In this document: piece after piece, positions 1-54,637 of the stretch
Layout: the number at the start of each line of letters is the position of its first letter
How positions within the stretch are numbered: position 1 is the stretch's first letter
Assembly (NCBI GenBank): GCA_004293265.1
Contig: RDXZ01000012.1
Location: forward strand, 1-54,637
DNA from: Bacteroidota bacterium
GTDB taxonomy: Bacteria > Bacteroidota > Bacteroidia > Cytophagales > Microscillaceae
Direction: 5' to 3'
Length of the DNA: 54,637 nucleotides
Notes under the pieces: generated by a model
What the model saw: only the letters and a program-made list of their open reading frames with translations
What the model was told of the DNA's origin: nothing
Databases searched by the model: none
Translations under genes and position numbers: made by a program

Positions 1-3000
1 TTCTGCGCGTAAGTTCAAACTATTTGCCCATTCTGTTTTGATTTGCAATTGTATGCTTTCTGTGGTTGGATTAGGATAAATGACTAAAACCTCGTCTTTT
101 ATTTCTTCTTTGATAAATATAATTTTGCTGTATTCAAAAACTGCATCTGTATCGATTTGTTTCAAACGATAATAGTACGATTTTGTAGCATTTTCATCAG
201 AAAAAGTATATCTACGAGTTTGTGAACTATTGCCTGCACCATCTTTGAAACCAATGGTTGTAAAATTAATACCATCAAGGCTTCTTTGAATTTCAAAACC
301 CATATTTTTAGTTTCAGTAGCAGTTGTCCAACGTAAATCTACTTGATTTTGGCTGCTTCTTTGTCCATCAAAATTTACCCAACTTACTGCCAAAGACGAA
401 TTTAGACTACCAAAAATAAACTGACTAAATTCTGTAATCACATTGCCTGCACCTGTTGCACCTGTTGGAGGTCCTGCAAATCTAACACTTCCAAAACCTG
501 TCGCAGAAGCTACTGGGATTCCCCAAGTATTCCCTGTGGCGTTATCTGGTCTTTTGAATAGTTTGATATTGCTTGGAGTAGCCAAATCAGCCGCTGATAT
601 GGTATTGTTAGCAGGTACTTCAAATTTCATCTCGTCTAATCGAAAAAATGTTGTATTAGTACCATAATTACGGATGACCCAATAACAAGAAACAAAATTC
701 ATTCCTACTACATTTGGATAACTCTCAGGAGCGGTTTCTAATCGGGTAACTACTATGTCGCCATTTGGTACTATTCCGTTTCCAAAAGTAATTTGAAGCC
801 CTGAATTAACAAAATTTTGAACAGAATTTGGGGTAGTTACATTTAATCTTTGTACATATCCATCACCCAAAGGCTGGTCTGCATTTGCCCAAGACGCACT
901 ATTGAATAATTGTGCATCAGAGCCTAATTGTAAATCTTCTGTATAGATACCTGTTCCTTCATCAAAACGATAATAACTTACTAAGTTTTGAAAATTAGGG
1001 TGAGTATCATTGGCACGAAGATTCATCATATCTTTGATAGTGTTATCAGACAAGAGCGTATTCCAAATACGAACTTCATCTATGTACCCATTCCAATAAA
1101 TACTGCTTGCAAAGTTTTTTGCGATATTCATCAAAGTACCACCTGCCAATGTACCTGTTGCACCTGTACCTGATGCGTTTAATTTACCATTGACATACAA
1201 CTGAATTGCTCCTGTGGTACTGTTGCGAGTTACTGCTACGTGATTCCAAGTATCTACTGCCACAACAGCAGTGCTTTGAATGGTAGAAGGTGTGCCTGAT
1301 GCATCTCTTGTACCAAAAGCAAATTTATTGTTCAATAATGTAATGCCATAATCACTTTTGCTATTAGATGCTTCCATTGTAACGAAAGGTCTGCCTTGAT
1401 GCCAATTCGAGCCTGAAATAATGCTATTTGTTGGCATTTTTGTCCAAAATTCTATGGTAAAATCATTGCCTACAATAGGATTTCCTGTTTGTGCGTATTG
1501 ATTAGTACCATTGAATAATACCATTTGTCCACCATTTCTTGCATTGGAAGTAATAGCATTTCTTTCTGCCAAGATATATTCGCCTGTTGTAGAGGCTTGA
1601 CGCACTAATTTGGCTTGTAAGCGATTGATTACACCTCCGTATTGTGTCCAATCAAAATTTTGGTCATTTCTGCGTGCCAAACGCAAAGAATTAGGCTTCA
1701 CTACTTGTGTATTGGTAGCATATTGATAGGTCAAATCTGCTTTTGGATTAGTTCCGCCGACAATAAACATTCCAAAATAACGCGAATTATAAACACTTGC
1801 ATAATTGGCAGGTGCAGTAACATTATTGGGTGCTTGTTTGATTTTATAAATATGTACTCCTATGGGTGTACCTGAAAAATCATCAGCAGTCAAAACATCT
1901 GTATCGGTAAGCGTTACGCTTGAGCCTCCGTAGGTATTGGCACTTACATCACCAAGTGGTGCAGTAGAAGTTGCCCAAGTAGGCGAACTAACTAATATGC
2001 CATCTGTAGTAGCATTGTATGCTTCATTTTCAGTAACAGTACCTGTGTTTTCATCAAGTCGGAAATAGCCAACCAAACCTGCTTCAATGCCTGTCAATTT
2101 TGAACACATACTTGCTTGGATTTGTGGTTGGAGGCGGGCTGTATTCCAAATACTAACTTCATCTATTTGTCCATTGAAGGGGAAGTTATTGTCAGTACGT
2201 AAGCCAATTGTAAGATTATGTGTATTGGTGGTGATGGCAATAGAACCACCTGAACCTGTCGCTACCCCATCAATGTAGGTTTGAAAAGTCCCACTTGATG
2301 TAAAAACAGCAGCTATGTGTGTCCACTTTCCTACAGTCAAAGGTGTCCCACTAACCGAACCTGTTCCATTATATATCACCCCCAATTGCCCTGAACCCTG
2401 TAGGAATAAGGCATAACCCGTTGTGCCATCTGTTCGTGATATAACGTGCATTTGTGAGCCAAGTGCATTGATTTTTACCCAAGCCTCTAAAGTAAAGTTA
2501 TTGGTGTTGGTAAAATTATAAACGCTATTATTGGTAGCATTTATTTTCTTGCCTGCTGTGCCGTCAAACGTAAGTGTATTCCCACTGCCCGCAGGCAAGA
2601 TGGTAGAAGTCATTTTGATATTGGAATAACCTGAATAAACACTCCCGTCGTGTGACCTCACACGATACAAATAAACTGTATTTGGACTTAACCCTGTTAC
2701 ATTGTAAGAAGTAATATTACCTACAAATGGTGCGTTTATGGTATTATAAGTAGAACCGCCATCACTTGATAGGCTTAATTCATAATTAGTTGCCCCACCA
2801 ACCCCTGTCCAATTTGCCCTAAAACTCGTACTTGTTACATTGGTAGCCGTTACAGCACTGAAAACAGGACAAGAACCAGACACCGCATCACCAGTGATAG
2901 TCGTCCAGCCTCTGGTTGTAAGAAGTGTATTTCTTGCGCCAAAGCCTATGCAGTAGGTACGCCCTGTTGCACCCAAGGTTACGCCTGTAGGCGCACCTGC

Positions 3001-5556
3001 CTGTCCAGCCCAGCCTATCAGCGTAGCATCATAGTTGGCAGTATTTATACCGCAGTTATTGAGCATATTGGTCATAGCTACCCCTGCAGTTCTTAATTGC
3101 CAAGTACCTAAAGATTGGTTAAAAGCAGTAGCACCACTAAACATACTATTCATATCAGTTACAGCACTTGTATTCCAAGAGGATATGTTTTGGTTGAATA
3201 TAATATTACCTATAAACATACTACTCATATTGGTAACTGAGCTTGTATTCCAAGAGCCTATGGGTTGATTGAAGGCATCAGCACCATTAAACATCAAACT
3301 CATAGTTGTTACAGCACCTGTATTCCAAGAAGATATATTTTGATTGAACACAATAGCATTAAAAAACATGGTAGCCATGATAGTAACTGCACTTGTATTC
3401 CAATTCCCTATATTTTGATTAAAAGCAATGGCGCTACTAAACATAGCCTGCATATTTGTAACTGCACTTGTATTCCAAGCGTCTATATTTTGATTGAATG
3501 CAGAGGTATTGGCAAACATAAACCTCATATTTGTAACAGTACTTGTATTCCAGTTATTCATACTTGCATTGCCTGTGAAAGCAATGCAGCCTTGAAACAT
3601 ATTACTCAAATTCATACCTATAGCACTTAGATTAGGGGAATCGCTTGCATTTAATTGGAGGCTTGCACAACCATAAAAAGCACCACTCATCGAACCCCAA
3701 GCAATATTTCCCCACTGTTCTATGGTTCTGATTTTGGTTATATCGCCTATATTGTTAAAGAAAATACGTGGAAAAATACCCGTGATACTTACCATATAGG
3801 TATTGCCACTAGTCAAACCTGAGAAGGTAACATTGCCTGTTTGTCCTGAAACAGTAGCATTGCCTATAGTGCCTGTAGTAATGTTGGTACAAGTGGCTGT
3901 ATAATTGTAACCACCACCTGTGGTAGGTATAGTAATAGTTCCGCTTGCATCAGCCAACCAAGTAGTAATAAAAGGATTGAGGTCAGACGTATAGATAGAA
4001 AATTCTGCGGGGATACCTGATAATGCACTGGTTACTGTATAGTTGTTGCTCGAATAGGTAGTGGTCGTCAAATTCCAAACACTTGTGTACACATATACTT
4101 TGGAAGAAGGATTAATATTGCCTTGTGGATTTAAGAAAATAACATCTGAGGGTGGAGAAGTATTATTGACAAACCAAGAGCCAATCCCTGAATTAGGCAC
4201 TAACAAAGTAGGCGAACCAAAACGTACAGATGCACCTGCAGCTGAATTTGTAAGTCTAATAGACTGTGCTTTTGTAGCATTGCCCACAGGAAAATCAAGG
4301 TTTGCGTTTGATAAACTTCTTATAAGTACGCCCGCACCATTGGTTTCTATCCATCCATTTGTATAGGTAAGATTACTTGTTGCACCACCGTATGTAAGAT
4401 TGTTGTTACCTATTTGTAGCCTGCCTTGTGTAAGGATAAGCGAATTGCTGACTGTGAGCGAATTACTCAATGTTACTGTAACATTTGCATTACTTTTATT
4501 GATGATAAGGTTAGGCAAATTTGTTACATTGGTTGTGATATTTGTACCACCAAAAAAATTAATTGTACCTGTTATACTAAGCGTACCATTTTGCGTAAAA
4601 TTACCTCCAATATTGAGGGTATTTGCCCCCACGCCAAGTGTTGTAGTAATACCCACAGATAAATCTCCATTGACAGTAGTTGTGCCTGATAGATTTTTGG
4701 TTACTGCACCTCCACCAAGATTAAGATGATGATAGGTACTTGCTCTTATGGATTGTGTACTTCCTGAATCATAATACACCAAATTACCACTTGCTGTACA
4801 ATTGAAAGTAGAAACAGTAGATGCAGCACTTGCACCATGTCTAAAAAAAGCATTTGTACCATTTATAAAACTACCCGTTCCAGACATGTCATTTACAGTC
4901 AAAGTGCGAGGGTTTTGAATATTATTGATAAGCGTGCCTAATATATTCAATGCACTGCTACCATTCATACCTACATTTCCACCTGCGTTGGCTATGGTTA
5001 CTGTTGTACCTGCAGATATCTGACCACCTCCACCTCCTGCATTCCCAAATACCATACTATTAGTAGGAGTAATGGTAAGATTATTTGTAAAAAGGTAACT
5101 GACCGCACTATTCAAATTAAAAGTACCCATGTTGGTAATATTACCACCAAAATACCAAGTATTGATACCTGTGGATTGTACCGTTCCTCCTACATTTACT
5201 GTAAAAGTGCCACCGAAAGTACTATTTCCACCTGCAATATTATCATCTAAAATTCCATTTACGATTGTAGCCCCTGTTACATTTAAGTTGTAAGCATCTA
5301 AACGCAATGTCCCAGTCACTGTAAGTGACCCTAAATTGTTTGTGTTAACATCAAGGGTAACTATATGCCCTGATGCAATAACCACATTAGCGCCTGGAGG
5401 AGGCACAATTCCACCTGTCCAGAGAGCAGGAGTATTCCAACTTCCTGCGCCTGTGCTTGTAATTTGTGCAAATCCTTGCGAAAAATACAAAAAAAACAAC
5501 AACAAAGTTGTAAAAAAATAATTAAAATTATTTTGTTTTAAAGTACAGTACTTCAT
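1..5556 (-). CDS. Very large secreted multidomain surface protein (signal peptide, LamG-like x2, FN3-like, DUF285/BspA-like repeats, T9SS type-A C-terminal sorting domain); 3' end outside window
   Basis: Minus-strand ATG at 5556 gives MKYCTLKQNNFNYFFTTLLLFFLYFSQGFAQITSTGAGSWNTPALW...; same frame reads SSWNTSAVTNM repeats near 3170 and VIYPNPTTESIQLQIKTEWANSLNLRAE at the left edge. Not in ORF track, probably because it has no stop inside the window. Frame checked at the start, repeats and left edge; not every codon checked. Confidence 0.88.
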   Translation of the reverse strand, partial: MKYCTLKQNNFNYFFTTLLLFFLYFSQGFAQITSTGAGSWNTPALWTGGIVPPPGANVVIASGHIVTLDVNTNNLGSLTVTGTLRLDAYNLNVTGATIVNGILDDNIAGGNSTFGGTFTVNVGGTVQSTGINTWYFGGNITNMGTFNLNSAVSYLFTNNLTITPTNSMVFGNAGGGGGQISAGTTVTIANAGGNVGMNGSSALNILGTLINNIQNPRTLTVNDMSGTGSFINGTNAFFRHGASAASTVSTFNCTASGNLVYYDSGSTQSIRASTYHHLNLGGGAVTKNLSGTTTVNGDLSVGITTTLGVGANTLNIGGNFTQNGTLSITGTINFFGGTNITTNVTNLPNLIINKSNANVTVTLSNSLTVSNSLILTQGRLQIGNNNLTYGGATSNLTYTNGWIETNGAGVLIRSLSNANLDFPVGNATKAQSIRLTNSAAGASVRFGSPTLLVPNSGIGSWFVNNTSPPSDVIFLNPQGNINPSSKVYVYTSVWNLTTTTYSSNNYTVTSALSGIPAEFSIYTSDLNPFITTWLADASGTITIPTTGGGYNYTATCTNITTGTIGNATVSGQTGNVTFSGLTSGNTYMVSITGIFPRIFFNNIGDITKIRTIEQWGNIAWGSMSGAFYGCASLQLNASDSPNLSAIGMNLSNMFQGCIAFTGNASMNNWNTSTVTNMRFMFANTSAFNQNIDAWNTSAVTNMQAMFSSAIAFNQNIGNWNTSAVTIMATMFFNAIVFNQNISSWNTGAVTTMSLMFNGADAFNQPIGSWNTSSVTNMSSMFIGNIIFNQNISSWNTSAVTDMNSMFSGATAFNQSLGTWQLRTAGVAMTNMLNNCGINTANYDATLIGWAGQAGAPTGVTLGATGRTYCIGFGARNTLLTTRGWTTITGDAVSGSCPVFSAVTATNVTSTSFRANWTGVGGATNYELSLSSDGGSTYNTINAPFVGNITSYNVTGLSPNTVYLYRVRSHDGSVYSGYSNIKMTSTILPAGSGNTLTFDGTAGKKINATNNSVYNFTNTNNFTLEAWVKINALGSQMHVISRTDGTTGYALFLQGSGQLGVIYNGTGSVSGTPLTVGKWTHIAAVFTSSGTFQTYIDGVATGSGGSIAITTNTHNLTIGLRTDNNFPFNGQIDEVSIWNTARLQPQIQASMCSKLTGIEAGLVGYFRLDENTGTVTENEAYNATTDGILVSSPTWATSTAPLGDVSANTYGGSSVTLTDTDVLTADDFSGTPIGVHIYKIKQAPNNVTAPANYASVYNSRYFGMFIVGGTNPKADLTYQYATNTQVVKPNSLRLARRNDQNFDWTQYGGVINRLQAKLVRQASTTGEYILAERNAITSNARNGGQMVLFNGTNQYAQTGNPIVGNDFTIEFWTKMPTNSIISGSNWHQGRPFVTMEASNSKSDYGITLLNNKFAFGTRDASGTPSTIQSTAVVAVDTWNHVAVTRNSTTGAIQLYVNGKLNASGTGATGTLAGGTLMNIAKNFASSIYWNGYIDEVRIWNTLLSDNTIKDMMNLRANDTHPNFQNLVSYYRFDEGTGIYTEDLQLGSDAQLFNSASWANADQPLGDGYVQRLNVTTPNSVQNFVNSGLQITFGNGIVPNGDIVVTRLETAPESYPNVVGMNFVSCYWVIRNYGTNTTFFRLDEMKFEVPANNTISAADLATPSNIKLFKRPDNATGNTWGIPVASATGFGSVRFAGPPTGATGAGNVITEFSQFIFGSLNSSLAVSWVNFDGQRSSQNQVDLRWTTATETKNMGFEIQRSLDGINFTTIGFKDGAGNSSQTRRYTFSDENATKSYYYRLKQIDTDAVFEYSKIIFIKEEIKDEVLVIYPNPTTESIQLQIKTEWANSLNLRAE
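3100..3640 (-). repeat. In-frame 75-nt (25-aa) tandem repeat, DUF285/BspA-like 'NWNTSAVTNMxxMFxxAxAFNQxI'
   Basis: 'TATTCCA' (codes W-N-T) recurs at 3171, 3246, 3321, 3396, 3471 and 3546, exactly 75 nt apart. Confidence 0.9.
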
Positions 5557-5992
5557 AATTTTTTTATGATTTAATAGGGTGAAAAATAAATTTTAATGAA
5601 AAAGGTTCTACTAAGATTTATACGAAAAATAAAAATTATAGCACACATTTTCAGTATGACGTACTATAAGGCAATAAAATTATTAAAATTTATAATTTAA
5701 TATATAAGTGTAACGTTGAATTGTGAAATAAGTTCACTTTTTTTGGAACCAAAAACTAAGGTAGTTTTATTTATAGTACTATTTTATTTTCAAAAAAATC
5801 TTAAAAATAAGGTATAAACTCTTGTTTTACTGCTTTTACTCTATCAAATGAAATTACTTCTATTTATTCAAAGTGATAGTAAACGTCAAAAATATAAATA
5901 TTATTTTTTATTTTTATAACAAAATAAAGAAAAATTGAACTATGTTAAAAAATTATTCTCAATATAAAGAATATGCAAAACCAATATAAATA

Positions 5993-6808
5993 ATGAAGAA
6001 ATTAGTCATAAAAATAATCTCAAGTATTTTTCCTAATCAGGTAGCCTCATTTGCATACAAGCAATTAACAAATCCTCAAATCACAAAATTAAGGTCTAAC
6101 GAATTAGTAGTTTTGGATAAATCAGAAAAAGAAATATTAAAATTCCAAGACTTTGATATTCAACTTTATACATGGAAAGGCGGTAGTGATAAAGTTTTAC
6201 TAATTCATGGCTGGGAAGGGCAAGCCGGTAATTTTGCAGATATAATTGAAAAACTAATCGAACAAAACTATACTGTATATGCTTTTGACGCACCTTCGCA
6301 TGGTTTTAGCAGTAAAGGAAAAACAAGCCTATTTGAATTTACCGAATTGGTCGCAATACTTATTCGAAAGTATGGGGTAACAAAATTGATTAGTCATTCA
6401 TTTGGAGGAGTTGCTACCACTTATGCACTATTTAATAATCAAGACATAAAAATCAATAAATATTTACTTTTGACTGTTCCTGACAAATTTATTGAACGAA
6501 TAAATGATGTTGTGGAACAAGTTGGCGTAACTGAAAAAGTTAAAAATAAACTTATTAGCCGTTTGGAGAAAGAAACGAAACTTAATATCAATGATTTGAA
6601 TGTAAGTGATTTTGTAAAAGTTATTGATGTTAAACAATCATTAATCATTCACGATGCAAAAGACACAGTGATTCCAATTAAGCGTGCAAAAAATGTATTC
6701 AATCAATGGAAAAATTCACAATTTTTAGAAATAGAAGGAACAGGACATTTTAGAATATTGAGAACAGAATCAGTCATCGAAAAAACATTGGAGTTTCTAA
6801 AAGACTAA
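5993..6808 (+). CDS. Alpha/beta hydrolase
   Basis: LLIHGWEGQAGNF, SHSFGG nucleophile elbow, C-terminal GTGHF. Confidence 0.85.
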   Translation: MKKLVIKIISSIFPNQVASFAYKQLTNPQITKLRSNELVVLDKSEKEILKFQDFDIQLYTWKGGSDKVLLIHGWEGQAGNFADIIEKLIEQNYTVYAFDAPSHGFSSKGKTSLFEFTELVAILIRKYGVTKLISHSFGGVATTYALFNNQDIKINKYLLLTVPDKFIERINDVVEQVGVTEKVKNKLISRLEKETKLNINDLNVSDFVKVIDVKQSLIIHDAKDTVIPIKRAKNVFNQWKNSQFLEIEGTGHFRILRTESVIEKTLEFLKD

Positions 6809-6837
6809 ATTATTACCTTGATTATCAATTATTGAAT

Positions 6838-6890
6838 GACAAAAAAGCTCTCAAAATAAGATTATTATGATGAAAGCTTTTTGGTTTTAT
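6838..6890. terminator. Putative terminator hairpin between convergent genes
   Basis: AAAAAGCT...AGCTTTTT stem between convergent ORFs. Confidence 0.45.
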
Positions 6891-6932
6891 TGTAGGATTA
6901 GTATCAAAATTGACATATTTAAGTTATTGAAA

Positions 6933-7817
6933 TCAAACATTTCTTTCTACTAAATCGATTAAATCTTCTATTTTATTAATCAAAGTTACATTTTCAGGGG
7001 TTTTCCAATCTTGTCCGACAACTTTATAACCACTCATCAAAATCGTAGATGTTGGAAAAGTATTTGAAAGTCTATTAATATAATTTTGCATACCTTCTTC
7101 GATAGGTGCGGCAGTAACAATAGTCATAATATATTCGGGTTGGTGCAATTTACAGACTCTTTCCAAATCGACAAAAGGCAAACTTTGTCCCAAATAAATT
7201 ACTTTATGATTGCGTGTTTTGATAATATAATTAGCAAAAAGTAAAGAAAGTTCGTGCATCTCTCCCTCAGGCAAATAAAGTAAATATTTAGAGGCATTTT
7301 TTTCAGGGTGAATTACTTGTCCATCAATAGCAACGATTAGTTTTTGTCTGACCAAATTTGTAATAAAATGCTCTTGTGCTGGATTGATAGCACCTGTTTG
7401 CCACAAAAAACCAATTCTAATCAAAAAAGGATAAATAACTTGTAACATTGTGCGTTCAAAACCCATTTGTAAAGCATTAGTACCAATCAATTTTTCAAAT
7501 CTTTCTTCATCTAAATCAATCATTGCCAAAGTCAATGCTTGTACTTGTTCGTCTGCTTTTGTACTTTTATCTGTGATTCTAAACACCTCATTTTTCATAT
7601 CTTCAGGGCTCATTTCTGCGATATGCGAAATTTTGTGGTCATTATCTTTCAAAAGAGAAATATTTAAAATCAATTTTAAGTCTTCATCATCATAATATCT
7701 GATATTTGAATCAGTGCGTTTAGGTGTAACAATATTATAACGTTGTTCCCAAATACGCAAAGTATGTGCTTTGATGCCTGATAAATGTTCTAAATCTCTG
7801 ATAGAATATAAACTCAT
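6933..7817 (-). CDS. MerR-family regulator with B12-binding domain, CarH/LitR-like
   Basis: N-terminal MerR HTH (YSIRDLEHLSGIKAHTLRIWEQRY); W-x9-EH (WQTGAINPAQEH) and EGEMHELSLLFANYIIKTRNHKVIYLG, resembling CarH cobalamin-binding motifs. Confidence 0.85.
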   Translation of the reverse strand: MSLYSIRDLEHLSGIKAHTLRIWEQRYNIVTPKRTDSNIRYYDDEDLKLILNISLLKDNDHKISHIAEMSPEDMKNEVFRITDKSTKADEQVQALTLAMIDLDEERFEKLIGTNALQMGFERTMLQVIYPFLIRIGFLWQTGAINPAQEHFITNLVRQKLIVAIDGQVIHPEKNASKYLLYLPEGEMHELSLLFANYIIKTRNHKVIYLGQSLPFVDLERVCKLHQPEYIMTIVTAAPIEEGMQNYINRLSNTFPTSTILMSGYKVVGQDWKTPENVTLINKIEDLIDLVERNV

Positions 7818-8021
7818 AATTTTTATGTTTTATTGTCGTTATCTAATGCAAAATAGCATTAAAATCATATATTTTTTTATTTTGATAAATTTCACTTTAA
7901 AATCTAAAAAGTAAATAAATTATTTATCGAAACAATAAGGTTGGTAAATAAAAATATATAATTAGATAACTTTATTATGATTAAAATTGTTTAAAAAAAA
8001 TAAAAAAATATTGCTTTTTTT

Positions 8022-8684
8022 TTATTTTAGATATAAAATTATGAAATAGTTGATAAAAAAGAAAGAAAGTTGAATGAAATAAAGCGGAATAGCAAGATAA
8101 TTTTTTCTTTTCAAATGGATATGAAAAAAAATAAAAGAAAGTAACAAAGCACTAAACCACCAACCCATAAAATTTTGAACAGGAATAATATTTTTTTCCC
8201 ATTGCCACAAATGAAAATGAATAGCAAAAGGTTCAATAAAATAGTCTAAAAACGTCATCAAAGTAGCTACCACACAAGATTTTAAGAAAATAGAGTCATT
8301 GTTTTTGATTAAAAAATCTGCAATATGAGCCGAACAATATATCAACATTACCCAATTCAAACCAATCAACAAAGGAACTTCTGCTATTTTAATTCCTAAA
8401 GCCCATTCATATTGATATTTTCCAAAGATAATTCCTGTATGTACGCCCAGAACTTCTATCAAAAAACCACCTAAGGCAATCAATAAAGAAGCAATGATAA
8501 ATTTTTTTTCAATATGAATATGGAATGAAAACAAAATAATATTTGTTAAAATTAAATTAAAGCCAATTAAATATTGAAAATAAGGAAAACTTACTTGCCA
8601 ATGCAAACCAATGATGCCTGCGATGTGCATCACTATCAATAAAAAAATAAATAATTTGTAGTGTTGTAGAAGATATTTTTGCAT
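8022..8684 (-). CDS. Carotenoid biosynthesis protein (CruF/DUF422-like membrane protein)
   Basis: Multi-TM; GGFLIEVLGVHTGIIFGKYQYEWALGIKIAEVPLLIGLNWVMLIY typical of this family. Confidence 0.75.
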   Translation of the reverse strand: MQKYLLQHYKLFIFLLIVMHIAGIIGLHWQVSFPYFQYLIGFNLILTNIILFSFHIHIEKKFIIASLLIALGGFLIEVLGVHTGIIFGKYQYEWALGIKIAEVPLLIGLNWVMLIYCSAHIADFLIKNNDSIFLKSCVVATLMTFLDYFIEPFAIHFHLWQWEKNIIPVQNFMGWWFSALLLSFIFFHIHLKRKNYLAIPLYFIQLSFFFINYFIILYLK

Positions 8685-8764
8685 ATTATTCTAACTATAA
8701 ATTAAATTAATTTGTTTTGGCTTTTAGTTTTCTTTTTTTTGTTAGTTTTCAAGTGATTATATTT

Positions 8765-10387
8765 TTATTTTTTGTATGCCTTCTCAAATTTTAGGTTTAG
8801 TTCTTCTAAAATACTTGGTATCGTTTTTTTGTTGATGGCACTTTCACGATAAACAGTGTATAGTTCTAACATTTCTATTTTTTGTGTTTCTGTTAAAATA
8901 CTTAAATCTGCAATTTTAGAATTGTTCAAATCATTAGGCTCAAATTTATTCAATCCGTTTCCGTATTCTCGTTTATTGTCGTTAAAAATTTCTTTGGCAA
9001 CGTCTGTAAGCAAATAGGCAAAAAACAAATCTGTATTTTGCAAAAACATTGTATTCAAATAAACGCAATGAAAAGTAGTTAGATTTTTGATATTGGCTTC
9101 ATTGCGAATAAACCGCAAACCTTTTCTATTAAAAACACCCACCCAAATAGGTGAAGCAATCCGATTTTCTAAGGAAAACCAAGGGGTTCGTTTGCTTGTT
9201 AAAAAACGCTGGTTTGTGCCTATTTTTTCGCCTAATTCAATATAAGATTTTAAATTATCGTCTTTCAAATCTGTGGCATTAAGCAAAAGCACTTTTTTAT
9301 TTTTCTCTTTCAGATTTGTAAAATCATTTTCAGTAAAAAAATGTCCTTCTGCGTCTGTGGCTCGCATTACGCAGGGCAACAAATATTTATCATCAATACC
9401 AAACTGTTTTTGTTTTTCAAGATTGAAACTAAAATAATCATTATCACCTGTTGCAATGCCACGTACAACTTTTGCGTACATTCTGAAAGAAATTAGATGT
9501 TGATATTTTTGCGTATTTTGTGGTTGATAGTAACAACGCCATTTTATATTAGGATTAAGTTCTTGATAATCAATTTTTTGAGTTTTTTCAAGTTTAAGTT
9601 TTGGGTATGAGTTTATCCTTTCGGTTAGTTTTTCTAAGTCTGTTTGTGATGTTAAGTTGATAAATTCTACTTCCGTTTTTTCGTTGTCGTTGGCAAATAG
9701 AAAAATACTTGATGTAGTTAAGGCATCAGAAAATATATTTTCTTTGAAGTCAAAAATGATGATGTAACGCAAAAATTTGTTTTCTATCAAGTATTTTTTT
9801 ACACAAGTTCCATAATCTGAATTGAGAAATTCAGAGGGAATGAGATATGCACAACGTCCATTTTCATTTAATTGGTAAATGGATTTGAGCAAAAACAAAG
9901 TATAAAGATTGGTAAACCCGTTTAAAGTCAATCCTAAACGACTTTGAAACGCTGCTAAAATATCTTCTTTGGTGTTATAATCACGAAATTGTAGATAAGG
10001 TGGATTACAAATAATTCCGTCATAACGATTATTCCAATCGTTAAACATATAATCTTTGTTGAGTATTTCTACATTGTCAAAATCAGCAAATAATTCTTGA
10101 GATTTTTCCAATACTTTGCTGTCTATATCATAACCTTTAAAATGAATTTGTTTGTCTGTATTTTCTAAAATTGCCCTAAAAAAAACACCTAAACCTAATG
10201 CAGGGTCTAAAACTGTTTTACAATTCGGGTTTGATAAAATCCATTTAGCCATAAATTGGGCAATAGGATAGGGCGTAAAAAATTGGGCTAATTTTTTACG
10301 ATGCTCTTGAGAAACAGTTTTAATATATTCATTTTCAGGATTTTCACTGAAGATGACTTCTTGTTTGTTGAGAACTTCAACTATCAT
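8765..10387 (-). CDS. N6-adenine DNA methyltransferase, Eco57I/TaqI-like
   Basis: RRKLAQFFTP-type N terminus (EHRKKLAQFFTPYPIAQFMAKW), VLDPALGLGVFF, GIICNPPYLQF (NPPY), long C-terminal putative specificity region. Confidence 0.85.
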   Translation of the reverse strand: MIVEVLNKQEVIFSENPENEYIKTVSQEHRKKLAQFFTPYPIAQFMAKWILSNPNCKTVLDPALGLGVFFRAILENTDKQIHFKGYDIDSKVLEKSQELFADFDNVEILNKDYMFNDWNNRYDGIICNPPYLQFRDYNTKEDILAAFQSRLGLTLNGFTNLYTLFLLKSIYQLNENGRCAYLIPSEFLNSDYGTCVKKYLIENKFLRYIIIFDFKENIFSDALTTSSIFLFANDNEKTEVEFINLTSQTDLEKLTERINSYPKLKLEKTQKIDYQELNPNIKWRCYYQPQNTQKYQHLISFRMYAKVVRGIATGDNDYFSFNLEKQKQFGIDDKYLLPCVMRATDAEGHFFTENDFTNLKEKNKKVLLLNATDLKDDNLKSYIELGEKIGTNQRFLTSKRTPWFSLENRIASPIWVGVFNRKGLRFIRNEANIKNLTTFHCVYLNTMFLQNTDLFFAYLLTDVAKEIFNDNKREYGNGLNKFEPNDLNNSKIADLSILTETQKIEMLELYTVYRESAINKKTIPSILEELNLKFEKAYKK

Positions 10388-10596
10388 TGTTTTGAATTTT
10401 TGTTGCGTTTCTTCTCATTAGCATTTATAATTTCAACTTTTAACAAATCAATAAATTCTTGATTTGTTCTTTTGATAGCATTTCCAATATTCTTATATTT
10501 TGACGATTGTAGATTACCATTGTTTGACGGATTCACATAAACATCGGGTATCCAAGTAATTGGAAAAACAGTAACTTTTGAAATTTCAATACTCAT
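10384..10596 (-). CDS. Short hypothetical protein overlapping the methylase start
   Basis: 70-aa ORF with 4-nt overlap to downstream methylase; no recognised domain. Confidence 0.5.
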   Translation of the reverse strand: MSIEISKVTVFPITWIPDVYVNPSNNGNLQSSKYKNIGNAIKRTNQEFIDLLKVEIINANEKKRNKNSKQ

Positions 10597-10842
10597 ATCT
10601 ATTGTTTCGTTGAATCGAGTGAAAAATGTAGCAATAAATAAGTTTTTCTCTATGTTTTCTGCAAAAAAATCAATAAAAATAAAGTAAAAAAAAATTCTTG
10701 TTCATATACTAAATATTACTCACACAAATCAAAGTTTGTGTTTTTCAAAACTTATTTGAAAACTATAACACACAATTATCTGTTTGCTATAGTTTTTTTA
10801 AGTTGATAAATAAATAATAATATTTTTTTTAGAATACTAAAA

Positions 10843-11871
10843 CTATTTTTTAGAATAATTTTTAACCGTTTCGATAAATAATTTTACTTTTTCAGGTTGA
10901 ATATCTGGATATACGCCATGCCCCAAATTCACAATATGTTTGTCCCCAAAATCGTCCAACATTTTCTTAGTTTCCGCCACCAAAACCTCATCATCTGCGT
11001 ATAACGCACATGGGTCAAGGTTTCCTTGTAATATTTTTTCTGTACCAATCAATTTTCTGCTTTCTTTGATGTCCATTGTCCAATCTAAACCAATGGCAGT
11101 ACAAGGCAGTTTTCCTAAATCTTCTCTGGCAAAAAAAGCACCTTTGGCAAACACAATCACAGGCACTTCTGTAATCGCTTCGCAAATATAACGAATGTAT
11201 TTGAGTGAAAAATTATTGTATTGTGTAGGCGACAAAATTCCTGCCCAAGAATCAAAAACTTGTACCGTATTTGCTCCTGCTTTTATTTGCCCTTTGAGGT
11301 AGTTAATGGTGCTTTGCGTGATTTTTTCTAATAATTTTTCAGATAAAACAGGATTTTGATACAAAAATGCTTTGGCTTTTGAGAAAGTTTTTGAGCCACT
11401 TCCCTCTATCATATAAGCAAAAATTGTCCAAGGCGCACCCGCAAATCCAATCAAAGGCACACGATTTTTGAGTTCTTTTTTAGTAACTTCAATGGCTTTC
11501 AAAACATAGTCTAAATCATCAGCCTGTGCAATATGTAGTTGATTAATATCGCTTTCTGTTTGAATAGTTTTAGGAAAATTAGGTCCTTTTTTTTCCTGCA
11601 TTTCATAAGGAAGTCCCATAGCTTCAGGGATTACCAAAATATCAGAAAAAATAATTGCGGCATCAACTTTGAGAATATCAACAGGTTGAATTGTAACCTC
11701 AGCGGCACGTGCTGGGGTTTTTACTAACTCAATAAAATCTTTTAAATTTTCTCTTACGGCTCTATATTCAGGCAAAATTCTGCCTGCTTGACGCATCAAC
11801 CAAACAGGTTTTCTTTCTGTTTTTTGTCCTTTTAGAGTGCGTAAAAATAAATCATTTTCTAAAACTTCCAT
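10843..11871 (-). CDS. hemE: Uroporphyrinogen decarboxylase
   Basis: [49 protein letters not shown]. Confidence 0.95.
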
Positions 11872-12068
11872 TTTTTATTTTTAATATTTTTTTGCAAAGA
11901 TAAATAAAAAGCATTTATTTTTAGCCCAAAAATGCTAAATATTTGCAAAAAAATATTTTTTTTATAGATTATTTTATTATATTTGCAAAAAAATACCAAT
12001 ATATTTTATTACAACAAATAAAAATCAAAACTTACAAAAAAAATTTTATCCTATAAAAAAAATAATCA

Positions 12069-12254
12069 ATGAAAAAAAATAGAAAACATACTAAAAATAT
12101 TGAATTAAAATCTATCAAAGTCAGTGATAAACTGAATAATTTTGATATATTTATAGATTCATTTGGAAAAATAAATGCTGTGTATGATGTTGATAAAATC
12201 AATAATTATTTGAATAGCACACTTGATGACAAAAAATTAAGAAACCTAAGATAA
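12069..12254 (+). CDS. Small hypothetical protein
   Basis: 61-aa ORF downstream of a TATATTTG -7-like box, 15 bp before the AIM24-like gene. Confidence 0.4.
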   Translation: MKKNRKHTKNIELKSIKVSDKLNNFDIFIDSFGKINAVYDVDKINNYLNSTLDDKKLRNLR

Positions 12255-12269
12255 TTAAATCTGTAATGT

Positions 12270-13454
12270 ATGTGGGATATGCGGCTTAATTATCAACTTT
12301 TAGGAGATAGTTCACAAGTTTTAGAGATTAATATTGAACCCAACAAAACTTTGATTGCTGATGGGGCAGCTTTGCTATATACTGACGAGGAAATTGTTTT
12401 TGAACTCAAAGATGATGATGGCGTAAGCAATGTTTTATCAAATCAACAAAATTTTCAAACACAAAAAAATGATGACCAAGACGAAGAAAATGAGCCTTTT
12501 CCTAATTTTGCCAATCCAAATTGGGAATTTGAAGATGATGAAGACTTTGATGCGCCTCCCAAAAAAAATAAATCAAAAATAATAGAACAAGATGAAGAAG
12601 AAAATCAAGGATTATTAGAAAAATTTTGGGGAGCAACTAAAAAAAATTTTGGGAAGATATTTAAACCAAAAAACAAAGAAAAAGAACAAGATGAGGAAGA
12701 ACCTCTGCCTGATTTAGACAATATTTTTAATCGAAATAAACCCAAAGAAAAAACAAATTTTTTCGAAGAAAATAACGAAATTCAGTATAAAAATAATAAT
12801 GAATATACCCCAGAAAATTCTTTTTCTTGGTATATTACTCATTTTACAAACCAAAGCGAATACATCAGAAGTTTGGCTTTTAGTGCAGGAACGCAAGGGC
12901 GTTTTGTAGCCATTGACCTCAATGAACCTTATGAAAACACAATTATTGTGCAGAATGGTTGTTTTGTTTGTGGACGAAAAGGCATTAAAATCAATACTTT
13001 TATCGATACAGATATTTTGATTTCAAAAGAAAACCAAAAATTTCTTAAATTAGATAGTATTGTTGGCAACGATTATGTTTTTTTGAGAGCAGGTGGTTTT
13101 GTGATTGTGAAAGATTTAGAAAATGACGGCATTAAAATCAATGCAAATGCTCTTTTGGCTTACGAATCTTCTCTGGATTTGGTTTGGGAAAATGCCGAAA
13201 AAATTACTGCAATGAATACAGATACCGAAAATTATTTGGTTACATTGAGCGGAACAGGGCGTTTTTGGTTACAAACAAATTATGCAAAATTATTTTATGA
13301 AAGTATTTCTTCATTTATTCCTAAAATTACTGCCCAAGAAAAAGAAAATAACACAAAACTAAGTGATGATGATATTCAATATGAATTTGAAAAACAAGAA
13401 AAAGATAATCCACAACAAGAAGAAAAAGATGAATTAGATATGCCTATTTTGTAA
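12270..13454 (+). CDS. AIM24-family protein with acidic low-complexity insertion
   Basis: N-terminal LNYQLLGDSSQVLEINIEPNKTLIADGAALLY and C-terminal LAFSAGTQGRFVAIDL...YVFLRAGGFVIVKDL...LSGTGRFWLQT; D/E/K-rich segment between. Confidence 0.75.
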   Translation: MWDMRLNYQLLGDSSQVLEINIEPNKTLIADGAALLYTDEEIVFELKDDDGVSNVLSNQQNFQTQKNDDQDEENEPFPNFANPNWEFEDDEDFDAPPKKNKSKIIEQDEEENQGLLEKFWGATKKNFGKIFKPKNKEKEQDEEEPLPDLDNIFNRNKPKEKTNFFEENNEIQYKNNNEYTPENSFSWYITHFTNQSEYIRSLAFSAGTQGRFVAIDLNEPYENTIIVQNGCFVCGRKGIKINTFIDTDILISKENQKFLKLDSIVGNDYVFLRAGGFVIVKDLENDGIKINANALLAYESSLDLVWENAEKITAMNTDTENYLVTLSGTGRFWLQTNYAKLFYESISSFIPKITAQEKENNTKLSDDDIQYEFEKQEKDNPQQEEKDELDMPIL

Positions 13455-13534
13455 AAAAAAATATTTATTTAACTATTTCTACCCAACTATTTTTAATTTT
13501 GTTTATAGAATTAAAATCAAATAAGATAACAACA

Positions 13535-13588
13535 TACCAACAGAATTTAGCTTGTGCCTATCAAGCAAAAAACTAAAGTCCGTTGGTA
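13535..13588. repeat. Imperfect inverted repeat / nested hairpin
   Basis: TACCAACAGAATTTAG pairs with CTAAAGTCCGTTGGTA (14/16); inner GCTTG...CAAGC stem. Confidence 0.6.
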
Positions 13589-13635
13589 CATTACGTTACA
13601 GACAAGAGGCTAACATCTATTTTCTAAATTCTTTT

Positions 13636-14082
13636 TTATGGTTCATATTTTTTAGGTGCATATAAAAAACCAAACGCCTCCGCGCCTTCTTTATTTTTGC
13701 AACGATGATGCACTTGGTGCGCCCTAATCATTCTTTGTAAATATTTATTTTGTGCTACAAATTTTATTTTAATTCTTCTATGCACGATAATATCGTGAAA
13801 AACCAAATAAAATATACCATAGGCTAAAATTCCAAAACCAATTGGTTTTAAAAACCATAAAAACTCGATTTCAAAACCAAGAATAATGGTCAGTATTGAG
13901 GGAATACTAAAAACAACAGCAAACCAATCATTTCGTTCAAAAAAACCTTCGTGATGTTGGTGATGGTCACGATGCCAAATCCATAAAAACCCATGCATAA
14001 TGTATTTGTGCGTAAACCACGCAGCGCCTTCCATCAAAAAAAACGTGGAAATCATTAACAATATAAAAACAAAAACACTCAT
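13636..14082 (-). CDS. crtZ: Beta-carotene hydroxylase (fatty-acid hydroxylase superfamily)
   Basis: His boxes HKYIMH, HRDHHQHHEG, HDIIVHRR, HQVHH. Confidence 0.9.
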   Translation of the reverse strand: MSVFVFILLMISTFFLMEGAAWFTHKYIMHGFLWIWHRDHHQHHEGFFERNDWFAVVFSIPSILTIILGFEIEFLWFLKPIGFGILAYGIFYLVFHDIIVHRRIKIKFVAQNKYLQRMIRAHQVHHRCKNKEGAEAFGFLYAPKKYEP

Positions 14083-14182
14083 AATTTTATTTAATTCTCA
14101 ATTTTTTTTTTAAATAATTTATTTATTTTCAGCGTGATAAATCAATAATTAAAAACATTAATTTAAAAAAAATGTTTTAAAA

Positions 14183-15109
14183 TTATATCAAAATCATTCC
14201 TAAAATTCCTAAAAACATAATCATTTTTGCAAAAATACTCAAAAAATGGTACTCTTGTTTGTGTATTGCTTTGTTTAATAAATACATAAAAACAAACAAT
14301 AAAGGAATAATAAAAATACAAAAATACAAAGCAATAAAACCACTAAACGAAAAATACACAGAAAATAACAACAATATCAAAGAAATAGTAAAAACATAGA
14401 CAATATTTTTTGTTTTTTGGATACCCAACACAATCGGCAACGTCTTGCATTGGTGCATTTCATCGCCTTTTATATCTTCCATATCTTTGATTATTTCTCG
14501 AACAATGGTAATAAAAAAAGCAAATACACTAAAAACTAAAATGCTATTTGATTTGATATTGTTATCATCATAAGGAATTGACAAAATATAAATAGAACTT
14601 CCTGTCAAAAAACCAATCAAAACATTACCAACCAAAGGTAGTGGTTTTAAAATTGATGAATATGCCCACAAAAAAAATTCACAAAAAAAACAAATAATTC
14701 CAATTTTAATATCAGCAGAAAAACCAAAAAGTAATCCTATAAAATTGATACAAAAATGCCCTAAAATTGCTCCTCTCCTATGTATTTTTTTACCAATTAC
14801 TACATCTTTAGGTTTGTTAATGATATCGATTTTAATATCATAATAATCGTTGATGACGTAGCCAGCCGCCGCCACGCATAAAGTTGCGGCTACAATTTTC
14901 CAAAAAATTACGTCTTCGTACCAATTTGGCAAAGAATTATCTTTGGAAATCACACAAAAAATTCTGATAGATATTTGAGTTAAGACAATTATCAATAAAT
15001 TGATAGGACGTATCATTTTCCACCAAACAAAAACATTCGCAAAAATAGGTAGATACATTTTGATTGTGTGGCTTTTTTGATTGATTATATTTTTCACAAA
15101 ATTAGTCAT
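14183..15109 (-). CDS. UbiA-family prenyltransferase (GGGP geranylgeranyltransferase-like)
   Basis: NDYYDIKIDIINKP motif, DMEDIKGDEMHQCKTLPIVLG, multi-TM. Confidence 0.85.
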   Translation of the reverse strand: MTNFVKNIINQKSHTIKMYLPIFANVFVWWKMIRPINLLIIVLTQISIRIFCVISKDNSLPNWYEDVIFWKIVAATLCVAAAGYVINDYYDIKIDIINKPKDVVIGKKIHRRGAILGHFCINFIGLLFGFSADIKIGIICFFCEFFLWAYSSILKPLPLVGNVLIGFLTGSSIYILSIPYDDNNIKSNSILVFSVFAFFITIVREIIKDMEDIKGDEMHQCKTLPIVLGIQKTKNIVYVFTISLILLLFSVYFSFSGFIALYFCIFIIPLLFVFMYLLNKAIHKQEYHFLSIFAKMIMFLGILGMILI

Positions 15110-15248
15110 ATTTTTAATGATTTACAAATTTTGTATAAAAAGTAATAAAATATTGTGATAAATTACCTTTTATTTAAAAATATATCATCTCAATTTTTGT
15201 AAAAAAGTATATAAAAACGCTGGTGGTTAGTGATTATTAAACTAAAAA

Positions 15249-15581
15249 CTACAAAATTTGCAAGCAAGAATATTCATCGTTGTAATAAAAATTTTTGATA
15301 TTTTCATAATTATCTAAAATTTTTTTTGCAATATTATCCGTAGAAGTATCTTTAAACATCAATTGCACAATTTTAATTGGATTACCCGAAATTAAATTTC
15401 TTTCTGCAAAATAAGAATCAAAAGTAACCATAATATATTCATTGACATAAGCAAACTGCCAAATCATTCCGTCATCGGTTTGTCCCAAGCCCAATCGTCC
15501 GACGTGAATTATCTCTGTAAATAATCCTTCTAAGTTTTTTATAATTTTGAAAGAAATGTTTTGGTCTAAAAGTAGTTTCAT
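15249..15581 (-). CDS. DUF5615-family PIN-like toxin
   Basis: MKLLLDQNIS N-terminal motif, VTFDSYFAERN; ORF track start at 15611, internal ATG at 15581 fits the family better. Confidence 0.75.
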   Translation of the reverse strand: MKLLLDQNISFKIIKNLEGLFTEIIHVGRLGLGQTDDGMIWQFAYVNEYIMVTFDSYFAERNLISGNPIKIVQLMFKDTSTDNIAKKILDNYENIKNFYYNDEYSCLQIL

Positions 15582-15681
15582 TTTGAACAAGCTTGTTTTT
15601 TTGATTTTCATAATAATTTTTTCTTATTTTGTTAAAAAAAATCTTATAATTAAAATGCAATAGAAATCGGACTAAAATATG

Positions 15682-15951
15682 CTATGCAGGTTTTTTTACA
15701 GATTGACCATTATTGTCTTTATTTTCTGGGATAATGTCCGTACTTTCTTTATCCTCTGCTAATTCGATGCAAGCTGAAATATCTCTTTGATTGAGTTCTG
15801 GATAATCATTCAAAATATTTTCAACACTCATTCCTGATTCTAACCAACCAATAATATCTTGGTAGGCAATTCTCATTCCCCTGACGCAAGGTTTACTTTG
15901 TCTTTTCCCTGCTTCGACTGTTAATACTTTGTTGAGTTTAATGTTTTTCAT
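15682..15951 (-). CDS. DUF433-family antitoxin
   Basis: GKPCVRGMRI-type motif (QSKPCVRGMRIAYQDIIGWLESGMSVENILNDYPELNQRDI); ATG at 15951 preferred over ORF-track 16035. Confidence 0.8.
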   Translation of the reverse strand: MKNIKLNKVLTVEAGKRQSKPCVRGMRIAYQDIIGWLESGMSVENILNDYPELNQRDISACIELAEDKESTDIIPENKDNNGQSVKKPA

Positions 15952-16041
15952 ATTTTTAAAGTTGACGAAAAAAAATGATTTATTTTGACTATTTTTAGGA
16001 TTGCTAATTTTAATTAACAAGCAAATAGCTTGCAAATTTTT

Positions 16042-16812
16042 TTATTTTTTACAAAAATATATAATTTCTTCGGCTGGTAATCCAAATTTTTTTATTTTTT
16101 CTGTTGATAAAGCCTTTACAAAAGTATCTTCAATGACTTCAAAACCTGCTTTTTCTAATCTTCTGCCATAATCTTGCCCATACATACGTACGTGGTCTTC
16201 TTGCCCATATTTTTCAAAACGTTCTTTGGGTGTGGTAATAGATTTGTCTTCGAGAGTTGTTTGTAAGTTCAAATCAAAAAAAGGCACTTGAATAATTGCC
16301 CAACCGCTTGGTTTTAAAACGCGATAAATTTCGGACATTGCTTTGATGTCATCTGCTACGTGTTCCATGACATGATTACAAAAAGCGACATCAAAAGTAT
16401 TGTTTTCAAATGGAATTTGATGAATATCCATTTTTATTTTTGCCAAAGGTGATTCGATATCAGCAGTAATATAGTCTAAATTTTTCATTTTTTCGAATCG
16501 GTGGATAAAACAACTTTCGGGTGCGATATGTAAAACTTTTTTTTGAACCTGAAAAAAATCTGTTTTTTCTTTTAAATATAACCAAATCAATCTATGTCTT
16601 TCTAAGGCTTGACAAGATGGGCATAAAGCATTATTACGAGCAGAATTTCCTCTTCCATAGGGTAAAAAACGTTTGTATTGATGATGACAAACCGTACATT
16701 CAACATCTTTTCCGCGATAAAAAAATCCTAAAAATTGTAAAGCAAAGGGACTTATTATTTGTAAGTATTTTCTTGGAACAGAACGAATTACCCAACTAAT
16801 TATTTTTTTCAT
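16042..16812 (-). CDS. SAM-dependent methyltransferase with N-terminal Cys cluster
   Basis: VLHIAPE, FDVAFCNHVMEHVADDIKAMSEIYRVLKPSGWAIIQVP; CTVCHHQ...CPSC. Confidence 0.85.
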   Translation of the reverse strand: MKKIISWVIRSVPRKYLQIISPFALQFLGFFYRGKDVECTVCHHQYKRFLPYGRGNSARNNALCPSCQALERHRLIWLYLKEKTDFFQVQKKVLHIAPESCFIHRFEKMKNLDYITADIESPLAKIKMDIHQIPFENNTFDVAFCNHVMEHVADDIKAMSEIYRVLKPSGWAIIQVPFFDLNLQTTLEDKSITTPKERFEKYGQEDHVRMYGQDYGRRLEKAGFEVIEDTFVKALSTEKIKKFGLPAEEIIYFCKK

Positions 16813-16938
16813 ACCGCAAAGATAAATTAAAAATCTATTTTTTTCAAAACTTTTTTATAAATTATATGTTATAATCTAAATTTTTATATAATTTTGCGTG
16901 TAAAATTCATTCACACTTAAAAATATTTACTTAAAATT

Positions 16939-17298
16939 ATGAAATTTTTTTTAATATCATTTTGTTTTAGTGCTTTATTGTTTATCAACCAAAATTTATT
17001 GGCACAAGAACCCTCATTCGAAATACAATCAAAAGGTACAAATAACAAATTATTTGTGCCAATCAAAGGAGATAAAATTGATGGGCAAAATAAATTTGCT
17101 TATATGTTTAATAGTTTGAGCGTTTATAAAATAAAAATTAAACACAGTAAAAAACAAGTTTTGATAAAAATATTAGACGAAAACGAAAACGAATTGGCTA
17201 ATAATTTTGACGAAAAAAATAAAAAATATGCAACTAAATTAAATTTCAAATGCACAAAAACTGCAAGATATTATGTGCAGTTTGAAGAAAAAAACTAA
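16939..17298 (+). CDS. Small secreted hypothetical protein
   Basis: Signal peptide MKFFLISFCFSALLFINQNLLAQ; TAATTTTG -7-like box upstream. Confidence 0.65.
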   Translation: MKFFLISFCFSALLFINQNLLAQEPSFEIQSKGTNNKLFVPIKGDKIDGQNKFAYMFNSLSVYKIKIKHSKKQVLIKILDENENELANNFDEKNKKYATKLNFKCTKTARYYVQFEEKN

Positions 17299-17310
17299 AT
17301 TTCAATCATT

Positions 17311-18204
17311 ATGATAAAAGTAACGATAGATAAAAATTCAGGTTATTGTTTTGGAGTAGAATATGCTATTGAAATGGCAGAAGCAGAATTAGAAGAAAGC
17401 GAAAATCTATATTGTTTGGGCGATATCGTTCATAATGATATGGAAGTAAAACGATTACACCAAAAAGGCTTACGCATTATTTCAAGAGAAGATTTGATAA
17501 AACTAACAGATTGTAAAGTATTGATTAGAGCGCACGGAGAACCACCTGAAACTTATCAAATCGCGCTCAAAAATAATATTGAACTCATCGATGCCTCTTG
17601 TCCTGTGGTTTTAAAACTACAAAATCGTATCAAAAATGCTTATAATGATACTGTAACGCAAAAAAAAGGACAAATTGTTATCTATGGAAAAGAAGGACAC
17701 GCTGAAATTATTGGCTTAAATGGACAACTTAATAACGAAGGAGTTATTATCAGCAGTGAAAGTGATTTAGATAAAATTGATTTCTCAAAACCTATCGAAC
17801 TTTTTAGTCAAACAACCAAAAGTACAGAAGGATTTTATCATATTAAATCAAAAATAGAGGAAAGAATAAAAAATTCTCCCAATCCCGAACAATATTTTGA
17901 GGCAAATGATAGTATCTGCAGGCAAGTTTCGAACCGCGAACCTCAATTGACTATTTTTTCAAACCAACATAATGTTATTTTGTTTGTCAGCGGTAAAAAA
18001 AGTTCAAATGGAAAAGCTTTGTATGAAGTTTGTAAAAAAAATAATTCAAAAACTTACTTCATAGAAAATGAAACTGAAATTGATATTAATTGGTTTGAAC
18101 AAAATTCAACAGTTGGTATTTGTGGTGCTACTTCTACGCCCAATTGGTTGATGCAACAAGTAGCTGATTTTGTAGAAAAAATATATGATTTAGAGGTTTT
18201 TTAG
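17311..18204 (+). CDS. ispH: 4-hydroxy-3-methylbut-2-enyl diphosphate reductase
   Basis: SGYCFGVEYAIEMAE, VLIRAHGEPPETY, DASCPVV, GICGATSTPNWLM. Confidence 0.95.
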   Translation: MIKVTIDKNSGYCFGVEYAIEMAEAELEESENLYCLGDIVHNDMEVKRLHQKGLRIISREDLIKLTDCKVLIRAHGEPPETYQIALKNNIELIDASCPVVLKLQNRIKNAYNDTVTQKKGQIVIYGKEGHAEIIGLNGQLNNEGVIISSESDLDKIDFSKPIELFSQTTKSTEGFYHIKSKIEERIKNSPNPEQYFEANDSICRQVSNREPQLTIFSNQHNVILFVSGKKSSNGKALYEVCKKNNSKTYFIENETEIDINWFEQNSTVGICGATSTPNWLMQQVADFVEKIYDLEVF

Positions 18205-18308
18205 CGTTTGTACGATGGTGTTGTAATCTTTATTTTCTAAACAACAATAAAAAAATTAATCCATTATTTGTTATCTGTTAAAAATTCAGGTAACTATTTT
18301 AAAATTAT

Positions 18309-19070
18309 ATGAGAAAAAAAATTGTGGCAGGTAATTGGAAGTTAAACAAAAACCTCGAAGAAGGTTTGTCACTTGCTTCAGAAATTATCAATATTGCCAA
18401 AGATGAACTTCATAATCAAGCGATTTTGGTCATCAATCCTCCTTTTATTCATTTGAGTTCTTTGCAAAAACTTATTCCACAAAATACAAATATTCGTTTA
18501 GGCTCGCAAAATTGTTATCATCAAAAAAGTGGTGCTTTTACAGGAGAAATTTCTGCTGAAATGCTCAAATCCGTTGGCGTGCAATATACAATCGTTGGAC
18601 ATAGCGAAAGACGAGAATATTTTAATGAAACGGCTGAACAATTAGCCCAAAAAGTAAAACTATTATTAGAAGTAGGAATCACGCCTATTTTTTGTTGTGG
18701 AGAAAGTTTATCTATCAGAGAATCAGGTTCACACTTAGCATTTGTAGCCCAACAAATCACAGATTCTTTATTTGATTTGTCTGTTGAGGATATTCAAAAA
18801 ATTGTAATTGCTTATGAACCTATTTGGGCAATTGGCACAGGAAAAACCGCTTCATCAGCACAAGCACAAGAAATGCACGCTTATTTGAGAAATCATTTAG
18901 CCCAAAAATACAGCCAAGAAATTGCTCAAAATATTTCTATTTTATATGGTGGAAGTTGTAATCCTCAAAATGCAAAAGAATTATTTGCGTGTGCAGATAT
19001 TGATGGTGGATTGATTGGAGGTGCATCTTTAAAATCAAGAGATTTTATTACCATCGCACAATCTTTTTAA
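18309..19070 (+). CDS. tpiA: Triosephosphate isomerase
   Basis: RKKIVAGNWKLNK, VGHSERREYF, AYEPIWAIGTGKTA, ILYGGSCNPQNA. Confidence 0.97.
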   Translation: MRKKIVAGNWKLNKNLEEGLSLASEIINIAKDELHNQAILVINPPFIHLSSLQKLIPQNTNIRLGSQNCYHQKSGAFTGEISAEMLKSVGVQYTIVGHSERREYFNETAEQLAQKVKLLLEVGITPIFCCGESLSIRESGSHLAFVAQQITDSLFDLSVEDIQKIVIAYEPIWAIGTGKTASSAQAQEMHAYLRNHLAQKYSQEIAQNISILYGGSCNPQNAKELFACADIDGGLIGGASLKSRDFITIAQSF

Positions 19071-19147
19071 AAATATATCACAAAAAAAAATTTTAAACAC
19101 AAAAAAACAAATTTAAAACTTCTCCTTTGAGGTTGAAGATTAAATAG

Positions 19148-20155
19148 TTGGAAAAAATGATAAAAGAATTAATAATTGGTTTTCCTCATCAACTCGAAAA
19201 AGCCATTGAAATTGGAAAAAAAATAAAAAAAATTACGCCTACACACGAAATTAGAAACGTAGTTATCGCAGGTTTGGGTGGCTCTGGAATTGGGGCAAAT
19301 ATTGTAGAAAATTGGTTACAAAGCCGTATCAAAGTGCCTATTACCATTTCTAAAACTTATACTGTTCCTAATTTTGTGAATGAAAACACCTTGTTAATCA
19401 CTTGCTCTTTTTCGGGTGGTACAGAAGAAACTTTGAGTGCATTAGCACAAGCACAAAATCAAAAATCACAAATTTTTGCCATTACCGCAGGCGGAAAATT
19501 ATTAGAAAAAGCCAAAGAAGATAATTTTGGTTTCGTCCAAATTCCCAATGAAGCACCTTGTCCGCGTGCATTTTTGGGGTATTCTTTGGTACAATTGCTT
19601 TATACTTTTTTGGCACACGATTTAATTGATAATTTTTTTGAGATTGAGTTAGAAAATAGTATCAAAAAAATAAAATTATATTTGCCTGATATGCAAGATT
19701 TTGCCAAAAAATTAGCAAAATCAGCCTTTCAACATCATTTATTGGCGTATGGTGATGGACAATGGGCGGCAGTTTTGGTAAGAATGCAACAACAAATTAA
19801 TGAAAATGCAAAGCAATTAGCGCATATTAATATAATGCCTGAAATGAATCACAACGAATTAGTAGGTTGGGGACTTACCAAAGAAACTTATCAAAAACAC
19901 AGCGTTTGGTTAATTCGTTCTCATTTAGATATGGCAAGAGTAGCCAAAAGACTGGATATTTGTAAACCTATTTTTGAGGCAAAAGCAGGAAAAGTAATAG
20001 AAATTAAGCCAAAAGGCGACACATTGATAGAACAAAGTTTTTATCTTATTTATTTATTTGATTGGGTTTCTTGGTATTTATCAGAACTCAACGAAGTTGA
20101 TGCGTTTGAAATTGATGTTATCAATCATCTTAAAAACGAATTAGCAAAATTTTAG
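19148..20155 (+). CDS. SIS-domain phosphoglucose/phosphomannose isomerase-like
   Basis: VVIAGLGGSGIGANIVENW, SFSGGTEETLSA, MPEMNHNELVGW. Confidence 0.85.
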   Translation: MEKMIKELIIGFPHQLEKAIEIGKKIKKITPTHEIRNVVIAGLGGSGIGANIVENWLQSRIKVPITISKTYTVPNFVNENTLLITCSFSGGTEETLSALAQAQNQKSQIFAITAGGKLLEKAKEDNFGFVQIPNEAPCPRAFLGYSLVQLLYTFLAHDLIDNFFEIELENSIKKIKLYLPDMQDFAKKLAKSAFQHHLLAYGDGQWAAVLVRMQQQINENAKQLAHINIMPEMNHNELVGWGLTKETYQKHSVWLIRSHLDMARVAKRLDICKPIFEAKAGKVIEIKPKGDTLIEQSFYLIYLFDWVSWYLSELNEVDAFEIDVINHLKNELAKF

Positions 20156-20212
20156 TTTGTAAAGTAGCAAAAATCCTACGCCTATATCTATATGTAGATA
20201 AGATTTATGCCT

Positions 20213-20297
20213 TTGAACTTCGTGCAAGTGTGGAGGCTTGACGAGTACTCACTGGTGCAAGCCTCCACACTTACACCAAAATAACCTAAATAGTTAC
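20213..20297 (+). repeat. Dispersed hairpin element family A, copy 1
   Basis: TTGAACTTCGTGCAAGTGTGGAGGCTTG...CAAGCCTCCACACTTACACC...CTAAATAGTTAC; 19-bp stem with one mismatch. Confidence 0.85.
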
Positions 20298-20384
20298 AAA
20301 TTTATTTAATTTTGATTACTAATCAATTGATTTTCAATTATTTATAAATAAAAATTATTTTCATCAAAATATTTTGACTTGTCA

Positions 20385-20442
20385 TTTTGAAATAATAGTC
20401 TGTACCAATAAATCTTACAAAAGTCTGACTATTATTTCAAAT
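20385..20442 (+). repeat. Dispersed hairpin element family B, copy 1
   Basis: TTTGAAATAATAGTC / GACTATTATTTCAAA 15-bp perfect stem enclosing TGTACCAATAAATCTTACAAAAGTCT. Confidence 0.8.
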
Positions 20443-20460
20443 TAAAAAATTATTTTAAAT

Positions 20461-20520
20461 ATTTTTCAGAAAAAGAGGTCTGTATCGTAGTTTATGAAAG
20501 TCTGACAAAATTTTTATATC
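20461..20520 (+). repeat. Family B, copy 2 (degenerate stem)
   Basis: GAGGTCTGTATCGTAGTTTATGAAAGTCTGAC, loop motif kept, stem poorly paired. Confidence 0.6.
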
Positions 20521-20599
20521 AACTTTTTTTATATAATTTTGTTTATTCATTTTTATTTTATTTGAAAAAATCGTAATTTTGCAAAATAAATAAATAAAA

Positions 20600-21370
20600 A
20601 TGCTTAAATACACACATATATACGAAAATATACCATTACAAACATTGTTTATGGGACGTAATTTGTTGTATTTTGATATAATTGACTCAACAAACACATT
20701 TTTAATAGAAAATACAGAGCAATATTCAGAAGGAACTGTGGTAGTGGCTGGGGAACAAACCGCAGGCAGAGGACAAAGAGGCAATCAATGGCTGGCAAAT
20801 CCCAACGAAAATTTAACTTTTTCTATATTATTAAAACCAAATTTTATTGCCGCCCAAAATCAATTTGAATTAAATATGATGATTTGTTTGGCTTTACAAA
20901 AATCTCTGAGCGTTTTTTTAGGAGAAGGCACAAAAATAAAATGGTCAAATGATATTTTTTTTGGTAATAAAAAAATCGCAGGTGTACTCATAGAAAATAC
21001 ATTAAAAGGTACTCAAATAGAAAGTTCTGTGATAGGAATTGGGCTAAATGTCAATCAAACTAATTTTGAATATCCTCACGCAAGCTCAATGCAAAACATT
21101 ACAGGAAAGAAATATTTATTAGAAAATATCTTAATAACTATACTTAAGTACATAGAAGAAGGCTATTTATTGTTAAAAAATACAAATATTAGTTTAAAAA
21201 TGCACTATTTAACACATCTTTTTCGTTTCAATGAAAAAGCATTTTTTAAAACTGGTAATCAAATTTGGGAAGGTAAAATAATAGAAGTAGAAAACTCAGG
21301 AAAATTAGTCATAGAAAATTTGCAAGGTATTTGCAGTTTTGAATTTAAACAAGTGGAATTTATTATATAA
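20600..21370 (+). CDS. birA: Biotin--[acetyl-CoA-carboxylase] ligase
   Basis: DIIDSTNTFL, VVAGEQTAGRGQRGNQWLA, IKWSNDIFFGNKKIAGVLIE; start could be the internal ATG at 20651. Confidence 0.92.
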   Translation: MLKYTHIYENIPLQTLFMGRNLLYFDIIDSTNTFLIENTEQYSEGTVVVAGEQTAGRGQRGNQWLANPNENLTFSILLKPNFIAAQNQFELNMMICLALQKSLSVFLGEGTKIKWSNDIFFGNKKIAGVLIENTLKGTQIESSVIGIGLNVNQTNFEYPHASSMQNITGKKYLLENILITILKYIEEGYLLLKNTNISLKMHYLTHLFRFNEKAFFKTGNQIWEGKIIEVENSGKLVIENLQGICSFEFKQVEFII

Positions 21371-21372
21371 TT

Positions 21373-22404
21373 ATGTTAAAAAAAATTATTCAATTATCAA
21401 TCTTGGCATTTTTGCTTGCATCACAAGCTTTCGCACAAGACCCGCAGTATTCGCAGTATTATGCTGCCCCATTGCATATTAATCCTGCATTGGCAGGCTC
21501 TGGAGATTATCCAAGAGTAATTTTAAACTATCGAAACCAATGGCCTGGATTGCCTACGGCATTCACTACTTATTCGGCTTCTTTTGATGCAAAAATTGCT
21601 AAATATAATAGTGGAATTGGAGTCTTATTTACACAAGATTTAGGAACAGCGGCAGGATTTAGTTCACAAGATATTGGCTTGCAATATTCGTATGAAACCA
21701 AATTAAACAAACGTTGGAGATTGCGCACAGGTTTGCAAGGTTCGTATGTGATACGTAGCATTGGCTTTTCAGGGCTTATTTTTGGCGACCAACTTAGCGA
21801 CAATGGATTGACAGGAGCCGCAACCAACGAAAGATTGAAAGATTTTCGCCGTTATGTCAATGTATCGGCAGGTGGATTTTTATATTCTGAAAAACAATGG
21901 ATAGGCGTTTCTTTTCATAATATCAACCGCCCAAGACAAGATATTTTAGGCGGCAACGAATCTCGCTTGCCTATGCGTGTGTCTGTGCAAGGAGGAATGA
22001 AATTTATGTTAGATGACGAATCTGATTGGAGAGACCAATATAGACCAGGCTACCGCGAAAGAAGTATTACACCTACTTTTTTATTCAAACATCAAGGACC
22101 GATTGACCAATTAGATTTAGGTGCTTATGTAACTTTATCGCCTATTGTTTTTGGTGCATTTTATCGTGGTATTCCTATCAAAAGATACAATATTAATGTA
22201 AGTAATCACGAATCTATCATAGGGTTGGTTGGTTTACAAATGGGACCTTTAAATATTGGATATAGTTATGATTTAACGATTTCAGGTTTGGGTATGGGTT
22301 CTGGCGGGGCGCACGAAATCTCGTTGCGTTACGTGATTATTCAAAAACAATCAAGAGGACAAGAACGAAAATCTTATTTTTCTTTCCCTTGCCCAAGGTT
22401 TTAG
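21373..22404 (+). CDS. PorP/SprF family type IX secretion system membrane protein
   Basis: AQDPQYSQYYAAPLHINPALAGSGDYPRVILNYRNQWPGLP. Confidence 0.93.
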   Translation: MLKKIIQLSILAFLLASQAFAQDPQYSQYYAAPLHINPALAGSGDYPRVILNYRNQWPGLPTAFTTYSASFDAKIAKYNSGIGVLFTQDLGTAAGFSSQDIGLQYSYETKLNKRWRLRTGLQGSYVIRSIGFSGLIFGDQLSDNGLTGAATNERLKDFRRYVNVSAGGFLYSEKQWIGVSFHNINRPRQDILGGNESRLPMRVSVQGGMKFMLDDESDWRDQYRPGYRERSITPTFLFKHQGPIDQLDLGAYVTLSPIVFGAFYRGIPIKRYNINVSNHESIIGLVGLQMGPLNIGYSYDLTISGLGMGSGGAHEISLRYVIIQKQSRGQERKSYFSFPCPRF

Positions 22405-22406
22405 TA

Positions 22407-23180
22407 ATGAAAATAAGTTTCATCGGTGCGGGTAATGTAGCCACACAATTTGCCTTAGAATTTTCAAAACATACATCAATGAGTATTGAGGAAGTTTATA
22501 GTCAAAATATTGAAAATGCTCATATATTAGTAAAAAAAATTAAACAAGGAAAGGCTATTAATTCTTTGAATTTATATAATAGTAATGCAAATATTATTAT
22601 CATTTCTATCAAAGATGATGCCTTAGAAAACGTGATTAGTTTATTGAAAGTAAATGAAAATGCAATAGTGGTGCATACATCAGGTAGTCAGCCTTTGGAA
22701 ATTTTAGGAGTACTCACTCAAAATATTGGAGTTTTTTATCCTTTACAAACATTCAGCAAAGAAAAACAAATAGATTTTTCTTTGTTGAATATTTGTATTG
22801 AAGGAAAAACATCAGCCATACAAAATATCTTATCTTCTTTGGCAGAAATATTAAAAGCAAAAATATCTTTTATTGATTCAAATCAAAGAAAATATTTACA
22901 TATAGCCGCCGTTTTTTCTTGTAATTTTGCTAATCATTTGTGGGCTTTGAGTGATGAATATTTAAGAGAAAAACATATTTCTTTTGATTTATTAAAACCT
23001 CTATTGGAAGAAACCTTAGAAAAAGCATTGCTTATCTCACCCAAAAAAGCACAAACAGGACCAGCCAAAAGAAATGATACAAAAATAATTGATAAACATA
23101 TCAAATTATTAGAAGAAAATCCTAATATGCAAAAAATTTATCAAACAATCACAGAAAGTATTATTAATCTCAATAAATAA
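22407..23180 (+). CDS. Rossmann-like/DUF2520 NAD(P)-binding protein
   Basis: MKISFIGAGNVATQFALEF, VVHTSGSQPLEIL, FYPLQTFSKEK; ORF track start 22389 is inside the upstream gene. Confidence 0.85.
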   Translation: MKISFIGAGNVATQFALEFSKHTSMSIEEVYSQNIENAHILVKKIKQGKAINSLNLYNSNANIIIISIKDDALENVISLLKVNENAIVVHTSGSQPLEILGVLTQNIGVFYPLQTFSKEKQIDFSLLNICIEGKTSAIQNILSSLAEILKAKISFIDSNQRKYLHIAAVFSCNFANHLWALSDEYLREKHISFDLLKPLLEETLEKALLISPKKAQTGPAKRNDTKIIDKHIKLLEENPNMQKIYQTITESIINLNK

Positions 23181-23199
23181 TTTATTTTTGGTAGTGCTG

Positions 23200-23305
23200 T
23201 GTTTTGTCCTGCTGAACGAAGTGAAGCAACTGATTTTTGAATGGCGTTTTGTGAACGAAATCGCATATTTTTCGCTTCGTTCAAAAAGGCAAAACATTAT
23301 ATTTG
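23200..23305. repeat. Dispersed inverted-repeat element C, copy 1
   Basis: TGTTTTGTCCTGCTGAACGAAGTGAAGCAAC...TTTTTGAATGGCG...; right end GCTTCGTTCAAAAAGGCAAAACATTATA resembles the complement of the left end. Confidence 0.7.
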
Positions 23306-23326
23306 TAGCATTCTTTTTTTATATAT

Positions 23327-23375
23327 ACACAAAAAAATCTCTGAAAATATTGATTTCAGAGATTTTTTTTGTGTA
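23327..23375. terminator. Bidirectional rho-independent-type terminator
   Basis: AAAAAAATCTCTGAAA / TTTCAGAGATTTTTTT perfect 16-bp stem between convergent genes. Confidence 0.8.
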
Positions 23376-23412
23376 AAAATGCTTACAATCTATTTACAAA
23401 CTTTTCAAAAGA

Positions 23413-24369
23413 CTAATCTACTGCTTTTTTCAAATGTTCTACACGTCCAATGTTATAACGGATTGTAAATTGTTTTAAAGCAACATCATATACTTCTTCG
23501 TTATTTGATAATTTTGCGGCATCTTCATAAGCGTGCAAGGCATCTAAAATTAATTTATTTTCCTCAAAGAAACTTCCTTCTAACAACTTATAGTGGGCTG
23601 TATTTTCAATGCCTGCGTTTTCTTTTTTAAATGCTTCATAATTAGTTTGGAAAGATTTTTTTTCGTTTTGAGTAAAAGGAATAAATCCATAATCTCCCAA
23701 TTTAATCCCTTTTGGTCTTTCTTTTGAAAGCACTACCAAATTAATCATATCCTCATTAAACTTAAAGTCTTGTGTATTTAACTTAAAAGTTGTGTCTGCG
23801 GTTGTGTATTCTTTGAGCGGATCACCCATAGCATCTCTGATTTGAATAATATAATTTTTTGTACCTTTCAAAGCGTGCCAACGGATAATATTTTCATCAA
23901 AAGATAATTTAGTTACTTTGGGTAACATTACCACAAGGTCATTTTGGAAAGCACGTTCTACCGAACCTGTTACATTTTGAAATTTGTGTGGATTTTTGTG
24001 AATATCAACATCACCATTTTTTACTACCGAACCAATCACAAAATCGACATATTTTTTTCCTAATGATTTTTGATTTTTTGCTAAGTTAGTTTCTAAATCT
24101 TTGATACTCCAAGTCCCTGCTTTGCTAATCTGGACAGTGCCTCCTTGTGCGTGTGCGAGTGCTAAATATCCTTTGTTACTAATCGTAATTTGGTCGTTTG
24201 ATTGTAACTTTGTACCAATTTTCAATGAACCTGCTTGTGATTTGTTAGGTGTAGAAGTTTCAGCACTCGAAGCAATGACTTTAAAGACATATCCTTGTGC
24301 AAAAATATGACTAATGCTAATAAAAAATATCACAGATATATAAATTGTTTTTGAGAAAAACGTTTTCAT
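23413..24369 (-). CDS. Secreted protein, FecR-like domain possible
   Basis: Signal peptide; LQSNDQITISNKGYLALAHAQGGTVQISKAGTWSI pattern. Confidence 0.55.
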   Translation of the reverse strand: MKTFFSKTIYISVIFFISISHIFAQGYVFKVIASSAETSTPNKSQAGSLKIGTKLQSNDQITISNKGYLALAHAQGGTVQISKAGTWSIKDLETNLAKNQKSLGKKYVDFVIGSVVKNGDVDIHKNPHKFQNVTGSVERAFQNDLVVMLPKVTKLSFDENIIRWHALKGTKNYIIQIRDAMGDPLKEYTTADTTFKLNTQDFKFNEDMINLVVLSKERPKGIKLGDYGFIPFTQNEKKSFQTNYEAFKKENAGIENTAHYKLLEGSFFEENKLILDALHAYEDAAKLSNNEEVYDVALKQFTIRYNIGRVEHLKKAVD

Positions 24370-24499
24370 AGTGTATAAAAATTAAAAAATTATTGTTTTT
24401 TATACTTATTGAACGAATATAATAGAATAAAAGTTACAAATATTTGTTATTTCACAAAAAATTAATTACTTTTGTGTTTTTAATTGAAATAAAACAAAA

Positions 24500-25588
24500 A
24501 TGGAATATCTTAAATCCCAAAAAAATTTAGAAAACTCTGATAAAATTTCAGCTAATTATTCAGATTTTTTAGATTATGAATGTAAAGTAGAAATACAAAA
24601 TTATTTTGTGGCGCTTAATCATTGCATACCTAATGTAAGTTTGATTGAAAAAGAATTTAATATTGATAAATTATTAGAAACATTACAAAAAAAATACGAA
24701 ATTCCTACGGATAATATTTGGAAAGCATATAATTATGATAATACCTCAAGAAAAAGTAAATTAGAATATTTTTGTATCCAACTTGAAAAAGGATTAATGC
24801 TTTGTGCAGATAAATTAGGACAATTTGTAAAGATTTTATTTGGAAATAATATTGCGACAACACAAATAGAAGATATTGTTTCGGTTGTCAAAAAAAACTT
24901 TTTAAAAAGAAAAGCAGATAGAAAAGTTTATTTATTACACGAAAAAGATGGACATTTATACCTCAAACCTTTTGATGTAAAAAGAATAAAAGTTGATGTA
25001 AAAAATTTATATAATGATGATTTTTTAGAAATCCATAAACTTATTGCTGAAAGATTAAACACAACTGATGACAAAGGAATTGTATTATTACATGGAGTTC
25101 CGGGAACGGGAAAAACAAGTTATATTCGTTATTTGACTTCTTTGATTAGAAAAAAAATGATTTATATTTCACCTGAATTTGCTCATAAAATATCTTCGCC
25201 TTCGTTTTTACCACTTTTATTGGATAATCCAAATTCTGTTTTGATTATTGAAGACTCCGAAAATGTGATAGAATCAAGAGAAAATAACGACAATCAAGCC
25301 GTTTCTAACTTATTAAATGTCGCAGACGGACTTTTGGCAGATTGTTTGAATATTCAAATTATTTGTACTTTTAATACAAATATTAGTAAAGTAGATAAAG
25401 CATTGTTAAGAAAAGGTCGGTTGATTGCGGTCTATGAATTTAAAGAATTGGAGCAACCAAAAGCCCAAAAACTATCAGATAAATTAGGATATAAAACCGA
25501 AATAAAAATAGATATGACGCTTTCAGATATTTATAATCAAAATGCGCATACATTTGATACTAAGGAAAGAGAAAAAATTGGATTTTAA
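24500..25588 (+). CDS. AAA+ ATPase
   Basis: Walker A GVPGTGKTSYIRYL, Walker B-like VLIIEDSE, ALLRKGRLIAVYEF. Confidence 0.8.
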   Translation: MEYLKSQKNLENSDKISANYSDFLDYECKVEIQNYFVALNHCIPNVSLIEKEFNIDKLLETLQKKYEIPTDNIWKAYNYDNTSRKSKLEYFCIQLEKGLMLCADKLGQFVKILFGNNIATTQIEDIVSVVKKNFLKRKADRKVYLLHEKDGHLYLKPFDVKRIKVDVKNLYNDDFLEIHKLIAERLNTTDDKGIVLLHGVPGTGKTSYIRYLTSLIRKKMIYISPEFAHKISSPSFLPLLLDNPNSVLIIEDSENVIESRENNDNQAVSNLLNVADGLLADCLNIQIICTFNTNISKVDKALLRKGRLIAVYEFKELEQPKAQKLSDKLGYKTEIKIDMTLSDIYNQNAHTFDTKEREKIGF

Positions 25589-25638
25589 TTTTATTTTTTG
25601 AAAAAAACGGCACAAAATTCTCTTAATAAAATAATTAT

Positions 25639-28077
25639 ATGAATTTATTTACACGCATACGTGAGTTTTATAAAAACTTAAATTTATTTTTTAAGTTCCA
25701 AACTGCATTATTTTTGGTATCTACTACCACTCTTTCTGTCATTGGATATTTTGGTTACAATGAAGGAAGGCGTTTGTTGGAGTTACGTTCTTTTGATTTG
25801 TTGGTCAATATTACATCTAACAAAAAAAAGGCAATTGAAGAATATTTTTCTCAAATGCAAAAACAATTAGAAATATTAGCAGAAAGGAGTTCAACTTCTG
25901 GTGCTATTAAAGACTTTTCTGAAATATTTGACAAACCATTTGAAAATATTTCTCCCAAAGCAGAAACCGAATTAAAAAAATTTTATGATGAAGAGTATCT
26001 AAAATTACTCAAATATAACGCAGAAATTAATAATTTTCAAACTGATTTTATGCCTAAATCACCACTTCGTGTGCATTTACAACATAAATATTTGGCACAA
26101 AATCCAAATCCATTGAAATTCAAATATAATTATGCAGGACCAAAAGAAAATACAGATAAATATGACGCTTTACATCAAACTTTCCACCCTAATTTTTTTA
26201 ATTATGCACAAAAATTTGGTATAGAAGATGTTTTGCTGGTCAATATGAAAGGAGATGTTTTGTATTCAGTAGCCAAAAGAGCAGATTTTGCCACCAATTT
26301 ATTAGAGGGAACTTATAAAGAAAGTAGTGTCGCTCAATTATTTCGAAAAGTAATAGCAGGAAGTGAAGAAAAAAAGGTTTATTTCCAAGATTATGAAAAC
26401 TATTATCCTGCTTATTTTGAACCGCTGGCTTTTATGGGCGGAGTAGTAATAAGAAATGACCAAAAATACGGCGTAATTATTTTTCAAATCAGCACAGAAA
26501 AAATTACAAATATTCTTACCAATAATCAAAAATGGTCTGAAGACGGCTTAGGAACTTCTGGGGAAGCGTTTTTGGTTGGCTCAGATTTTAAATTAAGAAA
26601 CAGAACAAGAAGAAGTTTGGAAGACCCCGCAGGTTATTATGAAGCCTTGAAAACAAAAGTTGATAAAGTTACTTGGGAAAGAATCAGGCGTTTGGGAACA
26701 ACTATCGGATTTAGGGAATATAAAGTAAAAGCAACTATTAATGCTATTGATGGAAAATCAGGAAAAGAAACTAACGTCGATTTTTTGGGTAGTGAAGTGT
26801 TGGACGTTTATATGCCGTTGGATTTTTTAGGCACAAGATGGGGAATTTTGACAGAGATGGACGGTGCAGAGGTTTTTGCCGCTACCACAGATTTTAGGTC
26901 GCAATTATTGACAATTTCAATTGGTTTGTTTATCGCCGTAACTTTATTAGGAACTTGGTTAGCACGAAGTTTGGCTGCGCCTATGCGTAAAATTCAAAAA
27001 GATATTACAATGCTTTCAGAAGGACAATTTCCTAAAAAAAGTGAAAAAATTTATAAAGATGAATTAGGAAAAATTGATGAAGCATTAAATATTTTGGTGC
27101 AAAGTATGAGAAATGTAGCCGAATTTGCCCAAAATATTGGACGAAAAAACTATGACTATCAATTTAAAGCAAGAAGTGATAAAGATATTTTGAGTAATGC
27201 TTTGTTAGAAATGCGTGATAGTTTGAGAACCATTTCAAGTGAAGAAGATATTAGAAGTTGGAGAAATACAGGTTTGGCTCTTTTTGGTGATGTTTTACGT
27301 GAAAACAATAGTAGTTTAGAAATTTTATCAAAAGCAATTATTGCTGAATTAGTAAAATATATTGATGCCAAACAAGGTGCATTGTTTGTTTTTGATGATA
27401 AAACACAAACTTTGAAGGCTTCGAGTGCGTATGCGTACCAAAAATATCGTTATTTACAACAAAATTTTAGAGAAGGAGAAGGTTTGGTAGGGCAAGTTTA
27501 TTTTGAAAAAGCCTCAATTTATCTGACCGAAATTCCTGCTGATTATTCGAATATTGCCTCAGGATTAGGGCATATCAAACCAAAATGTTTATTTTTATCG
27601 CCTATGGTGGCTGATAATAAAATTTATGGCGTAGTAGAAATTGCTTCTTTAAATGAAATTCCGTTGTATCAAAGAAATTTTATTGAAGAAATTGCAGAAA
27701 ATATCGCTATCACCATTGCCAACATCAAATCAGGGGAAGATACTAAAAAATTATTGATAGAATCTCAAAAAGCAGGCGAACAACTTAGACAACAAGAAGA
27801 AGAAATGCGTCAAAATTTTGAGGAATTGATGGCTACACAAGAAGATATGCGCACTCGCCAACAACAAATTGATGATTTAATTGAGCATTTACAACAAATG
27901 ATTAATGATGAGTTAGAAATTGATGGACAAAATTCTACTACAATTTTACGCAAACAAATGTTGGAGGATATTCAAAAACAAAAAAATATTTTACTCGAAA
28001 AAGAATTAGATAGTATGAAAAAAGAAAAATATATCAGAGAAAAAGTAGAAGAATTAGGAAAAAATATAGATGAATAA
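25639..28077 (+). CDS. Transmembrane sensor: Cache-like, HAMP, GAF, C-terminal coiled coil; no obvious output domain
   Basis: Two TM segments, LARSLAAPMRKIQKDITMLSEGQFP (HAMP), GAF-like IIAELVKYIDAKQGALFVFDD, Q/E-rich helical C terminus. Confidence 0.75.
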   Translation: MNLFTRIREFYKNLNLFFKFQTALFLVSTTTLSVIGYFGYNEGRRLLELRSFDLLVNITSNKKKAIEEYFSQMQKQLEILAERSSTSGAIKDFSEIFDKPFENISPKAETELKKFYDEEYLKLLKYNAEINNFQTDFMPKSPLRVHLQHKYLAQNPNPLKFKYNYAGPKENTDKYDALHQTFHPNFFNYAQKFGIEDVLLVNMKGDVLYSVAKRADFATNLLEGTYKESSVAQLFRKVIAGSEEKKVYFQDYENYYPAYFEPLAFMGGVVIRNDQKYGVIIFQISTEKITNILTNNQKWSEDGLGTSGEAFLVGSDFKLRNRTRRSLEDPAGYYEALKTKVDKVTWERIRRLGTTIGFREYKVKATINAIDGKSGKETNVDFLGSEVLDVYMPLDFLGTRWGILTEMDGAEVFAATTDFRSQLLTISIGLFIAVTLLGTWLARSLAAPMRKIQKDITMLSEGQFPKKSEKIYKDELGKIDEALNILVQSMRNVAEFAQNIGRKNYDYQFKARSDKDILSNALLEMRDSLRTISSEEDIRSWRNTGLALFGDVLRENNSSLEILSKAIIAELVKYIDAKQGALFVFDDKTQTLKASSAYAYQKYRYLQQNFREGEGLVGQVYFEKASIYLTEIPADYSNIASGLGHIKPKCLFLSPMVADNKIYGVVEIASLNEIPLYQRNFIEEIAENIAITIANIKSGEDTKKLLIESQKAGEQLRQQEEEMRQNFEELMATQEDMRTRQQQIDDLIEHLQQMINDELEIDGQNSTTILRKQMLEDIQKQKNILLEKELDSMKKEKYIREKVEELGKNIDE

Positions 28078-29245
28078 TTTTTTTGTATATATGTTTGTGG
28101 GCTTTTATTTGATGGCTTATTGCATTTTTTCTCAAACCAATAAAGAAAAAAAAGATGTAGAAATTCTACCTGCAAGCTATCAAATAGACGAATATTTACC
28201 ACTATTAAAAAATAAAAAAGTCGCTCTGGCGGTCAATCATACTGCTTTAATCCAAAAAACACACTTAATAGATACGCTCAAAAGTTTGGGAATTGATATT
28301 AAAACAATTTTTGTACCTGAGCATGGCTTGCGCGGGAAAGCAGACGCAGGCGAGAAAATTAACTCTGGAATTGATACAAAAACAAATATTCCAATTGTTT
28401 CTCTGTATGGAAACCAAAAAAAACCTTCCAAAGAACATTTGCAAAATATTGATATTGTCGTTTTTGATATGCAAGATGTAGGCGTAAGATTTTATACTTA
28501 TATCAGTACTTTGCATTATTTGATGGAAAGTTGTGCAGAAAATCAAAAAACTTTATTGATTTTAGACAGACCAAATCCGAATGGAGATTATATTGATGGT
28601 TGGATAAAAAGTCCAAATTATAGTTCTTTTGTCGCACTTCACCCCATTCCTATCGTGCATGGATTAACGATTGGAGAATTAGCGCAAATGATAAATGGTG
28701 AAAATTGGTTAAAAAACAACACAAAAACAGATTTAAAAATTATCAAAATAAAAAATTATAAACATCAAAATAAATATTCTTTGCCTACAAAGCCTTCTCC
28801 CAATCTACCCAATGATTTATCAATTCGGTTATATGCTTCTTTGTGTTTGTTTGAAGGCACAAATATCAGCGTTGGGCGTGGTACTTTTTTTCCTTTTCAG
28901 GTTTGGGGTGGATTAGATAAAAACTTAGGAAAATTTACCTTTACTCCCAAAAGCATTGACGGAATGGCTAAAAAACCTATGCACGAAAACCAAATTTGTT
29001 ATGGTGAAAATCTACAAAATGAAAATTAGAAAATGAATTTACTTTAAAATATATTTTGAAAGCCTATCAAAAAACAAAAGATAAATCTAAATTTTTTAAT
29101 AATTTTTTTGATACTTTAGCAGGAACTGATGTGTTGAGAAAGCAAATTGAGCAAGGATTTAGTGAAAAACAAATTCGAAAAACTTGGCAAAATGATTTGA
29201 AAAAATATAAAAAAATGAGAGAAAAATACCTTTTATACGATTGAT
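28070..29245 (+). pseudogene. DUF1343 (NamZ-like exo-beta-N-acetylmuramidase) with a C-terminal frameshift
   Basis: VPEHGLRGKADAG, DMQDVGVRFYTYISTL, LDRPNPNGDYIDGW, EGTNISVGRGTFFPFQVWGG; frame ends at 29029, family C terminus (FFNNFFDTLAGTDVLRKQIEQGFSEKQIRKTW...KYLLYD) continues in another frame. Confidence 0.8.
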
Positions 29246-29532
29246 TTTTTTTGAGAAATATTTTTTAATATTATTTTCTAACAAAAATATAATTATTTGA
29301 TAATCAATCAATTATTAGCAAAAAAAGATATTTATACACCCAAAAAAATATACAATAAGTTATAATGATTTTAAAAAAAATCTTTTTTGTTTGTTATCTT
29401 ATGATTGTTTTTTATCTTTGTGAGATTTTTATATCGAATAAATTTATTATATCCAAACAATAAACTTAACTTTGGTGTAGTTTTTTTTTCTTTATTTGGG
29501 TAAAAATATACTAAACATTAAAAATAACAAAA

Positions 29533-31392
29533 ATGCTTACGAAAGACTTTTATAGCACCATAAATGCTGAACTTGATATACTTCTTACAAAATACAAAGA
29601 GGATAAACTCATCAAAAAACATATAAAATCTATTGACAATCAAAAGTCTTATGTGCTATTGATTTGGTTTCTTGGTTTTTATGGCAGAATATCTAATTAT
29701 TCGAATTTTATCACAGATGGCAATGATGATAGTTCTTGTGATATTGTATTTGATAACCTTGATAATCAAGGAAATAAGGTTTTTTATGTTGTTCAATCAA
29801 AATGGAACAATGCAGATAATTCTGAAAAAGAAACCAATAAAGATGAAATTTTAAAAGCCTTGAATGACTTTGAAACGATTTTGCGTGGAGAAAAGAAAAG
29901 TGTAAATGAAAAATTAAAATCTAAATTAGAAGAACTTGATTTGCATTTAAAGGCAAATGGCGAGGTAAAATTTATATTCCTTTCCCTTTCACAATACAAA
30001 GGTGGAGCAGACGAAAATATTGAAGCATTTAGAAACAATGATGTCAAAACTAAATTTGAAGTAATTGATATTAACCGAATGAGAGTAGATTATATTGATA
30101 GAAAATACAAAAAAATTGACCCTATCAATCCTCTTGAAACTTATCAAAATCCAGAAGAAAGTCCTATTACTATCGAAATAATACAAAAAGGTGGTAGTAT
30201 AAAAATTGAAAAACCTTATGAGGCTTATGTATTTTTGCTTCGTCCTAAATCAATTTGGGAACTTTTTAAAACCTATAATTTTTCTCTTTTCTTCAAAAAT
30301 GTTCGCAATCCATTGTTGCAATCACAATTTAATGATGATATAAAAAAAACAGCCCTTGAAGAATCCAATCTTTTTTGGTATTATAATAATGGTATAACAG
30401 CCATTACTTCTTTACTTCCCGAAATTGGTAAAAAAGCCGAAAAAATTACTGTAACAGGTTTGCAAATTATCAACGGCTCGCAAACAGTTTATTCTATTTA
30501 TCACGCTTACGAAAATGCTTCACCAACTCAAAGATTGAAAATGGATAACGAGGCATTTATTACTTTTCGTTTATTGAAATCAGGTGGAAAATCTTTTGAT
30601 TTGAATGTTACGAGATATACAAATTCGCAAAATCCTGTTCAAGATAGAGATTTTTGTGCCAATGACGATATACAAGTAGCCTTACAAAATGCGTCCTATC
30701 AAACAAATATTTGGTATGAAAAAAGACGAGGAGAATTTAGAGAAGTACCAAGTGGTATTAAGAAAATACCAAGTTTTATTTTTGCCAATGTATATTTAGC
30801 CTATCATTTGCAAGACCCCGTAAGTGTGCTAAAGAATTATACACAACGATTTAAAACAGATAAAGACTTAAATTTTATTTCTCACAAAGACCATAAAGAT
30901 GGTTTGTACGAAAAAATATTTAATAAAAATACTTCTTATGAAGATATGCTTTGTGCTTTTTACATCTTTAATATTATTGATGATACTACACCTTTTTCTT
31001 ATGAAGATACATTCAAGACTAATTTATACCACTTATTAGCATTATTTAAAATTGCTTTTACAAAATATTTAAAAGCAAAATATGATGATAAAATAAATGT
31101 TAATAAACAAATTATTAAGATTTATGAAAAAGGAGAAAAAGAAATCTTTGTTAAAACATTCAAATTTCTCAACCAATTTGTTGACCGACAAATTGAAGCA
31201 GCAAATGATAAAGAAAAGACAGATGAGCGTATGCTCAAATTTTTATTCACTTTATCTCACTACCAAAAAATCTGTGATACATTAGAAGATACAGAAATAT
31301 CTACAAAAGATATTGAAGATATTGTATTAAAAGATGATGATGAGATAATAGAGGGCGATAAAGATAACGAACCAACCATTGAGCAAGAATAA
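29533..31392 (+). CDS. AIPR-family (abortive infection phage resistance) protein
   Basis: N-terminal CDIVFDN...VFYVVQSKWN nuclease-like motif; central NLFWYYNNGITAI and LQIINGSQTVYSIYHA typical of AIPR. Confidence 0.8.
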   Translation: MLTKDFYSTINAELDILLTKYKEDKLIKKHIKSIDNQKSYVLLIWFLGFYGRISNYSNFITDGNDDSSCDIVFDNLDNQGNKVFYVVQSKWNNADNSEKETNKDEILKALNDFETILRGEKKSVNEKLKSKLEELDLHLKANGEVKFIFLSLSQYKGGADENIEAFRNNDVKTKFEVIDINRMRVDYIDRKYKKIDPINPLETYQNPEESPITIEIIQKGGSIKIEKPYEAYVFLLRPKSIWELFKTYNFSLFFKNVRNPLLQSQFNDDIKKTALEESNLFWYYNNGITAITSLLPEIGKKAEKITVTGLQIINGSQTVYSIYHAYENASPTQRLKMDNEAFITFRLLKSGGKSFDLNVTRYTNSQNPVQDRDFCANDDIQVALQNASYQTNIWYEKRRGEFREVPSGIKKIPSFIFANVYLAYHLQDPVSVLKNYTQRFKTDKDLNFISHKDHKDGLYEKIFNKNTSYEDMLCAFYIFNIIDDTTPFSYEDTFKTNLYHLLALFKIAFTKYLKAKYDDKINVNKQIIKIYEKGEKEIFVKTFKFLNQFVDRQIEAANDKEKTDERMLKFLFTLSHYQKICDTLEDTEISTKDIEDIVLKDDDEIIEGDKDNEPTIEQE

Positions 31393-31681
31393 AAACCACA
31401 TAAAACATCATATTTTACGAAAAAATAGATGAGTTTTAGATTTTAGATTTTTATACTTTCTTTTGCTTTTTAGGTTGTTGTTAGTTGATACAAAAGTACA
31501 TATTTTTTATCTGTTATTTTCTAAAACTTACATCAATTATCTATTTATTAAAAAAAAAATGAAAAAAAAATATTATTTTTTTTTGTAATTTCATTTTTTC
31601 ATTTTAACTTGCGTTAAGAATTGAAAGATTCGTATTCAATACAATATTTTTATTTACTTAATAATTTTAAAAAAGATAATT

Positions 31682-32107
31682 ATGGGAATTTTTGACTTAG
31701 GTGCTGACGCATCATCTATCGAAGAAGCGTTAGCAGATTTAGACATCAGTGGATTGTCTGTTTCTGTTGATGGAGGCGAAGTTACAATCAGTGGCGAAGC
31801 CGCAAGCGAAAGAGTGCGAGAAAAAGCATTGGCAATGGTTGGCGAAATGGACGGCGTAGAAGAAGTAATAGATGATATGAGCGTTACTGAAGACGATGAA
31901 GATGACGACGAAGAGGGCGGCGGAGATGATGAAGGTGGAAGAACACATACAGTTGTATATGGGGATACACTTTGGGGACTATCTGAAAAATATTACAAAG
32001 ATGGCTCAAGGTATATGGAAATTTTCAACGCAAACAAAGCGCTTTGGAAAAACTATAAAAATGATCCAAATGTAATTCATGTAGGTTGGGAATTACATAT
32101 TCCTTAA
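31682..32107 (+). CDS. BON-LysM protein (Kbp/YgaU-like)
   Basis: BON-like ISGLSVSVDGGEVTISGEAASERVREKAL, acidic linker, LysM HTVVYGDTLWGLSEKYYKDGSRYMEIFNAN. Confidence 0.88.
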   Translation: MGIFDLGADASSIEEALADLDISGLSVSVDGGEVTISGEAASERVREKALAMVGEMDGVEEVIDDMSVTEDDEDDDEEGGGDDEGGRTHTVVYGDTLWGLSEKYYKDGSRYMEIFNANKALWKNYKNDPNVIHVGWELHIP

Positions 32108-32116
32108 TTGTTCCAA

Positions 32117-32160
32117 ACCAAAAAAACCTTGCAAAATTATTTTTTGTGAGGTTTTTTTTA
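32117..32160 (+). terminator. Rho-independent-type terminator
   Basis: AAAAAACCTTGCAAAA...TTTTTGTGAGGTTTTTTTT just after the LysM gene. Confidence 0.75.
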
Positions 32161-32228
32161 TGAAAAACTTGCAATCTTTCATTTCATTCTTTACTTTTGC
32201 TTACTATTTTTATTTATCACTTACTAAG

Positions 32229-32660
32229 ATGCTAAAACCTATCAAAGAAGTTAGTTTTTTAAAGCAATTATTAGCCGGAGAAATTGTTGCTCAAAAATCA
32301 AATGCTCGTTTTCCTGTTTTGGTTTTATTTGAAAACGCACAAGGCGAAAACTTGCCTATCAAAGAAGAAGAGTTGTTAGGAAAAATTATGAATGGTATCA
32401 ATATTCATTTGGATAGCATCAAAGTTTTAAATATTGCTTATAGTTTTCCTTACCAAAGTATAGCCGAACTTCCCGCAAATGCCATTATTTCATTTGGCAT
32501 ACAAAGAAAAATTACTCAATTTCCTGCTTATGAACCAAAGTATATTTGGCAAAATAGAGGCGGTTACGAATTTTTATTTGCTGATTCATTGCAAGATATT
32601 AGCAACAGCCCCGAACTAAAATTGGCTCTTTGGAAAGCAGTCAAAGATAAAAAATTCTGA
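32229..32660 (+). CDS. Hypothetical protein
   Basis: ORF track starts 32160, inside the terminator T-run; ATG at 32229 (MLKPIKEVSFLKQ) is more plausible. Confidence 0.55.
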   Translation: MLKPIKEVSFLKQLLAGEIVAQKSNARFPVLVLFENAQGENLPIKEEELLGKIMNGINIHLDSIKVLNIAYSFPYQSIAELPANAIISFGIQRKITQFPAYEPKYIWQNRGGYEFLFADSLQDISNSPELKLALWKAVKDKKF

Positions 32661-32700
32661 TAATCAAAAAATAAATTAATACAAAGTTTTAAAATAAAAA

Positions 32701-32731
32701 TTGTAGTTTTCAATAATTTTTATTATCTTTG
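32701..32731 (+). promoter_or_regulatory. Bacteroidota-type promoter
   Basis: TTG at 32701-32703, 20-nt spacer, TATCTTTG at 32724-32731. Confidence 0.65.
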
Positions 32732-32737
32732 CAGAAT

Positions 32738-32784
32738 ATTTACCAAAAAAATATGCCGTTTGTAAGGCATAAAAAATGTAAATC
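32738..32784 (+). repeat. 47-bp direct repeat (thrS-leader-like), copy 1
   Basis: ATTTACCAAAAAAATATGCCGTTTGTAAGGCATAAAAAATGTAAATC, identical to 35961-36007. Confidence 0.95.
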
Positions 32785-32808
32785 ATATTATATTTAGGCT
32801 ATTTTATT

Positions 32809-33684
32809 ATGTTTCCAAAAAAAATTTTTGAGGATATCAAAAGCTCTGATTTCCAAAAACACAATAAAAAACAAGTTACAGAAGATTTTGTAACTGAAAA
32901 TTTTAAGGCTTGTTTTTGGAATGTATATAGACCTTTCAATGATACAGGAATTGATTTAATTGCGACTAAAAAAGTTTGCCCTAATAATCATACACAATTT
33001 GATGACAATACAATTTCTATCAAAAAATGCCCAAACTGCCATAAGGAATTCATCAATATCGAAAGATTTATTCAAGTAAAAACAAGAGAAATCAAAGGTG
33101 AGGAGGGTGAAAGTATGTTTTTTGGTTATACACTTAAATCAAAGGATTTTAGAACAGACCCTCGACACATTTTTTTATTCTATTCTGATGCAACTAATGA
33201 TTTTTTAATTGTTCCTATGTTTGATTATTTGCAATTTTTTCATCAAAAAGAAATTGGTAAATCTCATTTTGGTACACCTTCTTTTAGAATAGGAAATAAT
33301 AAATTAAACAGTTTGAAACGTAATGAAAAAAGTATTTGGGAATGGAAAGGCAGAGAAACATACTCTTTTATGCAATTTTTGAACGAGAAAGGAATGGAAT
33401 TGATTGTAAACCCAAACTATGATTTAAAATTAAATGATTACATTTCAAAAATTACAGAAATGAAATTTGATTTATTTTATGATTATTCAGCAGGAAGGCA
33501 GATAGACAAATCACAACAAGAAGTTTTTAATCAAATACTACAAAAACAAGTCAAGCAGAATTTGAAAGATATTGCTAAAAAAAGAGTAGAACGAAGAAAG
33601 AAATTAATAAAAACTATTGATAATCAATTAGTTATAAGTATTAAAAAATATTTTGAAAAATTTAAAAACTTTGATTTTCAATGA
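32809..33684 (+). CDS. Putative restriction endonuclease, PD-(D/E)XK-like
   Basis: NVYRPFNDTGIDLIAT...FIQVKTREI (D...QVK arrangement) with CPNNH...CPNCH zinc ribbon between. Confidence 0.65.
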   Translation: MFPKKIFEDIKSSDFQKHNKKQVTEDFVTENFKACFWNVYRPFNDTGIDLIATKKVCPNNHTQFDDNTISIKKCPNCHKEFINIERFIQVKTREIKGEEGESMFFGYTLKSKDFRTDPRHIFLFYSDATNDFLIVPMFDYLQFFHQKEIGKSHFGTPSFRIGNNKLNSLKRNEKSIWEWKGRETYSFMQFLNEKGMELIVNPNYDLKLNDYISKITEMKFDLFYDYSAGRQIDKSQQEVFNQILQKQVKQNLKDIAKKRVERRKKLIKTIDNQLVISIKKYFEKFKNFDFQ

Positions 33685-34325
33685 GAGTTGATATAAAATC
33701 TGTTGCCTACGCTTTCGCTTCCCAAGATGTAAATGTATATTTTCCTGATGGTGAAGAAGAATGTTTTATGATTGAGAAATTGGTTTGTACCAAATGTGAT
33801 AATTTTTGGCATACATCTTTGATGGAATGTTATTTTTGTGGCGAACTGAATTATTATTTGTATGAATGTACGAATTGTAAAAGTAAATATTCTATCACAA
33901 ATAGTTCAAAAAATTGCTTAAATTGTCAAGAAAACAATAGTTTGATAAAAGCCTGTATCAATGAAAAATGCCCTACTAATCAAAATGAACAACTAAAAGA
34001 ATTAAATAAAAAAGAAAAAGGAGTTTTTGATTTAACATCTTCTTTGAATTTATCTTTGATGTACTGCATTAATTGCGGTTGCCCTGAAAATAAATATAAA
34101 ACATTCAGAATATTTGTTTATAATGATGAAATTGAAAATAATTTTGAGGTTTTTATGAAACGAAATGAACCATTTTTAAACATTAATGATATTATTGTTT
34201 TCAAAAAACACAATGGAATTTTGAAATATAATTTTTCTAAAATAAAAAATACCCCTCTCACACTTCCAACTGAGTATAAATTCAAAGAAATAGCCAATTT
34301 AGTCGAGAATATATTAAAATTGTAA
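33681..34325 (+). CDS. Multi-zinc-ribbon hypothetical protein
   Basis: ATGA overlap with upstream gene; CTKC...CYFC, CTNC...CLNC, CINCGC motifs. Confidence 0.65.
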   Translation: MRVDIKSVAYAFASQDVNVYFPDGEEECFMIEKLVCTKCDNFWHTSLMECYFCGELNYYLYECTNCKSKYSITNSSKNCLNCQENNSLIKACINEKCPTNQNEQLKELNKKEKGVFDLTSSLNLSLMYCINCGCPENKYKTFRIFVYNDEIENNFEVFMKRNEPFLNINDIIVFKKHNGILKYNFSKIKNTPLTLPTEYKFKEIANLVENILKL

Positions 34326-34408
34326 CTTTTTTTTGCTAAAATTTGGATATTTTATTTTTATAATTTAATTTTGAAACAAATTGAAACATTTTAAAATAAT
34401 TAATAAAA

Positions 34409-35935
34409 ATGGAAGAAAAATTAGCAAAAGAAAAAGAGGTTTTAGATTATCTCAACATCTCACGAACAACGCTTTGGCGATTAAAAAAAGAAGGTTTACC
34501 TATTGTTAAAGTAGGAAATTCATATCGTTATGAGATTGAAGACGTGAAAGAATGGATTGCAAAAGAAGAAAATGTAACCTACCAAAATCAAAATAAAATA
34601 ATTAGTACTGAAATTCAAAACGACACAGAAAACCCAATTTTAACGCATATTTCAGGAGAAAATGAAACAGATTTAAACAATAATGAACGTATTATTCAGG
34701 AATATCCTATTTCATTGGTTTATCTTTTAGAACATAATCAAAAATATCTTCAAAAAATATTTGATGCTGAAACAATAAAAAAACTCGCTCAAAGCCTTGC
34801 AAATTATGACGATTTGGGCTTAACCAATGCTAAAATAGTCAAAATTTTTAGTTTTGAATATTTAAAATTATTGAAAGAACAACATCAACAAGAAACAAGA
34901 CCTGATACATATAATCCTGATTTACAGCGATTTATCAATCAACCTAATAATGCTATTCGCGTTGTTTGGGGAAATTGCTTGGATATTTTGAAACAAATGG
35001 AAAGCGAAAGCATACAACTGATGGTTACTTCTCCGCCTTATTACAATGCTCGTGATTATTCGCAATGGGAAAATATAGATTTATATTTAGAAGATATGCG
35101 ACAAATTATTCGTGAGAGTTGGCGAGTTTTGGATAATCACAGGGTTTGGGTTTGGAATGTAGGCGATATTTTTGATAACGATAGAAAAGTTACAAAATCA
35201 GTGTGGGGTAAAAGGCGTATTCCTTTGGGTGCTTATTTTATTAAAATTTTTGAAGAAGAAGGTTTTGAATTTGTTGATGATATTATGTGGGATAAAGGTG
35301 AAGTCGAAAGCAAACGTTTTATGAATGGTGGAATGGATTATCCATTTTATCAATATCCAATGAATTGCTATGAACATATTTTAATTTTTCATAAACATAG
35401 ATTGGATAACACCAAAATTCCCTGCCCTGTTTGTGGCTCTTTGAATGTAAATGGCAATACACAATCTGAAATAGGTGTGCAAAGTTGGGAGTGTAAAAAT
35501 GAAAAATGTTTTATTCGTAGCCCCAATAATAGAGGCAAACGATTTTCGTTACGTACTAATATGATGCAATATTGGTTTGATGAAGATAAAAATAACGTGA
35601 TAGAAAAATCGGTACAAAATAAATGGCGTAGAGATATTGTTCCTTTCTCACCTGTGATTAAAGTTAATAGCAAAGGCGAAAATATTTTAGGGCATTCTGC
35701 TCCTTTTCCCGAAGATATACCTGAAATGGCTATCAAATATTTTAGTTATGCAGGCGAAAAAGTTCTTGACCCTTTTGGAGGAAGTTTTACTACACCTATT
35801 GTAGCCCGAAATTTACATAGAACAGGTATTGGTATCGAACTAAATAAAGAAATGTATCGTGAGGCTATTTTACGCAAAATACGAAGCAGCCAAAATTTAT
35901 TTGGCAGTGAAGGAAATTTATTCGATGAATTTTAA
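34409..35935 (+). CDS. DNA methyltransferase (N4/N6, beta-class order) with N-terminal HTH
   Basis: HTH KEVLDYLNISRTTLWRLKKEGLPIVKVGNSYRYEIEDVKEWI; TSPPYYNARDYSQW, then DPFGGSFTTPIVARNLHRTGIGIEL; inserted CPVC...CKNEKC zinc ribbon. Confidence 0.88.
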   Translation: MEEKLAKEKEVLDYLNISRTTLWRLKKEGLPIVKVGNSYRYEIEDVKEWIAKEENVTYQNQNKIISTEIQNDTENPILTHISGENETDLNNNERIIQEYPISLVYLLEHNQKYLQKIFDAETIKKLAQSLANYDDLGLTNAKIVKIFSFEYLKLLKEQHQQETRPDTYNPDLQRFINQPNNAIRVVWGNCLDILKQMESESIQLMVTSPPYYNARDYSQWENIDLYLEDMRQIIRESWRVLDNHRVWVWNVGDIFDNDRKVTKSVWGKRRIPLGAYFIKIFEEEGFEFVDDIMWDKGEVESKRFMNGGMDYPFYQYPMNCYEHILIFHKHRLDNTKIPCPVCGSLNVNGNTQSEIGVQSWECKNEKCFIRSPNNRGKRFSLRTNMMQYWFDEDKNNVIEKSVQNKWRRDIVPFSPVIKVNSKGENILGHSAPFPEDIPEMAIKYFSYAGEKVLDPFGGSFTTPIVARNLHRTGIGIELNKEMYREAILRKIRSSQNLFGSEGNLFDEF

Positions 35936-35960
35936 ATAAAAATTACTATCTTTGCAAATC

Positions 35961-36007
35961 ATTTACCAAAAAAATATGCCGTTTGTAAGGCATAAAAAAT
36001 GTAAATC
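35961..36007 (+). repeat. 47-bp direct repeat, copy 2 (thrS leader)
   Basis: Identical to 32738-32784; preceded by TATCTTTG (35947-35954). Confidence 0.95.
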
Positions 36008-36017
36008 TTTATTTTTT

Positions 36018-37952
36018 ATGAGCAATATCAAAATCACATTCCCTGACGGAAACATTCGTGAGTATTCCAAAGGAACAACAAGCATCGAAATCGCACAAAG
36101 TATTAGCGAAGGTCTGATGAGAAATGTATTGGCTGCCAAAGTCAATAACGAAATTTGGGACGCAACACGCCCTATCGACAATGATGCACATCTCCAACTT
36201 TTAACTTGGAAAGATACAGAAGGAAAAAATACTTTCTGGCATTCTTCTGCACATTTATTGGCTGAAGCCGTCGAAAGTTTATTTCCAAAAACAAAATTTG
36301 GTATCGGACCTGCTATCGAAACAGGTTTTTATTATGATATTGAATTGCCTGAAGGCAAAATGCTTTCACAAGACGATTTTATCAATATCGAGAAAAAAAT
36401 GCTCGAATTAGCCCGCAACAAAAGCGAATACATACGCAAAAGTGTGAGCAAAAAAGATGCTATCGATTATTTTACTGAAAAAGGCGATAATTATAAACTC
36501 GAATTATTAGAAGGACTCGAAGATGGAAAAATTACTTTTTATACACAAGGTAATTTTACGGATTTGTGTCGTGGAGCGCATATTCCACACACAGGCTTTA
36601 TCAAAGCAGTCAAAATTATGAATCTCGCAGGTGCGTATTGGCGTGGAGATGTTACACGCAAGCAATTGACTCGTTTGTATGCTGTAACTTTTCCACAAGA
36701 AAAAGAACTCAAAGAATATTTGACTTTATTAGAAGAAGCCAAAAAAAGAGACCACCGAAAATTAGGAAAAGAATTAGAATTGTTTACTTTTTCTGAAAAA
36801 GTAGGGGCGGGCTTGCCTTTGTGGTTGCCAAAAGGAACACTTTTGAGAGAAAGATTAGAACAATTTTTGAGAAAAGCACAAGTAAAAGCAGGTTATTCGC
36901 CTGTGATTACGCCTCATATTGGTTCAAAAAAATTATATATTACATCAGGACATTGGGAAAAATACGGCAAAGATTCGTTTCAACCTATTCATACTCCTGA
37001 AGAAAATGAAGAATTTTTACTAAAACCAATGAATTGTCCGCATCATTGCGAAATTTATGCTTCAAAACCTCGTTCTTACAAAGAATTACCAATACGTTTG
37101 GCAGAATTTGGAACGGTTTATCGTTATGAGCAAAGTGGAGAATTGCATGGTTTGACAAGAGTGAGAGGTTTTACGCAAGATGATGCACATATTTTTTGTC
37201 GACCTGACCAAGTAAAAGATGAATTTGGAAAAGTAATTGATTTGGTTTTGTTGGTATTTCGTTCATTGGGTTTTGAAGATTATACTGCTCAAATTTCATT
37301 GAGAGACCCTGAAAATAAAACTAAATATTTTGGTAAAGATGAAGATTGGCACAAAGCCGAAAGTGCTATCGTTGAAATTGCCAATGAAAAAGGATTGAAA
37401 ACCGTTACAGAATTGGGCGAAGCCGCTTTTTATGGTCCAAAATTAGATTTTATGGTCAAAGATGCCTTAGGTAGAAAATGGCAATTAGGCACTGTGCAGT
37501 TAGATTATCAATTACCTGACCGTTTCGAATTGGAATATATTGGTGCTGATAATCAAAAACATAGACCTGTAATGATTCATCGCGCTCCTTTTGGTTCGTT
37601 GGAACGATTTATTGCAGTGCTAACAGAACATTGTGCAGGAAATTTTCCTTTGTGGTTGGCTCCCGAACAAATTGCAGTATTGCCTGTTTCTGAAAAATAT
37701 CACGAATATGCCAAAAAAATTCATACTATTTTAGAAGAATTAGATATTCGTGGAAGTTTAGATGAAAGGGACGAAAAAATCCAACGAAAAATAAGAGATG
37801 CAGAAGTTAAAAAAATTCCTTTTATGCTCATTGTGGGTGAAAAAGAACAAGAATCTAATACAATTTCTGTGCGTGAACACGGGCAAGGCGATAAAGGTGC
37901 ATGCAGTTTAGAAGATTTTGTAACTTTATTTAAAGAAAAAATCAAAGCATAA
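36018..37952 (+). CDS. thrS: Threonine--tRNA ligase
   Basis: [16 protein letters not shown] (TGS), [62 protein letters not shown]-track start 35952 extends into the leader. Confidence 0.96.
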
Positions 37953-37991
37953 CAATTTTTTCATATTATTTTTATCATATTTTTTGAATTT

Positions 37992-38120
37992 AACGTGAAT
38001 TTGATATAACAATAACACGAAAAATATACTTGTTTTTCAAAAAAGTGGTCAGACCTTTGTTCTACTTTGGTACAGACCACTTTTTTTGAAAAATTACATA
38101 CTTTTTTAAATTATTGTTAT
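37992..38120 (-). repeat. Family B element, copy 3 (hairpin at 38033-38093)
   Basis: TTTTTCAAAAAAGTGGTC / GACCACTTTTTTTGAAAAA; complement carries GTCTGTACCAAAGTAGAACAAAGGTCTGAC; TIR-like AACGTGAATTTGATATAAC at 37992. Confidence 0.85.
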
Positions 38121-38123
38121 CTC

Positions 38124-38180
38124 CAAAACGCCATTCAAAAAGTGGTTGCTTCACTTCGTTCGGCAGGACAAAACATTATA
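38124..38180 (-). repeat. Element C, copy 2
   Basis: Complement TATAATGTTTTGTCCTGCCGAACGAAGTGAAGCAACCACTTTTTGAATGGCGTTTTG, near-identical to 23200-23251. Confidence 0.8.
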
Positions 38181-38201
38181 CTAACAGCAATAACAATATT
38201 C

Positions 38202-39590
38202 TTATAAGCTTTTAGACGCATCTCTAATATCTTCCATAATTTTAGAAGCAATTGAGTTGGCTTTGGTTTCGTAATCTGCCTCCGCATAAATACGAATGAT
38301 TGGTTCTGTATTTGATTTTCTCAAATGCACCCAAGCATTATCAAAATCAATTCTTACGCCATCGATATTGCTGATAGGTTGATTTTTATATTTTTCTTGT
38401 AATTTTAATAAAATAGCATCGACATCAATTTCAGGTGTCAAAGAAATTTTATTTTTTGAAATGACATAATTTGGATAACTTTGTCGCAACATTTTGGCGG
38501 TTTTTCCTAATTTTGCCAAATAAGTCAAAAGCAAAGCCACGCCCACTAAGGCATCACGTCCATAATGCAATTCGGGATAAATCACGCCACCATTTCCTTC
38601 GCCACCTATCACTGCCCCAATTTCTTTCATTTTATTGACTACATTTACCTCGCCTACCGCAGATGCTTCGTAATGTTGCCCTGCTTTGTGCGTGATGTCG
38701 CGCAGTGCTTGCGTAGAAGATAAATTTGAAACGGTTGCTCCTTTTTGATGTTGCAAAACATAATCTGCCACTGCTACCAATGTATATTCTTCCCCAAACA
38801 TAGAGCCGTCCTCACAAACAAGCGCCAACCTATCTACATCAGGATCCACGACTATTCCCAAGTCAAAAGAGCCTTTTTCCATAGCACGCGAAATTTCTGT
38901 AAGATTTTCGGGCAGAGGTTCTGGATTATGCGGAAAATTTCCGTCAGGCGTGCAATACATTTCTGTAATATTTTCTACTCCTAAGGCTTTGAGTAATTTT
39001 GGGAGTGCAATACCGCCCACAGAATTAACACAATCGATAATAATATTAAAATTTCTATTTTTGATAGCCTCTACATCAATCAAAGGCAAGGCTAAAATCT
39101 TTTCGATATGGTAATCTAAATAAGTATCGTTTGTCGAGTAACTCCCTAATTTTCTTACTTCTGAATAATTAAAATCTTCTGCTGAAGCAAAATTAATAAT
39201 ATCTTGTCCTGCTTCTGCTGATATAAATTCGCCTTTGTGGTTCAATAATTTGAGTGCGTTCCAATTGATAGGATTATGGCTTGCAGTCAAAATAATTCCT
39301 CCCGCCGCATTTTCGGCAGGCACAGCCATTTCGACTGTGGGAGTAGTGGCTAAACCTAAATCTATTACGTCAAAACCCATAGATTGTAATGTAGCGTTCA
39401 CAATATTAGCAATAATTTTGCCTGATATTCTGGCATCTCTGCCTACAACTATCTTTTTTGATTCTGAATTTTGTTGAAGATATTGCCCAAAAGCTGATGT
39501 AAATTTTACTAAGTCCAAAGGGCTAAGTGTATTACCACTTTTTCCCCCAATTGTACCTCTGATGCCAGAGATTGATTTGATTAAAGTCAT
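38202..39590 (-). CDS. glmM: Phosphoglucosamine mutase / phosphohexomutase
   Basis: SISGIRGTIGGK, TASHNPINWNALK, DPDVDRLALV, GEGNGGVIYPELHYGRDA, RKSNTEPIIRIYAE. Confidence 0.85.
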   Translation of the reverse strand: MTLIKSISGIRGTIGGKSGNTLSPLDLVKFTSAFGQYLQQNSESKKIVVGRDARISGKIIANIVNATLQSMGFDVIDLGLATTPTVEMAVPAENAAGGIILTASHNPINWNALKLLNHKGEFISAEAGQDIINFASAEDFNYSEVRKLGSYSTNDTYLDYHIEKILALPLIDVEAIKNRNFNIIIDCVNSVGGIALPKLLKALGVENITEMYCTPDGNFPHNPEPLPENLTEISRAMEKGSFDLGIVVDPDVDRLALVCEDGSMFGEEYTLVAVADYVLQHQKGATVSNLSSTQALRDITHKAGQHYEASAVGEVNVVNKMKEIGAVIGGEGNGGVIYPELHYGRDALVGVALLLTYLAKLGKTAKMLRQSYPNYVISKNKISLTPEIDVDAILLKLQEKYKNQPISNIDGVRIDFDNAWVHLRKSNTEPIIRIYAEADYETKANSIASKIMEDIRDASKSL

Positions 39591-39722
39591 TATTTTTTCT
39601 TAAATTAACAAGGTTGTTATGTGCTTATTGAAAGTATTTTTTCAAAGTAATTGTTTTAATTTTTTTTAAATTTTACTTTTTGTTTTTATACTTTTTTTAT
39701 TTTTAGATTGCAAAGATACAAA

Positions 39723-39962
39723 TTATTTTCGAATTTTTGGCATTTCTGAAAATATTTTTCTTTCTTCTTTTCCTTCTTCTTTTTTATTTTCACATTTGTT
39801 TGGGTCTTGTCCGCATACGCTACACACTTCGCCTGTGCCTGCTAAGGCAACATTTTTTGAGGCACAAGTTCCTTTTAGTTCTTTTCCGCCTAACAATAAT
39901 CCAAGACTCATAAAAACGGCAAAAAGAACCATTACTCCTATAGATAGCAAAATTGTAATCAT
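39723..39962 (-). CDS. NqrM (DUF539)-like membrane protein
   Basis: N-terminal TM then GGKELKGTCASKN...CSVCGQDPNKCE. Confidence 0.7.
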   Translation of the reverse strand: MITILLSIGVMVLFAVFMSLGLLLGGKELKGTCASKNVALAGTGEVCSVCGQDPNKCENKKEEGKEERKIFSEMPKIRK

Positions 39963-40049
39963 ATAATTTTATTTAATGTTTATTGTATGAATGAATAACA
40001 AAAAAACTACAAAAAACGTTTTATTTTTTTTTATTTTTTTTAGAGAAAT

Positions 40050-40862
40050 TTATTTACATTTATTTTCTTCTTGCCATTTTGTTGTGTTATAGCCTAATTC
40101 AGTGGCTTTTTTCCAATCAGCACAAGCCTTATCTATATTTTTTAATTCTTTGTGTGCCAAACCTCGATATACATAAGCATCACCTTCTTTGGCATTGATA
40201 GCTAATACATTATCAAAATCTGCAATCGATTCTTGATACTTTTTAACTGAATAATAATACATTCCTCTATTGACTAAGGCATCTTGATTTTTGGCGTTGA
40301 TAGCAAGAATACTCGTACAATCGTTAATAGCACCTTGATAGTTTTTGATAGAAAAGCTAACCGCGCTTCTTGCTAATAAAAGTGCTTCGTCTTTGGGTAA
40401 TTTTTCGATGGCTTTGCTATAATCTATATATGCTTTTCTGAACATTTTGAGTTGTGCATATAGTTGTCCTCTTGCTTTGATAGCATCAATATCATCAGGT
40501 TTGATAGCCAATATTTTTGTATAATCTTCGATGGCTTCGGTTTTGTATCCTGCTAAAATTTTGATGACCGCGCTGGCATTATAATACTCAATATTTGTAT
40601 TTTTGAGTTCGATGGCTTTGTTAATATCAGAAATTGCACCACTAAAAAACCTTAAATTTAGTTTTGCTTTGGCGCGTGTGTGATAAGCTTTGTCATTATT
40701 TTCATCTTTTTCGATGGCTTTATCTAATAAAGCAATTGCTTCGGAGAACTTATTTTTTTCTAATTTTTCAGTTGCGTCTTTCAAAAAATCGGCAGAAGTT
40801 TGAGCAAAAACAATTTGAAAAATACAAAAAAATACAATTAGTACACTTTTAAATTTCATCAT
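40050..40862 (-). CDS. Secreted TPR-repeat protein
   Basis: Signal peptide plus repeated TPR units (AIxxxxKAIExxxxxxxAYxxRAxAKxxL). Confidence 0.85.
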   Translation of the reverse strand: MMKFKSVLIVFFCIFQIVFAQTSADFLKDATEKLEKNKFSEAIALLDKAIEKDENNDKAYHTRAKAKLNLRFFSGAISDINKAIELKNTNIEYYNASAVIKILAGYKTEAIEDYTKILAIKPDDIDAIKARGQLYAQLKMFRKAYIDYSKAIEKLPKDEALLLARSAVSFSIKNYQGAINDCTSILAINAKNQDALVNRGMYYYSVKKYQESIADFDNVLAINAKEGDAYVYRGLAHKELKNIDKACADWKKATELGYNTTKWQEENKCK

Positions 40863-40949
40863 TATGAGTTTAAATATTCATTTTTTGTGCAAATATAACT
40901 ACTTTTTTTGAATTAAATCTCACAAATGATGAATTTTTTTAGAACGCAA

Positions 40950-41001
40950 ATAAAAATTATCTTAAACTCACGTTAAGTGAGTTTATTTTAGTATAAGTAT
41001 A
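40950..41001. repeat. Solo or degenerate family-B terminal sequence
   Basis: ATAAAAATTATCTTAAACTCACGTT closely matches ATAAAAATTATCTTCAATTCACGTT of 45765-45902; followed by AAGTGAGTTT (palindromic). Confidence 0.55.
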
Positions 41002-41040
41002 AATATTTCCACCAGTCAAGGTCGTAAAATTTAGCACAAA

Positions 41041-41079
41041 AAAAAAGCAAGCAGATTTTTATTTTGCTTGCTTTTTATT
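41041..41079. terminator. Putative terminator
   Basis: AAAAAGCAAGCA...TGCTTGCTTTTT stem. Confidence 0.7.
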
Positions 41080-41097
41080 TCAATAATTATCTTATAA

Positions 41098-41916
41098 TTA
41101 GTCTAAAAAAATAGGTTCTCTTTTTTGCATTTTTGCCATAGCGGCTTCCATTGCGTCTTGTGAGAAAAGCATAGCGGCGTTCCAAGTAGCCACATAATTC
41201 AAACTATCTTCTGTACTATGATTGCGTGTATAGTTAATCACTTCTTTTGTGCCACGAATTGAAAGTGGTGATTTTTTGGCTATTGTTGTAGCAAGTTCTT
41301 CTACTTTTAACATCATTTCGGTTTGATTGGCATAATATTGATTAACTAAATGAAATTCTTTTGCTTCTTTGGCATCAATATTTTTTCCTGTATATGCCCA
41401 TTCTTTTGCAATTCCTTCTGAAACTATTTTGGGTAATCTTTGCAAAGTACCAACATCAGCCACAATTCCTAAATCAATTTCTTTGACACAAAAAACTGCG
41501 TCCTCTGTGCAAAAACGCATATCACAAGCCGTAATCATATCAATTGCTCCACCAATACAGGCTCCATGAACGGCGGCAATGACAGGTTTTGAACATTTTT
41601 CGATGGCTGTAAAAGCATCTTGTAAACCTAAAATCCATTTACGCAAACGCTCACGAACTCGCCCCTGTTCGTCTTTAGAAGTCATCATTTGTTGAATTTG
41701 AGCAAACATAGTCAAATCAATTCCTGAACTAAAATGTTTGCCTTCACCTACCAAAATAACGACTCTAATCGTTGGATTTTCACTGATTTCTTGCATCACA
41801 TTTTTCATTTCTATCCAAAACTCTGGAGTCATAGCATTTGCCTTTTCGGGGTTATGAAGGCTTAAAGTGGCTATTTTATTTTCTATTTTTAATAATAAAG
41901 TTTTCATTTGAAACAA
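41098..41916 (-). CDS. Enoyl-CoA hydratase/isomerase family protein
   Basis: HFSSGIDLTMF, PVIAAVHGACIGGAIDMITACDMRF. Confidence 0.9.
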   Translation of the reverse strand: MFQMKTLLLKIENKIATLSLHNPEKANAMTPEFWIEMKNVMQEISENPTIRVVILVGEGKHFSSGIDLTMFAQIQQMMTSKDEQGRVRERLRKWILGLQDAFTAIEKCSKPVIAAVHGACIGGAIDMITACDMRFCTEDAVFCVKEIDLGIVADVGTLQRLPKIVSEGIAKEWAYTGKNIDAKEAKEFHLVNQYYANQTEMMLKVEELATTIAKKSPLSIRGTKEVINYTRNHSTEDSLNYVATWNAAMLFSQDAMEAAMAKMQKREPIFLD

Positions 41917-41936
41917 ATATAATTTTTTTTAAATTT

Positions 41937-42515
41937 TTATTTTTCATACAAAAAAACTATCTTTTTTTGTGCTATTTCTTGCAACAATGGTTTGAGTAAT
42001 TTTTCTGCACTTTCTTTTGTTCTATCAAAAATATCAGATTTTCGGGCAGTTTGTTCGATAAATTTTTCAGCCTCTCTGTAAGCTTTTCCATACAAACTTG
42101 CAGAGTTCATACGAATATGAAAACTGTTATAAATACGGGTTTCTTGTTGATTGATTTTCCAATAACACAATTCAGGTTTGGGCAATGTAATCAATAAACT
42201 ATCGTTTCCTTTGGCAAAAATATCTTTGGATTTTATTTTTTTTAAATCAATACAACCCACTGCTTCTCCACTGACAATAATCCCAACGGTTTCGTTTGCT
42301 AAATAGCCTTTTTCGGTATAATCATAAATATCTCTGAATTTATATTTTACCAATTCTAATTTGCCTAATTGTTCTATTTTTTCTAAAACAATGTTATGAT
42401 TATGAATAATTTGAGGTTTTCCCCAAGAAGCAAAGCCAAATCCATTGATCATATAGAGAATATAAGCCAAAACCAGCAATGCTAACAAAATAATAAAAGA
42501 TGTAACGGAACGCAT
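41937..42515 (-). CDS. DUF4230-family protein
   Basis: N-terminal TM; KLELVKYKFRDIYDY, GEAVGCIDLKKI, LPKPELCYWKINQQETRIYN. Confidence 0.7.
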   Translation of the reverse strand: MRSVTSFIILLALLVLAYILYMINGFGFASWGKPQIIHNHNIVLEKIEQLGKLELVKYKFRDIYDYTEKGYLANETVGIIVSGEAVGCIDLKKIKSKDIFAKGNDSLLITLPKPELCYWKINQQETRIYNSFHIRMNSASLYGKAYREAEKFIEQTARKSDIFDRTKESAEKLLKPLLQEIAQKKIVFLYEK

Positions 42516-42533
42516 ATTTTTTTTAATCCATTT

Positions 42534-43055
42534 TTATTTGATAAAATCTTTATATAACATACTTGGTTGCACTTCCTGATTGTGCTGATATTTATTACTT
42601 TGATATTTTTCGTATTCTCCTTTAATATCATGATAATACACCTGACAAATCTCAACATTAGGATAGACTCGAATCGGTTTGATACAAAAAATTTCTAAAG
42701 TCCAATATCCACAAAAACCAACATCACCAAAACCTGCGGTAATATGAATAAAAAGCCCTAATCTTCCTACCGAACTTCTGCCTTCGAGCATTGGTACACA
42801 ATCGTGAGATTCAGTATATTCGATAGTTCTTCCTAAATATAACTCATTAGGTTGCAACAAAATTCCATCTTCTTCTATGATAATTTCCTCTGTTTCGTGA
42901 GCAGTTTTCATATCCAAAGTAGGATTTTTATATCGTAACAATTTGTTATGCAAACGTAAATTATAACTATTAGGATTTAATCTATTTTTATCAAAAGGTT
43001 CGATAATAATTTCTTTTCCTAATTTTTTTTCAATTTCTAAGCCTGAAAGTATCAT
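42534..43055 (-). CDS. dcd: dCTP deaminase
   Basis: NSYNLRLHNKL, LQPNELYLGRTIEY, LEGRSSVGRLGLFIHITAGFGDVGFCGYWTLEI. Confidence 0.92.
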   Translation of the reverse strand: MILSGLEIEKKLGKEIIIEPFDKNRLNPNSYNLRLHNKLLRYKNPTLDMKTAHETEEIIIEEDGILLQPNELYLGRTIEYTESHDCVPMLEGRSSVGRLGLFIHITAGFGDVGFCGYWTLEIFCIKPIRVYPNVEICQVYYHDIKGEYEKYQSNKYQHNQEVQPSMLYKDFIK

Positions 43056-43065
43056 TTTTTTATAA

Positions 43066-43485
43066 TTATTTTTTTTCGACTTCTCCTTGTAAAGTTAGTT
43101 TTTCTTCTTTGTTAGTAGCATTTGAAATCACTAAAATTACTTTATTTTGTTGTCCTATAATATCTTCTTTTTCATTTGAATCAAAAGTTACAGAAATTTC
43201 GCCTGTTTTTCCAACTTCTATTATTTTTTTACTCCATTCCGTAATGGTACAACCACAAGAAGTTTGAACTTGTAATATATTGATGGATTTTGTGCCTGTA
43301 TTTTTGTAATAAAAAGAGGTAGTTACTTTTTCACCCTTTCTGATTTTTCCAAAGTTATAAGTTTTGTCCACAAAAGCAAGTTTTCCATTGATTACATCGG
43401 ATTCCATAGGCAAACTTTCCGCTTTATTTTGTGAAAACAATGGTAGAGAACAAAATAGTAAGAAATTAAATATTAAAAATTTCAT
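43066..43485 (-). CDS. DUF1573-domain secreted protein
   Basis: YNFGKIRKGEKVTTSFYYKNTGTKSINILQVQTSCGCTITEW. Confidence 0.9.
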   Translation of the reverse strand: MKFLIFNFLLFCSLPLFSQNKAESLPMESDVINGKLAFVDKTYNFGKIRKGEKVTTSFYYKNTGTKSINILQVQTSCGCTITEWSKKIIEVGKTGEISVTFDSNEKEDIIGQQNKVILVISNATNKEEKLTLQGEVEKK

Positions 43486-43669
43486 TGTATAAAATATTTT
43501 TTTGTACGTTATTTGTGATTTTTGTGCAAATATAATGCAATTTTCTATTAAAAAAAAATAAAAGAAAAATTGTGTATAAGAAACAATAAAAAAGTGTTTA
43601 GTTGGATTTTATATTTTTGAAAAATAATTTAAAAAATAACTTTTTATTTGTTATCTCAATTCCAATGAC

Positions 43670-43764
43670 TGAACTTCGTGCAAGTGGACGCTTGTACGAG
43701 ATATTAACGGGTGCAAGTTGTCCACATTTGCGCGAAATTCTTTTTAACTCATCTAAATAGTTAC
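43670..43764 (+). repeat. Family A element, copy 2
   Basis: TGAACTTCGTGCAAGTGGACGCTTGTACGAGATATTAACGGGTGCAAGTTGTCCACATTTGCGCG...CTAAATAGTTAC. Confidence 0.8.
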
Positions 43765-43872
43765 ATTAAATTTATGTTTTTTATAAAAAAATATTTACTT
43801 TTGCACAAAAAATAAAAAATATTTACTACTTTTGTAAATAAATGGTAAAAATATAAAAATAAATATTTTAAA

Positions 43873-45723
43873 ATGGAAACAACTTACACCGAAGACAACA
43901 TCAGAACGTTGGATTGGAAAGAACATATCAGAAAAAGACCTGGTATGTATATCGGAAAATTAGGCAACGGAACTGACCATGATGACGGCATTTATATCTT
44001 GTCAAAAGAAATTATGGACAACGCCATTGATGAGTATTTGATGGGAAATGGTAAAAAAATTGATGTAAAATTAGATAAAAAAAGAATTACTATCAGAGAT
44101 TATGGCAGAGGCGTACCACTCGGAAAAGTAGTCGATTGTTTTTCAAAAATCAATACAGGTGGAAAATATGACTCCGAAGCATTCCAAAAATCTGTAGGGC
44201 TGAATGGGGTAGGAGCAAAGGCTACCAATGCCTTGTCTAAATACCTAAAAGTGCAATCTTTTAGAAATGGAGAAACTAAAATGGCTGAATTTCAATTTGG
44301 TGAACTAACAAATGAAACTGAAATTATGCCTACCAAAGAAAGTAATGGCACGTTGGTTATCTTTGAACCTGATGAAACTATTTTTGAAGGCTATAATTTT
44401 AACCCCGAATTTTTAGAGGCTTTGATGTGGAATTATGCTTACTTAAATGCAGGTTTGAAGTTATACTTTAATGGAAAAGAATTTTTTTCTAAAAATGGAT
44501 TGTTAGATTTATTGAAAAATAAAACCAATGAAGATGACCTTTGTTATCCAATTGTGCATTTTAAAGGCGAAGATTTTGAAATTGCAATTACTCACGGAAA
44601 ACAATATGGCGAAGAATATTATAGTTTTGTGAACGGACAACACACCACGCAAGGTGGAACGCACCTGCTTGCTTTCAGAGAAGCAGTGGTCAAAACCGTC
44701 AGAGATTTTTATAAAAAAGATTATGAAGCCTCTGATGTGCGTGCTTCTATGATAGCCGCCGTAAGTATTCGTATTCAAGAGCCAGTTTTTGAGTCCCAAA
44801 CTAAAACAAAATTAGGCTCGCAATACACTACGCCTAATGGAAGCGTTACTATTCGTTCTGTGATAATGGATTTTATGAAAGAACATTTTGATAAATTTTT
44901 GCACATGAATCCAAGTGTCAAAGAGGCATTGCAAAAGAAAATCTTACAATCTGAAAGGGAAAGAAAAGAAATCTCAGGAATCCGTAAATTAGCCAACGAA
45001 AAAGCAAAAAAAGCAAATCTTCATAATAAAAAATTAAGAGATTGCCAAACACATTTTACTGATTTGAGAAAAGAAAAAAGATATGATACCACGATTTTTA
45101 TTACCGAAGGAGATTCTGCAAGTGGCTCAATAACCAAAGCAAGACAAGTCGAAACGCAAGCCGTTTTTAGTTTGCGCGGAAAACCACTCAATTGTTATGG
45201 AATGACTAAAAAAATTGTCTATCAAAATGAAGAATTTAATCTTTTACAGCACGCTTTAGATATTGAAAACGGAGTCGAAAATGTACGTTATAATAAAGTA
45301 GTCATTGCTACTGATGCTGATGTTGATGGAGCGCACATTCGTTTGCTTTTACTTACTTTTTTCTTACAATTTTTTCCTGATTTGGTTAAACAAGGACATT
45401 TATATATTTTGGAAACACCTTTGTTTCGTGTGCGTAACAAAAAAGATACAATTTATTGTTATGATGAAAAAGAAAAACAAAAGGCAATTACTAAATTAGG
45501 ACCTGATACTGAAATTACTCGTTTTAAAGGATTAGGTGAAATTTCTCCTGATGAATTTTCTAAATTTATTGGAAAAGATATTCGTTTGGAGCCTGTTTCA
45601 ATGAAAAAAGAAACACAAATTTCAAAAATTTTAGATTATTATATGGGTAAAAATACGCCTGATAGACAAACTTTTATTGTGGATAATCTAAGGCACGAGG
45701 AAGTCGATAGAGCAGAAATTTAG
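43873..45723 (+). CDS. Type IIA DNA topoisomerase subunit B (ParE/GyrB-type)
   Basis: [66 protein letters not shown]. Confidence 0.95.
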
Positions 45724-45764
45724 TAATATACATATTTTGAAAATTGATTTATAAAATTTAGTAG

Positions 45765-45902
45765 AACACGTGAGTTCGAGATAACAATAGTTCAAAAAAG
45801 TGTGTAATTTTTCAAAAAACGAGGTCTGTACCGAAGTTTACGGAGGTCTGACCTCGTTTTTTGAAAAATATTTATAAATAAAAATTATCTTCAATTCACG
45901 TT
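45765..45902 (+). repeat. Family B element, copy 4 (best preserved; MITE-like)
   Basis: Ends AACACGTGAGTTCGAGATAAC / ATTATCTTCAATTCACGTT are imperfect inverted repeats; central perfect 20-bp stem ATTTTTCAAAAAACGAGGTC / GACCTCGTTTTTTGAAAAAT with 23-nt loop TGTACCGAAGTTTACGGAGGTCT. Confidence 0.85.
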
Positions 45903-46002
45903 CTATTACTTATATTTTTTACAAACACAAAAATATTTTCTTAAAAATTTGCAACATTGTTGCAAAAATACTAACTTTGCAATATTATTGGTTTAAATTT
46001 TT

Positions 46003-48147
46003 TTGATTGTGAAAAAGTTTCTTTATTTTTTTATCTTATTTTTTTGTCTAATACACATATTATTTGCCCAAAATAATACAATCGAACAAGATAGCACACA
46101 ACAATTAAAAGAAATTGTTATAAAAGCAGAAAAAGAAAACCGAAAACAATATAACACACAATCCACAGAAATAATCGCAGGCGATGCGATTAACAACCAA
46201 AAAGGAAAAACTTTAGGCGATTTATTGCGAAATATCAATGGGGTAACTGCATTACAAACAGGCTCTACGATTGTAAAACCAATGATTCAGGGTAATTCAG
46301 GAAATAGAATTTTGATTTTAAATAATGGAATTAGACAAGAAGGACAACAATGGGGGTCTGAACACGCACCCGAAATTGACCCTTTTATTGCCAATCAAGT
46401 TACGGTCATCAAAGGGGCAGAATCAGTGCGATATGGTGCAGAGGCAATTGGTGGAGTGATTTTGGTTGAACCCGCTGATTTATTTGAGAAAAAACAAACA
46501 ATTTCTTGGCAAAATATAGGTTTTAGCAATGGTTTGGGCGGTGCAAGTTCGTTCACTATTGGGCATAGTAGTCAGAAATGGGCGTATCGCGTGCAAGGAA
46601 GTTTTAGAAAATTAGGTGATGCACACGCTCCTACTTATACGCTCTCGAACACAGGAGTAGAAGAAAAAAACTTTTCATTGGCATTAGGAAATCACTTTAA
46701 AAACATAAAACAAGAAGTTTTTTTTAGCCGTTTTGATACTGATTTAGCGATTTTGACTGCGGCACATATTGGTAATATGAACGATTTGGCAGATGCTATC
46801 GATAAACAAATACCTTCAATTATCAAAAATTTTACGTATCAAATCAATAATCCACGTCAAAAAGTGATACATCAATTGTTGAAATGGCAAGGTGAATGGC
46901 AAACAAATTTTTTTCAATTCAAATGGCAATTAGGACATCAAAAGAATGAAAGACAAGAATTTGATACGCGAAGAACTACTATGACAAACTCGATTCCTAC
47001 TTTAAATTTGGCCCTCACGACCACTACTTTGGACTTGATTTTAATGCCTATTCTCAAAAATAAAAATTTTTTGACGCAACTTGGTTTCAATGGTTTGGTT
47101 CAAAACAATCTAAACGTTGGTTTTACGGGTATTAGACCACTTTTGCCACAATTTTTTCATTCAGGAATTGGTTTTTTTGGTATGATTAGATACGTAAGAG
47201 AAAAATCTGAATGGGAATTTGGGGGACGTTTGGACAATAAAAATATAGAAGTAAAAAAATTTGATATACAAAATCGACTGATTACAAGTAATTTTAATTT
47301 TAAAAATTTTTCATTGACTTTTGGAAATATTTATCATTGGAACAAAAAAATAAGTTCACGTTTTACGGTGGCTTCTGCTTTTCGTCCTCCTTCGGTGGCT
47401 GAAATGTTTAGTGAGGGCGTGCATCATGGCAGTGGTGTGATAGAAGAAGGCAATCAAAATTTAAGCATAGAAAAATCTTGGAAAACAACTTTTAATTTTC
47501 AATATCAATCTAAAAAAGAAAAAACAAATCAGTTTAGTTTTCAGAGTGATTTGTATTATCAATATATTCAAAATTATATTTTTTCTTCTCCACAAGAAAT
47601 CAGAGCGACCATTCGAGGTGTTTTTCCTGTGTTGCAATATCGCCAAACAAATGCATTGATTTTTGGAGCAGATATAACTTTAAACTATCAATTCAATTCG
47701 TTTTTGAGTACAAAAACTGATATTTCATTGATAAAAGGCAAAGATTTGAAAGAAAATGCACCACTGATATTTATTCCTACCAATAGATTTAAAAATGAAT
47801 GGAGTTATACATTAGAGAAAAAAAAGACAAAAACTACTTTTTCGTTGGCGGCACTTTATGTGATGAGGCAAAATTTTGCACCTCCTGTTTTTACTGCTAA
47901 TCAATCTTTGCAAGCACTTTTTGTGGGTGATATTACTATTCCCAAAACAACTTTTGATTTTGTTGCCCCTCCTGATGGATATTTGCTTTTTCAAGCAGAT
48001 ATTTATATGAAAATAAAAAAAATAAACGTGGGTTTGAGAGCCGAAAATTTATTTAATCAATCATACAGAGAATATTTGAACCGATTTAGATATTTTGCTG
48101 ACGACACAGGACGAAATATAAGTATTAGATTTGGATTTGATTTTTAA
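46003..48147 (+). CDS. TonB-dependent outer membrane receptor
   Basis: GKTLGDLLRNINGVTALQTGSTIVKPMIQGNSGNRILILNNGIRQEGQQWGSEHAPEIDPF, beta-barrel C terminus GRNISIRFGFDF; TAACTTTG -7 box upstream. Confidence 0.92.
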   Translation: MIVKKFLYFFILFFCLIHILFAQNNTIEQDSTQQLKEIVIKAEKENRKQYNTQSTEIIAGDAINNQKGKTLGDLLRNINGVTALQTGSTIVKPMIQGNSGNRILILNNGIRQEGQQWGSEHAPEIDPFIANQVTVIKGAESVRYGAEAIGGVILVEPADLFEKKQTISWQNIGFSNGLGGASSFTIGHSSQKWAYRVQGSFRKLGDAHAPTYTLSNTGVEEKNFSLALGNHFKNIKQEVFFSRFDTDLAILTAAHIGNMNDLADAIDKQIPSIIKNFTYQINNPRQKVIHQLLKWQGEWQTNFFQFKWQLGHQKNERQEFDTRRTTMTNSIPTLNLALTTTTLDLILMPILKNKNFLTQLGFNGLVQNNLNVGFTGIRPLLPQFFHSGIGFFGMIRYVREKSEWEFGGRLDNKNIEVKKFDIQNRLITSNFNFKNFSLTFGNIYHWNKKISSRFTVASAFRPPSVAEMFSEGVHHGSGVIEEGNQNLSIEKSWKTTFNFQYQSKKEKTNQFSFQSDLYYQYIQNYIFSSPQEIRATIRGVFPVLQYRQTNALIFGADITLNYQFNSFLSTKTDISLIKGKDLKENAPLIFIPTNRFKNEWSYTLEKKKTKTTFSLAALYVMRQNFAPPVFTANQSLQALFVGDITIPKTTFDFVAPPDGYLLFQADIYMKIKKINVGLRAENLFNQSYREYLNRFRYFADDTGRNISIRFGFDF

Positions 48148-48179
48148 AGCCAAAAAAATCATATTTGATGTAAACGAAA

Positions 48180-48214
48180 AATGCTTTTTCAACAGAAATT
48201 GAAAAAGCATTTAT
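48180..48214. terminator. Bidirectional terminator-like hairpin
   Basis: ATGCTTTTTCAA cagaaa TTGAAAAAGCAT perfect stem between convergent genes. Confidence 0.8.
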
Positions 48215-48232
48215 ATTTATCAAAACCAAAAA

Positions 48233-49045
48233 TTATTTGTTCCAAGGATAAGAATAAAACATTTTGCCCACAGTGGTTGTTTTGAAAGGTCTCCACTCGT
48301 CTTCTGGTTGTGCTAATCTATCGGCAATGCAAACCAAAGTCATTGGGTCAAAGCCCAAACCTATATGACTTGCAAAAACTTCTACGTTTTCAGATGTATG
48401 GTCTTCTATTTCGTTTAGACACGCCTGCCAAGCCACTATGCCATCTAATCTTGTATAAATAGAAGTATTTGATACTTTTAAAGCACCTGCTGAACGCTCT
48501 AAAATTACATTTTCTATATCTTCATTTTTTTTACCTGTAATTACTTCTGTTAAAAATTGAAGATTATTTTTTCCTACTACTCCTCTAAATGGTGAACCCA
48601 AAGTGATGACTTGCCTCACACATTCAGGGACTTCATTGGCTAAGGCACGTGCAAAAATTCCACCTGCACTCCAACCAATTAAACTTATTTTTTGTCCGCT
48701 TTCCTCTGCGTATCTTTTAATCATATTGAGCATTTTTTCCTCAATTTCTTCATAATTAGCATAATTACGACCTAATTCCCAAGGTTTTGGAGTGTATCCA
48801 TTCGATTTTAAAAAATACCTCAAAGGAACTGTAACACTATCGTTTGTCAAAAAACCGGGGAGAACCATTACGATATGTCCATCACCCTTAGGCAAAAAAG
48901 GAGACAAAGGCAAAGAAGCAAAATAAGTACCGAAATTGATAGCACCGCGTACTAACTCTGTTACTAATAACAAAGGAGAAGGGGCTTTTATATTTTGAAG
49001 GGGTGCTTGCATATTTTTTTGTTTGTTATATATATAATAACGCAA
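48233..49045 (-). CDS. Lipase-like alpha/beta hydrolase
   Basis: HIVMVLPGFLTNDS, LIGWSAGGIFARALA, ITLGSPFRG. Confidence 0.75.
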   Translation of the reverse strand: MRYYIYNKQKNMQAPLQNIKAPSPLLLVTELVRGAINFGTYFASLPLSPFLPKGDGHIVMVLPGFLTNDSVTVPLRYFLKSNGYTPKPWELGRNYANYEEIEEKMLNMIKRYAEESGQKISLIGWSAGGIFARALANEVPECVRQVITLGSPFRGVVGKNNLQFLTEVITGKKNEDIENVILERSAGALKVSNTSIYTRLDGIVAWQACLNEIEDHTSENVEVFASHIGLGFDPMTLVCIADRLAQPEDEWRPFKTTTVGKMFYSYPWNK

Positions 49046-49160
49046 AATTAAGTAAGTTGTTTTAAAAAAACAATAAATTGTAATATTTTTTGATTTATTT
49101 TAACTTTTCTAAGATTTTGTAGGTGTTTCTTACATCAAATTATGAATTTTATTTTCTTAT

Positions 49161-49230
49161 TTTGGTGCAAGCGTAGACGCTTGCACCAGTTAATATCTCG
49201 TGCAAGCGTCCACGCTTGCACGAAGTTCAA
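49161..49230 (-). repeat. Family A element, copy 3
   Basis: Complement: TTGAACTTCGTGCAAGCGTGGACGCTTGCACGAGATATTAACTGGTGCAAGCGTCTACGCTTGCACCAAA. Confidence 0.88.
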
Positions 49231-49243
49231 GATTGGTTTTATT

Positions 49244-50455
49244 TCAAAAAATATTTCTACTTACCAAAAAACCAGCCAACAAAGCCGTCAAAAAAGCCAA
49301 AAAAAATGTAAAAAAATAATATTGAACAGATAAAAAAGGATATATTTTGGAATGATAGCCCCAAACTGACATCGCTTCATTCCACAAACTTACATCTAAG
49401 CCATACGTTTGAAAATAAAAAATAGTTCCATAACAAATCAAAAAAGATAAAGGCAAAGCCACAATCAACAACAAAATAGTTTCAAAAATAATCATTAGTT
49501 GTACTTTTTTTTGTGCAATTCCTAAGACATATAACCGATATAGTTCTTCTTTTCGACTCCAAACAGACATTGCCATTAGATTGAACAAAGCAATTCCTAA
49601 CGCAAAAAATATTAAACCTAAAAAAATAAAGAAAAAAACATCTAAAATTAAGTACCAATAAGCCAAATCAGGTGCGTTTTCTATCCAAGTACTTATTTGT
49701 AAATCTATTTTTTGTGTTACAAACAATGATTTGATTTGTTTTTTGATATGATTTGCTTGTTCTTTTTTTTTAATTTTGATAAGAATTTGATGAGAAAAAT
49801 CTTGTTTTTTTTCTAAAAAAATATATTGTTCTAAAAAATCAAAAGGTAAAAAAATATGTGTTTTAGAAAATTGTTCTTGTCCAACTTCGTATATTCCAAC
49901 GATTTTTACTTTTAATATACTATTTTTTTGGGCAATATTTGTAGTTTGTATTTGTAAAGTATCATTTATTTTTTTTTGTAATTTTTGTGCCAATGCTTTT
50001 CCAATCACAATTTGTGGTTTATCTTTTTCAGATAAATAAACACCTTTTCGAATATATGTTGATAATTGTAATACTTTTTTTTCGTTCAAAATATCTACTC
50101 CATATATATCAACGGCTAAGTTTTGAGTGCCATTCAAAATCAAACCTCTGATATTAATTCTTTTGGTAATCGCTTGAATATCAATCTCTTTTTTTATTTT
50201 TTTGATAATATTTTCTGTTTGATTGATATAAAAAATACTTTGTTTGTCGTTTTGATAGTCTAAATGATTTATTTTGAGATGTGCTAAACTTGTGTCCATT
50301 TTTTCGATTTGTCGTTGTATTACCAAACCATTGATAATGCTTACGCCCAGCAATCCCAAAGATACACCAAATATGACCGAAAATAACAAAATAAACGTAT
50401 TTTTGGGATAATAAAATAAATTTCGAAACGCTAATTTTAATAAAATAATATTCAC
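49244..50455 (-). CDS. ABC transporter permease (LolC/FtsX-like)
   Basis: N-terminal AFRNLFYYPKNTFILLFSVIFGVSLGLLGVSIINGL, MacB-like periplasmic core, C-terminal TM bundle. Confidence 0.85.
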   Translation of the reverse strand: MNIILLKLAFRNLFYYPKNTFILLFSVIFGVSLGLLGVSIINGLVIQRQIEKMDTSLAHLKINHLDYQNDKQSIFYINQTENIIKKIKKEIDIQAITKRINIRGLILNGTQNLAVDIYGVDILNEKKVLQLSTYIRKGVYLSEKDKPQIVIGKALAQKLQKKINDTLQIQTTNIAQKNSILKVKIVGIYEVGQEQFSKTHIFLPFDFLEQYIFLEKKQDFSHQILIKIKKKEQANHIKKQIKSLFVTQKIDLQISTWIENAPDLAYWYLILDVFFFIFLGLIFFALGIALFNLMAMSVWSRKEELYRLYVLGIAQKKVQLMIIFETILLLIVALPLSFLICYGTIFYFQTYGLDVSLWNEAMSVWGYHSKIYPFLSVQYYFFTFFLAFLTALLAGFLVSRNIF

Positions 50456-50704
50456 AATTTGATACTTATCATATTGAATGTATAAAATGGACTGAAAACG
50501 AACACAAAGGTATAAATTTTAGTAAAGAAAAGCAATATTTAGCTTAAAAAAATTGTTATATGGACATCAATAAAATTTTCAAAAAAACAAAAAAATTATC
50601 ATTATCATAAAAAATTTACCTAAAAACTATCATTTTTTTTGATATTTTATAATTTTTTACTATATTTGCGTTTCAAAATTTATATTATCTACCCAAAAAA
50701 ATAG

Positions 50705-53575
50705 ATGGCAAAAACAGTTTATAAAGAAAATACATTTAGAAACGAACCTGAAAATAACACCCCAGAAAATTCTTGGTTGCTCAAACGAATTGGTGAGTTG
50801 TTGCGTGATGAAAAATTCCAAATGAGTTTAGGAATTTTTTTAATCGTAACTTCTTTTGCCTTATTCATCGCATTTTTTTCATATTTATTCACAGGAAAAG
50901 CCGACCAGAGCGTAGTAGAAACCGTTTTTTCTACTACTGTACGAGATAGTGGTGCCGAAATAGAAAATTGGTTAGGAATGTTAGGGGCAGTTTTAGCACA
51001 TATTTTTGTGTTCAAATGGTTTGGTTTGGGTGCGTTTTTGTTAGTTCCTTTGATTTTTTTAATGGGTTGGAAACTTGCGTTTAAAACCGAAGTTTTGCCT
51101 TTGATTCCCGCCTTACAATTTACAGGTTTTGCTATTTTGTGGTCAAGTTTGTTGATGAGTTCGTTGTTTACCAAAGAATCAGAAATAGGTTTTTGGGGTG
51201 GAGGTTTAGGTTTTACTATCACAGAGGTTTTGCGTGGTATCATTGGTACATTTGGGACGTTTTTATTAGTGATTTTTGCATTGGCTTTATTTTTTATTTA
51301 CTTTGTAAAAATGTCGTTCAAAACAACATTTCAAACCAAAGACAATCCAATTTTAAATAATATTGCACAAAAATTTGAAGCGTTCAGAGATAAATTTACA
51401 GAAAAAGCACCTATTTTTTCAAAAAGTAGATTTTCTGATAAAAAAGAATTTCAAACAGAAGATGAAGATGATGATTTTGATTTTCCTGATTTGAATACGA
51501 ATATTCCTAATAAAAATCCACTCAACAAAACCACTATCAAAGGCAATACAAAACCGCCTTTGTCTTATACTAAGAACGATTTTGACGATGAAAATGATGA
51601 TTTCGAAAACGAAAATCTCTCTCATAAAAATGATTTAGGAAAAACAAAATTACCAAAATCAGGAATTACAAGACCTAAAAATCCAAAGGTAGAATTAGAA
51701 ATTGACCCTGCAACTCCTATTGATATTCCTAAAAAAGAAAATAAATTTGTCCCACATATCGAACAAAATGAGGACGAAGAAGAATTGGAAAGATTGAATT
51801 TTATTAAATCAAAAGGTACACAAGCAAAAATCAAATTTCCACAAAAAAATGAAGCCAACCAAGAGGACGATGAGGAATTATTAGAAAATTTTGACGATTC
51901 TAAAATCAAAAAAGAAGATAAATTTGAAATTCCTCCTTTTGGTAATGAAGATATAAATCCAAAACCAATCAAAAAAGATATAAAATTTATTAACACAGAA
52001 AACGAGGACGAAAAAGAACAGGAAAAAGAAGAACCAATTTTTAATCCAAATGCTGATGCGTCTTCGAGTGCGTTGTATGACCCAACTGAAATTTTAAGCC
52101 GTTATCAAAAACCTGATGCTAACCTATTGAACGACCCGCCTATAATTCGCAGGCAGGTTTCAAACGAAGAATTAGAAGCAAATAAAGACAAAATTGTAGA
52201 AACTTTGAGCAATTATGGTATCGGAATTTCGCAAATTAAAGCCACTATCGGACCGACTGTTACGTTGTACGAAATAATCCCCGAAGCAGGCGTGAGAATT
52301 TCAAAAATTAAAAGTTTGGAAGATGATATCGCTTTGAGTTTGGCGGCTTTGGGTATTAGAATTATCGCCCCAATTCCAGGAAAAGGCACCATCGGTATCG
52401 AAGTTCCTAACAAAAAAAGGGAAATGGTAGCGATGCGTACTATTTTAGATAGCGATATTTTTAAAAATACGGATAAAGTTTTGCCATTGGTTTTAGGCAA
52501 ATCAATTACAGGAGAAATTTTGATTGCTGATTTGGCAAAAATGCCACACTTATTGATGGCAGGAGCCACAGGACAAGGAAAATCGGTTGGTTTAAATGTA
52601 TTTTTAACATCTTTGATTTATAAAAAACACCCTGCGGAACTTAAATTTGTTTTAGTCGATCCTAAAAAAGTAGAATTAACATTATTTAATAGAATAGAAA
52701 AACATTTTTTAGCAAAATTGCCGGGTGATGATGAAGCAATTATCACAGATACCACAAAAGTAATTCATACTTTGATGGCTTTGTGTTTGGAAATGGATAA
52801 TCGATATAATTTATTGAAAGAAGCATCTTGCAGAAATATCCAAGAATATAACACAAAATTTAGACAAAGAAGGCTTAATCCGAAAAAAGGACATAAATTT
52901 TTGCCTTATATCGTGTTAGTCATTGATGAATTAGCAGATTTGATGATGGTGGCAGGCAAAGAAGTAGAGCAACCTATTGCTCGTTTGGCTCAATTGGCAC
53001 GTGCTATCGGTATCCACTTGATAGTAGCCACACAAAGACCTTCGGTAAACGTGATTACGGGTATTATCAAAGCAAATTTTCCTGCTCGTTTGTCTTTCAA
53101 AGTTACTTCAAAAATTGATTCGAGGACAATTTTAGATGCAGGAGGTGCCGAGCAATTAGTCGGAATGGGAGATTTTTTATTTTCTATGGGTTCAGATACC
53201 ATTCGTTTGCAATGTCCATTTTTAGATACTCCCGAAGTCGAAAGAGTATGTGATTTTATTGGTGAGCAACAAGGTTTTGGTTCTTCTTATGAATTACCTG
53301 AAATCGAGCCAGCCAACGGCGGTGAAAGTGCAGATGGTTTGGATATAAGTGAAAGAGATGTTTTGTTTGAGGAAGCCGCCCGAATTGTTGTCATTCATCA
53401 ACAAGGCAGTACTTCTTTGTTACAAAGACGTTTGAAATTAGGATATAATCGTGCTGGTCGTTTGATTGACCAATTAGAAAAAGCAGGTATCGTAGGAGCA
53501 TTTGAAGGTAGCAAAGCCAGAGAGGTTTTGGTGCCAGATGAATATGCTTTGGAAAGAATTTTAAATCAGGTATAA
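50705..53575 (+). CDS. ftsK: DNA translocase FtsK/SpoIIIE
   Basis: Multi-TM N terminus, acidic linker, LLMAGATGQGKSVGLNVFL, VLVIDELADLMM, C-terminal gamma domain GSTSLLQRRLKLGYNRAGRLIDQLEKAGIVG. Confidence 0.96.
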   Translation: MAKTVYKENTFRNEPENNTPENSWLLKRIGELLRDEKFQMSLGIFLIVTSFALFIAFFSYLFTGKADQSVVETVFSTTVRDSGAEIENWLGMLGAVLAHIFVFKWFGLGAFLLVPLIFLMGWKLAFKTEVLPLIPALQFTGFAILWSSLLMSSLFTKESEIGFWGGGLGFTITEVLRGIIGTFGTFLLVIFALALFFIYFVKMSFKTTFQTKDNPILNNIAQKFEAFRDKFTEKAPIFSKSRFSDKKEFQTEDEDDDFDFPDLNTNIPNKNPLNKTTIKGNTKPPLSYTKNDFDDENDDFENENLSHKNDLGKTKLPKSGITRPKNPKVELEIDPATPIDIPKKENKFVPHIEQNEDEEELERLNFIKSKGTQAKIKFPQKNEANQEDDEELLENFDDSKIKKEDKFEIPPFGNEDINPKPIKKDIKFINTENEDEKEQEKEEPIFNPNADASSSALYDPTEILSRYQKPDANLLNDPPIIRRQVSNEELEANKDKIVETLSNYGIGISQIKATIGPTVTLYEIIPEAGVRISKIKSLEDDIALSLAALGIRIIAPIPGKGTIGIEVPNKKREMVAMRTILDSDIFKNTDKVLPLVLGKSITGEILIADLAKMPHLLMAGATGQGKSVGLNVFLTSLIYKKHPAELKFVLVDPKKVELTLFNRIEKHFLAKLPGDDEAIITDTTKVIHTLMALCLEMDNRYNLLKEASCRNIQEYNTKFRQRRLNPKKGHKFLPYIVLVIDELADLMMVAGKEVEQPIARLAQLARAIGIHLIVATQRPSVNVITGIIKANFPARLSFKVTSKIDSRTILDAGGAEQLVGMGDFLFSMGSDTIRLQCPFLDTPEVERVCDFIGEQQGFGSSYELPEIEPANGGESADGLDISERDVLFEEAARIVVIHQQGSTSLLQRRLKLGYNRAGRLIDQLEKAGIVGAFEGSKAREVLVPDEYALERILNQV

Positions 53576-53591
53576 ATTTTTAATGATTATT

Positions 53592-53638
53592 TTTTGATAT
53601 TTTGAGGTAATTTTTTTATCCCAAAATATCAAAATTTT
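53592..53638. terminator. Terminator-like hairpin after ftsK
   Basis: TTTTGATATTTTGAGG / CCCAAAATATCAAAA. Confidence 0.65.
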
Positions 53639-53656
53639 TGTTATCTAAAAAAAAAA

Positions 53657-53737
53657 CTCGTGCAGGTGTGTACGCTTGCACGAGATACTCACTGGTGCAA
53701 GCGTCCAAGTTTGCACCAAAAAAATCTAAATAGTTAC
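53657..53737 (+). repeat. Family A element, copy 4
   Basis: CTCGTGCAGGTGTGTACGCTTGCACGAGATACTCACTGGTGCAAGCGTCCAAGTTTGCACC...CTAAATAGTTAC. Confidence 0.85.
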
Positions 53738-53744
53738 CAAAGTT

Positions 53745-54119
53745 TTATCTTGCCAATGTTCTTTCTAACACACTTCGAAGATAAGTAATTTCTTTTTCTT
53801 GTGATTTTATCATTTTTTCATATACTAATTTTAGTTCTTGAAAATTAGTTGTATCATTATTAATTACATTATTTTGATAATGTTCTTGATTATTGAACAC
53901 AAATTTATCTTCAAAACCTAAAATATCTTGTATAGTAGTATTTAAAATCTCAGCCACAATAGTCAGTTTTTGAATAGTAATTTCTACTTCGTTTCGTTCT
54001 ATTTTTCCATATCCTTGTGGAGTCATTTCCAATTTTTTAGCAATATAATCTTGCGTAAAATTGCGCATTTCTCTGAATTTTTTGATTTTTTCTCCTATTT
54101 TATTTGCTTTGAAACTCAT
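53745..54119 (-). CDS. XRE-family HTH regulator with C-terminal helical tail
   Basis: IGEKIKKFREMRNFTQDYIAKKLEMTPQGYGKIERNEVEITIQKLTIVAEIL. Confidence 0.88.
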   Translation of the reverse strand: MSFKANKIGEKIKKFREMRNFTQDYIAKKLEMTPQGYGKIERNEVEITIQKLTIVAEILNTTIQDILGFEDKFVFNNQEHYQNNVINNDTTNFQELKLVYEKMIKSQEKEITYLRSVLERTLAR

Positions 54120-54224
54120 AGTTGTATAATGATATTAAGAATTTATTATTAAAACTAAAAATAATGAGTATTGTTTTCAAAAAGAACTAATTTTGCACCA
54201 TAAATTTCAATATTTTAATTTATT

Positions 54225-54637
54225 ATGAAAAAAATAAAAATAATATTCTTATTGGTAATTATATTATCAATTACTTTTGCTTGTAAAAGAAAAAAAGATC
54301 CAACTCCAGAAACAAACACTCAAAAACTTGTTGGGAAAAATTGGAAAATGGTAGCAATGACTGTTAGTCCGAGTATCGGAGGTAACACAGACTTATTTAC
54401 ACCCGCTCCTAATTGTGAAAAAGATAATTTTTTAAATTTTAGTGCAAATGGCAAGTTTGTGGCTAATGAGGGTGCTTCTAAATGTCAACCAAATAATCCT
54501 CAAACAGAAACACTTGACTGGTCTTGGACTGACAATGAAACCAAAATAGTGATGGACGGAGAAAGTTCTGATGTCCTACAAAATGATGGCAATGTACTAA
54601 GATTAAGAACACCAACCGAAATAGAGGGAGGTAATTA
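54225..54637 (+). CDS. Lipoprotein, lipocalin-like domain, truncated by window end
   Basis: ATG at 54225; MKKIKIIFLLVIILSITFACKRKKDPTPETNTQKLVGKNWKMVAMTV...; lipobox ITFAC; TAATTTTG box upstream. Not in ORF track because it is open at the right edge. Confidence 0.75.
   Translation, partial: MKKIKIIFLLVIILSITFACKRKKDPTPETNTQKLVGKNWKMVAMTVSPSIGGNTDLFTPAPNCEKDNFLNFSANGKFVANEGASKCQPNNPQTETLDWSWTDNETKIVMDGESSDVLQNDGNVLRLRTPTEIEGGN

Follow-up and report, generated by a model that had tools for sequence, protein, structure and literature searches.

A candidate restriction-modification cassette with a putatively self-controlling methyltransferase at the thrS gene of a Cytophagales bacterium

Gene content of the locus

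The window, i.e. the whole 54,637-nucleotide stretch of DNA analysed, contains a module of three consecutive genes, here called R, Z and M, and thrS is located directly downstream of M (Table 1). The end of R and the start of Z overlap by 4 nt (ATGA, 33681-33684). The three open reading frames, this overlap and the motifs GIDLIAT and FIQVKTRE in R, and TSPPYY and DPFGGSFT in M, were found exactly as described in an earlier sequence-only reading of the locus, whereas the 47-bp repeat flanking the module and the candidate M operator are features beyond it.

Between the genome of the window and that of a second species of the same genus, a Cytophagales MAG (G001, contig JAAFJG010000101), dN/dS values of 0.01-0.22 were obtained for Z, M and both parts of R, and R, Z and M are therefore real genes under purifying selection. 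In G001 (L023 6074-6855 and 7675-8880; L024 10994-11366), R is frameshifted and the two pieces of M lie at the ends of different contigs. The module of this one of the two close relatives may thus be inactive or misassembled.

The promoter consensus of Bacteroidota is TTG-N19-21-TAnnTTTG, and candidate promoters were read from the sequence upstream of R and upstream of M. No small HTH gene, as a separate C gene would be, was found among the open reading frames between 32160 and 37952. A gene for an AIPR protein of the abortive-infection type (Pfam 1.3e-38; PADLOC AbiU 1.5e-29) is located at 29533-31392, 1.4 kb upstream of the module. It was rejected as a module member because a BON-LysM gene and one other gene, both unrelated, intervene.

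Table 1. Features of the R-Z-M module and its surroundings, in positions of the window.
Feature	Position	Strand	Description
R	32809-33684	+	291 aa; predicted PD-(D/E)XK nuclease ORF
Z	33681-34325	+	214 aa; Cys-rich ORF
M	34409-35935	+	508 aa; predicted beta-class amino-methyltransferase ORF
thrS, threonyl-tRNA synthetase	36018-37952	+	ORF; first 200 aa match family-wide
Candidate R-Z promoter	32701-32731	+	-33 TTG 32701-32703, 20 nt, -7 TATCTTTG 32724-32731; read from sequence
Upstream leader copy	32738-32784	+	47-bp perfect direct repeat; hairpin TATGCC-GTTTGTAA-GGCATA 32752-32771
Candidate M promoter	34342-34373	+	TTTG 34342-34345, 20 nt, TAATTTTG 34366-34373; read from sequence
Candidate M operator	34373-34387	+	direct repeat GAAAC-AAATT-GAAAC, 10-bp period
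Downstream leader copy (thrS leader)	35961-36007	+	hairpin 35975-35994; -7 box TATCTTTG 35947-35954

The nuclease and the methyltransferase

Searches of Pfam, PADLOC and other family libraries gave no match for R or for Z, and weak matches to Pfam DUF4365 were seen in three relatives of R. An alignment of 28 R relatives showed E25 and D49 to be near-invariant and Q89, V90 and K91 to be invariant, and E25, D49 and Q89-x-K91 are the candidate catalytic residues. Between D49 and the QVK strand sits a candidate zinc knuckle (C57/H61/C74/C77), and Cys pairs occupy the same interval in the aligned relatives. AlphaFold predicted an alpha-beta-beta-beta core in residues 20-90 with a pLDDT of about 80 (62.6 overall); the C-terminal part of R is helical. 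The top Foldseek matches in the PDB were the SPARDA nuclease, I-Ssp6803I, Hjc and EcoRV, all PD-(D/E)XK enzymes, and since a single match had an E-value below 0.001 this support is at the level of the fold only. With the conserved E...D...QxK placed on a matching core, R is by prediction a PD-(D/E)XK nuclease. The sequence-only reading had called this gene nuclease-like and had named structure prediction as the check on which the assignment could fall; the predicted fold upheld it.

M matched N6_N4_Mtase of Pfam (E = 1.4e-32) and MTase_II of PADLOC (1.3e-86). TSPPYY precedes DPFGGSFT, which is the motif order of beta-class enzymes of the N6/N4 family and not that of the cytosine-5 class. On these motifs M is an amino-methyltransferase, of a kind that motifs alone do not split into N4-cytosine and N6-adenine enzymes. 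Two additions to the methyltransferase, both anticipated by the sequence-only reading, were confirmed: an N-terminal HTH_17 domain (aa 9-52, 34433-34564, E = 5.9e-8), and an inserted Cys4 zinc ribbon (aa 339-367, 35423-35509) whose cysteines C339, C342, C362 and C367 are invariant across three aligned M proteins.

A scan of 85,488 genomes for homologues of M gave 80 loci, of which 64 had an R-family nuclease close to M, in most cases in the same orientation and often with an overlap of a few bases. One M-R pair with a 4-nt M/R overlap was found in another family of the same order (G023). Owing to this constant company of the nuclease, the M family is regarded as one of restriction-modification methyltransferases. 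R, M and Z would together constitute a Type II-like restriction-modification system, as the sequence-only reading had proposed, and the gene association behind this assignment is well supported.

In three loci from marine and other relatives (L034 7374-8513, L045 7230-8282 and L055 7225-8325) the M relative is partnered by a convergent gene in place of the PD-(D/E)XK nuclease; from its sequence this gene appears HNH-like. No relatives of R or M were detected in the plasmids searched, nor of Z or R in the viral contigs searched. A distant M homologue, 48% identical across 59% of the query, was present in the unannotated Staphylococcus phage record MZ417323 (12647-13525), and on a phage-like IMG/VR contig (L161, 3992-6391) an HNH-like gene follows an M homologue whose HTH has diverged.

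Duplication of the thrS leader

The module is flanked by the two copies of a 47-bp perfect direct repeat, the downstream one of which is the leader of thrS. These are the only two copies in the whole genome, and a genome-wide repeat element was accordingly rejected. The promoter and leader of R align with those of thrS at 90% over 78 nt. In G001, too, R is preceded by a duplicate of that genome's thrS leader, which extends into the first codons of thrS (ATGAGTAATAT), from which it follows that the upstream copy derives from thrS; the 3′-end of M is in that genome also directly upstream of thrS. The copies are identical within each genome (47/47 in the genome of the window and about 80 nt in G001) and different between the genomes, and dS between the two species is 0.6-0.9. 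Such a pattern would result either if the same target had recently received two insertions or if gene conversion were continuing.

Restriction-modification systems are known to insert with a long duplication of the target (Nobusato 2000 and Furuta 2010, as cited in PMC3874152). That the flanking repeat here is no insertion scar, and arose by ordinary recombination or by gene conversion after a single ancient duplication, is a serious possibility which falls short of being probable. The cassette adjoins thrS in both species, the identity of the copies within genomes fits conversion as well as it fits two insertions, and no empty site with a matching left flank was found, the left flank being different in all three genomes of the genus. 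Against this, direct repeats which may be insertion scars also flank related M-R modules in three of 61 loci, namely L035 (91 nt), L060 (55 nt) and L096 (23 nt).

A Thr-anticodon hairpin in thrS leaders

The hairpin within the repeat is native to thrS, as a Thr-anticodon loop is present in thrS leaders across the order. By a strict rule (stem of at least 5 bp, 8-nt loop NNU(U/C)GURN) the hairpin was found in 20 of 65 Bacteroidota thrS leaders, compared to a mean of 0.46 and a maximum of 4 in shuffled sequences. The loop triplet was UGU in 18 leaders and CGU in two, both of which are Thr anticodons, and any other triplet reached at most 4. The stems vary freely with pairing kept. Besides the thrS leader of the window, the hairpin was seen among the thrS leaders L118-L156 and L208-L234, and it is carried by those of many Cytophagales. 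The repeat was rejected as a known Rfam element, the only matches being snoRNA-like and below threshold, and no paper on a Cytophagales thrS hairpin was found in the literature search.

The thrS operator of E. coli contains an anticodon-like hairpin to which ThrRS, the product of the same mRNA, binds (as referenced in PMC6542539). The conserved loop suggests that the leader hairpin described here is probably also a ThrRS autoregulatory operator. It is conceivable, and on present evidence rather unlikely, that R-Z has come under the same feedback: free ThrRS would hold translation of R-Z down and uncharged tRNA-Thr would release it, M being set separately by its HTH and the direct-repeat operator. 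If true, such control would link restriction to amino-acid supply.

A direct repeat at the M promoter

The candidate M operator begins on the last base of the TAATTTTG -7 box, which is conserved in G001, and is the sole strict match to GAAAC-N5-GAAAC within the window. Counted on either strand, the strict motif was present at the corresponding position of all seven M genes with a conserved HTH and at none of the 75 without. The chance of a strict motif is at most 0.0005 per region. Fisher's test of the association gave 2.6e-10, a value which is overstated given the relatedness of the loci and the first sighting of the motif in some of them; the count is likewise partly post hoc, and the seven loci belong to one clade. 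They comprise two Cytophagales, Melioribacter, another Bacteroidota, Myxococcota/Deltaproteobacteria, Nitrospinota and Nitrospirota. A third GAAAC half-site was seen at several of them, and the orientation of the repeat in the two Cytophagales is inverted relative to the other five. Wherever a promoter was recognisable among the HTH-bearing M loci, the repeat lay 0-2 nt after the -10/-7 box, and in L028, L030 and L059 it directly follows a clear sigma-70 promoter (TTGACA...TATAAT).

The clade of M genes with the HTH (tree support 100/99) also contains three members without it; L027 and L031, the two for which an upstream region was available, have no GAAAC site either. The repeat was not found upstream of the phage-like L161 M gene with its diverged HTH. 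A GAAAC regulon was considered and found no support, as the other exact match in the genome is inside a kinase gene.

Head-to-tail binding of direct repeats is known for the MerR-like winged-HTH protein BldC (PMC5859096), and in EcoRII/SsoII-type systems the N-terminal HTH of the modification enzyme represses its own promoter (PMC3874152). Because the repeat overlaps the -7 box and tracks the conserved HTH, the comparison supports autorepression of M through its HTH, with the repeat as the predicted operator. The sequence-only reading had suggested that M regulates its own operon in place of a C protein, with 32701-32808 as the target of the HTH. The first part is strengthened by the conserved operator at the M promoter, and the second had the wrong region: the site is at the M promoter and R-Z is located behind a separate, thrS-derived promoter. 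No description of HTH-based autocontrol in beta-class amino-methyltransferases was found in the literature searched.

The middle gene Z

Twelve cysteines are conserved in Z over three homologues and probably form three zinc sites. In the M-locus neighbourhoods, relatives of Z were found, besides the genome of the window, only in G001 and in an alphaproteobacterial single cell (L058); a search of 399 Bacteroidota genomes matched the window's own genome only. Z directly follows R in all three genomes, two of Cytophagales and one alphaproteobacterium, and is confined to one branch of R; the majority of relatives consist of M and R alone. That Z accompanies both other genes, a point raised in the sequence-only reading, is thus not the rule. 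The M of L058, to which R-Z is convergent, belongs to another clade, without HTH, and since the R-Z order is kept there, R-Z is considered to behave as a unit and to have joined with M genes of different kinds. The dN/dS of Z between the genome of the window and G001 is 0.22, which is that of an intact gene under purifying selection.

Comparison of Z with the R-family profile by hhalign gave P = 3e-8 over the N-terminal helix, a hairpin and the first zinc site, a score to which the cysteines contributed much. The Cys-free N-terminus of Z still scored 22.2 against R, compared to at most 18.4 in 250 column shuffles. At the positions aligned to R, Z is without the catalytic Glu and Asp, and it is also without QxK. 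The similarity is limited to the N-terminus, and the structure prediction of Z had a pLDDT of 34.7. With moderate confidence, Z may be taken as a non-catalytic offshoot of the R nuclease domain which acts as a subunit of R. The suggestion made earlier of an accessory or specificity subunit fits a protein that accompanies only this branch of R and resembles it without the catalytic residues, and its subunit role would follow by inference.

Discussion

The locus is probably best explained as a mobile Type II-like restriction-modification cassette, composed of an R-Z nuclease and an HTH-autoregulated M and inserted at thrS. The sequence comparison established the restriction-modification association, the nuclease fold, the association of operator and HTH and the duplication of the leader, and from these we infer complex formation, restriction activity, the direction of regulation and the mechanism of insertion as follows. 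R would cut unmodified DNA, probably in complex with Z, while M would methylate the same site on host DNA. Z, as a zinc-rich and catalytically dead relative of the N-terminal nuclease domain of R, would be translationally coupled to R and could contribute recognition of DNA or supply the other half of the enzyme. The MerR/Xis-like HTH of M would bind the repeat of 10-bp period on its own -7 box, so that M synthesis is turned off once there is enough M; with such self-control no C protein would be needed. On insertion of the cassette before thrS, the promoter and leader of that gene would have been duplicated, leaving R-Z to be transcribed from a thrS-type promoter and thrS with its own copy of the leader.

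An ordinary Type II pair of R and M is a simpler account that we consider improbable. Z would then be carried along neutrally, or would be a small accessory that binds DNA and takes no part in cutting, and the HTH would mainly aid M in finding DNA. By gene content most relatives do work without Z, and related M genes exist without the HTH. Z has nevertheless been kept intact by purifying selection and has stayed directly behind R in three genomes, in one of them next to an M of a different clade, and the presence of the repeat at M promoters coincides exactly with that of the HTH.

Zinc ribbons often bind nucleic acid. Z might for this reason be a specificity subunit that alone reads the site, with R as the non-specific cutter of a split enzyme, and the two-subunit enzyme BslI does have Zn(Cys)4 motifs (PMC4081073). 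We doubt this division of labour to the same degree, as R relatives without Z, such as those of G023 and L096, must recognise their sites themselves. A methylation-dependent or abortive defence, in which M marks DNA and R-Z attacks modified or incoming DNA, is very improbable despite the AIPR/AbiU-like gene upstream, which is separated from the module by two genes, as the constant and often overlapping pairing of M and R is typical of a protective methyltransferase with a restricting nuclease.

The mobile cassette with a self-regulating M would offer a compact and testable alternative to C-protein control, by means of a fused MerR/Xis-like HTH and a conserved candidate operator of 10-bp direct repeats. 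In Z it would also provide a restriction subunit resembling an inactive duplicate of one portion of the nuclease, and in R a restriction gene that follows the regulatory leader belonging to an essential aminoacyl-tRNA synthetase. The hairpin in that leader would add a probable ThrRS operator of Cytophagales, absent from Rfam, with natural UGU and CGU loop variants.

Modification enzymes of the EcoRII/SsoII/Ecl18kI/ScrFI type are cytosine-5 methyltransferases. Their systems share with the present module an N-terminal HTH on M, an operator overlapping its own promoter and no need of a C protein (PMC3874152), and differ in that M is here a beta-class amino-methyltransferase with an HTH_17 domain of the MerR/Xis-like kind and a direct-repeat operator of 10-bp period. 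The two-gene M-R systems of Helicobacter cinaedi (L096), Campylobacter (L085) and G023 have a homologous M and a PD-(D/E)XK R with a Cys-rich insert, often with a 4-nt overlap, but unlike the module are without the HTH on M, without Z and without the GAAAC repeat. BslI and the heterodimeric Type IIT enzymes BbvCI and BspD6I consist of two different subunits, and BslI needs Zn in its Cys4 motifs (PMC4081073). Type IIT enzymes have, by definition, two catalytic sites that differ, whereas Z appears to have none, and the likeness drawn here is one of description.

The MerR-like winged HTH of BldC/Xis similarly acts on directional, head-to-tail direct repeats (PMC5859096), although the BldC repeats read AATTxxxx(C) in place of GAAAC with a 10-bp period, and the HTH is here fused to a methyltransferase. 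Direct repeats of the target flanking the cassette are shared with the restriction-modification insertions with long target duplication, from which, as they are cited in PMC3874152, the present case differs in its target: here this is the promoter of an essential gene together with its regulatory leader, and R thereby acquires the leader. A Thr-anticodon-loop hairpin upstream of thrS is shared with the E. coli thrS operator; compared to that operator, as referenced in PMC6542539, the present element is much smaller, belongs to Bacteroidota, is not in Rfam and has a copy preceding a restriction gene. Each element of the module has thus a known counterpart, and what appears new is their combination, the class of the methyltransferase, the operator of direct repeats and the acquired thrS leader.

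Follow-up and report, generated by a model that had tools for sequence, protein, structure and literature searches.

A MITE family with IS982-type ends and its hairpins, which share one tip on exchangeable stems with MITEs of unrelated ends

The 54,637-nucleotide stretch of a Bacteroidota genome analyzed here (Cytophagales, Microscillaceae; contig RDXZ01000012.1 of assembly GCA_004293265.1), referred to below as the window, contains at positions 45765-45902 a short unit in which a hairpin lies between inverted repeats. A preliminary description of this DNA took the unit for a MITE-like element, noted that its loop recurs elsewhere in the window on stems that vary and remain complementary, and proposed a structured RNA, a protein-binding hairpin or a transposase recognition end. 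The locus raises two questions: what the unit is, and how a loop stays constant while its stem changes. That the unit belongs to a family of non-autonomous transposons (MITEs), as a copy that has decayed and been rearranged, is well supported; the family is new, but of an ordinary, known type. The unusual part is the hairpin tip, which is shared by exchangeable stems and by unrelated MITEs. The explanation that we regard as probable in its entirety combines an IS982-type MITE, two hairpins with a shared tip, template switching with recombination, and recognition of the tip.

MITE copies and hairpins in the window

The pattern GTCTGTAYCN{5,25}GTCTGAC matches the window four times, at 20398-20429 (+), 20478-20506 (+), 38048-38077 (-) and 45824-45852 (+), and gives no match in 100 shuffles. 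When 31 hairpins from four genomes were used to build a covariance model, with four of its rows being own-genome copies in or near the window, the model recovered exactly the same four hairpins; all copies of the initial account are present. For three of the four, folding is far stronger than in shuffled sequence: 20386-20441 (z = -4.8), 38033-38093 (z = -4.3) and 45807-45869, which has a paired stem of 20 bp within a 138-bp unit that reaches z = -7.3 as a whole. The copy at 20478 has lost its stem, and its folding energy shows no excess over shuffles. The imperfect terminal inverted repeats of the 45765-45902 unit are real, the left one being identical to the consensus and the right one deviating at two positions. 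The features of the family in the window are as follows.

45768..45784, plus strand: left terminal inverted repeat ACGTGAGTTCGAGATAA, IS982-type, 0 mismatches to ACGTGAGTTYRRGATAA
45785..45806, plus strand: 'B-end' module CAATAGTTCAAAAAAGTGTGTA, placed on the left in this unit; it is the reverse complement of the sequence that ends standard copies on the right (e.g. L002, L004, L012-L014)
45807..45869, plus strand: hairpin with a 17-bp outer stem, GTC/GAC and the fixed tip (81.3 bits, covariance model)
45824..45852, plus strand: constant tip GTCTGTACCGAAGTTTACGGAGGTCTGAC (pattern match)
45885..45901, minus strand: right terminal inverted repeat ACGTGAATTGAAGATAA, 2 mismatches
37993..38009, plus strand: terminal repeat of a second MITE copy ACGTGAATTTGATATAA, 2 mismatches
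38033..38093, minus strand: hairpin of the second copy, stem CAAAAAA(A)GTG/CACTTTTTTG (62.1 bits, covariance model)
38048..38077, minus strand: tip of the second copy with a divergent apical loop AAAGTAGAACA (pattern match)
20310..20506, plus strand: two-hairpin MITE copy with A-end module, hairpin A and degenerate hairpin B, 87% identity to stitched consensus positions 20-211
20386..20441, plus strand: hairpin A, stem TTTGAAATAATAGTC/GACTATTATTTCAAA (52.3 bits, covariance model)
20478..20506, plus strand: tip of the degenerate hairpin B, stem lost (33.7 bits, covariance model)
40957..40973, minus strand: isolated terminal-repeat remnant of the same MITE family, 0 mismatches

The MITE-like reading is borne out by terminal repeats and copy number throughout the own genome (G000, a 4.03-Mb draft), and the family is far from confined to these few copies. 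Sites matching the terminal repeat ACGTGAGTTYRRGATAA with at most two mismatches number 86, compared with 8 for the reversed control; the loop pattern occurs 15 times, its reversed control never. A stitched 268-bp consensus collects 87 BLAST pieces from about 50 loci. Copies with paired repeats are short (79-390 bp) and non-coding, and they are mosaics composed of end modules A, B and C and hairpins A and B, with other repeats inserted within. The full-length form carries both hairpins, which have unrelated stems and the same tip of about 29 nt. Its sister species (G002) possesses about ten copies that match the 268-bp form nearly end to end at 83-85% identity, which shows that the two-hairpin form genuinely exists and was not created by stitching. 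One copy in the own genome lies between perfect 9-bp target duplications, TAAAAACTA; none was seen around the window copy at 45765-45902.

Several other repeats accompany the family. The isolated remnant of the IS982-type terminal repeat, AAATTATCTTAAACTCACGTT, adjoins an inverted partial copy, AAGTGAGTTTA, at 40930-40990. A second repeat, GTTGCTTCACTTCGTTCGGCAGGACAAAACATTATACTAACAGCA, lies at 38125-38200 beside the second MITE copy, and a diverged copy of it is inserted inside another member of the family (L066, G000:C84:1515-1827). Palindromic repeats of the GTGCAAGCGTCCACGCTTGCAC type are found near 20225-20280 and at two further loci (L007, L036), beside or within MITE copies on several contigs.

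IS982-type terminal repeats

The terminal repeat of the window unit, AACGTGAGTTCGGGATAA, is a repeat of the IS982 family of insertion sequences. The exact 18-bp repeat was found in at least 117 stretches of named genomes from Cyanobacteria, Bacteroidetes, Chloroflexi, Proteobacteria and others. Ten elements of about 1 kb bounded by this repeat were examined, and seven of them, all in other genomes (L145, L152, L159, L166, L168, L196 and L252), give strong matches to the IS982 transposase model NF033520 (E 1e-46 to 1e-78); two more contain weak fragments (L182, L213), and one has no IS982 transposase match (L235). Target duplications of 6-8 bp flank 25 of the 59 paired elements with the same repeat, compared with 1.6 for shuffled flanks. 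The published IS982 terminal repeat is 5'-AC(N)6T(N)5TT, with target duplications of 2-10 bp (PMC7335449), and the repeat AC-GTGAGT-T-CGGGA-TA fits it except at the last position (A, consensus T).

The earlier idea of a partner transposase with matching ends holds for the family of the enzyme, identified by terminal repeats, element length and target-site duplications, but the transposase itself was not detected in the own genome. The draft is 91.6% complete and gives no NF033520 match, which may reflect loss or an assembly gap; we therefore limit the claim to IS982-type ends and regard the family as an orphan in this draft. Another genome of the same bacterial family (G013) retains IS982 remnants beside a near-identical repeat. 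The MITE copies would have been moved in trans by an IS982-family transposase through DDE chemistry.

Other small elements with such ends were observed in other genomes. A 145-bp MITE with the IS982 repeat is present in many copies in Pseudanabaena, alongside 63-bp deletion forms (L146, L151, L167, L222, L228, L233, L245; also L153, L154). In G025 (L118, L122, L128), minimal elements of about 51 bp include little beyond the two IS982-type terminal repeats and are flanked by the 6-bp duplications TATCTA and TATTTA.

The shared tip, its distribution and its carriers

The tip, in the form GTCTGYACC-N(6-14)-RAGGTCTGAC, is present in 13 copies in the own genome, 7 and 39 copies in its congeners G001 and G002, and 120 copies in a genome of another genus (G009). 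The other 11 genomes of the bacterial family have none, and every reversed control gives zero. Among 391 genomes of the order only two further genomes match, G130 from another family (68 copies) and G114 (one copy), and in a sample of 297 genomes of the phylum no match was found outside the own genome. A covariance-model scan, in which the best 150 candidates per genome were scored and both strands of some palindromes are counted, gives 34 matches in the own genome, 17 in G001, 61 in G002, 149 in G009, 111 in G130, 8 in G114 and one in G010, and none in five other genomes. One locus in G114, from another family of the order, has a true stem topped by a diverged tip, GTCTGTACCAAAGCAAAGGTCTGAC, and lies between two divergent genes (L422); it may represent an older version of the module or one that moves less. 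Plasmid and phage records contain no match to the 45765-45902 unit. A viral contig that matches the tip pattern (L341) was rejected as a chance hit: it is a single match in G+C-rich, coding-like DNA with no A+T stem.

The same tip is found on about ten unrelated, paired stems. The MITE backbones that contain it have unrelated terminal repeats and number five or six, depending on whether the ACTGATGTTACGCAA repeat of G002 is a diverged form of the IS982-type end; the tip also occurs in single hairpins in a few related genomes. The backbones are listed below by their terminal repeats; all carry two hairpins except the second backbone of G009.

IS982-type, own genome and G002
CTGGGAACTGCGGAAA, G009, with readable 6-7-bp duplications (e.g. 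TTGATA, TATATG, AAGATTA)
AGGAACGAAAATTAAATAA, G009 (second backbone)
ACTGATGTTACGCAA, G002
GGTTGTCTGACAATTTTTG, G001
TTTGCTACCGTACACT, G130, with the 9-bp duplication TTTATTCCA

The hairpin with the shared tip is thus a repeat module separate from the MITE backbone. The preliminary suggestion that the hairpin is a transposase recognition end is not supported: the terminal repeats, which are separate from the hairpin, serve as transposase ends, and the tip is common to MITEs whose terminal repeats are unrelated. A contrasting type of hairpin, found at loci of the own genome and its relatives, shows the reverse pattern, with a constant stem, TTTTTGAAAGTG on one arm and CACTTTCAAAAA on the other, and a variable GC-rich tip that remains self-complementary.

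The shared tip also largely refutes the reading of the hairpins as ordinary bidirectional rho-independent terminators that resemble each other by chance or convergence, which we consider barely credible. An A-tract before and a T-tract after several stems are in its favor, and GAGGTCTGACCTC-GTTTTTT scans as terminator-like. However, a T-tract of the terminator type is missing from stem types A, E, F and H, and convergence cannot yield a near-identical 29-nt tip at 7-120 copies per genome when reversed-pattern controls give zero.

High copy number, intergenic location and inverted pairs 46-90 bp apart are also features of REP/BIME-like palindromes, which are moved as single-stranded DNA by a Y1 (RAYT/IS200-like) transposase. 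The foot of the hairpins has no GTAG or CGTC, the stem feet are unrelated, and the copies carry terminal repeats of DDE type and target duplications, all of which argue against this mode of movement and make it very improbable. As a candidate mover the Y1 transposase was also rejected on its distribution: Y1_Tnp was undetected in G002, which has 39 exact copies, and is present in many genomes free of the motif.

Alternatively, the tip could itself be a very small unit, mobile or convertible, that inserts at the centres of palindromes, or that primes flank-to-flank copying so that any flank becomes a stem. Its presence on some ten stems and in five or more backbones, all unrelated to one another, fits this model, as do the internal direct repeat GTCTG and deletions between its copies. 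It is nevertheless unlikely in our judgement, since the loci examined in the own genome and its relatives include no convincing empty palindromes, i.e. the same stems without the tip, and since we know of no carrier enzyme for a 29-bp mobile unit. Candidate empty palindromes proved to be either loop deletions between the GTCTG direct repeats or chance A/T matches.

The distribution of the tip suggests that it is either recognised by something or swapped between mobile elements, and selection on the tip is likely, if unproven. Its constancy across unrelated backbones far exceeds that of the rest of the elements and is not explained by template switching alone. In the explanation that we prefer, the tip would be held constant through recognition of the DNA or RNA hairpin by a protein or by transcript machinery, which would help the host MITEs to persist; this is the weakest step. 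It can be speculated, tentatively, that the tip module is a cis-acting helper common to unrelated transposons (for instance, as the site where a single host protein binds, or as an RNA stabiliser through which MITEs survive better) or a hyper-parasite passing between MITEs, with stems that need only pair.

Stem covariation, gene context and comparison with known systems

The covariation of stems around a fixed loop, first noted in the window, was strongly confirmed and extends to other genomes. In the 31 diverse hairpins, both partners vary in 16 of the 19 stem pairs, and covariation scores 0.511, compared with 0.140 for shuffled rows and at most 0.171 for slid structures. These rows were picked for good pairing, so an unbiased test was added in which copies were selected by the tip alone; there, 10.8 of 12 flanking positions pair, compared with 7.6 after shuffling.

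Such a pattern would be expected if the hairpins were structured RNAs in 3' untranslated regions (stabilisers, terminators or protein-binding sites), with RNA-level selection keeping the pairing and the MITEs serving as a mere vehicle. Gene context is compatible with this reading, the hairpins being mostly downstream of genes: 38 are convergent and 25 co-directional in the sense orientation, compared with 10 co-directional antisense and 10 divergent. The excess of 25 sense over 10 antisense copies is suggestive, but the counts are not independent due to paired hairpins, and a bias towards gene ends is common among MITEs. The genes preceding the window copies encode a type II topoisomerase B subunit, threonyl-tRNA synthetase (convergent with a phosphoglucomutase-like gene) and a phosphoglucose isomerase-like protein. 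No hairpin is present downstream of the orthologous topoisomerase gene in either congener, which is consistent with an insertion rather than with an RNA long fixed at this place. In the congeners the genes flanking the window copy are not neighbours and the surrounding gene order is different, hence no clean empty site or target duplication is readable. On the sense strand, A-C mismatches occur alongside G-U, with no evident strand preference, and a search of Rfam gives nothing at the gathering threshold, only sub-threshold matches far below curated scores.

Another argument against the RNA reading comes from individual decayed copies, in which compensatory changes are private and loops are inverted. 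One locus (L012) is a chimera of the left arm of hairpin A and the right arm of hairpin B; in another A/B chimera (L006) the arms have since become complementary; a third locus (L005) has a paired change found in that copy only. The loops of L390, L361, L302 and L314 are inverted relative to other copies of the same element types, and in the window the tip at 45824..45852 is oriented relative to the B-end opposite to standard copies; these orientation claims rest on hairpin pairs. We discarded an automated test of orientation relative to the B-end, which allowed up to 5 edits and was too permissive for this A+T-rich DNA.

Template switching can create and maintain hairpins and invert their loops (PMC8794818). 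Chimeras, private paired changes and inverted loops are what recombination at the tip and template switching would be expected to leave behind, and they weaken the step from covariation to RNA function. They show that recombination and template switching produce at least part of the stem covariation: the covariation characteristic of a structured RNA family is present and is at least partly explained by template switching. The preliminary suggestion that covariation reflects selection on structure stands with respect to the covariation, which is very strong, and is weakened by compensatory changes, chimeric arms and loop inversions in single dead copies. Mechanistically, recombination at the shared tip may join arms from different hairpins, and template switching during replication may then copy one arm onto the other, sometimes inverting the loop, so that stems stay paired. 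On balance, we consider a primary function as structured RNA possible but doubtful.

Across several genera and two or more families, MITEs whose terminal repeats are unrelated have in common a constant tip whose stems are exchangeable. Should something recognise this tip, it would be a dependency that unrelated mobile elements share. If it is not, the module provides a clear natural case of template switching and recombination leading to textbook covariation without RNA function, and a caution for covariation-based RNA discovery. To our knowledge, no described family has a shared tip on exchangeable stems in unrelated MITEs, and a literature search of open-access papers found none of this form. 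Short palindromic repeats are usually classified by stem or foot.

Among known systems, the closest to the MITE itself is the IS982-derived MITE of Cardinium cOegib, about 240 bp long, in a genome that contains intact parental IS982 copies (PMC9769881). Both are non-autonomous, have IS982-like inverted repeats and encode no transposase, whereas the window family has no detected IS982 transposase in its own genome and carries hairpins that share a tip. Compared with the IS982 family (PMC7335449), the window element has a repeat that starts with AC and fits AC(N)6T(N)5T; the duplications read at other elements with this repeat are within the short range published, and elements of about 1 kb with the same repeat encode the transposase. 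The window element differs in being gene-free and in having A for the last consensus T. The REP/BIME palindromes, tagged by GTAG and CGTC (PMC3733652), are likewise high-copy and intergenic and often form inverted pairs, but the hairpins described here are constant at the tip and not at the foot, have 15-20-bp stems that vary freely, and are carried in MITEs with terminal repeats. Finally, the hairpins generated by template switching in RNA genes (PMC8794818) show the same multiple simultaneous compensatory changes and loop inversions, whereas the loop of the present module is long and constant over unrelated stems and host elements.
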